Shown here piece after piece: positions 1 through 64,000 of a stretch of 64,000 bases of DNA (its first letter is position 1; the number at the start of each line of letters is the position of its first letter). The position numbers and the translations under genes are program-made. This DNA is from Cokeromyces recurvatus (lineage: Eukaryota; Mucoromycota; Mucoromycetes; Mucorales; Mucoraceae), in NCBI RefSeq assembly GCF_025118155.1, contig NW_026251429.1, forward strand, positions 1-64,000, read 5' to 3'. The notes under the pieces are model-generated. The model saw only the letters and a program-made list of their open reading frames with translations. It did no database searches and was not told the origin of the DNA.

Positions 1-900
1 AAATTTATTTTGTGTTTTCAGCGCCTTTTTTTGCTCTTTTCTTAACTTCTTTTCTTCTTTTAAATCCTTTTCTGTTTGAATAATAAATTGTGTGCCATAG
101 ACAGGTTTTCGAGCTTCGGATGATGATACTACTTTATTAGTTGACTGTTGTTTTTGTCGTTCATCATAATCTGACATTCGCATAATATTATGAACAATCG
201 TTGATCGATTCGAGATAAGCTCTGCAATGAAATCAAAAGCATCATATCCTAATAGTTCAATAAGTGTGTTTTGAATACTGTCATCACTATCACCAGATCG
301 AATAATGGTAAAGATGTCTCCACATAATTGACGCTCGTCCAAAGTGAGTTCTTTATTATTGTCAACCACTTGTTTTGCTTGTCTATAAAAATAAAGGGAG
401 TATAAATATCTACAATTCTTACATTCGTATGTTTCAAACCAAACTTTTTACTTCAAAAGCCAATTACGGTCATAAATAGCAGTAGTTTTAAAAGAAGAGG
501 CTGGGTTGACCGAGATCTTTGGAGTAACATCCTCTTTAACAATGTCATTTTCTCTTGCATTCACTAATGTCGGTTTATTAAATAACTTTTTTGGCAAGTT
601 GAATTCTATATCACTTCCAAAGCTGACGCGAGGTAATTCTAGTAATTAAAAACAACATTTTAGGTTTTTTTTTTTTAAAGTACTCGATGTAATAATGCAA
701 TGTATACCTTTATTTTCAATATGATCTTTTTTGTATTTTTTTACAAGATCACAAAAGTTTTCAACAGAACATTCTTGCTTATTATCAGTGTCCCTTGAAA
801 ATAAAAGGTTGACAGGTTGGGCTTTGCCTTTCCCTTTCCCTTTAGGTATATTGGATAATACTTCGTTAAATACAGAGCTAAATGAAAGTTTAGCGGTCAT
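1..900 (-). CDS. ASCC3: ASCC3/Slh1-type Ski2-like RNA helicase, N-terminal part (gene runs off the left edge)
   Basis: Three exons assemble in frame: 900-708 (start MTAKLSFSS), 638-452 and 382 to the edge. The last exon reads LIELLGYDAFDFIAEL, then YGTQFIIQTEKDLKEEKKLR. This matches, as I recall the family, the N-terminal region of ASCC3 (YG.Q..IQ.E...) that precedes the two helicase cassettes; the cassettes lie outside the window. ASCC3/Slh1 is the helicase of the ASC-1/RQT complex, which splits collided ribosomes and in animals also helps alkylation repair. An upstream in-frame Met at 918 is possible, but the ATG at 900 starts the family-like sequence. The call rests on the N-terminus only; another Brr2/Slh1-class helicase is the alternative. 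Confidence 0.72.
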
Positions 901-1525
901 ATGTGAAAGTAAGAACACTAAAAAAAAAATAAATATTTGTATAAAATAAAAATAAAAATAATACGACGAAATTTTTAGATATACGTTAATCCCGCAGTAA
1001 TAATAATAATGCGTAGAAGCGGGATAATAAAATTAGAAGATTCTTATTGTCCTATGCTGCGGCCACATAATATTTATAAATGAGATGATACTCATAACCC
1101 TTAATTATTATTATTTCTCTTGCACAAACCAACTTTAAACAATCAATTACTCTTCAGAAATACACACTATTTATCTCTCAGTAGCATAAATTAAATTTAA
1201 TTAAAGAAAAGGAAAAAAAATAATAGTTTAGCATTTTCGTTATTGACTGAACTTTTAGAATATTGTACTTTGTATAAACTTTTCTGAATTCTACAATTTC
1301 CTTTCTTACTTCCTTAATACAAAATTAACTTGATGCCTTTAATAAAAATCTATGCTAATGTATAGCAAATAATACTCTGTATTAAATTAGCTGTTATGAG
1401 TATGATGTTTGGTAAATAAAATCTTTGATCCCAGTTATAAATAAGGCTAAGACTAAATTATATCTATTTCAAGTATTTTGTATATACAGTTTAGTATCTA
1501 ATGCTAAATAACAGTTGGAATCATA
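901..1525. other. Intergenic region, ASCC3 upstream / muskelin downstream
   Basis: About 600 bp of AT-rich sequence without a credible reading frame. It must contain the promoter of the ASCC3-like gene and the 3' end of the muskelin gene, both on minus. No specific motif is claimed. Confidence 0.6.
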
Positions 1526-4563
<3,038 letters not shown>

Positions 4564-4700
4564 TATTTATACTAGGAAAAGAAAAAAAAAAGGGCAGAAA
4601 TACATAATAATTTTTCTTTATAGAAAATATGCATAATAATCCCCGAAATAAATACATGTATATAAATAGAGTCATATACAAATGTATATTATGTAATTTA

Positions 4701-5185
4701 TTAATAAACTTCTTTCATGACTTCTTTTAAACATTTAACAAATTGGTACACATCCTTAAACGTATTATATAAGGGTGTTGGCGCAACACGTATTACAGTT
4801 GGCTTACGTTCATCTACAACAATACCCATCTTATGAAGACCCTCAAAGACTTTTAGCATACTTGTCTCATCACGAAATTCCAACGATAACTGGCATCCAC
4901 GTCTCTTTGGAGTCAAGATTTTTACTTGCGGTACTTCTATCCTAACCAATCTCTCAAGATACTCAGTTAATAATAATGACTTTTTACGCAAAGCTTCAAC
5001 ACCACCAGCTTCTTCAAAGACTTGCAAGGACGCCCAAAGGGCAACGGTTGTGAAAATGCTAGGATTACTAACTTGATATCCAGAGGCACCTTCACTAGGT
5101 TCAAAGACTTCTTGATTCATTTCGAATCGAGTTTCTTTATTGTTACCCCACCATCCTGCCAATCTATATTAAATATATAAGTTTT

Positions 5186-5216
<31 letters not shown>

Positions 5217-5456
5217 GGATATATGCGCTACCTTGGTCTTGTATTATCATTTTTGTATTTTTCATGAATAAAGAGCCCTGCAATACCACCCGCTCCTGAA
5301 TTCAGATACTTATAAGAACACCAGCAGGCAAAATCAACGTCCCAGTCATGTAAATGAAGAGGCACATTACCAACTGCATGTGCAAGATCCCAGCCTACCA
5401 CACAACCCTATTATACAAAGTTAAGAAATATACATACATACATACATACATATTCG

Positions 5457-5487
<31 letters not shown>

Positions 5488-6452
5488 GCATATATATAAA
5501 ATAAAAAAACACTTTACTGCTTCATGTCCAGCTTTTGTAATTTTGTCTATCTCAAAGAATTGTCCCGTATAGTACTGTACACCTGATAACATAATTACGG
5601 CAATTGAGGAACCATGTTGCTTAATATATTCAATAATATCTTCTGTTTCTAAAACATCGTGTCCATCTCGAGGACTAACTGTCAAAAGTGCGTCAGTAGG
5701 ATCAATACCTCTTGACTGAAGATGAGAACTGACGGCATACTTGTGTAAAATTCAGTTAATTATTAAAAGTAGTAAATATGTATATATATGCATATATTGT
5801 ACTTACATGATCCGAGGGAAATGCCTTTTTCTCAATTAAAATTTTGTAGCGCGTTTCGGAAGGTTGATAAAAGGAAATAAGCATTGAGTGAATATTTGAA
5901 GTTAAAGTATTCATGGCTGTTACTTCAATTGGCTTTGCCCCTGAATGTTGAAATTAGCTTAATAATAATAATAATAATAATAATAAAGAACGACTCTTTT
6001 TTACCAACAATTTTTGCAAGCGGTTCTTTGACAATCTCGTCAATAGCTACCCAAGGTCGCATATAAGGATGGTTCCAATGGCCTTCAACTCCCCTGTATG
6101 TGAGCAAATTTTAGTAGTGTATGTATATCTTTTATATAAAGGATGCACATACCTTTGTGCCCAAGCATCCAATTCTTGATTAATTATTGTTCTTGTTCTT
6201 TTAGGCATTAATCCTAATGAATTACCACACAAATATATGCATTCTTCATCTAAAGGTTTAGAAAATTTTAAATACTAAAATAAACTCCTTTATAATAGAC
6301 TTGCTTTCTTTACCTGTTTCGGTAGAATCATTTGTGATTGAATTTTTTAAGGGAATTTCGAACTCTTTTCGATATTTAGCAAATTCATCTTGTGCGTCTA
6401 AATCGTTAGCTAGTTCTACTGAAGTAATTTCTTGTTTATCTAATAATGACAT
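4701..6452 (-). CDS. BNA5: Kynureninase
   Basis: PLP enzyme hydrolysing kynurenine and 3-hydroxykynurenine to (3-hydroxy)anthranilate plus alanine, in tryptophan degradation and de novo NAD synthesis. About seven exons join in frame: [20 protein letters not shown] (6452), [78 protein letters not shown] and [13 protein letters not shown]. The PLP-binding lysine is in CSYKYLNSG, codon 5309-5311. The aspartates of WDLAHA and WDVDFACW are present, as in fold-type I aminotransferase-like enzymes. The C-terminus ends [10 protein letters not shown] at 4701. Introns carry (AT)n and (ATAC)n microsatellites near 5200 and 5460. It is collinear with muskelin downstream (137 bp) and Rab GDI upstream (208 bp), all on minus. 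Confidence 0.97.
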
Positions 6453-6660
6453 GTTAGCTTAAGAGAAAGAAGAAAATAAGAATAAACAAGAAGGTTTAAA
6501 TATAGCAATGAAAATATCTCGGAGATTAATTTCATTGTATGCTGAACAATAGTATGTGTCACCATCTTTTATTTTCTCACAGTTTAAAAAAATAAATAAA
6601 TAAATAAATAAATATTAAAATTTAAGCAGTCCAATTTTATTTTTATTCATTAAACAAGAT

Positions 6661-8259
6661 TTAAGCATCTACAGTAGTAATTTCCCTCTTTTTCAAAATA
6701 AGTTCATTTCCTGTCATTCTTTTATAAATACTCTTGACATCATCACATACCGTTTCAAAATGTGATGTAGCATCGTACGATTTGGAAATAAAAACGTTAT
6801 CATTTTCTCCATCTTCAAGAGGCTCTTGAATATCACTCACATATACAAACTTTTTATAAATGTCTCCTAATAAGTCTAATCCTGCCTTAATTTCTTCTTC
6901 TGGGTTCTCCGTTTCTACAATGGTTGAGACAATAGCTAAATACATGTCCTTTGGACATACTGAATGCGTATTTGAAACACTGGCCACATAAATATCATGA
7001 TTACGGCCAACTTCGTTTTGAGGAATTACAATTTGGACAGAATCTGCATCAGCAGTATTTGCTATAGGATGTTTCAAGAAACAAATGGCACGAACTACTT
7101 TACCCGTTGAATGGACCTTCTGTGATGCATAAGAGGGATCACAAATGATTTGTTTAGCTGTAGCAGTTTCAGTACCTGATCGAATGCCTATGGCTTTACC
7201 TTGCTCATCATAAAGAATTTCATCAGCAGATCTATCCAACATATAGGTACCGCCGTAAATAGCACTGAGACGAGCAAATGATTGAGGTAATTCACCAAGC
7301 CCGTGTAAAGGATAGATGTAGGGGCTCTTACCATAGCGTGCCACAGAAGCAACATATAAAATTATCTTATTAATTGTTTCACGGGCAGGCTGCTTAAGAT
7401 ACACGTCATCGAGATGAAGTGCCATTGCATGACCTAAAATATAACAATAACAATAAATAATCGATTTTGTCACTTTTGTGTTAGGGCTAACTTTACCAAT
7501 AAAATCTTGAGTTCCAGGCTCAAGACCAAATTTCGCATAGACATCCACCATTGTATTATTATCTAAATCAAGTCCTATTTTATCAAATAAAACATGTTAG
7601 TGACTTTTTTTTTCTTTTTCTTTCATTCACTCGTCTCGTTAGATAATTCACCTTCATGAGTTGTCTCATCATCTTCCTTCCAATTTTGTACAAATTCAAA
7701 GAATTTTTGTAATCGACGTTTTTCAACCATGCCTAATAAAGATGTTGAAACAGCTTCCATTTCACTTGAGGGAACTTTAAAAATCTTGCCATCCTTGTAT
7801 ACAAAGGAGCCCGCAATTTGCTTAAATTCAAGATATCGAGTAACATCTGTATGAGTCAAAAAACGAACAATTTCGCCATTGGCCATCATGAATTTGGGAA
7901 TAAGGTCAATATTGTAGTCACGGTCGCGACCAAGCTCGGCAGGGGCAACTTGGTCAGGTCTAAATTTGCGATAAAGCTAAATTATAATATATATATATGT
8001 AAACAATAATTATATATATATATATATATATATATGCGGCAAAGAAACTTCGATATACCTGTGTCAGGTTTAAAGAGGCAGATTCACCACCATAATAATC
8101 ATTTCTATCCATGTGAAGAACCTTTTTGCCTTCGACTGAGAATATACCAGAAAGAATACATTCAGTTAAACCAGTACCAAGAACAATAATATCGTAATTG
8201 TCATCCTACATAAGGTTTTAGAATCCTATTTTGTTAATCATCGCTTCTATGTTTACCAT
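6661..8259 (-). CDS. GDI1: Rab GDP-dissociation inhibitor
   Basis: Extracts and recycles prenylated GDP-bound Rab GTPases from membranes. Five exons. Coding exon 1 is only the ATG (8259-8257); a 51 bp intron (8256-8206) separates it from [20 protein letters not shown], the nucleotide-binding-like N-terminus, followed by [18 protein letters not shown]. Exon 3 has [20 protein letters not shown] and [20 protein letters not shown] (Rab-binding platform). The last exon starts [16 protein letters not shown] and includes [26 protein letters not shown] and a C-terminus ending EITTVDA. The protein is close to the usual ~440 residues. GDI rather than the Rab escort protein is indicated by the size and the full run of GDI motifs. 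Confidence 0.96.
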
Positions 8260-8579
8260 CTTATATAAAGTTGTAATAAAGAGAAAAAGGGGAAAAAAAA
8301 AGAAGGTAGGAAATAAAATTAAAAAAAAAAAAAGGTTTATATTTTAAATTTAAATGGGATGCGTCTTTTCCAAACTAGGGAAGAGGGAGTGTCGATATTA
8401 ATATTGAATCAAGCCAATCAAATAACGCTATTCTTTTTTATAAACTGCATAACAACGTGTATACTTGAATTTAGGCACGAGAATTTAAGTTACACAATAT
8501 CATTGGCCCCCTTCCCCTCCCCCCAACATGTTCTCAAATTAATTACTATTAGAAGACCGTCAAAGCTTTATCCATTTAT

Positions 8580-9875
8580 TTATTTCTTTTTTAACGATTC
8601 TATTGGCCATTTAGGTAAGGTTGTTATGGTATAATCATCTACGAGACCAGCTTGTAGTCGCTCCATCCCCGCCCATGCAATCATCACGCCGTTATCTGTA
8701 CAAAATTGAGGTGGTGGGCAAATCAATGGCAAACCATAAACTGCTGCTAACGTTTCCAGCCTAATAGAATTTTTTTATCAGCTTATGACCATCAATTTTA
8801 TTTTATTTTATTTTTGTTTTCTTCTCTATTTTACCTGGTACGAAATAATGCATTGCTTGCAACTCCTCCGCTTACAACAAATGCTGTTAGCGGCTTCTTT
8901 TGACGTACTATCTCTTCCTCTAATGCTAATCCTATTTTTTGCTCCAAATGTCGTATACATATCATCTGAAATGCTGCTGCCATATCATTCACATCCTTGG
9001 GTTTAGTTAAATCCACTATCTTATCCTTCTTCACGAGTTGCGCCACCTTTGACTTTAACCCTGAGAAACTAAAGCTTAGAACTGACTTATTTCGTTGAAG
9101 CATGGGTTGTGGTAAATATTCCATAAACCGTGTAGGATCTCCTAGAGAAGCTGCTTGCTCAAGGGCAGCACCAGGTCCGCCACGTCGCCCCTTAACCCAT
9201 TCCAGATTAAGAAGACGAGCTGTTTTGTCGAATGCTTCACCTACTGCATCATCCAATGTTGTAGCCAGTGTATTATAATTGCCTAAACTGTTGGCTGTTA
9301 ATAAAAGAGTATGTCCACCTGAAATGAGTAATGTCATGAAGGGGAATTCGGGATAAGGAGCTTGTTGACAAGTTAATCGAGCTGTTAATGCGTGGGCTTC
9401 CTGAGAACAATAATAAGAAAAAAAAAATAATAATAGTAATTAGGTCTTAATAATGTTCTGTTGTAATTCCTATTACCATGTGATGGACACCAATAAGAGG
9501 TTTTTTTAAGACTGCTGCCAAAGTTTTTGCAGCATTCAACCCGACTGGCAAACAGGGTGGTAGGCCAGGTCCTCTTGTTACAGCAATCGCATCTAAATCT
9601 TGAGCATTCAAATTGGCATCCTCAAGAGCTTTAGTAATCACACTTGGAAGGTTACGTGAATGACCAGCACTCGCTAAGGTTGGTACAATACCGCCCATAG
9701 GTTCATGTAGCTCCTGTTGACCATGCACAACCTCGGATAAGATACGATGATCAGATGAAACGATCGCAGCTGAAGTATCATCGCAAGAGGTTTCAATACC
9801 TAGCACTCGTAATGGTCGAGTACAGAAAAGTCGTCGTGAAAGTCTATTAAGATGCTTTATCGAAATTGATTGCAT
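8580..9875 (-). CDS. QRI7: Mitochondrial tRNA N6-threonylcarbamoyladenosine synthase (Qri7/OSGEPL1, TsaD family)
   Basis: Transfers threonylcarbamoyl to A37 of ANN-decoding mitochondrial tRNAs. The first ~22 residues ([20 protein letters not shown]) are basic and aspartate/glutamate-free, a mitochondrial presequence. Then come the TsaD hallmarks: [31 protein letters not shown] and [14 protein letters not shown], the metal-binding H-x3-H motif, which is split by intron 1. Exon 2 has [29 protein letters not shown] and VVSGGVASN. Exon 3 (from about 8759) ends [20 protein letters not shown]...WPIESLKKK with stop 8580-8582. The presequence separates it from the cytosolic KEOPS subunit Kae1. It lies head-to-head with bS18m. 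Confidence 0.95.
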
Positions 9876-10062
9876 AATGATTTATTGTCTATTTTTTTTT
9901 TTTTTTTTGTTTTTTAATTATTATTGTTGATAAAACGGGTCTGATTAGAGCCCTTGTTGGCTGTTATTACAACTAATTTTGAATTTCCGAAGAAAAAGTG
10001 GAGTTGCTGCACACCCCTTGTTTATTTCTCGCTTCTATTTTTTTTTTCCCTTAACTTGAATT
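9876..10062. promoter_or_regulatory. Shared divergent promoter region of QRI7 and the bS18m gene
   Basis: Only 187 bp separate the start codons of two diverging genes that both serve mitochondrial translation. The stretch holds a T-rich run (9892-9909), typical of nucleosome-depleted fungal promoters, and no other reading frame. A common bidirectional promoter is inferred from position only. Confidence 0.5.
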
Positions 10063-10717
10063 ATGCTTACACAGGTACGCTCATCGCTTACAAGAGCTCC
10101 AGCATCAACTACAATTTGCTTACGAGCATTGACTCGAAGATTTTATAAAACTTCAAATGTAGAATCTGACGATGATGATCTTATAAGCAGTCATAAAGGT
10201 ATATAATTAACTTTATTTTTTGTATAATGTGATCTTAATTTTTTTTTTCTTTTTATTTATAAAGAAATTGAAGAAAAAACCTTGCAAATCCTCCAAAAAA
10301 CAGTTAACAGTAAAACATGTTGATTTGTATTATTTACTATCTTAATAACTTTTTTTTATTATAGAGGATAAATATAAACCTATTGCTGAATCATCTCAAC
10401 GTTTTCAGAAGAACTTTCGTGCAGGTGATACCTATCATCCGGATGATTTAAATGATAGTCGTTATCAGGAGCAGTTGCGTCAACGTCGTACTAAAGTAAT
10501 AACACCAGCTGAAGATCCATTTGAAGTGTTAGGTTTAGATCCTTTAGTTGAATATAAGAATTATAGACTTTTGGCAAATTTTGTGTCGAGCATGGGCAAG
10601 ATTTTACCTCGTGAGCAGACGGGTGTGAGTGCAAAGAATCAAAGAAAGCTGGCAAAGGCAATTAAGCGTGCGAGAGCGATGGGTAAAAGAAAAAATAAAA
10701 AAAAAAGTAATGCGTAA
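10063..10717 (+). CDS. RSM18: Mitochondrial small-subunit ribosomal protein bS18m
   Basis: Three exons: 10063 to about 10198 ([20 protein letters not shown], an arginine/serine-rich import presequence), a short exon near 10265-10312 ([15 protein letters not shown]), and one from about 10365 to the stop at 10717. The junctions restore one frame. The C-terminal half contains [20 protein letters not shown], then [20 protein letters not shown] and [12 protein letters not shown], the bS18 family signature (bacterial K.PRLLRRFITERGKI.PRR.TG...QR.LA.AIKRAR). It ends in a lysine-rich tail. It is a component of the mitoribosome small subunit; divergent from QRI7 and convergent with NSE2. Confidence 0.93.
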
Positions 10718-10894
10718 TTTACTTGATGTGATTGCTTATTTATTTTTATTTTAGGATTGATGTCAAGTACAAATAATCGATATGACTTTCAAGTTTAATA
10801 CATGGTATAAAATAAAATATCCCTTTTTATTCAACATCGAATAGCTATAGAAAGTATTATTAGTCTATAAATATAAAGTATTACCCTTAATTTC

Positions 10895-11892
10895 TTATTT
10901 CCCTACCTCGCCTCTATTACGTAATTTATTATCATATTCTTCTTTTGCTTTGGCTCTCCTAACTCTATCTGCCATTATATCATCAGAATATAGATTCTGT
11001 TTTTGTATGTATCGATTGCAACCAGGAATAGGGCATTCAATAGCATTATTTGATCTCAATAAAGCAAATATAGATGCTTTTGAGAATGTATGCTTACAGA
11101 CAGAGCTACAAAAAAAAAATTAGATAACTTGTAAATATACATTTTCTGATATATTTTTACCTTGTCATGGGTTCTTCCAACCATGTTGTTGTTAATGGAC
11201 ATTTAAGTGAAATCTTTGTAGGACCCATAACAATATCATCATCATCATCGTTGTTATTAGATGTTAAGCTCGGCATAGCATCGTACAGATGATTAATACT
11301 CTAACAAAGCCACCATATTAGAACTGTATTCATTAAATAAACATTTGTAAGATTTACCCATAAATGCTGTCTAAAACTAATATATTTTTGATTTGTAAAA
11401 TATTTATCATCGTCAGTTGCAGGTAATTCTTTCATTAATTCACTCTTTAATGTTTTATAATATTCTTCAGGATTACTCTATATAATAGATAAACTGCATA
11501 AATATATAAAGTATCAACATTTTAAATATACATGTGTATATGTATTACAATTTTTTCGCCTTGGTAAATTCGATCCTTCATTAACAAAATGGTCCTCTCT
11601 TGTAATTTAAGTCTAGCTTCGAGATCAATCAATTGTTTAAATTTTGAATCGAGTTCAGATACCTACAGCATATAAAATAAATATTATTTTAAGAGGATGC
11701 CATTCTATAAATCAGTCTTACTTGATCAGATTCATTTGCTTCTTCTCGATCTTGGGCTGCAAGTGTAATATTATTTTGTCCTTGTTGAATCAAATGATAA
11801 AGATCGTTAATGTCGCTAACTGTGGTTGATTTAATATCATGGGTAGCTGTTAAACTGAAGTTATTTATAATATTTTCGATTTCATCTAACAT
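10895..11892 (-). CDS. NSE2: E3 SUMO-protein ligase Nse2/Mms21 (SMC5/6 complex)
   Basis: Start MLDEIENIINNFSLTATHDI at 11892; several short exons down to the stop at 10895-10897. The N-terminal part is helical, as expected for the coiled coil that docks on Smc5. The last exons give IVMGPTKISLKCPLTTTWLE then SVCKHTFSKASI...NAIECPIPGCNRYI, an SP-RING with the expected C..C..C.H..C..C spacing. It ends KLRNRGEVGK. Nse2 sumoylates substrates in recombinational repair. Weak overall conservation in the middle exons is normal for the family. It is convergent with bS18m, 177 bp apart. Confidence 0.88.
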
Positions 11893-13240
11893 GATTAGAG
11901 CTGCAAAAGAAGTAATAGAAATAACTGTCTATTTCTTTTATTTAAAAGTATATAATCTGGGTTGTAACTGGTTTTTTTTATTTTTATATTTATTTTTTAA
12001 CTGCAGAATGATTTGATAGAATGACTACATAACTTTTTAAATGTGGATTAAGATAAATTTAAATTAATCTTTAATGAATTATAATAATGTTGCCACCATT
12101 TACCGTATACATCTAAACTCTTCCTGTCAAGGAAGAAATTTCATTTAATATAATAATGGTGAGAAACAATAATCAACTGATTATAGCATAAAGGTATAGA
12201 GCGGTCAGGACTAATGAGCATGTACTAAGTTATATGTATTAGATGCTTTTTGGGATATTTATGTCGTACTGTCATAATATTCTTTAATTTTTAGCAAATC
12301 TAAAGTGTTGTAAAGGCCAATAAGGGTTGTCTTAAAATATAAGCTTCAAAACTGAATAAAAACTATGAACTGTAAACAAAAAGCAACAGTTTTCTGTTAT
12401 TTACCTTTAATGCTTTACCTCTATTTGCATATAATATTAAAGAATCATTATATTTTTGGTTTAATTCTAATGCCTCCTATAAGATGTTAATTAATTTTAT
12501 TTACTACAGTTTAATTTTGACAGATAGTGTTTCCTCCCCTCCCCAAGTACATTGTTCCTAGAAGTTATAGGATTGCTTGTTTTACATTTACTTTACTTCA
12601 ACTTTTTTAGCTTTAAATTTCCATATGCAATAATGTGAATAAAAAAGATAAAGGTCTATCTTCTGAAATATCATTTTTTTTTCTTGTCTTCCTTCCTTCA
12701 TACCTTTTCTCTGTGTAAAAAAAATTTACATTTAGAAGAGGCTGATTACTAATGCGAAAAAAAATGGCAAACAGGAAAGTACGACTAGGATTTTTATTGA
12801 AGACAATCGACTAATTAAAAAAGATGATGATTCTAACGCATACTTGAATTATTATTACAGAATAATCATTTTAATTAATAGCATTAAATAAAATACAGAA
12901 TATATGTATGGCTATAATAAACAAGTAAACTGTCTTATTTAAAACTTTAGAATAGAATAATATAGACATACAAGACTTCTTCCTCTTCCTATACATGGAA
13001 TTTTGCAAAACTGTTTCCTTTTGCATGTTGATTAAACTACCATCTATATTGCATTTAAATAAAGTTTTATTTATAAATTAATTTGAAAACCTAATGAGCA
13101 TAATTGTTTATTTAATACACCACACCAAATTTGCTCAGATCAATAAATAGAAAAAAAAATATACATATATTCAGTTGAGTGGAGGAGGAGAAAGAGGAAT
13201 CAATTGGTTTATTATGTTAAAAGCAATCAAGCTTGTGTAG
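11893..13240. other. Gene-poor intergenic region
   Basis: AT-rich, with no reading frame that resembles a gene on either strand and no recognisable tRNA or snRNA. The first few hundred bases upstream of 11892 must carry the NSE2 promoter. Confidence 0.5.
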
Positions 13241-13244
13241 TAGA

Positions 13245-13463
13245 CTATAAATGCTAGGCCATTAGTATTCGTTAAGAAGTGACGAATTACGGAGTTTGAG
13301 GTCCCTTGCATAAAAGGCAGTTCAGAGGATTGTCAACTGTTCCTAGCATTTGTAGCCTAACGATGTGTTTGCAAGCGGTGTATAACAGTATGTTGATTAG
13401 TGAGAAGGATGTCTCGGGTAAAAAGTTGAATAACCATTAGATAGCTGTTTGAGCCGTCAAACA
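13245..13463 (+). ncRNA. Possible structured non-coding RNA (unidentified)
   Basis: A long-range pair CTATAAATGCTAGG (13245-13258) / CCTAGCATTTGTAG (13342-13355) matches at 13 of 14 positions. It encloses two smaller hairpins: ATTCGT 13267-13272 with ACGAAT 13282-13287, and CAGTT 13318-13322 with AACTG 13335-13339. Downstream is TGTTTGA-GCCG-TCAAACA at 13446-13463, a 7 bp stem with a 4-base loop. The sequence is less AT-biased than its surroundings and has no coding potential. I could not match it to U1-U6, U3, SRP, RNase P or MRP motifs. Strand is not established, since inverted repeats fold on both strands; a decayed inverted-repeat element is the alternative. Confidence 0.3.
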
Positions 13464-14029
13464 ATATACTTGTTGTATTTGATAAATGATATTGGTTTGA
13501 TCCAAAGCATTAGATCTATAGAAATCGTTAATCAACAAACAGAAAGAAGTATAATAGAATTAGCAGCAGCCTATTCTTCGTAGTTTAGTTTTTTTTTTCT
13601 TTTTTGTGAAAAATCAAATGCTTTAGGCAGTCTAAGTTAGAAAATATCTATTACTTTCGGTAATAATGTTTGTTTTTGATTGTTAAAAAATAAAGAAAGA
13701 GAATAAAAAAGCGAAAGGCAATATTGTGAAAATATTACGTAATTCATTATGATTTAGCAACATAAAAATTGTATAAAGGGAAAATAATACGAGAAAAGGG
13801 AAGAGGATTATTTATATATTTTTTATAATATAAGACATAATAATAATAAAAATATGATTTAGACAATACGCAAGGATTGGTGGATTAATGAATTATGTGA
13901 GTTTGTTATCTCTAGATTAGTCTACTGCATCAAGACAATAAAATATATACTTTACTGTCGTCTCCCTAAGCTGCCATCCATTACTAAAAACGAAATAAAA
14001 TGTATTTTTTTTTTGAGCAAGCAATATAT
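13464..14029. other. Intergenic, nothing recognised
   Basis: AT-rich sequence with no coding frame, no repeat shared with the rest of the window and no RNA signature that I can name. Confidence 0.4.
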
Positions 14030-14415
14030 CAAAATTAATTCATAGTAAATATCTCAATTATAACAAGAATATCCAATAATTCATATGCTATTATTACTGC
14101 CATCACCCTGAGATAATATTACACAATAATAACCATCATCATTGATATATATACATGTATATGTATATATTTAATCTAGATGTCTATAAATAATTATGTT
14201 GTTGACCATAAAAATCGTAATCCTATTGAATTCTTATTAATATAACATAACACAGTGTATGTATAATTATTATTAAAACTGAGTATACAATAAATAATAT
14301 TTTGTAAACTATAGTATGCTAGTTATACTTGAATAATTTCTTTATTATGTAATAAATGACTTTTCTATTATTTCAATAAACTTAGTTATATAAAGGCAAT
14401 TACAGTCATAACAAT
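14030..14415 (-). repeat. Decayed copy of dispersed family LTR1
   Basis: Blocks such as CCTATTGAATTCTTATTA (14222-), TAATTATTATTA, and the end TACAGTCATAACAA near 14402 align in order with the minus-strand copies at 30498-31038 and 35757-36380. It is heavily diverged, with indels. It has the same orientation as those two copies. Confidence 0.5.
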
Positions 14416-14435
14416 TTGCAATCGAAGTCTCGAGT

Positions 14436-14558
14436 TATTATTTTATTTTATTTTATTTTATTTTTTATTTTTTATTTTTTATTTTTTATTTTTTATTTTT
14501 TATTTTTTATTTTTTATTTTTTTATTTTTTTTTTTATTTTTTTATTTTTTATTTTTGA
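14436..14558. repeat. T-rich (TTTTA)n / (TTTTTTA)n simple repeat
   Basis: About 120 bp of TTTTA and TTTTTTA units. It directly adjoins the end of the LTR1 remnant. The reading frame through it is pure phenylalanine/isoleucine/tyrosine low complexity and is not a gene. Confidence 0.9.
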
Positions 14559-14990
14559 AGTGCATAAAATCATGGCTCTTGTCATGGTTGTAAGATTTAT
14601 AACTTAATTCAATAAGATAAATAGTCATTATAGAATATATAGTGCACTTGTACAATAATTCTGTCTATAAACATATTTAGTATACTGGTTTTTTCCATTT
14701 ATTTGGCGGCCTTTGAAGTTTAGGTTTGCGGCTATTGAAGCTCAATTTGCAGTCTTTGCCATCCAACTTTGCATTGGTTGACACTAATTTTGCACATTTT
14801 GAAGTGGGTCTTTGGATGTCTTTATCCAATAAAATCGCAGGTGTTGACACCAGAATATTAGGAATTTTTATCCAATAAGATCACTTGATTAGGTAACCAC
14901 ACGTTGTGGCCAAGTCATAATAATTGGCCGTTTCAATAAAATATATATCTAACAGATTTGCAAGAATAAAATTAAGACACATAAATTTAT

Positions 14991-15434
14991 TTAATTTATT
15001 TGGATTTTGCATTTCAGGATCTCATCTGCGATCCCAGGTACATAGTCATTATGTAAATCAATTGGCAGCAATTTGGTAGTTTGGAGGCTACCGTTTTGTT
15101 TCAGCTCATATATTCCCCAACGAAACACCGTAGTGACATAGTCACTAATGGCATAATACTTGCCATCCAATACAACCGCAAGAAAATCACCATAGCAAAT
15201 GTTTGATGCTATAATTCCAAACAGATCTGCGAGCGATGAAGGAAGTATCTCAGTACGGATCTTGAACCAAGAATGCAAGAGTTCAGCACAATTATCAGCT
15301 TTGACAGGATCTGGCCCATCTTCCCCAATTTCTTCAAATTCTTCCCATTCTTCTTCACCTGCAATAATTTCAGGAATTCCATCAGCATTGGCATACGTGG
15401 TGAGAAGGTCTTTTAGATTTTGCTTAGTATTCAT
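14991..15434 (-). CDS. Hypothetical protein, 147 aa, acidic N-terminal half
   Basis: One uninterrupted frame from MNTKQNLKDLLTTYANADG to KCKIQIN. It has an acidic patch (AGEEEWEEFEEIGEDGPDP) and then a more hydrophobic region (LADLFGIIASNICYGDFLAV) but no signal peptide or membrane segment. I do not recognise the family. It lies just downstream, on the same strand, of a disrupted helix-turn-helix gene (15560-17686) and could be a further exon of that locus. Start chosen as the first Met. Confidence 0.5.
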   Translation of the reverse strand: MNTKQNLKDLLTTYANADGIPEIIAGEEEWEEFEEIGEDGPDPVKADNCAELLHSWFKIRTEILPSSLADLFGIIASNICYGDFLAVVLDGKYYAISDYVTTVFRWGIYELKQNGSLQTTKLLPIDLHNDYVPGIADEILKCKIQIN

Positions 15435-15789
15435 TTTTCTACTTTAGTTTTTAGCTGAAGTGTGGATCAAAACAAACGCATTTTATTTATACTTTTGTAA
15501 ACTGGGTTTCACAATGAGAAACGTGAGTGCATTACTGCAAAGAAAAATATTTTATTTGACTATTTGCATTTACTAAATACAGCTATTTTTTTTTCAACCC
15601 TTTGGTCAGGATTATTCAATATCAATTGCCGCATCCGCTCTACAAATTCATCTGTAATATCAGCATTTCTACGTCTATTAGAATATTTATGCTTATTTTT
15701 ATTGATTCGTAACTGAACAGCACCAACGCTCATGTTTAGTATCCTAGATACTTCTCTTATGCTCAGACCTTGGTTTTAATAGAGATATA

Positions 15790-17452
15790 CAGTAGGCGGA
15801 AAAATGGTCCGGATGTTTTAACAAAAATGACAAAAACACTTATAACTAATGAACAAATAAAGCAAATGACACAGAACAAAATGTATTTAAAAGAGAAAAT
15901 TGTCTAGTTTTATTGATATAAATTTAAAGAAATATGATTGGCTAAAATATACTAAAATCGGAGGTTAAAGCTGTAGTGTACATCCGGACCATTTTTCAGG
16001 GTGCATCCGAAAAATGGGCATCCGCAGTTTGATGACCTGTAATGAGTCATAAATTGTCATTTGTAATATCCAATAAGCAGTAATGAATATTCGGCAACTT
16101 AATATCATAAAAAAGTATAAAAAAAGTTATTTTTTATCATCAGTATTGCGTGCTTCTTTTTAGATTATTATATTTACACTTTATATTACATTATTACATC
16201 ATTATGGCTCGTTCACTTACATAAGATAAGCAAAATAACATCAAATCTTTATTGCAATTAGGTTGTTCATACTCTGAAATCATGAAACGTATTCCAGGTG
16301 CCAAAAGAGTACAATTTGTGACTATAAGAAAAGGTTTTTCCCTGAATGAAAAGCTACATCTAGTGGTAGAAAGATGGTTGTAGGTACAACTAGCCGTTCT
16401 TATATTAGAAAGAAGTTAGTAACAGGTGAGTTAAGAACTGCCAAGGATGTTCATCGTTATTTGGTGTCTACTGGTCATGATTTAGGCTATTCAGCATGTC
16501 TGAAGATTATGAAGTCTATGAATTTTGAAACTGCTATAAAGAAGAAGAAGCCTTTTTTGAAGCCTGAGCATAAAAAGAAGCGTTTAACGAAGGCCAAAGC
16601 TCACCGATATTGGACTAAGGATGACTGGAGGCGTATGGTTTTCTCTGATGAAGCAAATATCAACGTTTGGGGGTCTGATGGTGTTAAATACTATTGGAAG
16701 CGTCCTGATGACAAATTGTCCTTTCATCATTTGGACTTAAATGTTAAAGGAGATAATGGTAGTGTAATGATGTGGGGTTGTATAACCTATGATGGTCCTG
16801 GTTATGCCTATCAGATTACGGATGGTACCATGAAAAAGGAAGATTACGTGCATATCTTGAATACTACTCTAAAAGATACCCTTGAGTGGTATGGCTATGA
16901 CCCTCAGCATATTTATTTCCAGCAAGATAAGGACCCTAAACATACCGCAAAGCTTACAAAGCAGTGGTTAGCGGATAATAAGTTCGATATCGAGTCTACT
17001 TATAGTTGGCCACCTCAAAGTCCAGATTTAAACCCTATAGAACACATTTGGCACCACCTGAAGTTGAAGCTTAGTGCTTATCCAACCAAGGCTAAAGGAG
17101 TCCATGAATTATGGGAAAGAATTGAAGAACAATGGGCTACTTTTACAAAAGAGGATTGCCAAAAGTATATTGACTCTATGCCAGCAAGAATAAAGGCAGT
17201 AACTGATGCTAAGGGTGCTTATACTAAGTACTAAGTACTAAGTACTAAGGAAATTTTGATGTACCCTGAAAAATGGTCCGGATGTACACTACAACTTTAA
17301 CCTCCGATTTTAGTATATTTTAGCCAATCATATTTCTTTAAATTTATATCAATAAAACTAGACAATTTTCTCTTTTAAATACATTTTGTTCTTTAGTTAT
17401 AAGTGTTCTTGTCATTTTTGTCAAAACATCCGGACCATTTTTCCGCCTACTG
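15790..17452 (+). mobile_element. Tc1/mariner-type transposon, complete ends (element Tc1-1)
   Basis: 1663 bp, flanked by TA at 15788-15789 and 17453-17454. Ends are CAGTAGGCGGAAAAATGGTC and its inverse. The terminal inverted repeats are long: 15790 to about 16016 and about 17256-17452. Each arm carries the motif AAAAATGGTCCGGATGT at its outer end and the same motif inverted at its inner end. The right arm lacks about 20 bp near 17393 that the left arm and the partial copy at 19543-20070 retain. Partial copies also lie at 30240-30497. Confidence 0.93.
16374..17234 (+). pseudogene. Tc1/mariner transposase, DDE domain intact, N-terminal HTH decayed
   Basis: The open frame (287 codons with stop) holds the full catalytic domain: first Asp in VFSDEANINVWGSDG, second in YFQQDKDPKHTAKLT, Glu in SPDLNPIEHIWHHLK, giving a DDE-type spacing. 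It ends VTDAKGAYTKY, and the stop lies in a TAAGTAC repeat. The expected HTH part lies upstream from ATG 16204 but is broken by TAA at 16222-16224, a frameshift near 16325-16335 and TGA at 16347-16349. The protein as it stands lacks DNA binding and is probably inactive. Confidence 0.9.
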
Positions 17453-17833
17453 TAGAGCATTGTGGGTGTCATCTTGTGTGAATGTTTTTCTTCTCTTTGA
17501 TGGGGGATTTGAATTTGGTTTAGGAAAAGCTTGACTGCAACCTGATGAATCAGCTTCTTTCAAATCCATAAACTGACAGCGGCTTCGATTGTCTTGCATT
17601 GTGGTGCGATCAGCTTGGCTTGCTTGTTCTTCAGTAGCAATATCTTGTCTTCTTTTACCGAGGATATTAGAAGTAATAAAAGCCATTATGATGCGAATCT
17701 TTATGTGAGCAAATGAATGAACGATTAGAATTTTTAATGTAAAGTAGAAAGCTTTTATGCGCAATGTTTGTCTGCTTGAAATAAGGTTTGTTCTATTATC
17801 TCCAGAACAGGATTCCGACCGATGTGTAAGCAA

Positions 17834-18928
17834 CTTTTTCAGGTTATGAATGACGCCATTACACAGAGTTTGGTATCACCATAAATAAACTACAATGCTG
17901 TACTGAACCTCTTTACGTCTGATTTTTTATGAACCAATATTTTTTAAATGGGATGTTAATTTTTACTTTCTTCTTCCGTGCGAACCCTGTAACTGACATC
18001 ATATCTTTTTATTGTATTCAGTTCTATATGCTTGAAAAAATCATAAACATGTACTCTGAAAAAGGAATTTGTTAGTATCACACAAACCTGAAGATGAAAA
18101 ATCTGTAATGGTATTTTTGACATAAAGTACGGAATAAGTAATGAACATACTTGGAGCATAATAAATATAAGAGCAATGTATGAAATACGTAATGAACGTA
18201 CAAGACATAAGAGTATAAAAGTAGTGTGCATAAAAAGTAAGCATAAGAAGTGAGCGTAGTAAACATATGTGAACATATAATAAGAATGTGGTAAGAATTA
18301 AAAAAAAAGTGAGCACAAATTATGAAATACTTCATGAACAGAGTGAACATAAGAAGTGAACAGAGTGAACATAAGAAGTGAACACAGTGAACATAAGAGA
18401 AGCCAAAATCAGAAAAAAAAAAGTGAGCATACATTATGAAATACGTCATGAACATAAGAAATGAACAGAATAAGGAAAAAAAATATTTTGCGCTTTGTGT
18501 TACTTCTTACAATTCGTACTTTGTATTCATAAACTTTTATTGGTTCTATGAGATTATCATTATTATGTGTGTAGTATTTTCTGTATTCACAACATTAGCT
18601 ACACTGGTGCTCACAATGTTTTTTAACTGCGCGATGATGTAACTGAGGTTATGGACAGACTCTAATAACATGCAACATAAGAAGTTCTACGGTTATACAT
18701 ATATATGTATATAAACAATACGATTCGTTTTACAATTCCAATATTATATTACTTCTTCAGCTAACCTACTTCCTCACACCTTATATTTCTTATAAAGTGT
18801 CAAACTCTCTCCAAATTATTATGGATGAACACTGCTACAAGCATATGAACAATGCCGGCGCAGATTCAAATCCCAATAGCCATTTCTTAGAAGCTTTTGC
18901 TGGTTTCCAATATGAAAATTTTGGATCC
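17834..18928. other. Gene-free stretch with degenerate tandem repeats
   Basis: A ~22 bp unit (GAACAGAGTGAACATAAGAA) is repeated about three times at 18337-18399. A larger block (AGTGAGCAnAnATTATGAAA...) occurs at 18308 and again at 18421. The Tyr/Phe-rich frames on minus are by-products. No gene recognised. Confidence 0.6.
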
Positions 18929-19536
18929 TTCCCCATATACCGCTGTCGGGCTTTGAAAAATGCAATTTTCTTTTATGGGAATGGCTCTCTAATATATTAC
19001 TAGTGAAAAAAATACCGACTTTGTCGTTTCTTGACTTCTTGAGGTACGAAAGCGTAAAACTTCAGATAGTATTAAGCAAAAATAACAAAGAATATAATTA
19101 CGTTTTTATAATATTTAATGGTTATCTTTATTCAAAATTAATAATTTCTCGATATTTATATTAAATTTGTTACAACAATAAAGTTTATGTAACAACAGGG
19201 AAAATCGTGATTATAGTAAAGATGCATAAGTATTGTCTTTTTTATTTTCTCATGCTGTCAACTAATTATGCCGACGTCTTCGATTTTCACAAATTATGCA
19301 TAATTTTAACTTCTTTCTTCTCACGTCTGAATCCTTTACTATCGGCTTAAATCTTCTTTTATTTTGCCTATCAATTCTAAACAGTAGATTGTACTCTACT
19401 TCTATTGGCTGGTCCTCTATTTCGTTCCTAATAGACTGGACAATCCAACATATTTTAGCTGTAGGTTATCACTACTAGTGGTATTACAATAAAAGGAAAT
19501 TCTATTTTTCCAAGTCCGACGGCGGTATATGGGGAA
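18929..19536. mobile_element. 608 bp inverted-repeat element (MITE-like)
   Basis: The left end TTCCCCATATACCGCTGTCG (18929) and the right end ending CGGCGGTATATGGGGAA (19536) are inverted copies over about 48 bp, with several mismatches. Inside, the minus strand has an open stretch ending VRRKKLKLCIICENRRRRHN at about 19269, perhaps the tail of a lost transposase. No clear target-site duplication. A third copy of the right end sits alone at 20072-20104. Superfamily not assigned. Confidence 0.6.
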
Positions 19537-19542
19537 TTAACC

Positions 19543-20070
19543 CCCTAAACATACCGCAAAGCTTACAAAGCAGTGGTTAGCGGATAATAAGTTCGATATT
19601 GAGTCTACTTATAGTTGGCCACCTCAAAGCCCAGATTTAAACCCTATAGAACACATTTGGCATCACCTGAAGTTAAAGCTTAGTGCTTATCCAACCAAGG
19701 CTAAAGGAGTCCATGAATTATGGGAAAGAATTGAAGAACAATGGGCTACTTTTACAAAAGAGGATTGCCAAAAGTATATTGACTCTATGCCAGCAAGAAT
19801 AAAGGCAGTAACTGATGCTAAGGGTGGTTATACTAAGTACTAAGGAAATTTTGATGTACCCTGAAAAATGGTCCGGATGTACACTACAACTTTAACCTCC
19901 GATTTTAGTATATTTTAGCCAATCATATTTCTTTAAATTTATATCAATAAAACTAGACAATTTTCCCTTTTAAATACATTTTGTTCTGTGTTATTTGCTT
20001 TATTTGTTCATTAGTTATAAGTGTTTTTGTCATTTTTGTCAAAACATCCGGACCATTTTTCCGCCTACTG
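19543..20070 (+). mobile_element. Tc1-1 family copy, 3' part only
   Basis: Matches 16926-17452 of the complete element, with few differences. It contains the transposase tail (from the PKHTAKLT region to the stop) and the complete right arm, including the ~20 bp missing from the full-length copy. It ends at 20070 and is followed by TA. The 5' break is at a C-rich junction next to the 18929-19536 element. Confidence 0.9.
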
Positions 20071-20071
20071 T

Positions 20072-20104
20072 ATTTTTCAAAGTCCGACGGCGATATATGG
20101 GGAA
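20072..20104. repeat. Orphan end of the 18929-19536 inverted-repeat family
   Basis: TTTTTCAAAGTCCGACGGCG then ATATATGGGGAAC repeats the right end at 19504-19536 in direct orientation. It abuts the end of the Tc1-1 fragment on its left and the LINE on its right. Confidence 0.65.
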
Positions 20105-20106
20105 CT

Positions 20107-21275
20107 AACCTATCTTTTCTCCTCTATCTGAACGAACTATAAAACTTGGTGACTTTAATTACTCTTACTCTCGCTCCTTTTCGACCACTGGTCGAATTTG
20201 GCAAGCCCCAAATACCTGGCTACAATACATAGATAATAACTTCACAGAATGTGCTACTGCTCCTGGTTCACAGTCAGACTTTACATTTCATCGACAGAAT
20301 ACCTCCTCCTCTTGTATTAACTACATCATGGTATCCAAGGACCTTTCTTCCTATACTTATCATGATAAATGCAAGACTGTGTACATTCAACCTAGTTGGT
20401 CTGATCATTCATTGTTAATTACTCATATTCGTTTTCCACCACCTACGACTAATACTTCTTCCGTAACTTCAATCGGTAAAGGCATCTGGCGTGCTAATCC
20501 TAGTCTCGCTCTAAATCCTGAATTTACACGTCGTCTTAATAGCATGTTATCTAAATGTGTGCTCTCTCTTGATACTACTTTATCCGCTGCTGAAAAGTGG
20601 GAGGCATTGAAAAAGGATACAGCTAAATGTTGTTAATCTTTCTCTCGGCGTAAAGCTTTCTATCTACCACGTGCAGAAGATCTTCTTCATAAAAAGCGTG
20701 CTCGTATTACCAAAAAATTATTATTGGATCCTTCTATACTCTCCTCTTTATCTCATCAATTGTCTGTTGTGGAAACCCAAATTAGTTTCATACAACAATA
20801 TTATGTAGAAAACTTGGTTTTCAGATCAAGTATTCGTTGGCGAGAACGCGGTGAGACCTCTCCTGGGTACCTAAAGCATACTATTGCCTCTCGTAGTGCT
20901 AAAAAACTGATACCTCCGCTAATTCATCGTTCAACTTCATATCTATGTTCCTCTAAAGAAGAAATGTTAGACACAGCGGCTGAATTTTATCAAAACTTAT
21001 ACTCCCCTGATGATCTTGACCAAACGGCTATGAATACAATCCTTGATGCACTTCCAGAATCCCTGAGGCTATCTTCTAACGCTACTGAATCAGTCATATC
21101 TCCCATCTGTTATGATGACCTGCTTGAGGCTTTTTCTCGCACACCCAGAAAGTCTTCTTCTGGTAAGGATGGGCTTCCATATGAAATTGTCCAACTAATC
21201 ATCAAACATCCTCAATGCGTGTGAAATTGCTTTGGCAGTTTATAACAATGCATTGTTGACTGCTGATATTCCTGA
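20107..21275 (+). pseudogene. LINE retrotransposon fragment: endonuclease to start of reverse transcriptase
   Basis: The first part (KLGDFNYSYSRSFSTTGRIW, then SCINYIMVSKD and QPSWSDHSLLITHI) is the C-terminal half of an APE-like endonuclease; the GDFN and SDH motifs are visible. A linker follows (RRKAFYLPRAEDLLHKKRAR). Then FSRTPRKSSSGKDGLPYEIV marks the start of the reverse transcriptase. There is an in-frame TAA at 20634-20636 and a one-base shift near 21224. The frame continues EIALAVYNNALLTADIPD until element A cuts it at TA 21276-21277. The 5' end is missing. Confidence 0.85.
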
Positions 21276-21277
21276 TA

Positions 21278-22649
21278 CAGTGACTAACAAAACCGGCCCA
21301 ATGTTTTGCACTTTTCCCTTTGATGATGTATTGCTCGTTATTGGGACAAGCTACATATACAATTCTTATATTATTATAATCGCAGAAAAGCTCTCTACAT
21401 ACACCTTTTCCGGAAATTATTCGTACACATTAAAAAAAATTTCGTGCACAAATAAAATAAAAAATCAAGCATTAAAAAAATAAAATATCAAGCACAGACA
21501 AGATAAAATATTGTACACTTAAAAAATATAAATTAAGATATTGGACCTGATTAATATTTTCAGTACTTTGAATTTTTATTTTGAATTAAAATGGACCAAT
21601 TTATACATGAAGATGGAAAAGGCAAATCATTCAACGAGGAAGGAAATGAAATTGAAGTACTTTGGATGAAGATCGACGATCCTGATTATCCTATTGCAAA
21701 TGTTGCAAGTTATGGGGAATATTCAGATTTAAAATCTCTCGAAAAATTCCATAAGGCTAACAAAGTTGTATCGAAAGAGAAAAAATGGGTAGTAAAGGAA
21801 AAGTCTGAAAACAACAAAAAAACATATAAAAACTACAGAAAGGAAGAAATGGACTATTTCTTATTTCTCGTGGGTGAAAAGAGTATGTACGTTCGTGGGG
21901 CAACTAAACAAATAGGTGTTCCTGCTAGTACAGTTACTTTATGGTACAAAAAAGTTTTGTGGATCCAAACGAACTTGTCAACAAAAGAAAACCCGGAAGC
22001 GGAAGGCCTGCGGGAAGGCCTCATATCTTGAACGATGCCCATCGCGAGTATCTTATCAATTTGGTTGACGAAGATGATTCAGGCATGACCTTGGATCAAA
22101 AAAGGGATATATTAACCAGGGACTTTGAAGGACTTGAGATAAAAAAATCTGCCTTCCATACTTTTGTAAAGGAAAAGTGCAGAATAAGCTGTAAGAAATC
22201 TTATTTCTATCCTGAAGATAGAAACAGCCCTGAAAAGATTGAGGAGAAATACAAGTGGGTTAAAAATCTGTTGGATAATACTGATATTGATTATCAAACC
22301 GACTGTACTTTTATTGACGAAGCAGGATTGCATATCGATATGAAATGCTCTTTTTCTTGGTCTCGTGTCAGCAATCGCGCTATTGTTAAGACACCAAAAA
22401 CCAAGACCAAAATGATGACTATTTTGGGCGCTATTTCTCCTTATGGAGTTGTAAACGTAAAGGTCAGGATACCAAAAGTAACAGCATCTAAAAAAAGAAA
22501 GCTTGGAAAGGAGAAAAAAGAAAAAAACATTTAAGTTGGCCATTACTTCAACTTTAATGTCGATACTATTCATATCTTGGATCAGTACGAGGAATTTAAT
22601 GGGAGCTATTTTGTTATGGATAATGTCCCAATCCACAAGCATCAGGATA
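21278..22649 (+). mobile_element. Element A, first copy (IS630/Tc1-like), inserted in the LINE
   Basis: The left end CAGTGACTAACAAAACCGGC follows TA at 21276-21277. It carries a transposase gene (21591-22647) and is itself interrupted at TA 22648-22649 by a second copy of the same left end in direct orientation. The right end of this copy is not in the window. Confidence 0.75.
21591..22647 (+). pseudogene. Element A transposase, frameshifted and truncated before the third catalytic residue
   Basis: Starts MDQFIHEDGKGKSFNEEGNE. The N-terminal HTH part reads KQIGVPASTVTLWYKK. A one-base shift in the AAAAAA run near 21946-21951 moves the frame to SFVDPNELVNKRKPGSGRP. The DDE domain shows the first Asp in CTFIDEAGLHIDMKCSFSW; a second shift lies after a lysine-rich stretch (about 22530); the second Asp is in YFVMDNVPIHKHQ. 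Sequence stops there because another A copy starts, so the acidic third residue is absent. Cannot make a functional enzyme. Confidence 0.82.
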
Positions 22650-22769
22650 CAGTGACTCACAAAACCGGCCCAATGTTTTGCATTTTTCCCTTTGATGATG
22701 TATTACTCATTATTGGAACAAGCTACATACACAATTCTTATATTATTATAATCGCTGAAAAGCTTTCTA
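22650..22769 (+). mobile_element. Element A, second copy, left-end fragment
   Basis: About 120 bp nearly identical to 21278-21397 (CAGTGACTCACAAAACCGGC, then TTTCCCTTTGATGATGTATT) in the same orientation. It is cut at TA 22770-22771 by element B. Confidence 0.85.
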
Positions 22770-22771
22770 TA

Positions 22772-23879
22772 CAGTGGGTGAAAAAAATGTTCACGTGTTT
22801 TAAGATTCAGCACAAATCTGGCTATTACTCGACATACAATAAGAATATTGAAATGAAATAAAAACCGAACGAAAGCTAAGATTTTACTTTATTTATGACA
22901 AATTTGGAAATTTTATTTACTTGTATATATGACAGTTAATATGAGTTTAAAAATAAGAAATCACGTGAACAATTTTTTCCCTTGGCATATGTTGTTGGTT
23001 AATAACGCGTTGAGCCCCCTTTAGCAGCAAGTACAGCTTGAATACGGGCTGGCATACTTTCTATATACCGTCTACATTCATCCTCTGTAAAAGTGTTCCA
23101 CTCTTTATCAACACGTTCCCATAGTTCATGAACACCTTTAGCTCTAAGGTCGTATGCGCTGAGCTTCAACTTCAGATGATGCCAAAGGTGTTCAATTGGA
23201 TTCAAGTCAGGACTTTGAGGGGGCCAGTCATCAATCCAGGTTACACCATGATCTTCAAACCATTTTTTGGTTGAGTTGGACGTATGTTTTGGGTCATTAT
23301 CCTGCTGAAAGTAAATGTCATCCCAAGATAAACCATAGTAATCCAGTGAATCTTTAAGCGTAGTACCTAAAATATGCTGATAATCAACTGAATTCATATT
23401 ACCATCATACACTTGACATGCATAACCTGGTCCCCAATAGGTCATACAGCCCCAAATCATGATATGGCCACCACCATGCTTGACTGTAATATCAATATGA
23501 TGTGGTCTCAATGGGTCGCCAGGTCTTGTCCAGTAATATTGGCAGCCGTCTGACCCCCAGATGTTGATTTTACTCTCGTCTGAAAATACTACACGTTTCC
23601 AGTCATCAATAGTCCAATGCTGATATTTTTTGGCCCATTTGTATCGCTTTTGTTTGTTGGTATTGCTGATCATAGGCTTCTTCTTTTTTATTGACGCAAA
23701 AAAATTCATTGATTTCAGAACATTAATTGCTATCTTGTAGCTTAAATCATAACCCAGTGACAGAAACTTTTTATGAACATCATGAGCAGTTCAAAGGCTA
23801 CCTGTTAAGTAGTAATCGCCTAACCAAAGACTTGGATCCCTGGGTGATAGTAGGTGGTCTTCTTGCATGGTATGGTTAC
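22772..23879 (-). mobile_element. Element B, Tc1/mariner-type, one arm retained
   Basis: Starts CAGTGGGTGAAAAAAATG after TA 22770-22771. The arm (about 22772-22984) has GGTGAAAAAAATGTTCACGTG-like sequence at its outer end and the inverse CACGTGAACAATTTTTTCCC at 22963-22982, the same layout as Tc1-1. The transposase lies on minus. The opposite arm is missing: the element ends where repeat LTR1 begins at 23880. Confidence 0.85.
22999..23835 (-). pseudogene. Element B transposase (DDE domain)
   Basis: Open from MNFFASIKKKK at 23709 to GGSTRY at 22999. Catalytic residues: VVFSDESKINIWGSDG, YFQQDNDPKHTSNSTKK and SPDLNPIEHLWHHLK. The frame extends upstream through TAHDVHKKFLSLGYDLSYK but meets a TGA near 23798 after YLTGSL, the position where Tc1-1 has a sense codon (VTGELRTAKDVH). 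The N-terminal HTH is lost. It is related to the Tc1-1 transposase but belongs to a separate family, with different ends. Confidence 0.87.
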
Positions 23880-24575
23880 TGTTATGATTGTAGTCGTCTC
23901 TATAACTAGGTTAATAGAAATAAACCATCATTTATTTAAATAATAAAGAGGTTATTCATATAAAACTTGTACATTGAACTTCACAGCGTAATATTCATTC
24001 TACATGCAGTTTTAATAATAGTCATTGTTAGAATGTTCGAGCAATAATAATAATTATATACATAATTCAAACAGGATTATGACTGGTGTATTTAATTAGA
24101 TGATTATTCATGAATAATACATATCATATAAACATTGATAATATTGAATATTGTTGTGTAATAAGATATTATACAATGATAATGATAGTAACTTATGAAT
24201 AATTAGTATTGCTGTAGCTGAACATATTCACTGAGAATTAATATTGAAATGTTGCGCTCCAGTGATAATGATGCGTAGTGTTTCTAGGAACGGCGACAAC
24301 ATATGGAGAAAAAAGAATAAATATATATTTTATTGATTACAGAATTATTCGGAGACAATGTTTTATGTAAAACACTATTATAGTAAAACTGGCTTATCTG
24401 AATCCTATTTCCGTCGGTAACACTTACCTCGTAAAAACATATAAATAGCCCTCGATATTTTTCATATAATTTTTAGTTGAACAATTTTTTTGTATGATCC
24501 TTAATAAACTATACAAAGTTTTCACAGAATTGTCTTCTGTTCATTTTTCTTTCTTTATCTTTTACTAACCAAAAC
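23880..24575 (+). repeat. LTR1 family repeat, about 696 bp (solo LTR-like)
   Basis: Starts TGTTATGATTGTAGTCGTCT and ends TTTACTAACCAAAACA. Related copies: 30498-31038 and 35757-36380 (minus), 45690-46300 (plus), 25250-25435 and 14030-14415 (minus, partial or decayed). TG...CA ends and internal TATA-like boxes suggest a solo long terminal repeat. No matching target-site duplication is visible here (GTTAC left, CCTTC right). No retrotransposon interior is attached. Confidence 0.65.
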
Positions 24576-25190
24576 ACCTTCTTCAGATTTAATGCTACAT
24601 AAAGCTTGTATTATGTGTGTTTCCAATTCAGGATTAATTATTTTGTGACTGTTAGTTTGTGTTTCTTCTTGCTGTTCTACGTCTGCAAAGCTCTCTGACC
24701 GAAAGTATTGTTCACTGTCTGAGAAAAAATACATTGTATCAAGTCCCATGTGCGTATTTAGCCTCCAGAATTATATTCAGCTTGGTGTGGTTTAAATACA
24801 CCAATTGCCTTAAAGATAGAACAGCCGCTAAAAAATGAGCAAATGACGCTGCGTAATTTTCATTTTTGGATACTGAAAAAGTGTCTTTCCTGTATGTGAT
24901 CAAGTGATCTTTTGAAACGAATCATGTACCATATAATGTGAGTTTTAATCCTTGACATTTGCATGTAATAACCTCAAGCTGTTTCATAATTTCTGTACTT
25001 CCAAGACGGCTGGTCCATTTCTTTAGCAAAGCTTTCTGTAATGCTTTCCCCTTTCTCATATCACTTCTCACACCTTTTAAGTTGGGTTTTTTTTCTGTCG
25101 AGAGATAGTTGTTATTGTCATTAATATTTCTTAAAGTAAAATATACCCATTGATTGTCAACATCTTCAAATTCTTTGGTGAAATTGGACT
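24555..25190 (-). pseudogene. Decayed member of a mucoralean repeat-associated protein family (tentative)
   Basis: Minus-strand reading gives QWVYFTLRNINDNNNYLSTE, LLKKWTSRLGSTEIMKQLEV and CKCQGLKLTLYGT with a stop, then VSKNENYAASFAHFLAAVLS, another stop, and finally a frame ending SIKSEEGVLVSKR. The arrangement (SxLxxTxxxK...xxCQGLxxTLY) resembles proteins scattered in mucoralean genomes and, loosely, the genes at 34152-35392 and 37644-39236. Several stops and shifts show it is dead. The 3' end overlaps the end of LTR1. Confidence 0.4.
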
Positions 25191-25249
25191 AGCAGTCTGT
25201 TTTCTCTGTAGTGAATTTATGATCGTATATAAATGTATTATCGAAAACG

Positions 25250-25435
25250 GCTGAGTGCAAAAGAATAGGAAAGAGAAAACAGAAAAGACAGGACTGTAAA
25301 AACTCGGTATAAGTATACTGAAAGAAAAAAGGATACAAAAATTGTACAAAAGGAAAATATATGGAAATATGACAAGGGCTGTTTATATGTTTTTGCAAGA
25401 TAAGTGATATTTGTGATGGTAAGTATGATAATAAA
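25250..25435 (-). repeat. LTR1 end fragment
   Basis: Matches the end part of the copy at 30498-30660 (AAAATTGTACAAxxGGAAxATATATGG, AAAACAGAAAAGACAGGACTG). It is joined directly to an LTR2 copy at about 25436, which suggests that LTR2 inserted into it. Confidence 0.65.
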
Positions 25436-25437
25436 GA

Positions 25438-26025
25438 AAAATGAAAAGAGAAAGGGAACAAAAGGAAGTATAGTTTGAGACTGTTTTATTCAATTAAAAA
25501 TGAAAAAGTAAGAATTGAAAGTTAAAGATTATTTTATGTCTACAAAACTGCTTGTATTTATATTAATGAATCTTGAATCAAAGAAATAAAAATAGCTGTC
25601 AAAGAACATGAGTCATGAAACAGTGTTAGTATTCAAATATACATTGTATTGATTCAAGAAACTGATTTATATAGAATATCTATTGAATGTTATAATGATC
25701 TGATTAAGTTTTAAATAAAAAATTTATTGTTTGATCTGAGCGTATGCTCCTGATATTTTTTTTATATTTTATTTTATTAAATCAAAGACGACCTGAATCC
25801 TTTGTCAAGATTAGAAATGATACGATGTCTTATTTAGTTGATACATTTAGATGATTGTATGTCATCAAATTTTATATTAGTTATAGGATGTTATATACAA
25901 TAATATGGTACGACACTTCACTTTATATTCATGTTTATAGATTATTCTATATTACTTAGTCCATCTTTTATAGCGTTACTTATGCTTATTTCCGCAGCTT
26001 ATTCTATACCAATTAAGTCAATATT
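25438..26025 (-). repeat. LTR2 family repeat (LTR-like)
   Basis: Shares long near-identical runs with 33541-34151 (same orientation) and 36594-37210 (opposite), e.g. AACAAAAGGAAGTATAGTTT and TGTCAAAGAACATGAGTCAT. Read on minus it starts close to TGTTATA-like sequence and has TATAAATACAAGCAG about 120-150 bp before its other end, as in an LTR promoter. Confidence 0.65.
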
Positions 26026-27952
26026 TTTGCAGGTTAATGGTCTAACCATATCTCATATGCAACTAAAGACACTTTGAATCAGATGCATATCATATAATAA
26101 GCCTGGTAGTACACTCTTCAAATCTTTTTTTCACAAACAAATTGTTGGAGACTATTAAAAATTAGGCTGGATGAATATGATACACCTTCAAAGTACGTAA
26201 ATTAGCTGTATGAGAGCATTTTCTGGATTTGGCACCGTAAAATCACTACAGAACAGTACCCGAACGTAGTAGAAACTAAGCCAAATCGTATTCAACAATG
26301 TACTAAGGCTGAAGATTACTGGACGGATAACTAATGTTAAACTTATTAACGAAAATAAACTTTCCTATGGTACCATATTATGCACAAAACTGAGCAGATG
26401 CTACCTCTATCTTTGAGACATTATTACATTATCAATAATTAACGCTTTCCAATAAAAAAAGTATTAATAAATTGTAACAACCTTCTCAGCCATTATATAA
26501 TATTCACAACTAGATTGTATTAACGTATTTATACCATAAAAGCGACTATTTAACAAATTTCTAACATTCGCTTATTTTTGTGGCTCATCCTACGCGTATA
26601 CTTCCTCTTTATTTATCCGATAGCGAAACAAATGTGGTTGTTTTAAGGTCAAGTTTGGTATTCACAAATTTTAGATCACAACAAAAGATACTCTGGTACC
26701 AAAAATTACAGACACAACTAACGATGTTGCGGTGGAGGGTTGTCAAGGCTGGCTGCCCAATCTATAAGGTTCCTTAATAGATGTTTAGCTAGAGAAGCGA
26801 ATACTAGGCTTATTTTTTATGATAAATTGTTATTACACAATACTATATTCTTCAATAAAACCACAGCTGTCATCATTTATGTTTTTCTCCTTTCAGTTTT
26901 TGTCGATAAGGATAACTATGACTTATAAATGTTTGTGAAGATTTCTAAGCAACTATGGGACTAACATATCAATGATGTGTAACTTTTGATGAATGTCATT
27001 ATAAGAGAAAGACAGAGATATAATTTTCAAATTGTATTTGAAGGTGTCTCCAACTCTGTATACTATCTGTCGAAAGCAATATATTATACTATTAAAAGAA
27101 AAGAGTATGATTTCAAAATGCATATAAAATAAGAAAAAAAAGGGTAAACTTAGCTTTTGGAATATATTATACTCGTCTTAATTTCATGTGCTATCTTCGT
27201 AACATATAAAGTTGTATACGTATCAAAATGTATAGGAGAATTGGGGGTATACTGCTTCCACGACCGCATGTACTAATAGACATTGTGTGTTTTATTAGTG
27301 TTGTAAGTGGTTCCCGGTAGCAAATCGACATACAAAGCTGAGCAAGTTACACGAAAGTGGTCGTACAGTGTATGTATATACATCATGATGAATAAGAGTT
27401 TTTTCATTTTAAACTACAGTATTGCGCTATAGCGCTATTAATAAACTGAAGTAAAAGCTCTCAGTATCTAAGCCGTTTACTTATGGTATTCTGTGATTTA
27501 TTTAATGTTAAATTTTATTTCACAAAAATCGGCATAGGTATATTCGTGGGCATAGGTCACTGAAATAAATTTTGGAAATTGTATGTCTAGGTCTAACCAC
27601 ATTTTCACAGTCCGACAGCTGGCATGGTAAGAAATAAACCAAAGTCGCTGACGCTGTCTAATAGTACTAAGAATTGTTCATCGAATATAGACAAGTTCAC
27701 ACAAAAAAAAAACGAATCAAAAATGCAGAAATGCAGAAATGCAGAAAATGCAGTACAATCATGGGAAGAACAATCCAAAAATGACGAAGGAGATGTTCCT
27801 ATTATTTGTACATACACATTTAAATAAATTTAATGTTTTAAATCGCTTAATTAGCTTATCAGAAAATAATTGATTACTCTTTGGTTTCTGCAAGAACAAT
27901 ACAGAACTGATTGTATTGTCAACAATCTTGTGGTTACGTCTAACTATATACA
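26026..27952. other. Degenerate repeat-derived DNA without an intact gene
   Basis: Near 26228-26336 the plus strand reads ITTEQYPNVVETKPNRIQQC followed by TKAEDYWTDN and a stop, which vaguely resembles a Tc1 transposase C-terminus. A frame at 27624-27827 (MVRNKPKSLTLSNSTKN...) contains three copies of AAATGCAG and is not recognised. Nothing else supportable. Confidence 0.35.
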
Positions 27953-27954
27953 GT

Positions 27955-28740
27955 GTCTCACAAAATTAGCTTAATGTATGCACTTCTCCATCAATGATGT
28001 ATTGCTCGGTGTTATAACAAGGTACACTAAGTGAACGAATTGTTCTAAAAATCCTATAAATCACTTTATAAAGTAATTTTCATGTTAAAACAAATCAGTT
28101 AGATGGGTTCTGCTACTTTTGAAAAGCTTAACAAAAAAAGTATTATTATTCAATGTTTATTTCAAGGAGTTTACAATATCGATTAGAAAAAAATTAAGAA
28201 GCACCAATTTTGATGAACGGTAACTACAAAAGCTGGCCCACGAAAATCAAATATTAAATTTTTCTTTACAGCTTCACGAGGCATCATGGATAAAGTCTTG
28301 TATTTGAACGATATAAAAATATCTCTGCTGTCTTTGTATAAATAATACAGAACAGGAAATGTGGGTCATACTAAGACGATTAATGAAGAATATATTTTAT
28401 TGAGTTTTTGGATGTAACCAAAATGAAAGTCAACTATCCAGTATTCCGTATAGCTTCCCTTTGATTTGATAGCAGCTTCTGTTTTTGATGGCGTATTCTC
28501 ATAGTATGCCTTTGTATTGTATTTTGAGAATTTGCTTCATTCGTTATTAAACTGTTTCCAAAGTATATCTATATTTCTAGCATGTGTGGAATATGAACCT
28601 TGTTTAGATTTAATGTAATGCCACATATGATAGCTACAAATGTAGATTTGGAATCACTATCCTGCTGAAATAGCACTTCCTTATTATACCAACCGTAATA
28701 CTTTTATGTATGCATATAGAATATGCTAAGAATTTCGACA
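27955..28740 (-). mobile_element. Decayed Tc1-type element D, cut by element C
   Basis: The end CAGTGTCTCACAAAATTAGC follows a TA at 27953-27954. Near 28640-28740 the minus strand reads YVEIL-like sequence, one stop, then KYYGWYNKEVLFQQDSDSKS, the region around the second catalytic Asp of a Tc1 transposase. The rest has many stops. It ends exactly at the TA where element C begins. Confidence 0.6.
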
Positions 28741-28742
28741 TA

Positions 28743-29671
28743 CAGCGGGTCACAGTACAGTCGCAATATTTTGCAATCTTCTCTTTAACTAATTTGTTCT
28801 TCTCTATAGTTATAATAAAATGATATTTAAAATATCATTGCATAGCTTAAGTAATTTTATAACAAAGTAATACCAAAATTAGTCACTTACTATAAAATTT
28901 AGTGTGAAATATTAATTAAAAAAAAAGAAAACAAATTTGCATGAGACAGTACTATGAAGGTAGGTTAGTTTTATTTAATTTAATTAATTACTGAACAACT
29001 AATAATCAGTCCAATGACTTTTTGACCTTATAACAGCTTTGCAACGGCTGGGTATAGAGTGGACAACCCATAAACAATCTTCTTTGGTAATCGTATTGTA
29101 CCATACATCTGTGATTCTTACAAGAAGTTTGCAAATGCCCTTTAGTGGTATCTTGTACATATTAGTTCTCCTTTTTGTGAGAGCCTACATATGTTCTATA
29201 GCATTAAAGTCTGGAAACTGCGATGGCCAATCCAAAACCTCGTATTCCTGGCTATTCAAGTATTTTTTGATGGAAATTAACCTGTGTTTTGAATCTTTGT
29301 TATGCTGGAAGACAATTACGTATCTTCTTAATCCTGTTTTTTGCGCAGCATTTGATCATATTTCTTTAACTCATCTTGAATGATCTCTTTATACAGCTCT
29401 TCGTACATAGTACAGTTTATTTTCCAAACTGTTAAACAGTTTTTAGTTTTTTAGGAACGACCACAATACTGTCGCAATGCAATTTCATTTTTTATTGATT
29501 ATTATCTCGTGCTAAGTCCTATATTGAATTACTAATTTTGGTATTGGTTTGATAGGGAATTACTTTTCCTATCGAATGATATCTTACATATAATTATACC
29601 GTGACTGTAAAGAAGAACAAATTAGTTAAAGAGAAAACTGCAAAACATTACGACGGTACTGTGAGTCACTG
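28743..29671 (-). mobile_element. Element C, Tc1-type deletion derivative with long inverted repeats
   Basis: 929 bp between TA dinucleotides (28741-28742 and 29672-29673). The arms are about 165 bp: CAGCGGGTCACAGTACAGTC on the left and the inverse of CAGTGACTCACAGTACCGTC on the right, sharing CTCTTTAACTAATTTGTTCT. Inside, the minus strand keeps the C-terminal part of a transposase: INCTMYEELYKEIIQDELKK, FQHNKDSKH, DWPSQFPDFNAIEHM and a tail ending KSHWTDY near 28998. The front half is deleted, and the Glu-containing stretch ends in a stop. It is the third Tc1-type family here. Confidence 0.82.
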
Positions 29672-29673
29672 TA

Positions 29674-30237
29674 TATGGTCGCTGCATTTAACTTTTGTAA
29701 CATCTCATTTAATTCAATAGGAAGCTGCTCGATTAGAACGTTGTTCTTATAAGAAGGAAGTTCAACCATCTCTTCACTTGAAAAATATTGCTTCCAAACC
29801 TCTTCCTTCGAGCCAAGAATGTATAAATGACCGGGGCTAATAAAATGTTAATGACCAACAAATATTTGTATAAAGGTTAATAGAAAACAGTCGTAAAAAA
29901 CGAAGGGGTACATAAAGAAAATAAAAAAGGAGAAGAGAAAACATGTCGTTATACTCATAGTCAAAACTACTTACTAATGGACTCTAAAACGTCTTTTACA
30001 TTTCTTCCAGAACTCAAAGATCATTACTTGGTAATTTTATGGCGGTTATTTTGAAGTGAATTGATGTCGCTATCAGTTAACATTTTCTGGTATTCAAGAG
30101 CTGAGGTGCTTTTAGAAGACGTAGGACGTAGTTCTGTTCTAGTACTTGAAATTTGGGAAGGCGTGTAGGTGCTGAGGTTTCTTACTATCAATTCCTTCCA
30201 TTTGTCTCCTTCTTCATGCTAGTGTTGATAACAATGA
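29674..30237 (-). pseudogene. Fragments of an unrecognised gene
   Basis: Minus strand: DKWKELIVRNLSTYTPSQIS, RPTSSKSTSALEYQKMLTDS and a stop or splice near 30020, then after a gap YILGSKEEVWKQYFSSEEMV and ELNEMLQKLNAAT up to the element C boundary. The composition looks protein-coding (balanced, few stops), but no family is recognised. It is bounded on both sides by Tc1-type ends. Confidence 0.35.
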
Positions 30238-30239
30238 AT

Positions 30240-30497
30240 GGAAAAAGGGTCTGGATATTTTGACAAAAATGACAAAAACACTTATAATTAAAGAACAAAT
30301 AAAGCAAATAACACAGAACAAAATGTATTTAAAAGAGAAAATTGTCTAGTTTTATTGAAATAATTTTCAAGAATTATGATTGGTTGAAAAATATTTAAGC
30401 CAGGAGGTTAAAATAGTAATGTATATGCGGACCACATTTCGGGGTACATCTAAATTTTTTAGTACTATGTATAACGGCTCTTAGCATCACTTACTAC
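30240..30497 (-). mobile_element. Tc1-1 family remnant (right arm and transposase tail)
   Basis: GGATATTTTGACAAAAATGA and the following arm match 15810-16000; at the far end the minus strand encodes VSDAKSRYT, the transposase C-terminus. It is diverged by roughly one base in ten and cut at 30498 by an LTR1 copy. Confidence 0.8.
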
Positions 30498-31038
30498 TGT
30501 TTTGAGTACAAAGATAAGGAAAGAGAAAAAAGAAAAGACAAGTCTGTGAAAACTTTGTACAGTTTATTAAAGAAAAATAATACAAAAATTGTACAAGAAG
30601 AATATAATATGGAAAAATGACGAGGGCTATTTATATGTTTTATAAGGTAAGTGATATTAATAGGAGTGTGATTTAGATAAGTGAATACTGCTATAATAAA
30701 GCCTTTATGCACAAATATGCCCAAATTTTGTCTCCGAACAATTCTGCATGCAGTATGCAGATTCCTGCCTGAGCTGTTGCTGTTATTAAAAATATACCCG
30801 ATTATTGTCTTTGGGATAAGCAACGCGTTAATATTAATTCAAAGTAAATATTCCCTCTATAACAATATTCAACATTATAGACGTATATATAATATGTATG
30901 ACTTGTATAAATAATCATATAATTCAATATAACAGTCATAAACCTATTGAATTCTTATTATTACATACATACTGCAATGTATATAATTTTTTTTAATGCT
31001 CGAATACTGTAACAAAGGCAAATTCTGAAGTCATAATA
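30498..31038 (-). repeat. LTR1 family repeat with a likely target-site duplication
   Basis: Plus-strand ends TGTTTTGAGTACAAAG and AAGTCATAATA. The flanks ACTAC (30493-30497) and ACTAT (from 31039) may be a 5 bp duplication with one change, as made by LTR integrases. It interrupts a Tc1-1 remnant, so it is younger than that element. Confidence 0.6.
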
Positions 31039-31554
31039 ACTATTTTCCAAAAGTATTCCGCTAATTTATACTAAATTTTTCAAAACATATTTTTGTCTTT
31101 TTCATTCTCAGTTTTTACAAACTAAAAATGATAAAAAAATGTCAAAATTGATGGAATAAAAATACTCAAGTTTGTTTGTTGGGAGATTCGTTAATAAACA
31201 TGACTGATGAATGCTTAAATTCGATACTGGTCTCTTGTGGAATAACAAAGCGAATTCATATTAAAAAAGAATGTAAAAACGAGTATATATAATTTTATGA
31301 TATGACTTTAAAGTACGTTTTCTGATCGTTCTATTTCACTAATACTGTAGGTTTGCCCACTTGCATTTTGATACTGTAGAGGATAGTACGATATTTTACT
31401 ACGCGTATTATATCAAACAACAATGTCTATGCCTAAAACTATCAAATGTTATTGTTAAACCTACTTTAACCAACAAAAAGCCTGTTATTTATGTAAGTGT
31501 AATTTAATATTAAATATAGAATGTTTATAGTAATCTGTTGAACAGGATTTTTCC

Positions 31555-31884
31555 TTGATTAATACAGCTATAGTAAACAATAGCTTAGGATCTTGTATTT
31601 GTCTTGATGTTAATAATACCTCCTTATCTGTAAATGAAACTGAAAATAACCAATCTGTGAATGATAGTACTGATACCATAATTGAACAAAAAAGAAGATT
31701 AAGTAAACAATGGGAAGATGATTTGAAAAATAGTATCCTAAATTTAGAAAATCTTATTGAAAAGCGAGTATCAGAGTTTAATATATGGAAGAAGAAGCTG
31801 ATCACACTTAAAAAAATCTTGTTCTTGTTTAATACAATTATTATTTCTGTTACATGTAAAGCAAATATAAGACTAAGTTTTTAG
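31555..31884 (+). CDS. Short open frame, unrecognised
   Basis: A 109-codon frame with an asparagine/serine-rich start (VNNTSLSVNETENNQSVNDS) and a helical, charged part (EQKRRLSKQWEDDLKNSILN, ENLIEKRVSEFNIWKKKL). This looks like a real protein segment and may be the 3' exon of a gene whose first exon lies near 31423 (MSMPKTIKCY...), but no convincing splice was found. Could equally be a relic. Confidence 0.3.
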   Translation: MINTAIVNNSLGSCICLDVNNTSLSVNETENNQSVNDSTDTIIEQKRRLSKQWEDDLKNSILNLENLIEKRVSEFNIWKKKLITLKKILFLFNTIIISVTCKANIRLSF

Positions 31885-32399
31885 AAGTATCAAAAATACT
31901 TGTTTTATGTTATGATTTTATAAGAAAATAAAAAAAAATATCCAATTTGATTTCATCAAATTTTATTATGATTTAGTAGTTGTTGTATAACTTTTTAATT
32001 TCATTAACCGCTCTCATCAATTCAATTAAAATAGTTTTTTTCTTCAAAAAATATTTATTAAAAAAAAACCCCATTTTGTAAGTTTTTTATCAACTTACAA
32101 GTTTAAGATTTATAATATAAAAGTAATTTTAATTCAACACTCTGCTGATGCTTTTTCAAAATGTCTAAATAAAGAACCTCTCGAACCATGTTAAAATTCT
32201 AAGCGCCATTAGGTTGTTATAAGGTCCTATGTTTAGATTTAAGAAATCTGCTGATTGAAAATTTTAAAGACGCTTATTGGATAATTTTTGGTACGCTCAT
32301 TGATTTTTTCTATTAAATATATTAAACTTTTAACTTCCACTGATTGGATTTTCAAATCCGACAATTGGGGCTATACACACTGTACAATCATTTGAATGC

Positions 32400-32490
32400 C
32401 AAAGGGCGGTTTTAATTTTTCCAAAGGCGGTTTTGATTCATCCAATGGGCGGTTTTTATTTTTTTTCAAAGGGCAGTTTTTTTTTTATTT
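32400..32490. repeat. Degenerate direct repeats with GGGCGGTTTT cores
   Basis: Four imperfect units, CAAAGGGCGGTTTTAATTTT, CCAAAGGCGGTTTTGATTCA, CCAATGGGCGGTTTTTATTT and CAAAGGGCAGTTTTTTTTTT, spaced 27-32 bp. They are GC-rich cores in an otherwise AT-rich stretch. Function unknown. Confidence 0.7.
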
Positions 32491-32761
32491 CAAAAAGGTC
32501 GATAATTGAAAATACATTATGATTTAAGAAGAATTTTATTTAAAAATTAAAAAATGACCAATGGGCACATATCATTTTTATATTGTTTTGCTCTGGTCAG
32601 ATCGCTATGAAAAAAAAGGAAAGAAAAACCCTTTTGGGATAAAAGGGAAAATGTTAAAGTATATGTATAAGTCATCATAATTAACTATCAGAAATCCGTT
32701 TTTATATTGAAAGAAGATGATCGACAAAGGGTTCACCAAGATGGTCAGAGGGTTCAGGGAT

Positions 32762-33545
32762 TTAGGAGTGTGCTAGATAGTCCATCTCAAGCAGAATTGC
32801 ACATATAGAAGACCAGCGTATGAGCCAGGCAACAATTGATTTTCTCACTTTCTTAGTATGGAATGTTGATGGTATTAGGTTCAAGAGATAAGAGAGTGGA
32901 TCTTCAATAGATTTGGGCATCTGAAGGCGGTTATGCATATACAAACAAGAAAAACTATGTGAGCGTGTGAAGAGTTCGTTTGGATGGAAGGGGCAGGCTT
33001 GGAGTTTACCAAGAGGTAACCAACCAAGTCGCCATCGCACGCAACGAAACCGCTCACTTCTTGTCATTAGTATCGTAAGAATAGGGTCGACAATTAGATT
33101 ACTACGGCAATGGGATTAAAGTTTCGAATATTTTTCTTGTAGTTTTGAGTGGTAGCTGTCAAGTAGGAATCGTCTTCGTTTTCTACTAAAATCCGTATGA
33201 GACGTAGTATTAAGATTTTCATTGCAAACTGATATCCATAGAGGAGATTTGGATAGTTGGGACCATTTTGATTTAGTTTGAGACTGTATGTATGGTAGCA
33301 ATTTCGTCAATAATGCATCATTTGGTAGAAAGGAGGATCTAAAAAGAAATTGTGCCTGGAGTATTGAAATACGATCTTTCATGTTAGGTAAATTTGTTAG
33401 GTGTAACATTACTTTTGTTGAGGTGAAAGGTTGTCCACCGAAGATTTGACGCATACATTAATTTTGGCAGTTTTCTAGAGAGCGGATTTCTCGTAGGTTG
33501 AAGGTTGTGATCGCTAATCCATATGTGATGGAACGTAATATTTAA
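32762..33545 (-). pseudogene. LINE retrotransposon C-terminal fragment
   Basis: Minus strand: ILRSITYGLAITTFNLREIR, a stop, CMRQIFGGQPFTSTKVMLHL, then a further in-frame TAA at 33116-33118, then MTRSERFRCVRWRLGWLPLG and ACPFHPNELFTRSHSFSCLY, a Cys/His cluster typical of the C-terminal region of fungal LINEs, ending MDYLAHS at 32762. The front is cut by LTR2 at about 33541. It may belong to the same family as 20107-21275, but the parts do not overlap, so this cannot be tested here. Confidence 0.75.
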
Positions 33546-34151
33546 AAGAGAAATAAAAGAGAAAGAAAAGAAGAGAGAAAGGGAACAAAAGGAAGTATAG
33601 TTTGAGACTGTTTTTATTCAATTAAAATAAAGAATAAGAATTCAAAGTTAAAGATTATTTTATGTCTACACAACTGCTTGTATTTATATTAATGAATCCT
33701 GAATCAATGAATCCTGAATCAAAGAAATAAAAATAGCTGTCAAAGAACATGAGTCATGAAACAGTGTTAGTATTCAGATATACAAGTCTTGTTGACTCAA
33801 GAGATTGATCTATGGATTATCTATTGGGCGTTATAATGATCTGATTAAGTTTTAAATAACAAATTTATTGTTTAATCTGAGTATATGTTCCTGATATCTT
33901 TTATGTTTTATTTTATTGGATCAAAGACGACTTGAATCCTTTGTTAAAGTTATAATAATAAATATTTAGAAATGATACGATGTCTTATAATTGATACATC
34001 TAGACAATTGGATGTCAATAAGTTTTATATTACTTACAAGATGTTATATACAGAGTTTTATTTCATATCCAGGCTTATAGTTTATCCTTTATTATGTAAT
34101 TCATCTATTATAATATTACTTATGCTTATATCCAGAGCTTGTTCTATAACA
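33541..34151 (-). repeat. LTR2 family repeat
   Basis: Reading on minus: TGTTATAGAACAAGCTCTGG at 34151 down to a CT-rich end near 33545. Contains a duplicated ATGAATCCTGAATCA (about 33701-33722) not present in the other copies. Left neighbour is a LINE, right neighbour a different gene, so the insertion point is not restored by joining the flanks. Confidence 0.7.
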
Positions 34152-35392
34152 GCGAGGAGGGTTCCACGAACCACGAATCCAAGTTTGCTTTGTAGACACT
34201 TCATCATCAATTGGACGAGGAGCTCGACTTTTCGTGGACTTTTGTTGACCACGGGATGATATGAGATGATTTTTGTGGATATTATAGATTTCAATACATT
34301 GATCTTTAAAACACAATAAATTGAATGCAAGTTCCTTGTATTTTTCAAGTGAGTTCAATGAAGCATCGACTACTGAATCATAATGTTATGTTCCTGTATA
34401 AAGACCATTGTCTCGAAGTTCAAGTTTAATAAAATAAATCTCCATCCCACAGATTTGCAGTGAATTAACATTATCAATGTGACAGCTATTCAAAATAAAT
34501 CTGCCAACAATCGCTTTGCTCTCAATTAAAACCTTGCATTGATCAGAATTAAACTTTATACTTCCTGGATTCTCTTCAGCTGCCTCAATAACTCCAATTT
34601 CATTCTCGACGTTGTACCTCTGCTTCATACTGTCATGTATAATACAAAGATCAACTTTGAGCACCATATCACCAATTGTGTCATGCAGCGTTAAATGCAT
34701 ATCACCCCATTTCAAGCGTAAACCACTGAAGTAAAATAATCGTTGCGTAATCGGGCCCCAAAACTTCACGATGTAATCCCATTCTGAAGAGTTCGCAGTA
34801 TCTGAGAATAAATCCGGTTCATGTTTAACTGCCATCAAAATCTGCAACATAAAATGTATACAAAAAGAAATATCTGATCTGTTTTGCTTACGTCAATTTC
34901 AGGATCGTTTTGCTCCGCCAACGTTTTAGCCTGAACGTAAAGGGCTTTCCCATTTTTATCAGAAGTTTTTGCTAGGTTATACGCTTTAAATATAGGCTTT
35001 AATATTTCGCTAATATATGCGTATTCTGTAGAGACGTGTTTCTTTTGTTTATTTGTACGTTTGAGATACAACCATTGCCTATTGCTGAAAAGAGTTGATT
35101 GTGCGTCGGGATATTCATAGCTAAGGTCGAGAATCGAATTCAAGCCAAGTGATACAATTGCTTTTCCGTTGGAATCTAGGTTATGATGCTCTTTACGTAA
35201 TGTGCAAGCTTTTGTTTCTATTATATAACCGACTGATTCTTCTTTTTCTGGTACAAAACGCTTCTCATGTTCAACTATTCTAACTGCACTTGATTCACCG
35301 AGTTGTTGTTTGATCTTCAATTTTTTTTTCATTGAATTGAGCGCCTTTGTTCCTTCATATTGAACATTGACGAAGAAATACTCTTTAGCCAA
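34152..35392 (-). pseudogene. Mucoralean hypothetical protein, in-frame stop, end cut by LTR2
   Basis: Two exons: MAKEYFFVNVQYEGTKALNS (35392) to AEQNDPEID, an intron at about 34893-34841, then ILMAVKHEPDLFSDTANSSE. It continues WDYIVKFWGPITQRLFYFSG, LRLKWGDMHLTLHDT, KVDLCIIHD and NEIGVIEAAEENPGSIKF. This layout (W.....P.....F...LRLKWG....KVDL...E.G..E.A) occurs in many mucoralean proteins of unknown function and may be a degenerate nuclease-like fold. A TAA at about 34385 interrupts an otherwise continuing frame (HYDSVVDASLNSLEKYKELA...), and LTR2 removes the end. Confidence 0.6.
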
Positions 35393-35756
35393 ATCCTGGC
35401 TCTGTGTGATATTTCTTTTAAAATATCAAATAATAAAATATTAGAAAATAGAAAATAATATTAAGACAAAAAGAGTCAACGAGACCGAACAGTAGTTCTG
35501 AAGTCAACTATTTTTATTTATGAATTTAAATTGATGGGGTATTTATAAGAATTGTTAAAGAGGTCTGAGGATAAGATGTGAATCAGAAAAGTGTTAGTTA
35601 CGACCGAATAAGGTATGTTGTTGATAATGAAGTGTTAATCATTTTATTAGATGGAATGGATCAAGAGAGATTCAGGAGATTCTAGATAGAGCTCCTTGAA
35701 GAAATTTATGATCCACATGTTTAATCAAGAAACATGACATTATAAGTCAGCTCATG

Positions 35757-36380
35757 ACAAGTTTATTAAGAATAATACAAAAACTGCACAATGAAAAATT
35801 ATATGCAAAATGTCGAGGACTATCTATAAGGCTTTACAAGGTAAGTGATTATTGATAGAAATATGATTGAGATAAGCAAGTATTACTATAATAAAGTGTT
35901 TTATATAAAACATTGTCTCCGAATAATTCTGTAATCAATAAAATATATTTTTATTCTTTTTTCTCCATGAGCTGTCTCCGTTTCTAGAAACATAACGAAT
36001 CATTATCACTGGAAGTGCAACACATCAACATTAATTCTCAGTGAATATGTTCAGCTGCAATAATACCAATTATTTATGAGTTACTATCGTTATCATTGTA
36101 TAATATCTTATTACATAACAATATTCAGTATTATCAATGCATATATGATATGTATTATTCATGAATAATTATATGATTGAATACACCAATCATAATTCTG
36201 TTTGAATTATGTATATAATTATTATTAGTGCTCGAATACTATTATCAAAACTGAGTGTAGAATGAATATTATGCTGTGAAGTACAATATACTGGTTTTAT
36301 ATAAATAATCTCCTTATTATTTAAATAAAAGATGATTTATTTCTATTCATTTAGTTGTAAAGATGACTACAATCATAACA
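35757..36380 (-). repeat. LTR1 family repeat
   Basis: Minus orientation, starting TGTTATGATTGTAGTCATCT at 36380. It is the closest relative of 23880-24540 in this window, with long identical runs (TTATACAATGATAAC, AATTATTCGGAGACAATGTT). The far end (about 60 bp) is missing or replaced. Confidence 0.75.
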
Positions 36381-36593
36381 ACTATCTCTAGTGTTGCGCC
36401 CATTGTAATGGAGCCACCTCGATTAGCATAACACTTTACTACTACACCTCTTGTCTGCTGTTCTTATAGTTATTTTGTCTTGTATCACTAATGTAGTTGA
36501 TACGACCATTATGTTTTATTGCCATAAACATACTGTAAAGTTCACGTTGTTCAACCATGAGGTGGTCTATTTTATTACGATCATCATATTTAC

Positions 36594-37210
36594 TGTTATA
36601 TAACAAGCTCTGGATATAAGCATAAGTAATATTATAAAAGATGAATTACATAATACAGGATAAACTATAAACCTGAACATAGAATAAAACAACATATATA
36701 TGCACATCATATTATACTGTATATAATATCCTATAAATAATATAAAACTACCTTATTGACATCCAATCAGCTAAATGTGTCAACTATAAGATATTGTATT
36801 ATTTCTAAATATTTATTTTTATAACCTTGATAAAAGTTCAGATCGTCTTAGATCCAATAAAATAAAAATATAAATGACATCCGGAACATACACTCAGATC
36901 AAGCAATAAATTTTTTAATTAAACCTTCAATCAGGATAAGTATATATTTATAACACCCAATAGATGATAATCCATAGATCAGTCTCTTGAATCAACACAA
37001 TACATATCTGAATACTAGCATTGTTTCATGACTTATCTTTTTTATAGCTATTTTTATTTCTTCGATTCAGGATTCATTAGTATAAAGAAATACAAGTAGT
37101 TGTGTAGACATGAAATAGCCTTTATATCATTCTTTTTACATTGAATAAGCAGTCTCAAACTATACTTCCTTTTGTATTCTTTCTCTTTCTTTTCTTCTTT
37201 TATTTTTTTT
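36594..37210 (+). repeat. LTR2 family repeat
   Basis: Plus orientation, starts TGTTATATAACAAGCTCTGG and ends in a CTTTTATTTT-rich stretch near 37210. Lies tail to head with the LTR1 copy 214 bp away. Confidence 0.7.
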
Positions 37211-37643
37211 TTTATATAGGTCATACCATTACAATTACAAACTTGATTGATTAGTGTGTGTTGTGAAGAGTAAAACATAGTTGATGATTAATTAATTCAA
37301 TAGAATCAGATACAGATTGCTTATTACGAAAAGAAAGAGATAATAAAAGAAGTAATTTATTGTGGTGTTCCAATATGTTTACTTTCTTATTATTATCGTT
37401 GCATTTATCTTGGATCTACACATAAAATAAGTTGAAGAAAGCATTAAACAACACTATTGAGATTGTTGTGATTTGGGTCGTCGTTAACCCTACTTCCTGA
37501 TAATCATTTTCAATCCTTTGCTTCTCTTTTCATTTAAACAAGATAAATAGATATTTATTATCATTAGAAAACATATTTTTTCTCAAAACATCAAACAATA
37601 TAACATTATATACATATAAACGATGCATTTATTTGTGAAAACC
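37211..37643. other. Intergenic, nothing recognised
   Basis: AT-rich spacer between the LTR2 copy and the 3' end of the next gene; no repeat or frame of note. Confidence 0.4.
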
Positions 37644-39236
37644 TTAATAAAATACTGTTTCAAAAGAAGGCTTCACAAAATTAGTCTCTGGACCAAGCAA
37701 AGATCTACTGCGATTGTCATATCTTGTTTTTAAAGATAACATTTCATTCTAATAAAAAATTATTAGATTTTTTGAATTTCAAATAGATTTATACATACAA
37801 ATATAAACATAAAGCTTTCAACAGCTCTTGGAATGTTAACTAGATTATGATATTCATCAATCAAACAAAATTGTCTGAGAGTCGTAGGTAAATAAATACC
37901 ATCTTCAGTCAAAGTCATTTTGATCAGAGAGCAGGTGAACCCTTTCATAATTGAATAATAACAAGTTACGTTTAATAATAATATAATAACCGATATGCGA
38001 AATATTATAGATTACCTTCACAAAGAATACCAAGAGACATTGGTGACAAAACCTTCAATGATACTTGATAGTTAATGGAATTCTTTAAATGTTTCATTAA
38101 CTTTACAAAATCATCTTCGGCTTGATATGAACTTTTTACGTTGGGCCTTTTAGCCTCAATAAAAAAAAAGTTCAAGCATCGCTTTCTGTCTTTTATACCT
38201 AACATTAGATCAGGCTTTTTTCTTTCTTTTCTATCAACTGAATCAATCCTATTCATCAATATTATAATTAATTTGGTATAGCTTTGGAAGGTTCAATACG
38301 TTTCAATATCACTTACGTTGAATATTCAATATAATCTAGTTGTGAAAAAATTGCTTTAATGAATGGAGTTATATGCTTCTGTATAAATGTTGATTCAGAC
38401 TTTTTATTTATTTTGTATTTGTCTTTTAAGAAAGCTTTGCACAATTCTTTAATAATTTTATCTATTGTATTCAATGGTTCAAACTTAATATGATCAATAA
38501 CACCATTAACATCAGAAGCCTATATATTTTTTAAAGTAAAATATTGTTATTGTAACTTCTTTGTTATATGTATAGAAAACCTTACATCTATTAAGTTTTT
38601 GCAATACTGCAAAGCACCGTCACTTGCTTTGGAAAATATTGATTTTCCACGTACATATTCATACATATCCTCTTGTATGTTTTTGATATAAGTTGTGACA
38701 CAACGCTTTTCATTAAATATATTTATTGGAAAAATAAAGGAAAGTGATCTATTCCATCAAGGGTTAGTCAAACAGCTTTGTTATTATTCTTTCTTAAAGT
38801 AATAATAATAATTACAATATTCTAATAGGATTAATATTATTAGTTTTTTCCGCAAGTAAAATATTTTTTCTCCTGAATATGTCCAATTTTTCAGTTATAT
38901 TATTTCCATTTAAAACCAACTACAGCATAAATATTTAGTTAAATAAACATATTTTTAATGTGCAACTACATATTACATTTGTTTTTGGACTCCAATCTTT
39001 TTGACCTTTGCCTTTAAGATAATTAAGCTTCTTCTTTCTTTTCACTTCAGTATCAGATATTGATGAATCAGAGTTATTACTATCTGTATATCGGTTATTA
39101 TCAATTACAAAATAAGAATATTTCTCTTTATTTTATGCTTTTATTTCTTTACCAAACACGCGCTTCTTATAATTCAAATATGAGACTAATTCAGATTCAT
39201 GAGATTCTTCTAATGCTTTTTTAATTTCTTTAACCA
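37644..39236 (-). CDS. Mucoralean hypothetical protein with PD-(D/E)XK-like signature, apparently intact
   Basis: At least six exons on minus: MVKEIKKALEESHESELVSY (39236); after an intron SNNSDSSISDTEVKRKKKLN; EDMYEYVRGKSIFSKASDGA; ASDVNGVIDHIKFEPLNTID with ESTFIQKHITPFIKAIFSQL; RKKPDLMLGIKDRKRCLNF and FFIEAKRPNVKSSYQAEDDF; GFTCSLIKMTLTEDGIYLPT; and a last exon NEMLSLKTRYDNRSR to SFETVFY, stop 37644-37646. The order EST...I.P...IF...KPD......EAK is that of a large mucoralean family; the D and E-x-K pair fits a PD-(D/E)XK nuclease-like core (inference). Apparent stops fall inside sequences that can be spliced out with GTA/AG sites. Function unknown. Confidence 0.65.
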
Positions 39237-39623
39237 TTTTAACAAAATTATATGAGATAAACAAGAGATAAAGTGGTGTATTTGTTGAATTTTGTTTGAA
39301 TATTATTTAACCGTGTTTTGTTTTTTTTTAAAAGGTTATATTAATTTATGTACGATTTATGCACCTGATCAGGAGAAGTGTTTATCAGATACATTTGTGT
39401 GTCACAGAATTTACGACAATTTAAATATCTGACTATTAAAAGTCTAGTCAGAAGGTCGTTGGTGGTGCTCTCTAACAATACTTAAACTTGGGATTGAGAC
39501 AAAGAGGAATATTGTTTAGACCAATGAGACTCCGGTTTAGACGAAGAGAAAAAAAATGAGACGAATCAATGTTAATTTTTAGACAAGTAAGGATTATTTT
39601 GTAGATGATTTATCTATAAATAT
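39237..39623. other. Spacer between two minus-strand loci
   Basis: Contains the upstream region of the 37644-39236 gene. No gene seen. Confidence 0.4.
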
Positions 39624-40126
39624 CTAAATTGTCCTTTCAAACAAAATCGTGTTCTCCACATTGATTTCTCTTTTGAAGACTAAAGGTCTTCCTTTGCCCT
39701 CCCAAACAGAAAGCGAAGTACCCTGCATGTTTTTGCTTGCATTTGTATCTCAGTCGCAAAGTATATGGCAGAGTTTACAATCTACTATACCTTAAAAATA
39801 TTTCTGTTCGGAAAGCTTCATTGTCTTAAGCACTTTTTTTTTGTAGCTGTTGCACACCTAAATATGTGCAGCTTAAAATGTTAGTAATAGAAACTCTCTC
39901 AATACTTGAAAACAGTAACAATACTGGCATTGGAGGTTCTAAACTCATTGATGTCTACCACTACAGATCCAAAGGTTATAGACCTTAGTTGAAGCTCTCT
40001 TTGAAGCACTCTAGTGGCACCAAAAGCGTGATCCTTGATTACTACCATATCGTTATTCTTCATACCTTCAGCAAAAATAATGAGAGGAATGACATCTGAA
40101 TTTTGAATGAACTTTTCTTCAGCCAC

Positions 40127-40165
<39 letters not shown>

Positions 40166-42454
40166 TAGTTTAAAAAAAGTGCTAGATTACATTGTTAATA
40201 CATGTACCCTGTTTCAATTAAGAAATATATATGTATAGTTGAACAAACCCTTTATCTTGTGTTGCCTTCTTGTCTATGCTTTTCCTTTCTCTGCTTTCTG
40301 TTCTTTATGGTGTCCTTTCTTTTTTTTATTGTACTCTTTACCCCTATTGATAAGTACTTTTGCTATTTCAGCATTGGCCCTCTGTCTTCCTTGGTAGTTA
40401 TTGAATCGAAAAGGAGAAGATTTATAGCTGTAAAACTGGAATAGACGAGACAATTGTACAGGTAGATACCGGATATGTTCTTGAAACTTTTCATTACTAA
40501 CAGTCTTAGCAGTGTGCAGGTCAGTCTCAATTGTTTCAAATTATGTATGTTGAGTCTTTAACCGCTCCACATATGTAGCTCTTCTATTGGTACCAGTATA
40601 GCATGCTTTTTCTTTGCCACTATAGCGCCGTATTTCCAGTTCTTCGGTAGAGTGAGCAACAGTAGTAGTAAATGTCTGCCTCCTTCCTGTATCTAAAGCA
40701 CATGGCAGAAAGTGTTCTTTGACTTCATCGGCTTGAAAGTCTTCCAAAATTAAATACATTTAGATTTGTTTCTTTCTTTGGTTTATATCGAGCAAAAATA
40801 AAACAAGCCCCAAAATTATCTAACATCATGAAGCACATGAAGCGTACTTTGCTTTTCGGTGATAAAAGTTATTCAAGACTGAACAAAAAATAAACGTAAA
40901 GTATTTGTATTTTTACAAAGAGTATTGCTTGTACAAATTTAGTTTCTTACCTTTCAAATCGAAACTTTTTAGAATCAAAAGTAGGGTAAAACTGTTCAAT
41001 GTTTTCTCTATAGATTGTACCGGATTTTTTCTTTACAATAGTAGCAAGAGATATACAATTGATAGATATATACTTCCAGCGCAAGCTAGGAGTAGGTGCA
41101 AGCGACAAACTTCTTGGCTTATCTAATGGATCAGTGCAGTTGCTACAGAATGATTCCAACTCACTAATAATATACCCTAAAACAGATATAAACTTGGTGG
41201 GTGATGCAGTTATATTTGTAGTATTAGGTGAGATTAAAAGCCAATTTTTGAATTTTTGAATTATTCCAGTGATCTGGTAAACATGTGCAATACGGACTAA
41301 ATCAAATTGTTTGGGCCACTTTGGGTTTCCATTGGAACCTAAAAGGCGCTCATAACAGTATTTTTCTGCCATCATATATAGAAATCCCTTCGGCATGCCC
41401 TATTATAGACTTTTGAGTTTAGTACGTGTCAAAAATCAAGTGTACATACATAATTGTGTATAATTATATATACATGTATAAAAAAAAACTTTTTAACTTG
41501 TATACATCTTTTAACTTGATTTGCAGGAAGTATACTAATCTATCTTTAAAAATCTCAACAATATGATTGAGATAAGTTGTTCCAAGCGTAACACGAGCAG
41601 CAGATAGAGAATCGCTATACCATGTAATCATACGATCTTTCAAAATAAAACTAATGTACGGATGTGTCTGTTGGAATGCAGCAAACGAAAAAAAAAAACG
41701 ATTTCATTTGACAAGAAATTTTTGTTCGTAACTTCCTGGCCCGTGATAAGTTGTGATATAGAGTATCAAAAGTTTTTTTTTGTTTTATTGCAGATAAAAA
41801 ATCAGAATCTTGATTGAGGATTGTACGAAAAGTGACATTTTTGATAAACTCACTAAGTTTTATAACTTTATCAGTAAATAAAGCTTTATGTGAAGGTCGT
41901 AATACAGATTCTAGGTATAACTTTCGTGTGAATTTTTCCATACTCCCACCAAAATCTTTCTGAAGCATTTCTGTTAATGTTTCCTTATATTTGGGGCACT
42001 GTTTGGATTTGACATTAAGATGTCCATGTTCTTCACAAGAACCACAGATAGGAACAGCACAACAACAACTACTACTACTGCCAGTTTTTTCTTAATCCAA
42101 ACGCATTTGTTTACCCTTTTGCTTATCAATCTTTGTCACATAATCATCCTTTGTAGGTCCCTTTTTTTTCTTGCGCCTATATAATATTTGCATAAATAGT
42201 GTTAATAAAATATCTACGTTTAACTTACAACTAAACATTAATAATTACTTTTGATGTACTGAGAACATAAATAACTTTCTTTATGTCTATAACCTTCAAT
42301 GACACAATCTTAGCATTTCATTACTTCTATATAGTTATTTGAAGTACATGATACAATTAAAAAATTGGGTATATAATCGTATTATTGCAGACTTACAACT
42401 TTTTTTCTTTGCATCTTTTTGCTTTAGATATTCCACACGTTTCAAGAAGGGCAT
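39624..42454 (-). pseudogene. Fanzor / TnpB-like (OrfB family) nuclease gene, decayed
   Basis: Possible start MPFLKRVEYLKQKDAKKK at 42454. Zinc-knuckle-like ICGSCEEHGHLNVKSKQCP near 42040; LQKDFGGSMEKFTRKLYLES; then at 41396-40947 a domain with NPKWPKQFDLVRIAHVYQIT. RuvC-I-like ALDTGRRQTFTTT (Asp about 40692) with YTGTNRRATYVERLK; then HTAKTVSNEKFQEHIRYLP, and a basic stretch. Next PLIIFAEGMKNNDMVVIKDH and VVVDINEFRTSN (Asp about 39955), the RuvC-II/III side; then the zinc ribbon remnant CQYCYC...CKLCHILCD and DTNASKNM, ending GKGRPLVF. That closing order is diagnostic of the TnpB/Fanzor family. Stops (e.g. after KQMRLD and in the ribbon), frameshifts and a ~32-base poly(T) insertion at 40133-40164 show it is dead. 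Confidence 0.72.
40133..40164. repeat. Poly(T) tract inside the Fanzor-like pseudogene
   Basis: About 32 T on plus. It interrupts the coding trace just before the RuvC-II side. Confidence 0.95.
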
Positions 42455-42917
42455 GTTAGAGTATTGAGAAAAGCGAGAGAGAAAGAGTGTGATAGAGAAA
42501 AAAAAACCTGGCTCGTTCTGGATAAAACTAACATATTTATCATTTTTTGAATGCAAGTTACACACAGGTATATATCAGTTTTAAATTTATCAAGCAAATA
42601 CTCAGTGTACAACTATTGAACTCTAATGTGAGTAGTTGCCCTCTCTTATTATTTATGCGATTTCAGCGTCATATGATATGAAAAATGGTCATTATATTGA
42701 ATCCAAATCATGCAGTTGTCTTTATTATAAAATAAAGAATTTGATAGATACAATAAATGTTGATACTATCTGTACAAGGAAGACAGTTATTTCATTCTTT
42801 GACTAAGCTAATAGTAATGTCGAATCGCCACAGAAGTGCTTATTAAAAAATATTCAATTTATGTTCTTGTAAGTCGAGATAGTACACATTAATTGTGCAA
42901 TACAATATGACTGTATT

Positions 42918-42965
<48 letters not shown>

Positions 42966-43853
42966 CAGAGTTAATCAGTGGTTATTCGGGAACAATTATA
43001 TTATAACTGGAATGTCAATGGTGCATTTTATTAATTGACTCAAGAGGGCAGATTGTCAAACTACGATACAAGTGTTTTTTAGGCAAACAATTTCAAAATA
43101 TTAATAAATATATACACATGGCATTGATAATATACTCGTTCTATTTTATTTTTTACTTCAAGGGCCAACTGCTATCATTTTGGAGCGTCTAAAAACGTAA
43201 CTTGATTGATTTAAATAAAAACATTATAATTTTATTTAGTAAGAACAGTCTCAATCTCAAGTTGAAAAATTGTGCATAGAAGGGGGCCCTCAGAACCGGG
43301 TGCACTACTAGTGAAATAGCTACTCAACTAAAAGTGCTAATATTCTTGTAATGCCTCTGAATTTTATCTTACTAATCTTTTTTTTCCAATTACTTTGTTA
43401 CTCTCTAATTCATTATATTTATTTTATCTTTTACACATATACTTTTATCCTTTTCCCTTTTGTCTCATAAGAGGGCTTTTCTTACTTATATATTATTAGA
43501 ACTGGCTAGGGGCAATACAGCAGATGAAAAATGCTGTGTGCTCATTTGGTCAAAAAAAAAATTTATAAAAATAAAAATTCAATTTTAAACGTACGTAAAA
43601 GGGGGTGATGCAGTTATTTAAATTATTGTGCTCATTATGGCCATTTTTTTTTCTTTAATAAATTTATCATTTAATCATACATAGAAGGGTAAAAAGAAGT
43701 AAGTTTTTTTAGCCTTTTATTCATCAATATGTTTAATTTATCAATAAATCTGTATATCCTTTGTAGTAATTTAACCAATCCAAATAACAAAAAAAGTAAT
43801 ATTTTTCCATTAAGCCCCTAATTAATTCTTTTTTCTCCCAATTTTTGATTCCA
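42455..43853. other. Gene-free AT-rich stretch with a ~41-base poly(T)
   Basis: Poly(T) at 42920-42960. No coding frame, tRNA or family repeat recognised. The sequence after 43200 is slightly less AT-rich but has no identifiable content. Confidence 0.5.
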
Positions 43854-44228
43854 TCAGAATCAGCATTCAAGATGTTACATTAATCTCATCCGCACAGTAG
43901 CAGGGTTCCTTTTCTTTTTCCAAGAAGAGGTGTCATACATGCTTGATAAAAAGGTTTGCTAGCAAGGATAGCCTTTTAGAAACTGTTGTTCCTTTCTAGG
44001 TATATGAAAATATGTCGTTACGCGAGGACCTTTTTCTATACTTGCTAGCTCCCTTTTGACCATCCTTGTTGCGTCATTCGTGTAGAATTTTGATCAACCA
44101 GGCTCTTGATCCTCACGTCTTGATTGGTTTCAAGGTAAGCTACGTGCAAACTCTAAAGAGACAGTCTAAAAGCTATCCAGTTAAGTACTATTAATTCATA
44201 AATATACTTACTTCTCTAATCAATTCAA

Positions 44229-44281
<53 letters not shown>

Positions 44282-44685
44282 CTTTTTCTTTGCCTACTTT
44301 TCCGTAGGAATCAGAATCAGCATTCAAGACGTTACATTAATCTCATCCGCACAGTAGCAGGGTTCCTTTTCTTTTTCCAAGAAGAGGTGTCATACATGCT
44401 TGATAAAAAGGTTTGCTAGCAAGGATAGCCTTTTAGAAACTGTTGTTCCTTTCTAGGTATATGAAAATATGTCGTTACGCGAGGACCTTTTTCTATACTT
44501 GCTAGCTTCCTTTTGACCATCCTTGTTGCGTCATTCGTGTAGAATTTTGATCAACCAGGCTCTTGATCCTCACGTCTTGATTGGCTTCAAGGTAAGCTAC
44601 GTGCAAACTCTAAAGAGACAGTCTAAAAGCTATCCAGTTAAGTACTATTAATTCATAAATATACTTACTTCTCTAATCAATTCAA

Positions 44686-44722
<37 letters not shown>

Positions 44723-45124
44723 TTTTCTTTGCCTACTTTTCCGTAGGAATCAGAATCAGCATTCAAGACGTTACATTAATCTCATCCGCACAGTAGCAGG
44801 GTTCCTTTTCTTTTTCCAAGAAGAGGTGTCATACATGCTTGATAAAAAGGTTTGCTAGCAAGGATAGCCTTTTAGAAACTGTTGTTCCTTTCTAGGTATA
44901 TGAAAATATGTCGTTACGCGAGGACCTTTTTCTATACTTGCTAGCTCCCTTTTGACCATCCTTGTTGCGTCATTCGTGTAGAATTTTGATCAACCAGGCT
45001 CTTGATCCTCACGTCTTGATTGGTTTCAAGGTAAGCTACGTGCAAACTCTAAAGAGACAGTCTAAAAGCTATCCAGTTAAGTACTATTAATTCATAAATA
45101 TACTTACTTCTCTAATCAATTCAA

Positions 45125-45162
<38 letters not shown>

Positions 45163-45317
45163 TTTTCTTTGCCTACTTTTCCGTAGGAATCAGAATCAGC
45201 ATTCAAGACGTTACATTAATCTCATCCGCACAGTAGCAGGGTTCTTTTTCTTTTTCCAAGAAGAGGTGTCATACATGCTCGATAAAAAGGTTTGCTAACA
45301 AGAATAGCCTTTTAGAG
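43854..45317. repeat. Tandem array of a ~440 bp unit, 3.3 copies, each with an internal poly(T)
   Basis: Units start at 43854, 44311, 44750 and 45190 with TCAGAATCAGCATTCAAGA(T/C)G. Lengths are 457, 439, 440 and 128 bp (last partial); the length difference lies in the poly(T) run (up to about 50 T at 44231-44280). Apart from that the copies differ by only a few substitutions, so amplification is recent. On minus each full unit holds a coding-like segment with a 59 nt intron (see findings). The array ends abruptly next to a LINE remnant. Confidence 0.93.
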
Positions 45318-45575
45318 TTTGATGACGTCCTGATTAAAGTCCTTCTCAATAACGTAGCCTCCACTAGGTTTTCTCCAAATATCAGAATATTACAAGATTT
45401 CATATTATCTCCTCTTTTCTTCACTCTATTTTATATTAACAATCTATTGACCTAACATATTATGCTTTCATTGAAGTCCATTATTTGACCGATTCCAATC
45501 TAAGTAGCTCTTAGTTTACCTAACCTTGTTTATGCTGATATTACAGTCCTTAAATAGCAAATTTCTCCTTCTCCT
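45318..45575 (+). pseudogene. LINE reverse-transcriptase remnant
   Basis: Plus-strand reading gives FDDVLIKVLLNNVASTRFSP, LQDFILSPLFFTLFYINNLL, several stops, then LPNLVYADITVLK. This is the order G.LQG..LSPLLF..YIN.L ... Y.DD of LINE reverse transcriptases, with the second catalytic Asp changed (YADI). Strongly decayed. It abuts the partial last unit of the tandem array. Confidence 0.6.
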
Positions 45576-45689
45576 TGTAGACTTTTCTTAATCTTTGTAA
45601 AGATCAATCATTATACCTTAGAATATATAGATGAAAGCTACACAGTTGTGTTGTATTTGCCTCCCTCAAATTTCTGTCCCAGTCTTACG

Positions 45690-46300
45690 CTCTTAATGAA
45701 TATTATGATTGTAATTGACTTTATAACCAAGTGAATAGAAGCAAAGCATCATTTGTTAAGCAATAAAGAGGTCATCCAAATAAAAACTAGTATATTGTAC
45801 TTTACATCATCCTATATTCATTCTACATTCAGTTTTAATACTAGTTGTTGTTAGAGTATTTGAGCTTTCATAATAAGTATATACATTGTATTATTTAATA
45901 ATAAGGATTCAATAGGATTATGACTGTTATTTTCAGTTACATAATTGTTTATAAATCATACATATTATATGTACAGCTATGATGTTGAATAGTGTTATGT
46001 AATAATATCTTAGAGGATGATGATAATAGTAGCTTACCAATAATTGGTATTGTTGTGGCTGGAATATTCACCGTGAATTAGTATTAACGCATTGTTTACT
46101 TCCAGAAATAATAATTCGATATATATATATATATATATTAGTAACAGTGACAGCTCAGGGAGAATAAAGATAAAAATAAAAGAATATCTTATTGTATGCA
46201 GGATTATTTGGAGACACTATTTAGGCATGATTTCTTATTATTCCAGTATTTGCTTTCCCAAAGATTATATTTCTATTAATATCACTCACCGTATATATAT
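45690..46300 (+). repeat. LTR1 family repeat, diverged
   Basis: AATAAAGAGGTCATCCAAAT, TTCATTCTACATTCAGTTTT, AGGATTATGACTG and GGATTATTTGGAGACA follow the order of 23930-24380. (AT)n runs at 46118-46139 and 46292-46311 are copy-specific expansions. Confidence 0.65.
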
Positions 46301-46364
46301 ATATATATATAAAACTCATGCTGCAACTAGTGATGATATGAGTCTTGATATTATTTAAAGAAAG

Positions 46365-46365
<1 letters not shown>

Positions 46366-46395
<30 letters not shown>

Positions 46396-46405
46396 CATAC
46401 ATACA
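46366..46405. repeat. (CATA)n microsatellite
   Basis: Ten uninterrupted CATA/TACA units. Similar but shorter tracts occur at 5430 and 61090. An (ACTA)n tract lies at 46897-46925. Confidence 0.95.
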
Positions 46406-47760
46406 TCTATTCGTGCGCTTATATCTAAATAATAGATCTAGATATTAGAGCTAGATCACATAAATAAATTGATAGTATCTATTATAGTAATTAAAGCTAG
46501 TACAATAGTTGGAATACAGCACTTATCCTTTGGTTGCACCTATGGCACTATCTGATTGAGAAGTCGATGTCTCTGTTGGCAAATCTTGACTGCTTACCAC
46601 CACAGTTGTTTTTTTTCCTTATTGTCCCTTTTTTTTTCACTTTGACCAATTGACTTAGTGGAACTCTTATTCAATATATATCCACTACACATATTGCAAA
46701 TGCCACAAAGAATTGGAAGATCCTCTTTTCCTTTTTCTTCTCAACAAGCTTCCTTCCTTTCAAAAAAAAAAAAAAAAAAAAGGAACTCACAATAAATAAT
46801 ATGCTCTAATTCATTTTTGATAAAAAGCCTGTAAAGAAAATATGTAGTAGCACTGATAAGAATAGTAGATTAACATGGCAACCATTTTTTTTTGCAACTA
46901 ACTAACTAACTAACTAACTAACTAATTATCGTGATAAATTTAGCTGGAATACTTTGAAGAGAATCTTGGTATAGGCTCTAAGCATTCTCAACTGTTTTAA
47001 AGGATGAAGACTTTCGAATCTAAAGTTTGTAAGTTGTCTCTATCATTAACATGTAAACAGAAGAAAGAGAGAAAAAAAAATCTTACGCTAGATCATATAT
47101 GAATAAATAAAAGGAAAATAATCTTAGCTTTAAACTTGATTGGTAATAATCATAAAGGCAGAAGACTTGATATGAAGTGATTAGTGTGTGTGTGTGTGTG
47201 GGGGAAAGTGAAATAACTCTAATAAGAAAAAAGGTACTGACATATAAATCTTTTCTTCGTCTTCAAAGTATACGTATGTTGATACTACTAACTGACCTCA
47301 GATGATGGTAGACAAGTTTGGAAGATGAATTTACTGTTCATAATAATCGGTGAAAGACAATTCTATTATTAGTAGCTACTGCTATACACAGTATCGCCAC
47401 CTCTCCATCATCATAAAAAAGTCAAGGCAAAATCAAGCCATTGTATATACAAAAAAAAAAAAGCCTCCCCTAATTGTGATCATATTTATAGATCGTTTAT
47501 CTTATCTCTTCTTCAGTGACTATTCACTTGATACTACCAAAAATTGTTCATATATACATATTCAAATTGAAGATGCTTTATGATTATAGAAAACGATGAC
47601 GTAATATTTGGCTTTTAATAGTACTTCAAGGATTGTCTTTATATAATAACTGAATCATTTTCATTGTAATAATAAGGGTTCTTGTGCAAGATATAAACAA
47701 AGATATACTAGATCAAATTTTATTATCGACATTATATATAAATATATATATAACAAATAC
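46406..47760. other. Intergenic, nothing recognised
   Basis: AT-rich; contains a (TG)n tract near 47186-47200, poly(A) near 46760-46780 and no coding sequence. Marks the right edge of the repeat island. Confidence 0.5.
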
Positions 47761-48783
47761 TTAATCCAACATCATGGCATCTGTATTATCATCCTAATAA
47801 ATGCATATATAATTGTTAATGAGGTTTTATTTTTTAAAAAGAAAATAAACTTACATTTGATTTCATGTATGATTCCATTTCTTTATCTAATTCTTCTGAA
47901 GTCTTGGCTTCTCTTGTTGTACGTCTATTACGATTATCTTGGTAGTGACGACGACCACGACTTCCTCTATTACTTTCATAACGACGACTAATAAACATTA
48001 ATTTTATTCTGTGTACATCTACACATCTTCCCATTCTAACTTTACCTTCCTCCTTCACGAGGTTTATTACGTGGCGTATATTCTCGAAGTTGAATACGCA
48101 TAGGTTGTCCTACATTATTATATTCATAAATACAAGAGAACTCTCTTCATCTCTCTCTTTCTTTCTTTCTCTCTATTTACCATCAAGTTCAACATTGTTG
48201 TATTTTTCAATAGCCTTTTCAGCATCTTGTTGAGTTTCATATTTAACTACTGCAGAACCTGTTGAACGACCTGAGGGATCATAAAAGAGACGAGCTCTAA
48301 GGACTTTACCAATTGTCGAAAACAATTCTTCTACATCTTTTTCTGTCACATTATAATGTAGGTTATCAATACTAATCTCAATACCACGTGGTGATCGGTT
48401 TTTAGTAGTTCCTAAACGAGAGAAAATATCGGCACGACGATCCAATGTGTCTTCATCAAACATGTCATGAGCCCATTGTCCATCGATACCTTTCTAGAAA
48501 AAAAAAAAAAAAAAAAAGATCAGATGTTAAAGAAGACAATAGATAATGGGGAGGGGGGGAGGAAGGAAGAAGAAGAAAATAAAAACTATGGTTTGTGATT
48601 TACTTTGTTATCTACTTCAATAGTACGAATAAAGGATCGAGTTGTAGGACCATTATTATTTGATCGTTTACGAATAGGACCACGTCTTGAGGAAGAAAAG
48701 TTTGTATGTCTTTTGTTATGAGTTCTCTCTCTTTTCCTTTCTCTGATGACATCATCGAGTGCTTGATCAAGTTTGGAGGCCAT
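47761..48783 (-). CDS. YRA1: mRNA export adaptor ALYREF/Yra1 (THO complex subunit 4)
   Basis: Five exons on minus. N-terminus MASKLDQALDDVIRERKRER contains the conserved UAP56/Sub2-binding motif (LD.ALDDVI), followed by a basic stretch (RRGPIRKRSNN). The RRM lies in 48463-48173 and the next exon: RGIEISIDNLHYNVTEKDVE (RNP2-like), TGSAVVKYETQQDAEKAIEK (RNP1-like) and VELDGQPMRIQL. An RG/R-rich linker (NRGSRGRRHYQDNRNRRTT) precedes the C-terminal motif SEELDKEMESYM, the second Sub2-binding box. The last exon is DDNTDAMMLD, stop 47761-47763. It recruits the exporter Mex67/NXF1 to spliced mRNA. All four introns have GTA/AG borders. Confidence 0.93.
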
Positions 48784-49077
48784 CTTTTAATGTTAAAAAA
48801 AAAAAAAGAAATTTGTTTATTGAATTCAAGAATTTTCGTATGGTTAAAAAAAAAAAAAAAAAAGAAAAAAAAAAGAACTAAAAATAGTGACTTGTTTACT
48901 AATGCACTAAACGAATTATTATAAAATCAAATTAATAAAAAAGACACAAATAAACAAACAAACAAACATATATAAATAAAGAAAAAGTAAATATACAAAA
49001 AATAAAATAAAATAGAATAGTGTAATTCATAGTGATGATACAATAAGTTTAAATAAGTCTTCTTCTAAATGATGTTC

Positions 49078-50760
49078 TCACTGTATTTCTCTATGCTTCT
49101 TTGGTGTAGGCATAGGAGAAGGAGGTCGATAAGTACCTTGATTTGGATGAAGATAATCTTGATTTGTTGTATTTAATAATGCAGCAATAGAAGGTGATTG
49201 ACGTGCATCTTTACAAGTATTATGATTATTTAATTCTAAGCCATGTTCTTCAATAGGAACGGGTTTATGTTCAAGATGTCTTATCCATCGATTACGACAT
49301 TGTATATTACTACGTCCTTTAATTTCTTTTGAACAGGCTTCCCAGTTACTATGACCGTATTTTTGAACAGCTCTTCTTAATAGTCTATCTTCTTCTTCAG
49401 TCCATCTTGTGTAAGTTGAGCGAGGCTTTTTTGGAATATTTTCATAGGACCTCTGTAGATCGGGTGAAGAAGTGTTCGTGTTGGTAGTGGTAGTAGAGGT
49501 AATGGATGCAATCTCATCCGCCGAGTCATCCTCTATTGTTAAAGGACGTTTACCAATTTCATGATTCAACATTTGGTCAGCTACGATGCCTAAACTTTCT
49601 AAACCTGATAACCTATAATCAGGTGAATATTGTTGCTGAAATAGGTATTTCTTTTTCTTAAGATGAGTATTCGATTCTTGCACATTTGCATTCAAGGTAT
49701 CAATAATTTCATGCAAGTATTCGATCTCAGCATCCCGAGCTGATAATCTTAATTCAGCTAAATGAAGTTTACGCATTAATAAAGTACGATCTTTAAAGAG
49801 AGATTCCTTATCGTCTAGATTTGATGTAGACATATGTTCAATTTTATCTAATGTAGATGCCATTTTTTTTAATTTTTTGACAAGTATTTCTATATCTTTG
49901 TTGAGGAGATTTGATTCTAACAAATGATGAGTTTTTTGTTCATTTTGCTTTTAGATACGTATGAATGTAGATAGGAAGAAGTATGAGTACATGTCATGCA
50001 TATATATATATATATACATTTTCATATATATAAATAAAGTTATATGGTATACTTTACAGTCATTAAAAATATATTCTTCATTGTATTAATAGCATTTTCC
50101 TTATCAGAAATAATAGAAGTACGTTTAATTTGTTCTGCTTGCGACCAAATGATCTTTTCAAGATATTTTTGACGTTCCAAAGATTCACGTAACTTGATTT
50201 TATAAATTAGACAACTATTATATTACACACACACACATATTAAAATAAGTCTTGTATACCTTTTGCTGTAATTCATCAATATCTTCTTCTTCATGTTTCC
50301 ATTTATTATTTGCTGTTGTAGGTGCTATATAATCCCATGGATATTGAATTGTAGAAGTGATTGGCAAGTAAGAATGCCCTCCCTTATCGTTATATGGAGT
50401 CGTGATTGCATTAGGATGTAACTGTTGCGGAGATAATAAAGGATGTACATGATGATGATTATTATTATTATCCAATAAAACCAGATCAATCTTCCATTTA
50501 GCATTTTCACCCCACTGTTCGATCTATGTATGTATGTATATGTGTATATTAATTTTTTTATTTATTTTTTATTGGATAATAATTATATTTACTTGTCTTT
50601 TAATTGACTGAAATATATGTTCTAATTTGCCTAAATTTGCATGTTGTGCTGGCACTGGTAACTGATAATAGCCTTGTTGTGATTGTTTTCCACTTAATGG
50701 AGAATGTGTTTTAACTATTGAAGACATATTTTGTAGCCTTGATAATGTATCTGTTTGCAT
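49078..50760 (-). CDS. SANT/Myb-domain protein with coiled coil
   Basis: Start MQTDTLSRLQNMSSIVKTHS at 50760 (an in-frame Met at 50877 would add only Phe-rich sequence). Exons: LPVPAQHANLGKLEHIFQSI; a His/Asn/Pro-rich part (NNNNHHHVHPLLSPQQLHPN) with HEEEDIDELQQK; helical ESLERQKYLEKIIWSQAEQI; and a long exon with coiled coil (LNKDIEILVKKLKKMASTLD, KLHLAELRLSARDAEIEYLH). At about residues 165-215 of that exon is one Myb repeat with three Trp: TRWTEEEDRLLRRAV, SNWEACSKEIKGRS, QCRNRWIRHLEH. A putative nuclear DNA- or chromatin-binding protein. The combination with a long coiled coil is not one I can name. Confidence 0.82.
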
Positions 50761-52155
50761 TTTTATTATAAACAAAATAAATGAAAAAAAAAAAAGTAAA
50801 AAGGAAAAGAATAAAAAAAAAAAGAAATATTGTTTAATATATAAATATTTATATAATTTTATATTTGAATGTTCCAATCAAATCTTTAATAGTTTAACCT
50901 ATTTTGTAATGAAACCTCACATAAATATCGCGTCGTCATTCTATTTAATATAAAATAAATAAAATAAAATAAAATAAAATACACTATATAAATAGCCACT
51001 TGAATATCTTTATTGCTATTCTATATAATTTTATATTTTCTGTATACACAATAGAGTGTGAATCGTGTTTATGATATACGTATTTTTATGATATGAACAA
51101 AAATTAACACAATTAGTGCAAATAACATGTGTGGAGTATAAAGTTTATGAATTATGCATCAGCAAAGTTAAACAATTACGTCATATACTTCTCCCATTTT
51201 GTCTGGTGAAGTTTTTTATTTTATTTTTTATACACAAAATAAACGTTTACTTTATGAATAAGAACAAGTTGTTCTCTCCTTTTTTTTTTTCTGTATACAT
51301 TTTAACAAAAAAGAAAGAGTCTTTTTCATACAGCTTACTTTTTTACCCTATTTGTAATTACACGCTATAAATAAAATGTGTCTAATATCTCTTTTACTTT
51401 CTTTCTCTCTCTTAAACTCATCATGTTTGGTTTTCTAGCACTACTCTTTTTAATTAACTACTTTATTTTATATAAATAGATACTTTTGTATCACGGTATA
51501 TGTATCTATTTTGATAAAGTGAATAAGACATGTATTCTATATACACGCGAAGATCAGATAATAGGATTAAGTAATTGTATTACCAGTCACTTTACGCAGA
51601 GTTCAATAGTTTTGTACGACTGTAGGTTCTTCTTTCCCTGGGAGATCAACATCTTTTGCTAAAATGATGTCGCAATAAATAAAATAAAATACGACACACA
51701 CACACACATATATATATATATATGCAGTAATAACAACCTCAAAGGACGTTTTCTTCCCCTCCCCTCCTCCTCTTTAAAAAATAGTATGGAGATAATGATG
51801 AGTTTGAGTATACTGTATAGTGTCAACTGGACCATTGCAAGTAGAATACGACTAGGAAAAAAAGGAAAAAAAAAGAGAGAGAGAGAGAGGCTAGAGGGAA
51901 AGAAATCAAATTAGTATAAGAGTCTTGTCATTGAAATAGGGGAAGATAAACACACACACAAAGAACATATGTATCTATTATCAGTAATCTTCCTAGTTTT
52001 GATTTCCAATGATTTTGACTTGAATTGTAATTAAGTGACTCAACTAATGTCTGTCTTCCCACCGCCCTCTTTGGTACAATTGTAGACTGTATTCTTTCCA
52101 CAAAGCATCCATTTATTTTATTTTATTTTTTCCAACTCTAATACAACTGGTTTGT

Positions 52156-52192
<37 letters not shown>

Positions 52193-52856
52193 TTTTGTTC
52201 CTGATATAATAACGTATAACAAACATGTATCGTCGTCGTCCAAGATACGTGTTGAGATTGATTTAATTTTCATGCTTCAAAGCTTGTTGCAAGTATATTC
52301 CATCCATTTCAGGGTATGATTTCCGCCTTCTTTCATATATGTATACATTTATATACCACAAGTCAAATCAGAGTAAATAAAACAAGGCATGTTAGTACAA
52401 CACTGATATGATTATGCATCGAAATCTCTCTCTCTCTTTTTTTTTTTCTCTGACTCATATTGCTCCCAGTAGGGTTCAAAGTAAATATAAATATGCATAG
52501 GAATGAAAAAAAACAGTTATTTGTATAATGCTGATCAACAATATAAATTACGTAATAAATACATCCATGGTTCAAGTTTGATTTCTTTAATAGTTTGAAA
52601 CGTAAATAAACATCAATAAGATGCACTCAACAATGAATAAGAAAAGGAATATGATGCATACTTTGTGATATAAGTAAATGAAAGAATATAATTTATACAT
52701 GAAGAAGGAGACCCAAACTAAAGATAAAAGAAGCTAAATTATATCATTTTTTTTTTTTTTTTTTTATATTCAATCAGCACATAGTATTGCGAGTCAAAAA
52801 AAAAATCTTTCTAAACATATCAGTGGCTAAACTTACTATGAGAAATGATAACAATG

Positions 52857-52890
<34 letters not shown>

Positions 52891-53408
52891 ATAATCAATG
52901 ACTACTTTAGCAGAATATTTTTTTTCCATCAAATTGTATTTTTAAAAAGCTACTTTATTTACTGTTTGCGTGCTGCTTTTTTTTTTAGTATCCAATTACA
53001 AAAAAAAAAAAAAAAGTGTCACATTTGATAAATAAAAAGGGCTTTTATAATCAACATTTAATCTGGATAAAAGGAACCAATATTTTATTATGATGTATAT
53101 AACAATGAAAGAATATCAAATTGTTCGTGGATTAATAAAAATGGCAAGGGTATGTAAGAAAAAAAAAAATAAAAGAAAAATTAAAATAAAAGAGAAGAAC
53201 GAAAAAGAAGATAAACAGTATACAATCCTCCCCAAGCCTTTCAAAAAACCATCTTGTAAAAATAAAAAATAAAAAATAAAAAAATTTTTTTTTGAACTGA
53301 TTTTGTTATTTTTTTACTTTTTTTGGCGTTATTTTTTTTTACTTTTTTTGGTGTTTTTTTTGATTATCTCATAAGGCTGAAAAAGGTTGTTTCTTTTTTT
53401 TTTTTCCT
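50761..53408. other. Long intergenic region rich in simple repeats
   Basis: Contains (AAAAT)n near 50960, (CA)n at 51697-51711 and 52859-52887, (GA)n near 51877, poly(A) at 52160-52188 and (T)n at 52749-52766. The frame at 53090-53272 is lysine-only low complexity. No gene or structured RNA recognised. It includes the promoter of the SANT/Myb gene. Confidence 0.5.
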
Positions 53409-53603
53409 TTAAGCTGTTGGTTTAGGAATTGATGTAAATAAAGCGTTTGCTGTAGTAAAAGAACTTGCAACAACAGGTTGGCAACGTTTGGATACAACGA
53501 CACCACGACGACGACGATACAAAGGAATCCAAGGATAAGATGTTGAAGGAGCTGCAGGACGCTTATTACGCAGTAACGAAGAAGATCTTATTAAAGGTTT
53601 CTT

Positions 53604-53647
<44 letters not shown>

Positions 53648-53861
53648 GATTAACTGAAAGTTGTGTTGTAATGCTTGCCATTTGATCCTTAAGTTGACAT
53701 GATTCTGAACAATAAAGTGAAGAATCATTCTATTAAAAAAAAAAAAAAGATCGTTAGTTTATAATCAAGATTGATTATTTAATTTGTTAAAGAATATAAC
53801 AATCACTTACCAATACATCATCAATACGGTTATCACAGATAATACACCAAGAAAGATCCAT
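53409..53861 (-). CDS. Ecl1-family small zinc-cluster protein with polyglutamine
   Basis: Two exons: 53861-53811 (MDLSWCIICDNRIDDVL) and 53729-53409. The joined N-terminus MDLSWCIICDNRIDDVL-NDSSLYCSESC has the C-x2-C...YCS..C layout of the fungal Ecl1 (extender of chronological lifespan) domain. After QLKDQMASITTQLSVN comes Q15 encoded by a pure (CAA)n run (53604-53648), then a serine/arginine-rich part (KKPLIRSSSLLRNKRPAAPS) ending SIPKPTA. Total 123 aa. Yeast Ecl1-type proteins affect stationary-phase survival; that function is inferred from the short domain only. Confidence 0.72.
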
Positions 53862-54298
53862 TTTGTATTTTGATTCAATATTGGTGGCCCTTTTTTGTCA
53901 AATAAAAGAAAAGGAAAGGATTCATAGAATGCAAAAGAAAACTTTGAATTTATAAAAAATGTGGAGTTTGAAATTAATAGGCAAAAAAAAAAAAAAAAAA
54001 AAATCAATAATGATGATTCATTTAGATTATTGTGTTACATATATGCTGTGCCACTTTTTATAGTAAATATTTGCATGTATTGACATTCATTAGCCAACTT
54101 ACACAATGCAAACTATAAATGGGATCTACTACCACAAACAGATATAATAGATAACTTAATATTTACCATGTATGAATATATAATAGATAGACATTTATAT
54201 ACATATATGTATATATATATATCTATAATCTAGAAAAAAAAAGAACATACCAGAAAGTTTAGTTATATGTATATATATATATCATGTTCTAAATGTAT

Positions 54299-54338
<40 letters not shown>

Positions 54339-54403
54339 TGAGCATTAATATAAGTATAATAAAAGAAAAGAAAAGAAAAATGATTATATTACATTTATTA
54401 TCA
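53862..54403. other. Intergenic with (TA)n microsatellites
   Basis: Promoter side of the Ecl1-like gene and 3' side of the helicase gene. (TA)n at 54300-54336 and several shorter tracts; poly(T/A) at 53984-54002. No gene. Confidence 0.6.
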
Positions 54404-57400
54404 TTATAGACCATCATTTGTAATAAGAGAAATAATAGCATGTGCTACACCTGTATTTGAAACATCTAGATCAGGATCTTCAATCTTATATTCTAATTCA
54501 AGCTGTAATAGTCTTTTAAGTTGATTTACAAGGACACCAATACGCGCCCATGATCTAAATTTAATCCAGTCTTCTTCTCCTACTGTTAAACCTCTACCAA
54601 GATGATCTACGTTAATTTGCCCTCCAAAGAACAATATACCGTATGAAGGCACCTCTGTGCCATCTCGAATAAATGTTTTACTTGTTGCCATTTTTGAGAA
54701 ATAGGTTAAAAAAGATGAATTATAATTATTGTTACTGAACAATAAGGATGAAGGATGCAAGAATACTCGACCTATACGTATAGAAAGATAGGATGTTTAA
54801 TTTAGTAAATACACACACACATATATATATATATATATTTATATACTCTCTTTGTCTTTTTTTACCATCTTCTTTTGTAATATATTTGATTTCTTTAGCT
54901 TCTTTTTCTCTTTCAACTGTACCGCCTATTAGTTTATCATATTTTGTGTCGGGTAACTGAATCTTGGCTACATTAGGATTAAGACCAGCAAAAATAATCG
55001 ACTTGATCAAATTGATATTATCTACATTTTCATTACTACTCTTAGAGAATCCAATCTCTGATAATGCTTCTCTATATTGTCGACGCAAATTTTGTACTTC
55101 ATTTAATGTTGCAAATGATAGAAAGTTTTCTTCGCAAAATTTGCGTGCTGCTTTAAGTCCTTTAGTTTGAATCGTTTCATGCCATTCTTCATAAGCTTTC
55201 ATATCTGCCAACCAATCACTTTTACCATAATTAAATTTTTCTCTTGCTCTAAACAAACAAAGCTGTTTATATTAGCTACTAGTCACATCTTCTCATTCTC
55301 TCACTCACTCACTCACTCACTCACTCACTCTCTCTCTCTCTCTCTCTCACTCTCTCTCTTTCTTTCTTTCTTTCTTTCCTTTTTTTTTCCCCCTTCCCCT
55401 CTTCTTAACTCACCGCTTAGCTTCTTCTCGTTTCTCCATAGGTGAAGTAAATGGGCTCTTCAAGGACATGATAGAGGCAATGGTCAAGATGGGCTCTAAA
55501 CATCCAAATACAGAGCCAAACAAGAGCATTTTACTAATTCTTAAATCAGCAGGAATGGAAGCCATATGTCGCCCTAAAGGTGTCAGGTCACCTATTACAT
55601 CTATTGCATCTACCTGTCGTAATGAACGAACTGCTGCATCTAACGCTTTCACGGAAGGTGGATCAATCGCCTTGGCCAGGAATGCTCGTATATCTTCATG
55701 GCCCATTGCCTTTACCGTCAAACATAATTGTTCAAGTGGGGTCCTCAGTAACTCGGGAACCTGTTGTGCACGCATTTTAGTTTCATCTGTATGTTGAGTA
55801 AAGAGCTTGAAGCATTGACCAGGTCGTGTACGACCTGCACGACCTCTACGTTGCTTACATGAAGCGCGTGATGCCCATGTCTCTACTAAATGCATCATCT
55901 GATTCGATGCCTCAAATTGAGTCTCCTTCACACGACCTGAATCAATCACATAGACAACACCTTCAATCGTGATCGATGTCTCTGCCACATTCGTAGCGAC
56001 AACGATCTTACGTACATGAGCTGGGACAGTCTTGAAGACACGGGTTTGTTCTTGCGGTGAGAGATTAGCATGCAATGGAAGGATTTCAAGGTCATCTGAT
56101 AATAATTCATCTTGAAGGACCTCAATACAACGTTTGATCTCCATAGCACCTGGCATAAAGATCAAGATGGCAGGTTGAGCATGAGGGATGATGACCGTTT
56201 CATGGTCGATGATATGTCGCACAGTACGTGCCACAAGATCATAATCAATAGAGTCCTTGTTACGATACCGGGCCAAGGTTCGTACCGTACGTTCTCCATA
56301 CCCTCTTTCTAAATAAGGTATTTGCCATTCAGCCCATTCACCTTCATCCTGTTTAGTCGTCGTCGTCTTATTATCATCTACGGATATCATCATCATCTCT
56401 AAAATATCTTCTAAATAAAAATCTTGCACAGGATGAGTAAAGCCAGGAATTTGAATCGTCGGTGCTCCTCCAAAGTAACTTGAGAACAATTCTTGATTAA
56501 TTGTAGCTGACATCAACACAATCTTTAAATCTTTGCGCTTCCTCAGGACCTCTCTCAAGATAATCAATAAGAAATCACTATCGACGGAGCGTTCATGCAC
56601 TTCATCAATCATCACATGGCTAATGCCCCTCAGATAAGGATCAGACTGCAATCGACGCAACAGGACACCCGTTGTCACAAACTGGAGACGTGTTTGACGT
56701 GACATCCTGGTCTCTCCACGAACAGCGTAGCCTACCGTCTCACCTACCTTCTCACAACGTTCAGCCGCCACACGTTCAGCTACACCAATGGCTGAAATCT
56801 TGCGTGGTTGGGTACAAATGATATTACAACTAGACCCTCTTAACTGCATAATCTCTTCGTCTAAAATGAATTGTGGAACTTGTGTCGTTTTACCACAACC
56901 GGTTTCACCACTCACGATCGTTACTTGATGTCCCAACACTGTTTTAATCACAGTGGATTTAAATTCATGAGCAGGTAATCTGGATCGTACAAGTCCCATC
57001 GGGACATAGGCTGGGGAATTCAGTAGATTCTCTAGCTCCTCTTTAAGTTTCAAAGACACCTCAGGGTTCGGAGAAAGTGCTTCGATACGATGATGACGAC
57101 GTTGATGTCGTCGGTGTTGTTGTTTAGTGGTCATACTACTATAATCAAAACTAAGACGCTCAGTCATGTCACGTAATTTGGGAGGATGTGAGATGATCTC
57201 TTGAAGGTTCTCACTAAACCATTCTGTACACATATAAATGAACGGCATACCTCTGTTCCTTTCAGCTTCCTCAACAAGACCACGAATGAGAGCCATCTTT
57301 AAATATTTAGGAAGATTGTCACATTCAATTACAAATAAGGGTAAACCATAAGGGTATTGTGAGTCCTTGGGAATGATCACCTGTAACGTTACCGGTTCTT

Positions 57401-57950
57401 TAGGTGATGAAGGTGTAAGACTGGCACTATATTGAATATGATAAATCTGTCGATCATCACTATCCGTTTCCTTTTGAAAAATCGTAGATTCATAGATGGA
57501 CTCCAGGGCTGTAAGCTCATCTTCACGAAGTTGTTGAAGCTCTTCAGTGTCTTGAGGAGTCAACTCTGGAAGAGGTTCATCCCCGTGTGTTAACCTCCAT
57601 TGAAGTAATTCTAGGGCTTTGGATTCATCCCCTTTAGCTCGATTCAAGGCCTCTTCACAAACAGCTTCTGGATATCCAATAGAACTCATACGTTTAAGTA
57701 ACCAGTCTCTACTTAATGATTGCGTTGTGTGACTAATGGTCGTCATGGTTGGATTATAATTTGCTAGCATAAAATTGGCGGGCAAATCTATATATAAAAA
57801 ATTAATCATTGGTTATTTATTTATTTTATTTTATTTTTTTTGTCTCTTCCTCCCACTATAAAAATATATATATTATATACCATCCTCAGGTACGTGTAAA
57901 CCTAGAACAAAAAAAGAAAAAGGAAATCAATAAAAAAAATCTTTTTCTTC

Positions 57951-57981
<31 letters not shown>

Positions 57982-58943
57982 TACAAAGCCAGTCTAATGC
58001 ACTTGCTTTATCAGCTGAATAATCTAACGCTTCATCAGCATGTGTAGCTCTAAATCCCATTTCCACTAATTCTTTAATCAGCTTTTCTTTTTCTTGTTTT
58101 GTGTGTTTCCTAGGCAACTTTTTTTTCCCCCTTCAGATTAGACATTACTCATTTTTTATATATATTAAAAAAAAAAAAAAAACTTACAGGTTGATATGCA
58201 ATTTTCGATCGTTTAATAACTCGTTCAACCAACTCACGATGCTGGCTTGCCATTTGAATAGCAGGCAGACTCTCCCAATATTTTCTCATCTTTTCATCCA
58301 TTTCGACAACTTGTTGCTTTTTATTTGTAGTAGTAGTAGTTGTTGTTGGTGGTAAAGGAACAGCAGCAGCAGCATGTTCCTTTGTAGGCAGCTGTTGTCG
58401 TTGTCTTTTAGGAGCTGTTGACGTAGGTGCATGTGCATTAAATGGATCAGGATTATATTGCCAACTATTAGCAGTTGTCTTGAGTTGTTCAAATTGTCGC
58501 CAATAATCTCTATGTGTAGGTGGCAAAACTTGATGCATGGGTAGGTGTGAGCGAACACGATGCAATGCATAAGTGGCAGCTACATGTTTAGCCTCTGCGG
58601 CAGTCGGGGTCTGCACCTCAGGTGGTGGCGTCATGACAACTGTTTGCATCTGGGCTGTTCGTTTATTTCGCTGTCTAAGTGTGACGGATGCCAGGTAACC
58701 GTTACCTTGTTTCTTTATGTCAAATTCGGGATTCTCCCAATTGGATTTTTGACAATGTTCGTGTAAGTGAGTGACGGGTGTTTTGCCGGTCCACATGCCA
58801 AAGATGGATGAACGTTGTGGTGGTGGAGGGGTATCATCTGATTTAGCATTGCCCTTTTTGGTATTGGATTTCTTTGTTGTTGTTGTTGATGATGATGATG
58901 ATGACGATGACTTGTTCGATTGTTTGTTCTTCTTTCCAGACAT
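54404..58943 (-). CDS. DEAH-box ATP-dependent RNA helicase, DHX57/DHX29-like (yeast YLR419W / Ucp12 type)
   Basis: Six or more exons. N-terminus MSGKKNKQSNKSSSSSSSS with a dsRBD-like region (KTPVTHLHEHCQKSNWENP...AAEAKHVAATYALHRV). UBA-1 (KELVEMGFRATHADEALDY), a 21 nt micro-exon (57901-57881) giving LHVPED, then from 57787 DLPANFML, UBA-2 (MSSIGYPEAVCEEALNRAKG) and an RWD domain (LREDELTALESIYES). Helicase core: GETGCGKTTQVPQF, DEVHERSVDSDF, LMSATINQEL, VVATNVAETSITIEGV, QRRGRAGRTRPGQC. HA2 and OB-fold follow, ending RVFLHPSSLLFSNNNYNSSF, RDGTEVPSYGILFFGG and ARIGVLVNQLKRLLQLE. The ORF Met at 57809 is intronic. Probable role in translation or RNA remodelling. Confidence 0.94.
57881..57901 (-). 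other. 21-nt micro-exon of the DHX57-like gene
   Basis: Upstream exon ends GACTGGCTTT|GTAAG; micro-exon flanked by CTAG and GTATATAA; next exon starts after ATATATAG at 57787. Joining gives DWLC-LHVPED-DLPANFML in one frame; the phase works only with all three pieces. The C-LHxPEDDLP run is conserved in DHX57/DHX29-type proteins as I know them. Confidence 0.85.
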
Positions 58944-61734
58944 TTGAAAAAAAAAAAAATACGTATAAATTTTTTTTAATGGTCACAATATAAATACACA
59001 TTTTTTTTTTTTTTTTACTAGTAGTTAATTTTGATGAAAAAAAAAACACACCTATCAAAGTGAAAGTTATATATCCATTAATACTGTTTCTGATAGTGGT
59101 ATTTGCCCATAATAAAGGGCATTTAGTTGTACTGATATTTTGAATGATAGTTACTTGCATATTAAATAAAGAACATAATGCTAACCTAAAACTGCACATA
59201 CAGGTTATATACAAGGCGAAATTTTACGAAGAGTTGGGATGTTTTTGAGTTAACTGATTATCATTTCTTAACAAAAAGATATCCTGAGTGAGTCTGAGTT
59301 ACCAAAAAAAAAAAAAAAAAAAAAAACAAGTACATAAACCATTCGATGACGAAACATTATTCTTCTCCAAAGTGTATTATGATAGTTTAGGTAAAGATGC
59401 AAATGTATATATTACTTGTAAGATTGAAGCACTTTTTCTATCGTTCATTTATAGCACAATCATAATTATTATTCTTGCTATTATTTATATTTATGATTGT
59501 GAAGATGTGTCATTTGTATCTTTATTCCTATCTATTATATAATACATAGTAAATTCGTGTTAATACATATTTAATAAGCTCATGGTGCCAGTAAAGTTAC
59601 AGGAGGCAGTTACTATTTCAAATTTAATATATATTATAATGTTATTAACCCTCATTTGTCTTCAAGCGAGTATTTTATTTTGATCAGTAACCCTCGATAT
59701 TCAGTGATCTTATTTTGCTATTTCATATATATTTTAGCTATTAAAAATGAATAGCAATCCTTCCCCCTCCCCTCCTCGAGCCCTTCCTTCCTTCCTTCTT
59801 CCCACCTGCTTTTCAAATAAATTGTACATATTAGCATTCTTCTTCTGGTCCAGTTATTGGCTGTTTCTATGCTAATTTATTGTATAGTATCTATTAGTAC
59901 GTTCATTCATGATAAAGTAATTTAAGAGAGTAAACTGATTTGATCAAGTTAACTTATTTGATGAAGAGTCTTCTTAACTTGTAAATTGAATAACTTCTCT
60001 GAAATGAGGGAAAATAAATACAAACATAGCCCTTCTTCAACCAGGTTTGGGTGAAATACATCATCCGTTGGTGCTGCATCTAAATCTTGGATAACTTATC
60101 CAATCCCTCCGTTTATAGTAGCTTCGTATTTATTCTGGTTGAAAAGGCATTGATCCACTGTTGATTGCTGAAGTTCATTGAAAATTCTGGATGGCATTGT
60201 TGCTTCGTGTAGGAGGAAGAAAGTCTTAGTTTTCATTACATGTTATTGGCGACTTGGTTGATCTTCTTCTTAAATATATATTTTCTCTTTCCTCATGAGA
60301 TATGTTAGTATTCTACATCTAATTTGTATTGATTTCATACCCCTCCCTTCCCCTGTATCGCAGCTGCCACATAGCTTGAAATACACGAAATGCCCATATC
60401 TTCTGACTTTACGCTGTATTTTAAAGCCGTGATGCTATCTGTAAAAAAAAAAAAAAACAAAAAACAAAATGCCAATTTTATCGATTCCTTGAGTAATCAA
60501 GTCAAAAAACAATGACGACAGTAAAATAATATACATACATACACATGTATATATTTCAAAAATTGGAGATGAAGATCCCCTCTTTCTTTCCATAATAATA
60601 ATTTATCTATATTATATAAATATATATATAAAGATGATTGGGAAGGGGTCCTTCCCGTGGAACATTATTTGAAGGTCTCATATTAACTTTGATATATAAC
60701 CAATTCGTTTGCAGGTTGCTTTTGACACATACACATGACATAACAGTTTCATTCCTTGCCTGTACTTTATTTCCTTTTTTTTTTTAGCCTTAACAACATA
60801 ACTCTGAGCAAGTACTTGACGTTGATACCATGGTTGCGTACAGCAGTGGAAACGAATTCACCATTCACTAGCACATATATGTAATCAACTGTTAATCTGA
60901 AAACTCAGTATATTTACGATACTGGAAATCTTTATTTTTATTTTATTTTTTGAAGCACCAGAGGAAAATTTGAGGCTGCAACAATTGTCTCAGTTTCCGT
61001 AATGATGAGGAGTATAGATTCTTCTTGATTTCTTCGGGACCTACTAGTTGGAAAAGTCGCTGATTCTCCAAAGTAAGGAAGCATATATACATACATACAT
61101 ACATACATACGGACATTACATTATTTATCATTACCAGCAGACTAGTCCATTAATAACACTCTTGGTAGAGTTTTATCTTCAATCACCAGGGGACATATGA
61201 GTCGTCTCACATAAAAAATAAGAGTACTTGCTTTGAAAAAAAAAAAAAAAGCATTGTTGAGTTTAGAAAAGATCGTAAAAAAAAAAATGAAGCATGCTTA
61301 ACTATAGATATGCTCTCAGAATCACTAACCTCTTTACAAGATATAGTCACTCCAATTATCTTGAAGTTAACAAGAGATGATATGAATTCTCTATACCCTA
61401 TCCCTTCACTATTAACACCTTACTTATTATTATCCATTTATTTATTTTCATTGCACAGTCACATCATTAAATCTCAAAATGAATAAAGTTTTCTAAATTA
61501 ACAAACTACTTGAATTTTGTCTGTAGGTTTCCCATTGATGGGTTTCTGTTTTTAGATTTAAGCTTTTTTTTTTCAACAAAGTGGAATTTAAACTCATGAT
61601 ATTCTAAATCCGACGTTTATTTCTTGATGAGAAAAAAAAAAAAAAAGTTAAATTTCATAGGTTTGACTATATCTAAATATTTATATATTTATAAAAAAAA
61701 AAAAAAATATAAAAAGGACCCTAGCAGTTAAAAA
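58944..61734. other. Long intergenic region, no intact gene
   Basis: AT-rich with poly(A/T) runs. A stretch on minus at about 60030-60240 reads FFLLHEATMPSRIFNELQQS, QSTVDQCLFNQNKYEATING, one stop, then DLDAAPTDDVFHPNLVEEG, perhaps a gene relic. The frame at 59288-59542 is low complexity and hydrophobic. A (CATA)n tract lies at 61090-61111. Contains the mitoferrin promoter. Confidence 0.45.
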
Positions 61735-62788
61735 ATGCATCATCCTGAAGAAGAAGAAGAATACGATTATGATTCACTTGGTACAAATACAACCATGTTA
61801 CAAAATGCATTTGCAGGTGCATTAGCAGGTATTGCAGAACATTGCGCCATGTATCCCGTAGATAGCATCAAGGTAGGTTAGTTTATTATTATTTTTTCCA
61901 TTTTTTAATTCAAGTTTTAATAATGGATCATATACACACACATCTCTAGACAAGAATGCAAGTCATTAATGTTCAACATCAGATTAATACAACAAAGACT
62001 GTAAAATTATTTAATTTATGGAAGGGGGTGAATTCAGTTGTGCTAGGAGCTGGGCCTGCACATGCTCTCCATTTTGGCACTTATGAGTTTTGTAAAGAAG
62101 TATTTGCTGGAGCCAATAAGGGAGAAGGACATCATCCACTTGCTAATGCCAGTGCTGGCGCTTGCGCAACATTAGCCCATGATACAGTTATGAATCCTTT
62201 TGATGGTACATTGATCTAGATTATTTCAATATTGGGAAACTCATAAAAAAAATTATTATTATTATAGTCGTAAAGCAACGTATGCAACTTCGTGAATCAA
62301 CTTATAAATCAATACGAGAATGCGCTCGTGATGTTTATCGAAAAGAAGGACTTGTGGCGTTTTATATTTCACTACCAGCCACACTTTTCATGTCATTGCC
62401 GTTTCAGACGATTCAGTTTACAACGTATGAATTCTTTCGAAAACTATTAAATAATGATACGAATGATCATCGATATGACCCAAAGACACATATTGTGGCG
62501 GGAGGATTAGCGGGTGCGATTGCGTCCTCCATCACGACACCACTTGATGTGATTAAAACGTTATTACAGACGAGAGGAACTCATTCTGATCAACGTATTC
62601 AAAACTGTAAAGGAATTAAAGAAGCAGCAATCATCATTTATGAAAGATATGGTTTTCATGGTTTCTTTAGAGGATTTAAACCTAGAATTTTAACACATAT
62701 GCCAAGTACAGCCATTAGCTGGACTGTTTATGAATATATTAAATGGGTGATAAACTTGAAACAAAAAGAAGATTTTATTTCTTTTTGA
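61735..62788 (+). CDS. MRS4: Mitoferrin-type mitochondrial iron carrier (Mrs3/Mrs4, SLC25 family)
   Basis: Three exons: 61735-61872, 61950-62205, 62268-62788; both junctions restore the frame. Acidic N-terminus (MHHPEEEEEYDYDSLG), then three carrier repeats with the signature P-x-D/E-x-x-K: MYPVDSIK|TR (across intron 1), MNPFD|VVKQRMQL (across intron 2) and TTPLDVIKTLLQ. GALAGIAEHCAMYPVD and GPAHALHFGTYEF are typical of mitoferrins (the AHALHF helix-2 motif, MNPxDVVKQRMQ in helix 3). It imports ferrous iron into the matrix for heme and Fe-S synthesis. Both introns fall inside or next to signature motifs of repeats 1 and 2. Confidence 0.94.
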
Positions 62789-62897
62789 ATTATTTATTTT
62801 GAAGAAGAAATCCACTAAATAAAAAGAATATGATAGAGGAAATTAAATAAATAACTAATCTAATTCCATGGAAGACAGACACAAGCGCCTTTTATAT

Positions 62898-63999
62898 CTA
62901 TATATTTACCTTTAATACACTTGAAAAATCTAAATTTTCGAAATCCTTTTTTGATGCTAAAGATTGATAGATTTCACTTGCCTTTGTACTCAAGATAGGA
63001 CGTTGATGACAGGAATCAGCTGCTTTCATGGCCAATCTAAGATCCTTTGCCATTAATCGATTACTGAAACCACCTTGATAATCACGAGAGGCAGGTACGT
63101 TCGATAAGACACCTGGATAAGGGTTATAGCTATCCGAAGTCCAACAACGACCCGTAGAATTATTGATGACAGAGGCCAACAGATGAGGGTCCATCCCTAA
63201 TTGAGTTCCTAATCGCATCGCCTCCGAGACCCCCACCATTTCTACAGCCAATAACATATTATTACATACTTTAGCAATTTGACCTGACCCATTAGGACCA
63301 CAATAGATGACCTTGGTCCCCATCATGGCTAATAGAGGCTGAATGGTCTCAAAGGCAGTCTGAGAGGGTGAGCCAACCATAAAGGTAAGGGTCCCATTTT
63401 GAGCACCCAGGATACCTCCACTGACGGGGGTATCAAAGACAAGAGCACCTGGATAACGAGACATGATTGTTGAAGAGAGATCACGAGCTGTTTCAGCATC
63501 GATCGTACTAGCATCAATAAGACGCGTGTCAGCATCTATAGCGGATAAAAAGGATGTATCATGATAGATAGATGACACATGAGAGGCCTCAGGCAACATA
63601 GTAACCACGGTAGCAGCACATTCTGCAACATCTGAAGGTCTTTGTAGTGATTTAAAATGAAGAGTAGGAAATTCGTGTTGAATACGTGATACAGCATCGG
63701 GATTTAGATCATGAATATAGATAGGGCCTTGAGTATGTTTTAAAGCAAGATTTTTAGCCATACCATAACCCTATGAAGAAGAAGATGATGATGAGTCTAT
63801 GTATATTAATATGATTAATATTATTTACCATTTGACCTAGACCAATGATACCAATAGAAGATTTCCTTTCCTATACAAATGTATATAATTGAGTTGATAC
63901 ATTGTATATAGGATAAGATATACATGTAAATAAATAGAATAGAATAGAATAGAAATACATACCTTTACTATAAATATCAAGTATGATTAAAATGGATGA
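62898..63999 (-). CDS. HIBADH: 3-Hydroxyisobutyrate dehydrogenase, 5' end unresolved at the right edge
   Basis: Mitochondrial NAD enzyme of valine breakdown. Exon at 63873-63832 (ERKSSIGIIGLGQM) joins the main exon from 63773 (GYGMAKNLALKHTQGPIYIH), completing the GxGxMGxxMAxNL nucleotide motif across the intron. Then the substrate motif VFDTPVSGGILGAQNGTLTF, the catalytic-lysine segment GPNGSGQIAKVCNNMLL, and the C-terminal helical domain with RDYQGGFSNRLMAKDLRLAM. It ends LDFSSVLKVNI, stop at 62898; a GTAAAT at the end might instead be a donor for one more tiny exon. The start codon and targeting peptide are not visible; upstream exon(s) are very short or outside. Confidence 0.92.
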
Positions 64000-64000
64000 T

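Follow-up and report, generated by a model that had tools for sequence, protein, structure and literature searches.

Fanzor proteins are relatives of CRISPR-type RNA-guided DNA cutters, and one of them, PpFz1 of Parasitella parasitica, carries a cyclophilin-binding FRI domain. Tc1/mariner transposons have short inverted ends with a flanking TA duplication and a DDE_3 transposase. Bao and Jurka (2013) recorded Fanzor1 from Rhizopus, Phycomyces and Mucor as well as from mariner elements that show TA duplications (PMC3627910). The occurrence of Fanzor1 in transposons of the Mucorales is already published, and what we add here is a further member together with a candidate RNA scaffold. SpuFz1 of Spizellomyces punctatus and PpFz1 both cut DNA, and their omegaRNAs, of 90 nt and 75 nt respectively, have two stem-loops each (PMC11423790). 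The Fanzor1 element of a Spodoptera frugiperda ascovirus is reported to have a reRNA that continues beyond the TSD for ~15 nt and whose scaffold is predicted to include both the TIR and the TSD (PMC10711439).

The window, as we call the whole stretch of 64,000 nucleotides that was analysed, lies on contig C38 (192,535 bases) of the 28.05-Mb genome of Cokeromyces recurvatus. An earlier note, made from the sequence alone, had listed a series of Fanzor-like motifs on its minus strand. The list and its order stood: CGSCEEHGHLNVKSKQC, ALDTGRRQTF, YTGTNRR, a basic linker, PLIIFAEGMKN, VVVDINEFRTS, a Cys pair, DTNASKNM and GKGRPLVF follow one another in that direction. The plural “Cys pairs” of that list did not stand, as a single pair (CKLC) remains and DTNASKNM comes after an in-frame TGA.

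We searched every window ORF of at least 25 amino acids with a hidden Markov model of 12 Mucorales Fanzor proteins (A6). These came from a homolog search with L028, an open relative in the same genome, which retrieved 17 proteins, 15 of them named: six from Mucor flavus, three from Mucor plumbeus, two from Parasitella, three from Rhizopus and one from Gilbertella. Seven significant matches were obtained (E 1.6e-20 to 7.4e-5), all on the minus strand within 39627-42091 and collinear along the model, while the best remaining match in the window was not significant (E 0.32). In gene order they are 41654..42091 (profile 79-164, E 8.9e-12), which holds a CX2CX4HX7C knuckle; 41467..41703 (profile 206-267, E 4.5e-8); 40950..41399 (profile 269-417, E 1.6e-20); 40544..40759 (profile 461-527, E 8.1e-12), with the RuvC-I motif ALDTGRRQTF and its Asp intact; 40277..40540 (profile 531-615, E 2.3e-19), with the basic linker at its end; 39902..40186 (profile 623-702, E 3.3e-13), which runs from PLIIFAEGMKN to DINEFRTS and has the Glu of DEFxTS; and 39627..39749 (profile 737-766, E 7.4e-5), with the RuvC-III Asp and the C-terminal GKGRPLVFKR. 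The motif CGSCEEHGHLNVKSKQC has the CX2CX4HX7C spacing and in the alignment falls on the second of the family's two N-terminal knuckles. Both knuckles are present in L028; by manual count among 16 homologs in the family profile (A5), the first is complete in six and the second in eight, several of the others being fragments. A literature search for Fanzor together with “zinc knuckle” found nothing.

When the seven pieces were compared by BLASTP with 138 proteins, six matched only the 18 Fanzor proteins in that set; the RuvC-I piece additionally matched two non-Fanzor proteins, at E up to 1. The same pieces, searched alone against Pfam, matched neither PF07282 nor any other credible family, and this counts against a Fanzor reading; the only match was RE_TdeIII at E 0.041, below its cut-off. 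The result would also be consistent with a zinc-ribbon gene with no relation to OrfB/RuvC nucleases. However, the RuvC-I Asp, the Glu motif and the RuvC-III Asp occur in the relatives and are recognizable in the window too, and the E-values of the fragments against A6, together with the sequence and fold matches to SpuFz1 and other Fanzor1 proteins described below, contradict an unrelated gene, which we regard as exceedingly improbable. The lack of a PF07282 match is expected from a broken copy without one Cys pair. The profile comparison proposed in the earlier note failed for PF07282 on the dead pieces themselves; the pieces did match the Mucorales Fanzor proteins and the PF07282 loci of the same genome.

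The gene is dead: two stops interrupt its reading frame, the frame itself is broken, and one Cys pair has been lost, so that the protein can no longer be produced from the window copy. An in-frame TAA within the RuvC region (40541..40543, minus strand) separates two fragments of the same frame that end and begin at profile positions 527 and 531, and an in-frame TGA (39750..39752, minus strand) stands immediately ahead of the RuvC-III motif DTNASKNM. The fragments at 41654-42091 and 41467-41703 are in different frames, whereas L028 has a single exon over the corresponding stretch. The zinc ribbon has lost its first Cys pair, and no fragment covers profile positions 702-737. A third stop, the TAA at 42092-42094, lies just ahead of the first fragment, where coding is unproven. 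The dead mucoralean Fanzor of the earlier note is borne out by these stops, the frame break and the A6 matches, and can be named more exactly as a Fanzor1.

The window copy is one of many. A PF07282 search of the genome gave 70 matches, 60 of them above cut-off, and the RuvC-II exon of the window (39902..40186) gave 55 matches, counting itself. Merged with a few further matches, these make about 108 Fanzor places besides the window. The number is a lower bound, and a rough one because many are fragments and two at contig C30 overlap. The intact relative that the earlier note thought might exist is L028 (C12:315-318 kb), an unbroken six-exon gene model of 786 residues. It matches PF07282 at 36.7 bits (cut-off 26.3), has the motifs DPGR, DEFRTS and RDINAS, and combines a RuvC domain with relocated Glu (DE[FY]xTS) and a C4 zinc ribbon. 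Of 13 examined places besides the window that cover at least 450 profile positions, L028 is the one for which an unbroken model was assembled.

To place the family, we compared it with solved structures. The closest solved protein by sequence was SpuFz1 (8gkh and others), which came first for L028 (E 3e-4; next LaTranC, 0.022) and for the family profile A5 (E 7.5e-9; next 0.054). The alignment covers the C-terminal GxGRPxxFxR, whose window version is GKGRPLVFKR. The structure predicted for the Mucor flavus homolog is a weak model and as such a point against the Fanzor1 reading: its mean pLDDT is 54.6, and the RuvC part lies mostly below 50. Even so, all seven of its fold matches at E <= 0.001 were to Fanzor1 (PpFz1 twice, SpuFz1 four times, GtFz1 once). 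Among solved structures, judged by sequence and by this model, the family appears closer to Fanzor1 than to TnpB or Cas12. One could propose instead a Fanzor2 or a transferred bacterial TnpB of the IS607 or IS605 type, since RuvC and zinc ribbon are common to Fanzor2 and TnpB, and for one ORF of L057, a locus that belongs to another Fanzor lineage of this genome, the top hit among solved structures is a TnpB (9nzp, E 0.003). On the other hand, at E <= 0.001 the family under study matched no solved structures other than Fanzor1, its gene is multi-exon in L028, it has the C-terminal GxGRPxxFxR in common with SpuFz1, and its elements have inverted ends, unlike IS607. A Fanzor2 or TnpB origin is very unlikely.

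With SpuFz1 the family has in common a Glu motif of the DEYxTS type, the C-terminal motif and a two-stem-loop RNA, which is an omegaRNA there (PMC11423790) and a candidate here. It differs in its distant sequence and in stem-loop 1, for which 7 pairs are reported there and 5 were counted here. The best fold match was PpFz1 (9cf0, 9cf1), which comes from the same fungal order; as it was not retrieved by the sequence searches with this family, it belongs to a different Fanzor1 subfamily.

Six loci on contigs C1, C45 and C64 (L047, L048, L049, L050, L057 and L006, compared with L008) form a second Fanzor lineage with different inverted ends, which in L047 are 32 identical nt. In L008, RuvC-I (TVWGLDPGLRDVF) lies within a segment of about 850 nt, and all six lack this same segment. 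The six copies are nevertheless 90-99% alike, which suggests that they spread even though the first catalytic Asp was gone.

The window gene lies within a mobile element. The earlier note had placed the locus at 39624..42454, which fell short on both sides, and had not mentioned inverted ends: the Fanzor1 element (minus strand) spans 39475..43273, or 3.8 kb, with inverted arms of 26 nt as its bounds at 39475..39500 (plus strand, gene 3' side) and 43248..43273 (minus strand, gene 5' side). The former is 85% complementary to the latter. A pattern made from these arms, with up to 3 mismatches, had 17 matches in the genome against 0 for the reversed control, and a wider end pattern spanning other Fanzor subfamilies had 154 against 2. 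Among 100 listed ends, a Fanzor lay within 6 kb on the inner side of 46 and on the outer side of 2 (2.3 expected), so that the inverted ends are tied to Fanzor, as in carriage by eukaryotic, non-IS607 transposable elements.

The ends of the element family read CAGT...ACTG and are mostly flanked by TA, which was the outer dinucleotide at 23 of the 34 examined ends (background 9.2%). TA-flanked inverted ends are the Tc1/mariner hallmark, and the family has them; the window copy has decayed, and its own end dinucleotides are AA and CA, which counts against that assignment. A DDE_3 transposase was not tied to the ends: it lay inside 1 of the 100 listed ends within 6 kb, with 3.2 expected, in a comparison that used the 150 listed of 184 genome matches to DDE_3. 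For this reason we describe the ends as mariner-like but leave the element itself out of the mariners. Two Tc1-like elements in the window, at 16 kb and 23 kb, were considered as transposase partners and neither was shown to be one: the ends of the first differ, and the second yielded no convincing ends. The first (15974-17291) is a Tc1/mariner-like element with arms of at least 29 identical nt, unlike those of the Fanzor element, an open frame of 294 codons and a DDE_3 match.

Other repeats around the gene were also considered. The inverted repeat 36115-36380 / 45703-45998 was rejected as a pair of element ends, as its right arm is dispersed and both arms match one stretch of L025, in opposite directions. 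The right arm falls within a dispersed repeat (45690-46050) with at least 42 other genome matches at 81-86% among 40 of 267 candidates scored, and 36115-36380 is its inverted relative. The segment 43287-43591, upstream of the gene, was assigned to another dispersed repeat. Just upstream of the Fanzor element, 43793-45428 is a tandem array in which a unit of ~440 bases occurs four times; the copies are 71-99% alike, and a long run of T is present in every one.

Of the 54 listed ends with no known Fanzor, two (L066 and L065) were read: one has Fanzor coding remnants, and the other arose by deletion and is still 87-91% identical to Fanzor loci. L065 (C63:600669-601631) measures 963 bp, retains the two inverted ends and is flanked by TA on each side. 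It keeps the RNA core described below (35.8 bits), and in it no Fanzor protein match was detected; just the last Fanzor residues are recognizable by eye at its end.

These elements resemble those of Bao and Jurka (PMC3627910) in being mucoralean Fanzor1, in including Fanzor1-only elements with inverted ends, and in the TA flanks of the mariner type. They are unlike the Mucorales elements ROr-4, PBl-3 and MCi-4 of the same paper, which are of the MuDR type with a 9-bp TSD. The families per species given there number 3 to 10, compared with about 109 places here. The ascovirus element is likewise Fanzor1-only with inverted ends; it differs in its viral host and in that its RNA was measured, whereas ours is inferred (PMC10711439).

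The earlier note had expected a structured RNA next to the 3' end of the gene and had proposed comparing 3' flanks to find it. The comparison yielded a covarying core of two hairpins with compensatory changes. The sequence ATCRCYRTA, which opens hairpin 1, lies at or just past the stop codon in 13 of 22 aligned 3' ends; a second hairpin follows and then TTTAGATTATTACAGGTAAG. In the window subfamily a variant is present. RNAalifold predicted two hairpins on a MAFFT alignment of 17 sequences (A3) and slightly shorter ones on 10 sequences without window-type members (A2); a third alignment (A1) held the window subfamily alone. The rows were hand-picked among loci with a recognizable core, and the counts describe those rows alone. 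In A3, 87.6% of cells paired, compared with 31.8-42.4% in slid controls, and 26 cells had double changes, compared with 9.4 +- 2.2 after shuffling (0 of 500 shuffles as high). Similar results were observed for A2 (88.5% against 33.3-47.9%; 15 double-change cells against 5.7 +- 1.9; 0 of 500). A different count, of pairs with a change on both sides, was not above shuffles (184 of 500 for A2, 64 of 500 for A3). In A1, 80.7% of cells paired and 12 of 500 shuffles matched this, a modest support within the window subfamily. Most of the covariation signal came from hairpin 2.

From the 10 sequences of A2 we built a covariance model (R1), blind to the window and its subfamily, and scanned the 64 kb unfiltered. 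It ranked 39610-39666 on the minus strand first of 23 window matches with E <= 10 (26.9 bits, E 1.8e-4, E-values being rough for such models); the second scored 15.4 bits (E 0.19). This relic of the core, a candidate omegaRNA scaffold, overlaps the last codons of the gene. Its hairpin 2, UUGUUU-GAAA-GGACAA, is fully paired (two G-U), with 8 of the 12 stem letters unlike those of C12_512k by manual comparison, and hairpin 1 keeps 4 of its 5 pairs. Over 51 loci R1 gave 37 matches to E 1, 32 of them below 0.01, which include its own 10 rows and the window. Rfam at gathering scores had no match in the window.

The end motif of the core had 66 matches in the genome compared with 1 in the control. 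A Fanzor lay upstream on the same strand of 32, downstream of 0 and on the opposite strand of 2, with 0.19 expected. Against the association, 31 of the 66 have neither a known Fanzor upstream nor a listed end downstream. Four of these, at 20-27 bits, were examined as omegaRNA-only elements and the idea was dropped, the hairpins being missing or damaged in the three that were aligned. A small hairpin in the inverted repeat, AGUA-GAAA-UACU, was likewise set aside, as its pairs are lost between subfamilies by eye. At L007 (C5:347931-349845) two Fanzor 3' ends point outward, ~1.9 kb end to end, and each of them has a separate RNA core and terminal repeat.

The two-hairpin core is a candidate omegaRNA scaffold. 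In the accessible parts of the papers, no RNA is named for the Bao and Jurka elements (PMC3627910), and PpFz1 has a short two-stem omegaRNA of 75 nt (PMC11423790); by analogy, the core seen here fits a two-stem scaffold. Another possibility is that in the same Fanzor1 relic the 3' hairpins served as a transposase-binding or DNA-hairpin site, or as a structured signal for 3'-end processing of the mRNA, and were not an omegaRNA. The loop of hairpin 1 is AATAAA, ATTAAA or AGTAAA in several subfamilies, resembling poly(A) signals, its G-U pairs (6) are no more numerous than its A-C oppositions (6), and in L028 the stop codon lies inside hairpin 1, which thus overlaps the mRNA signal region. However, the window-type loops (window: AGAGGAA, GGAGAAC) have no poly(A)-like hexamer, and in hairpin 2 the G-U pairs (10) exceed the A-C oppositions (3), which suits an RNA of the gene strand. 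The core motif was observed only on the 3' side of Fanzor, on the same strand, whereas the terminal repeats occur at both ends. Two stem-loops are also what SpuFz1 and PpFz1 omegaRNAs have (PMC11423790). These data make a site or signal other than an omegaRNA unlikely.

On the joining of the guide, the omegaRNA reading has against it the roughly 70-180 variable bases between the RNA core and the element end. It could be speculated that the omegaRNA was made by splicing. The core ends UUACAG/GUAAR, which reads as a strong 5' splice donor; near the 3' end of the element many copies have a branch-like ACTAAC, followed at ~17 nt by the end of an AAG, itself some 12 nt from the element end, and 16 of the 22 aligned 3' ends have a CTRAY site at 34-38 nt from the end. 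Splicing would excise the 70-180 nt, so that the scaffold would run straight into the final 9-13 nt of the inverted repeat and on into the flanking guide; the product, of ~73-81 nt, would be near the 75 nt reported for PpFz1. On the other hand, CTAAC lies within the inverted repeat, which has other grounds for conservation, and CTRAY is absent in 6 of the 22, including the window copy and two relatives of it, C17 and C11. From these sequence features, splicing seems quite unlikely.

The explanation that we consider probable is that the window locus is a dead copy of a Fanzor1 element, with the proposed omegaRNA and a role in retention. From published Fanzor1 biochemistry and the anatomy of this element, we infer how a live copy may have worked. 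It would have made the Fanzor1 nuclease. The 3' part of the transcript would have formed the omegaRNA scaffold by folding, and the guide would have come from sequence at the element's 3' end or past it. The complex would then have cut DNA matching the guide, for example a copy of the site without the element, and such cutting would have favoured retention of the element. Movement would have been in trans, by a transposase, none having been found linked to the ends.

One mucoralean genome thus holds about a hundred Fanzor1 places, one of them with an open model. For this subfamily there is now a candidate guide scaffold that covariation supports, which opens its RNA side to small-RNA sequencing. 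The multiplied Fanzor elements, for which no transposase is known, offer natural material for asking what use Fanzor is to a transposon.
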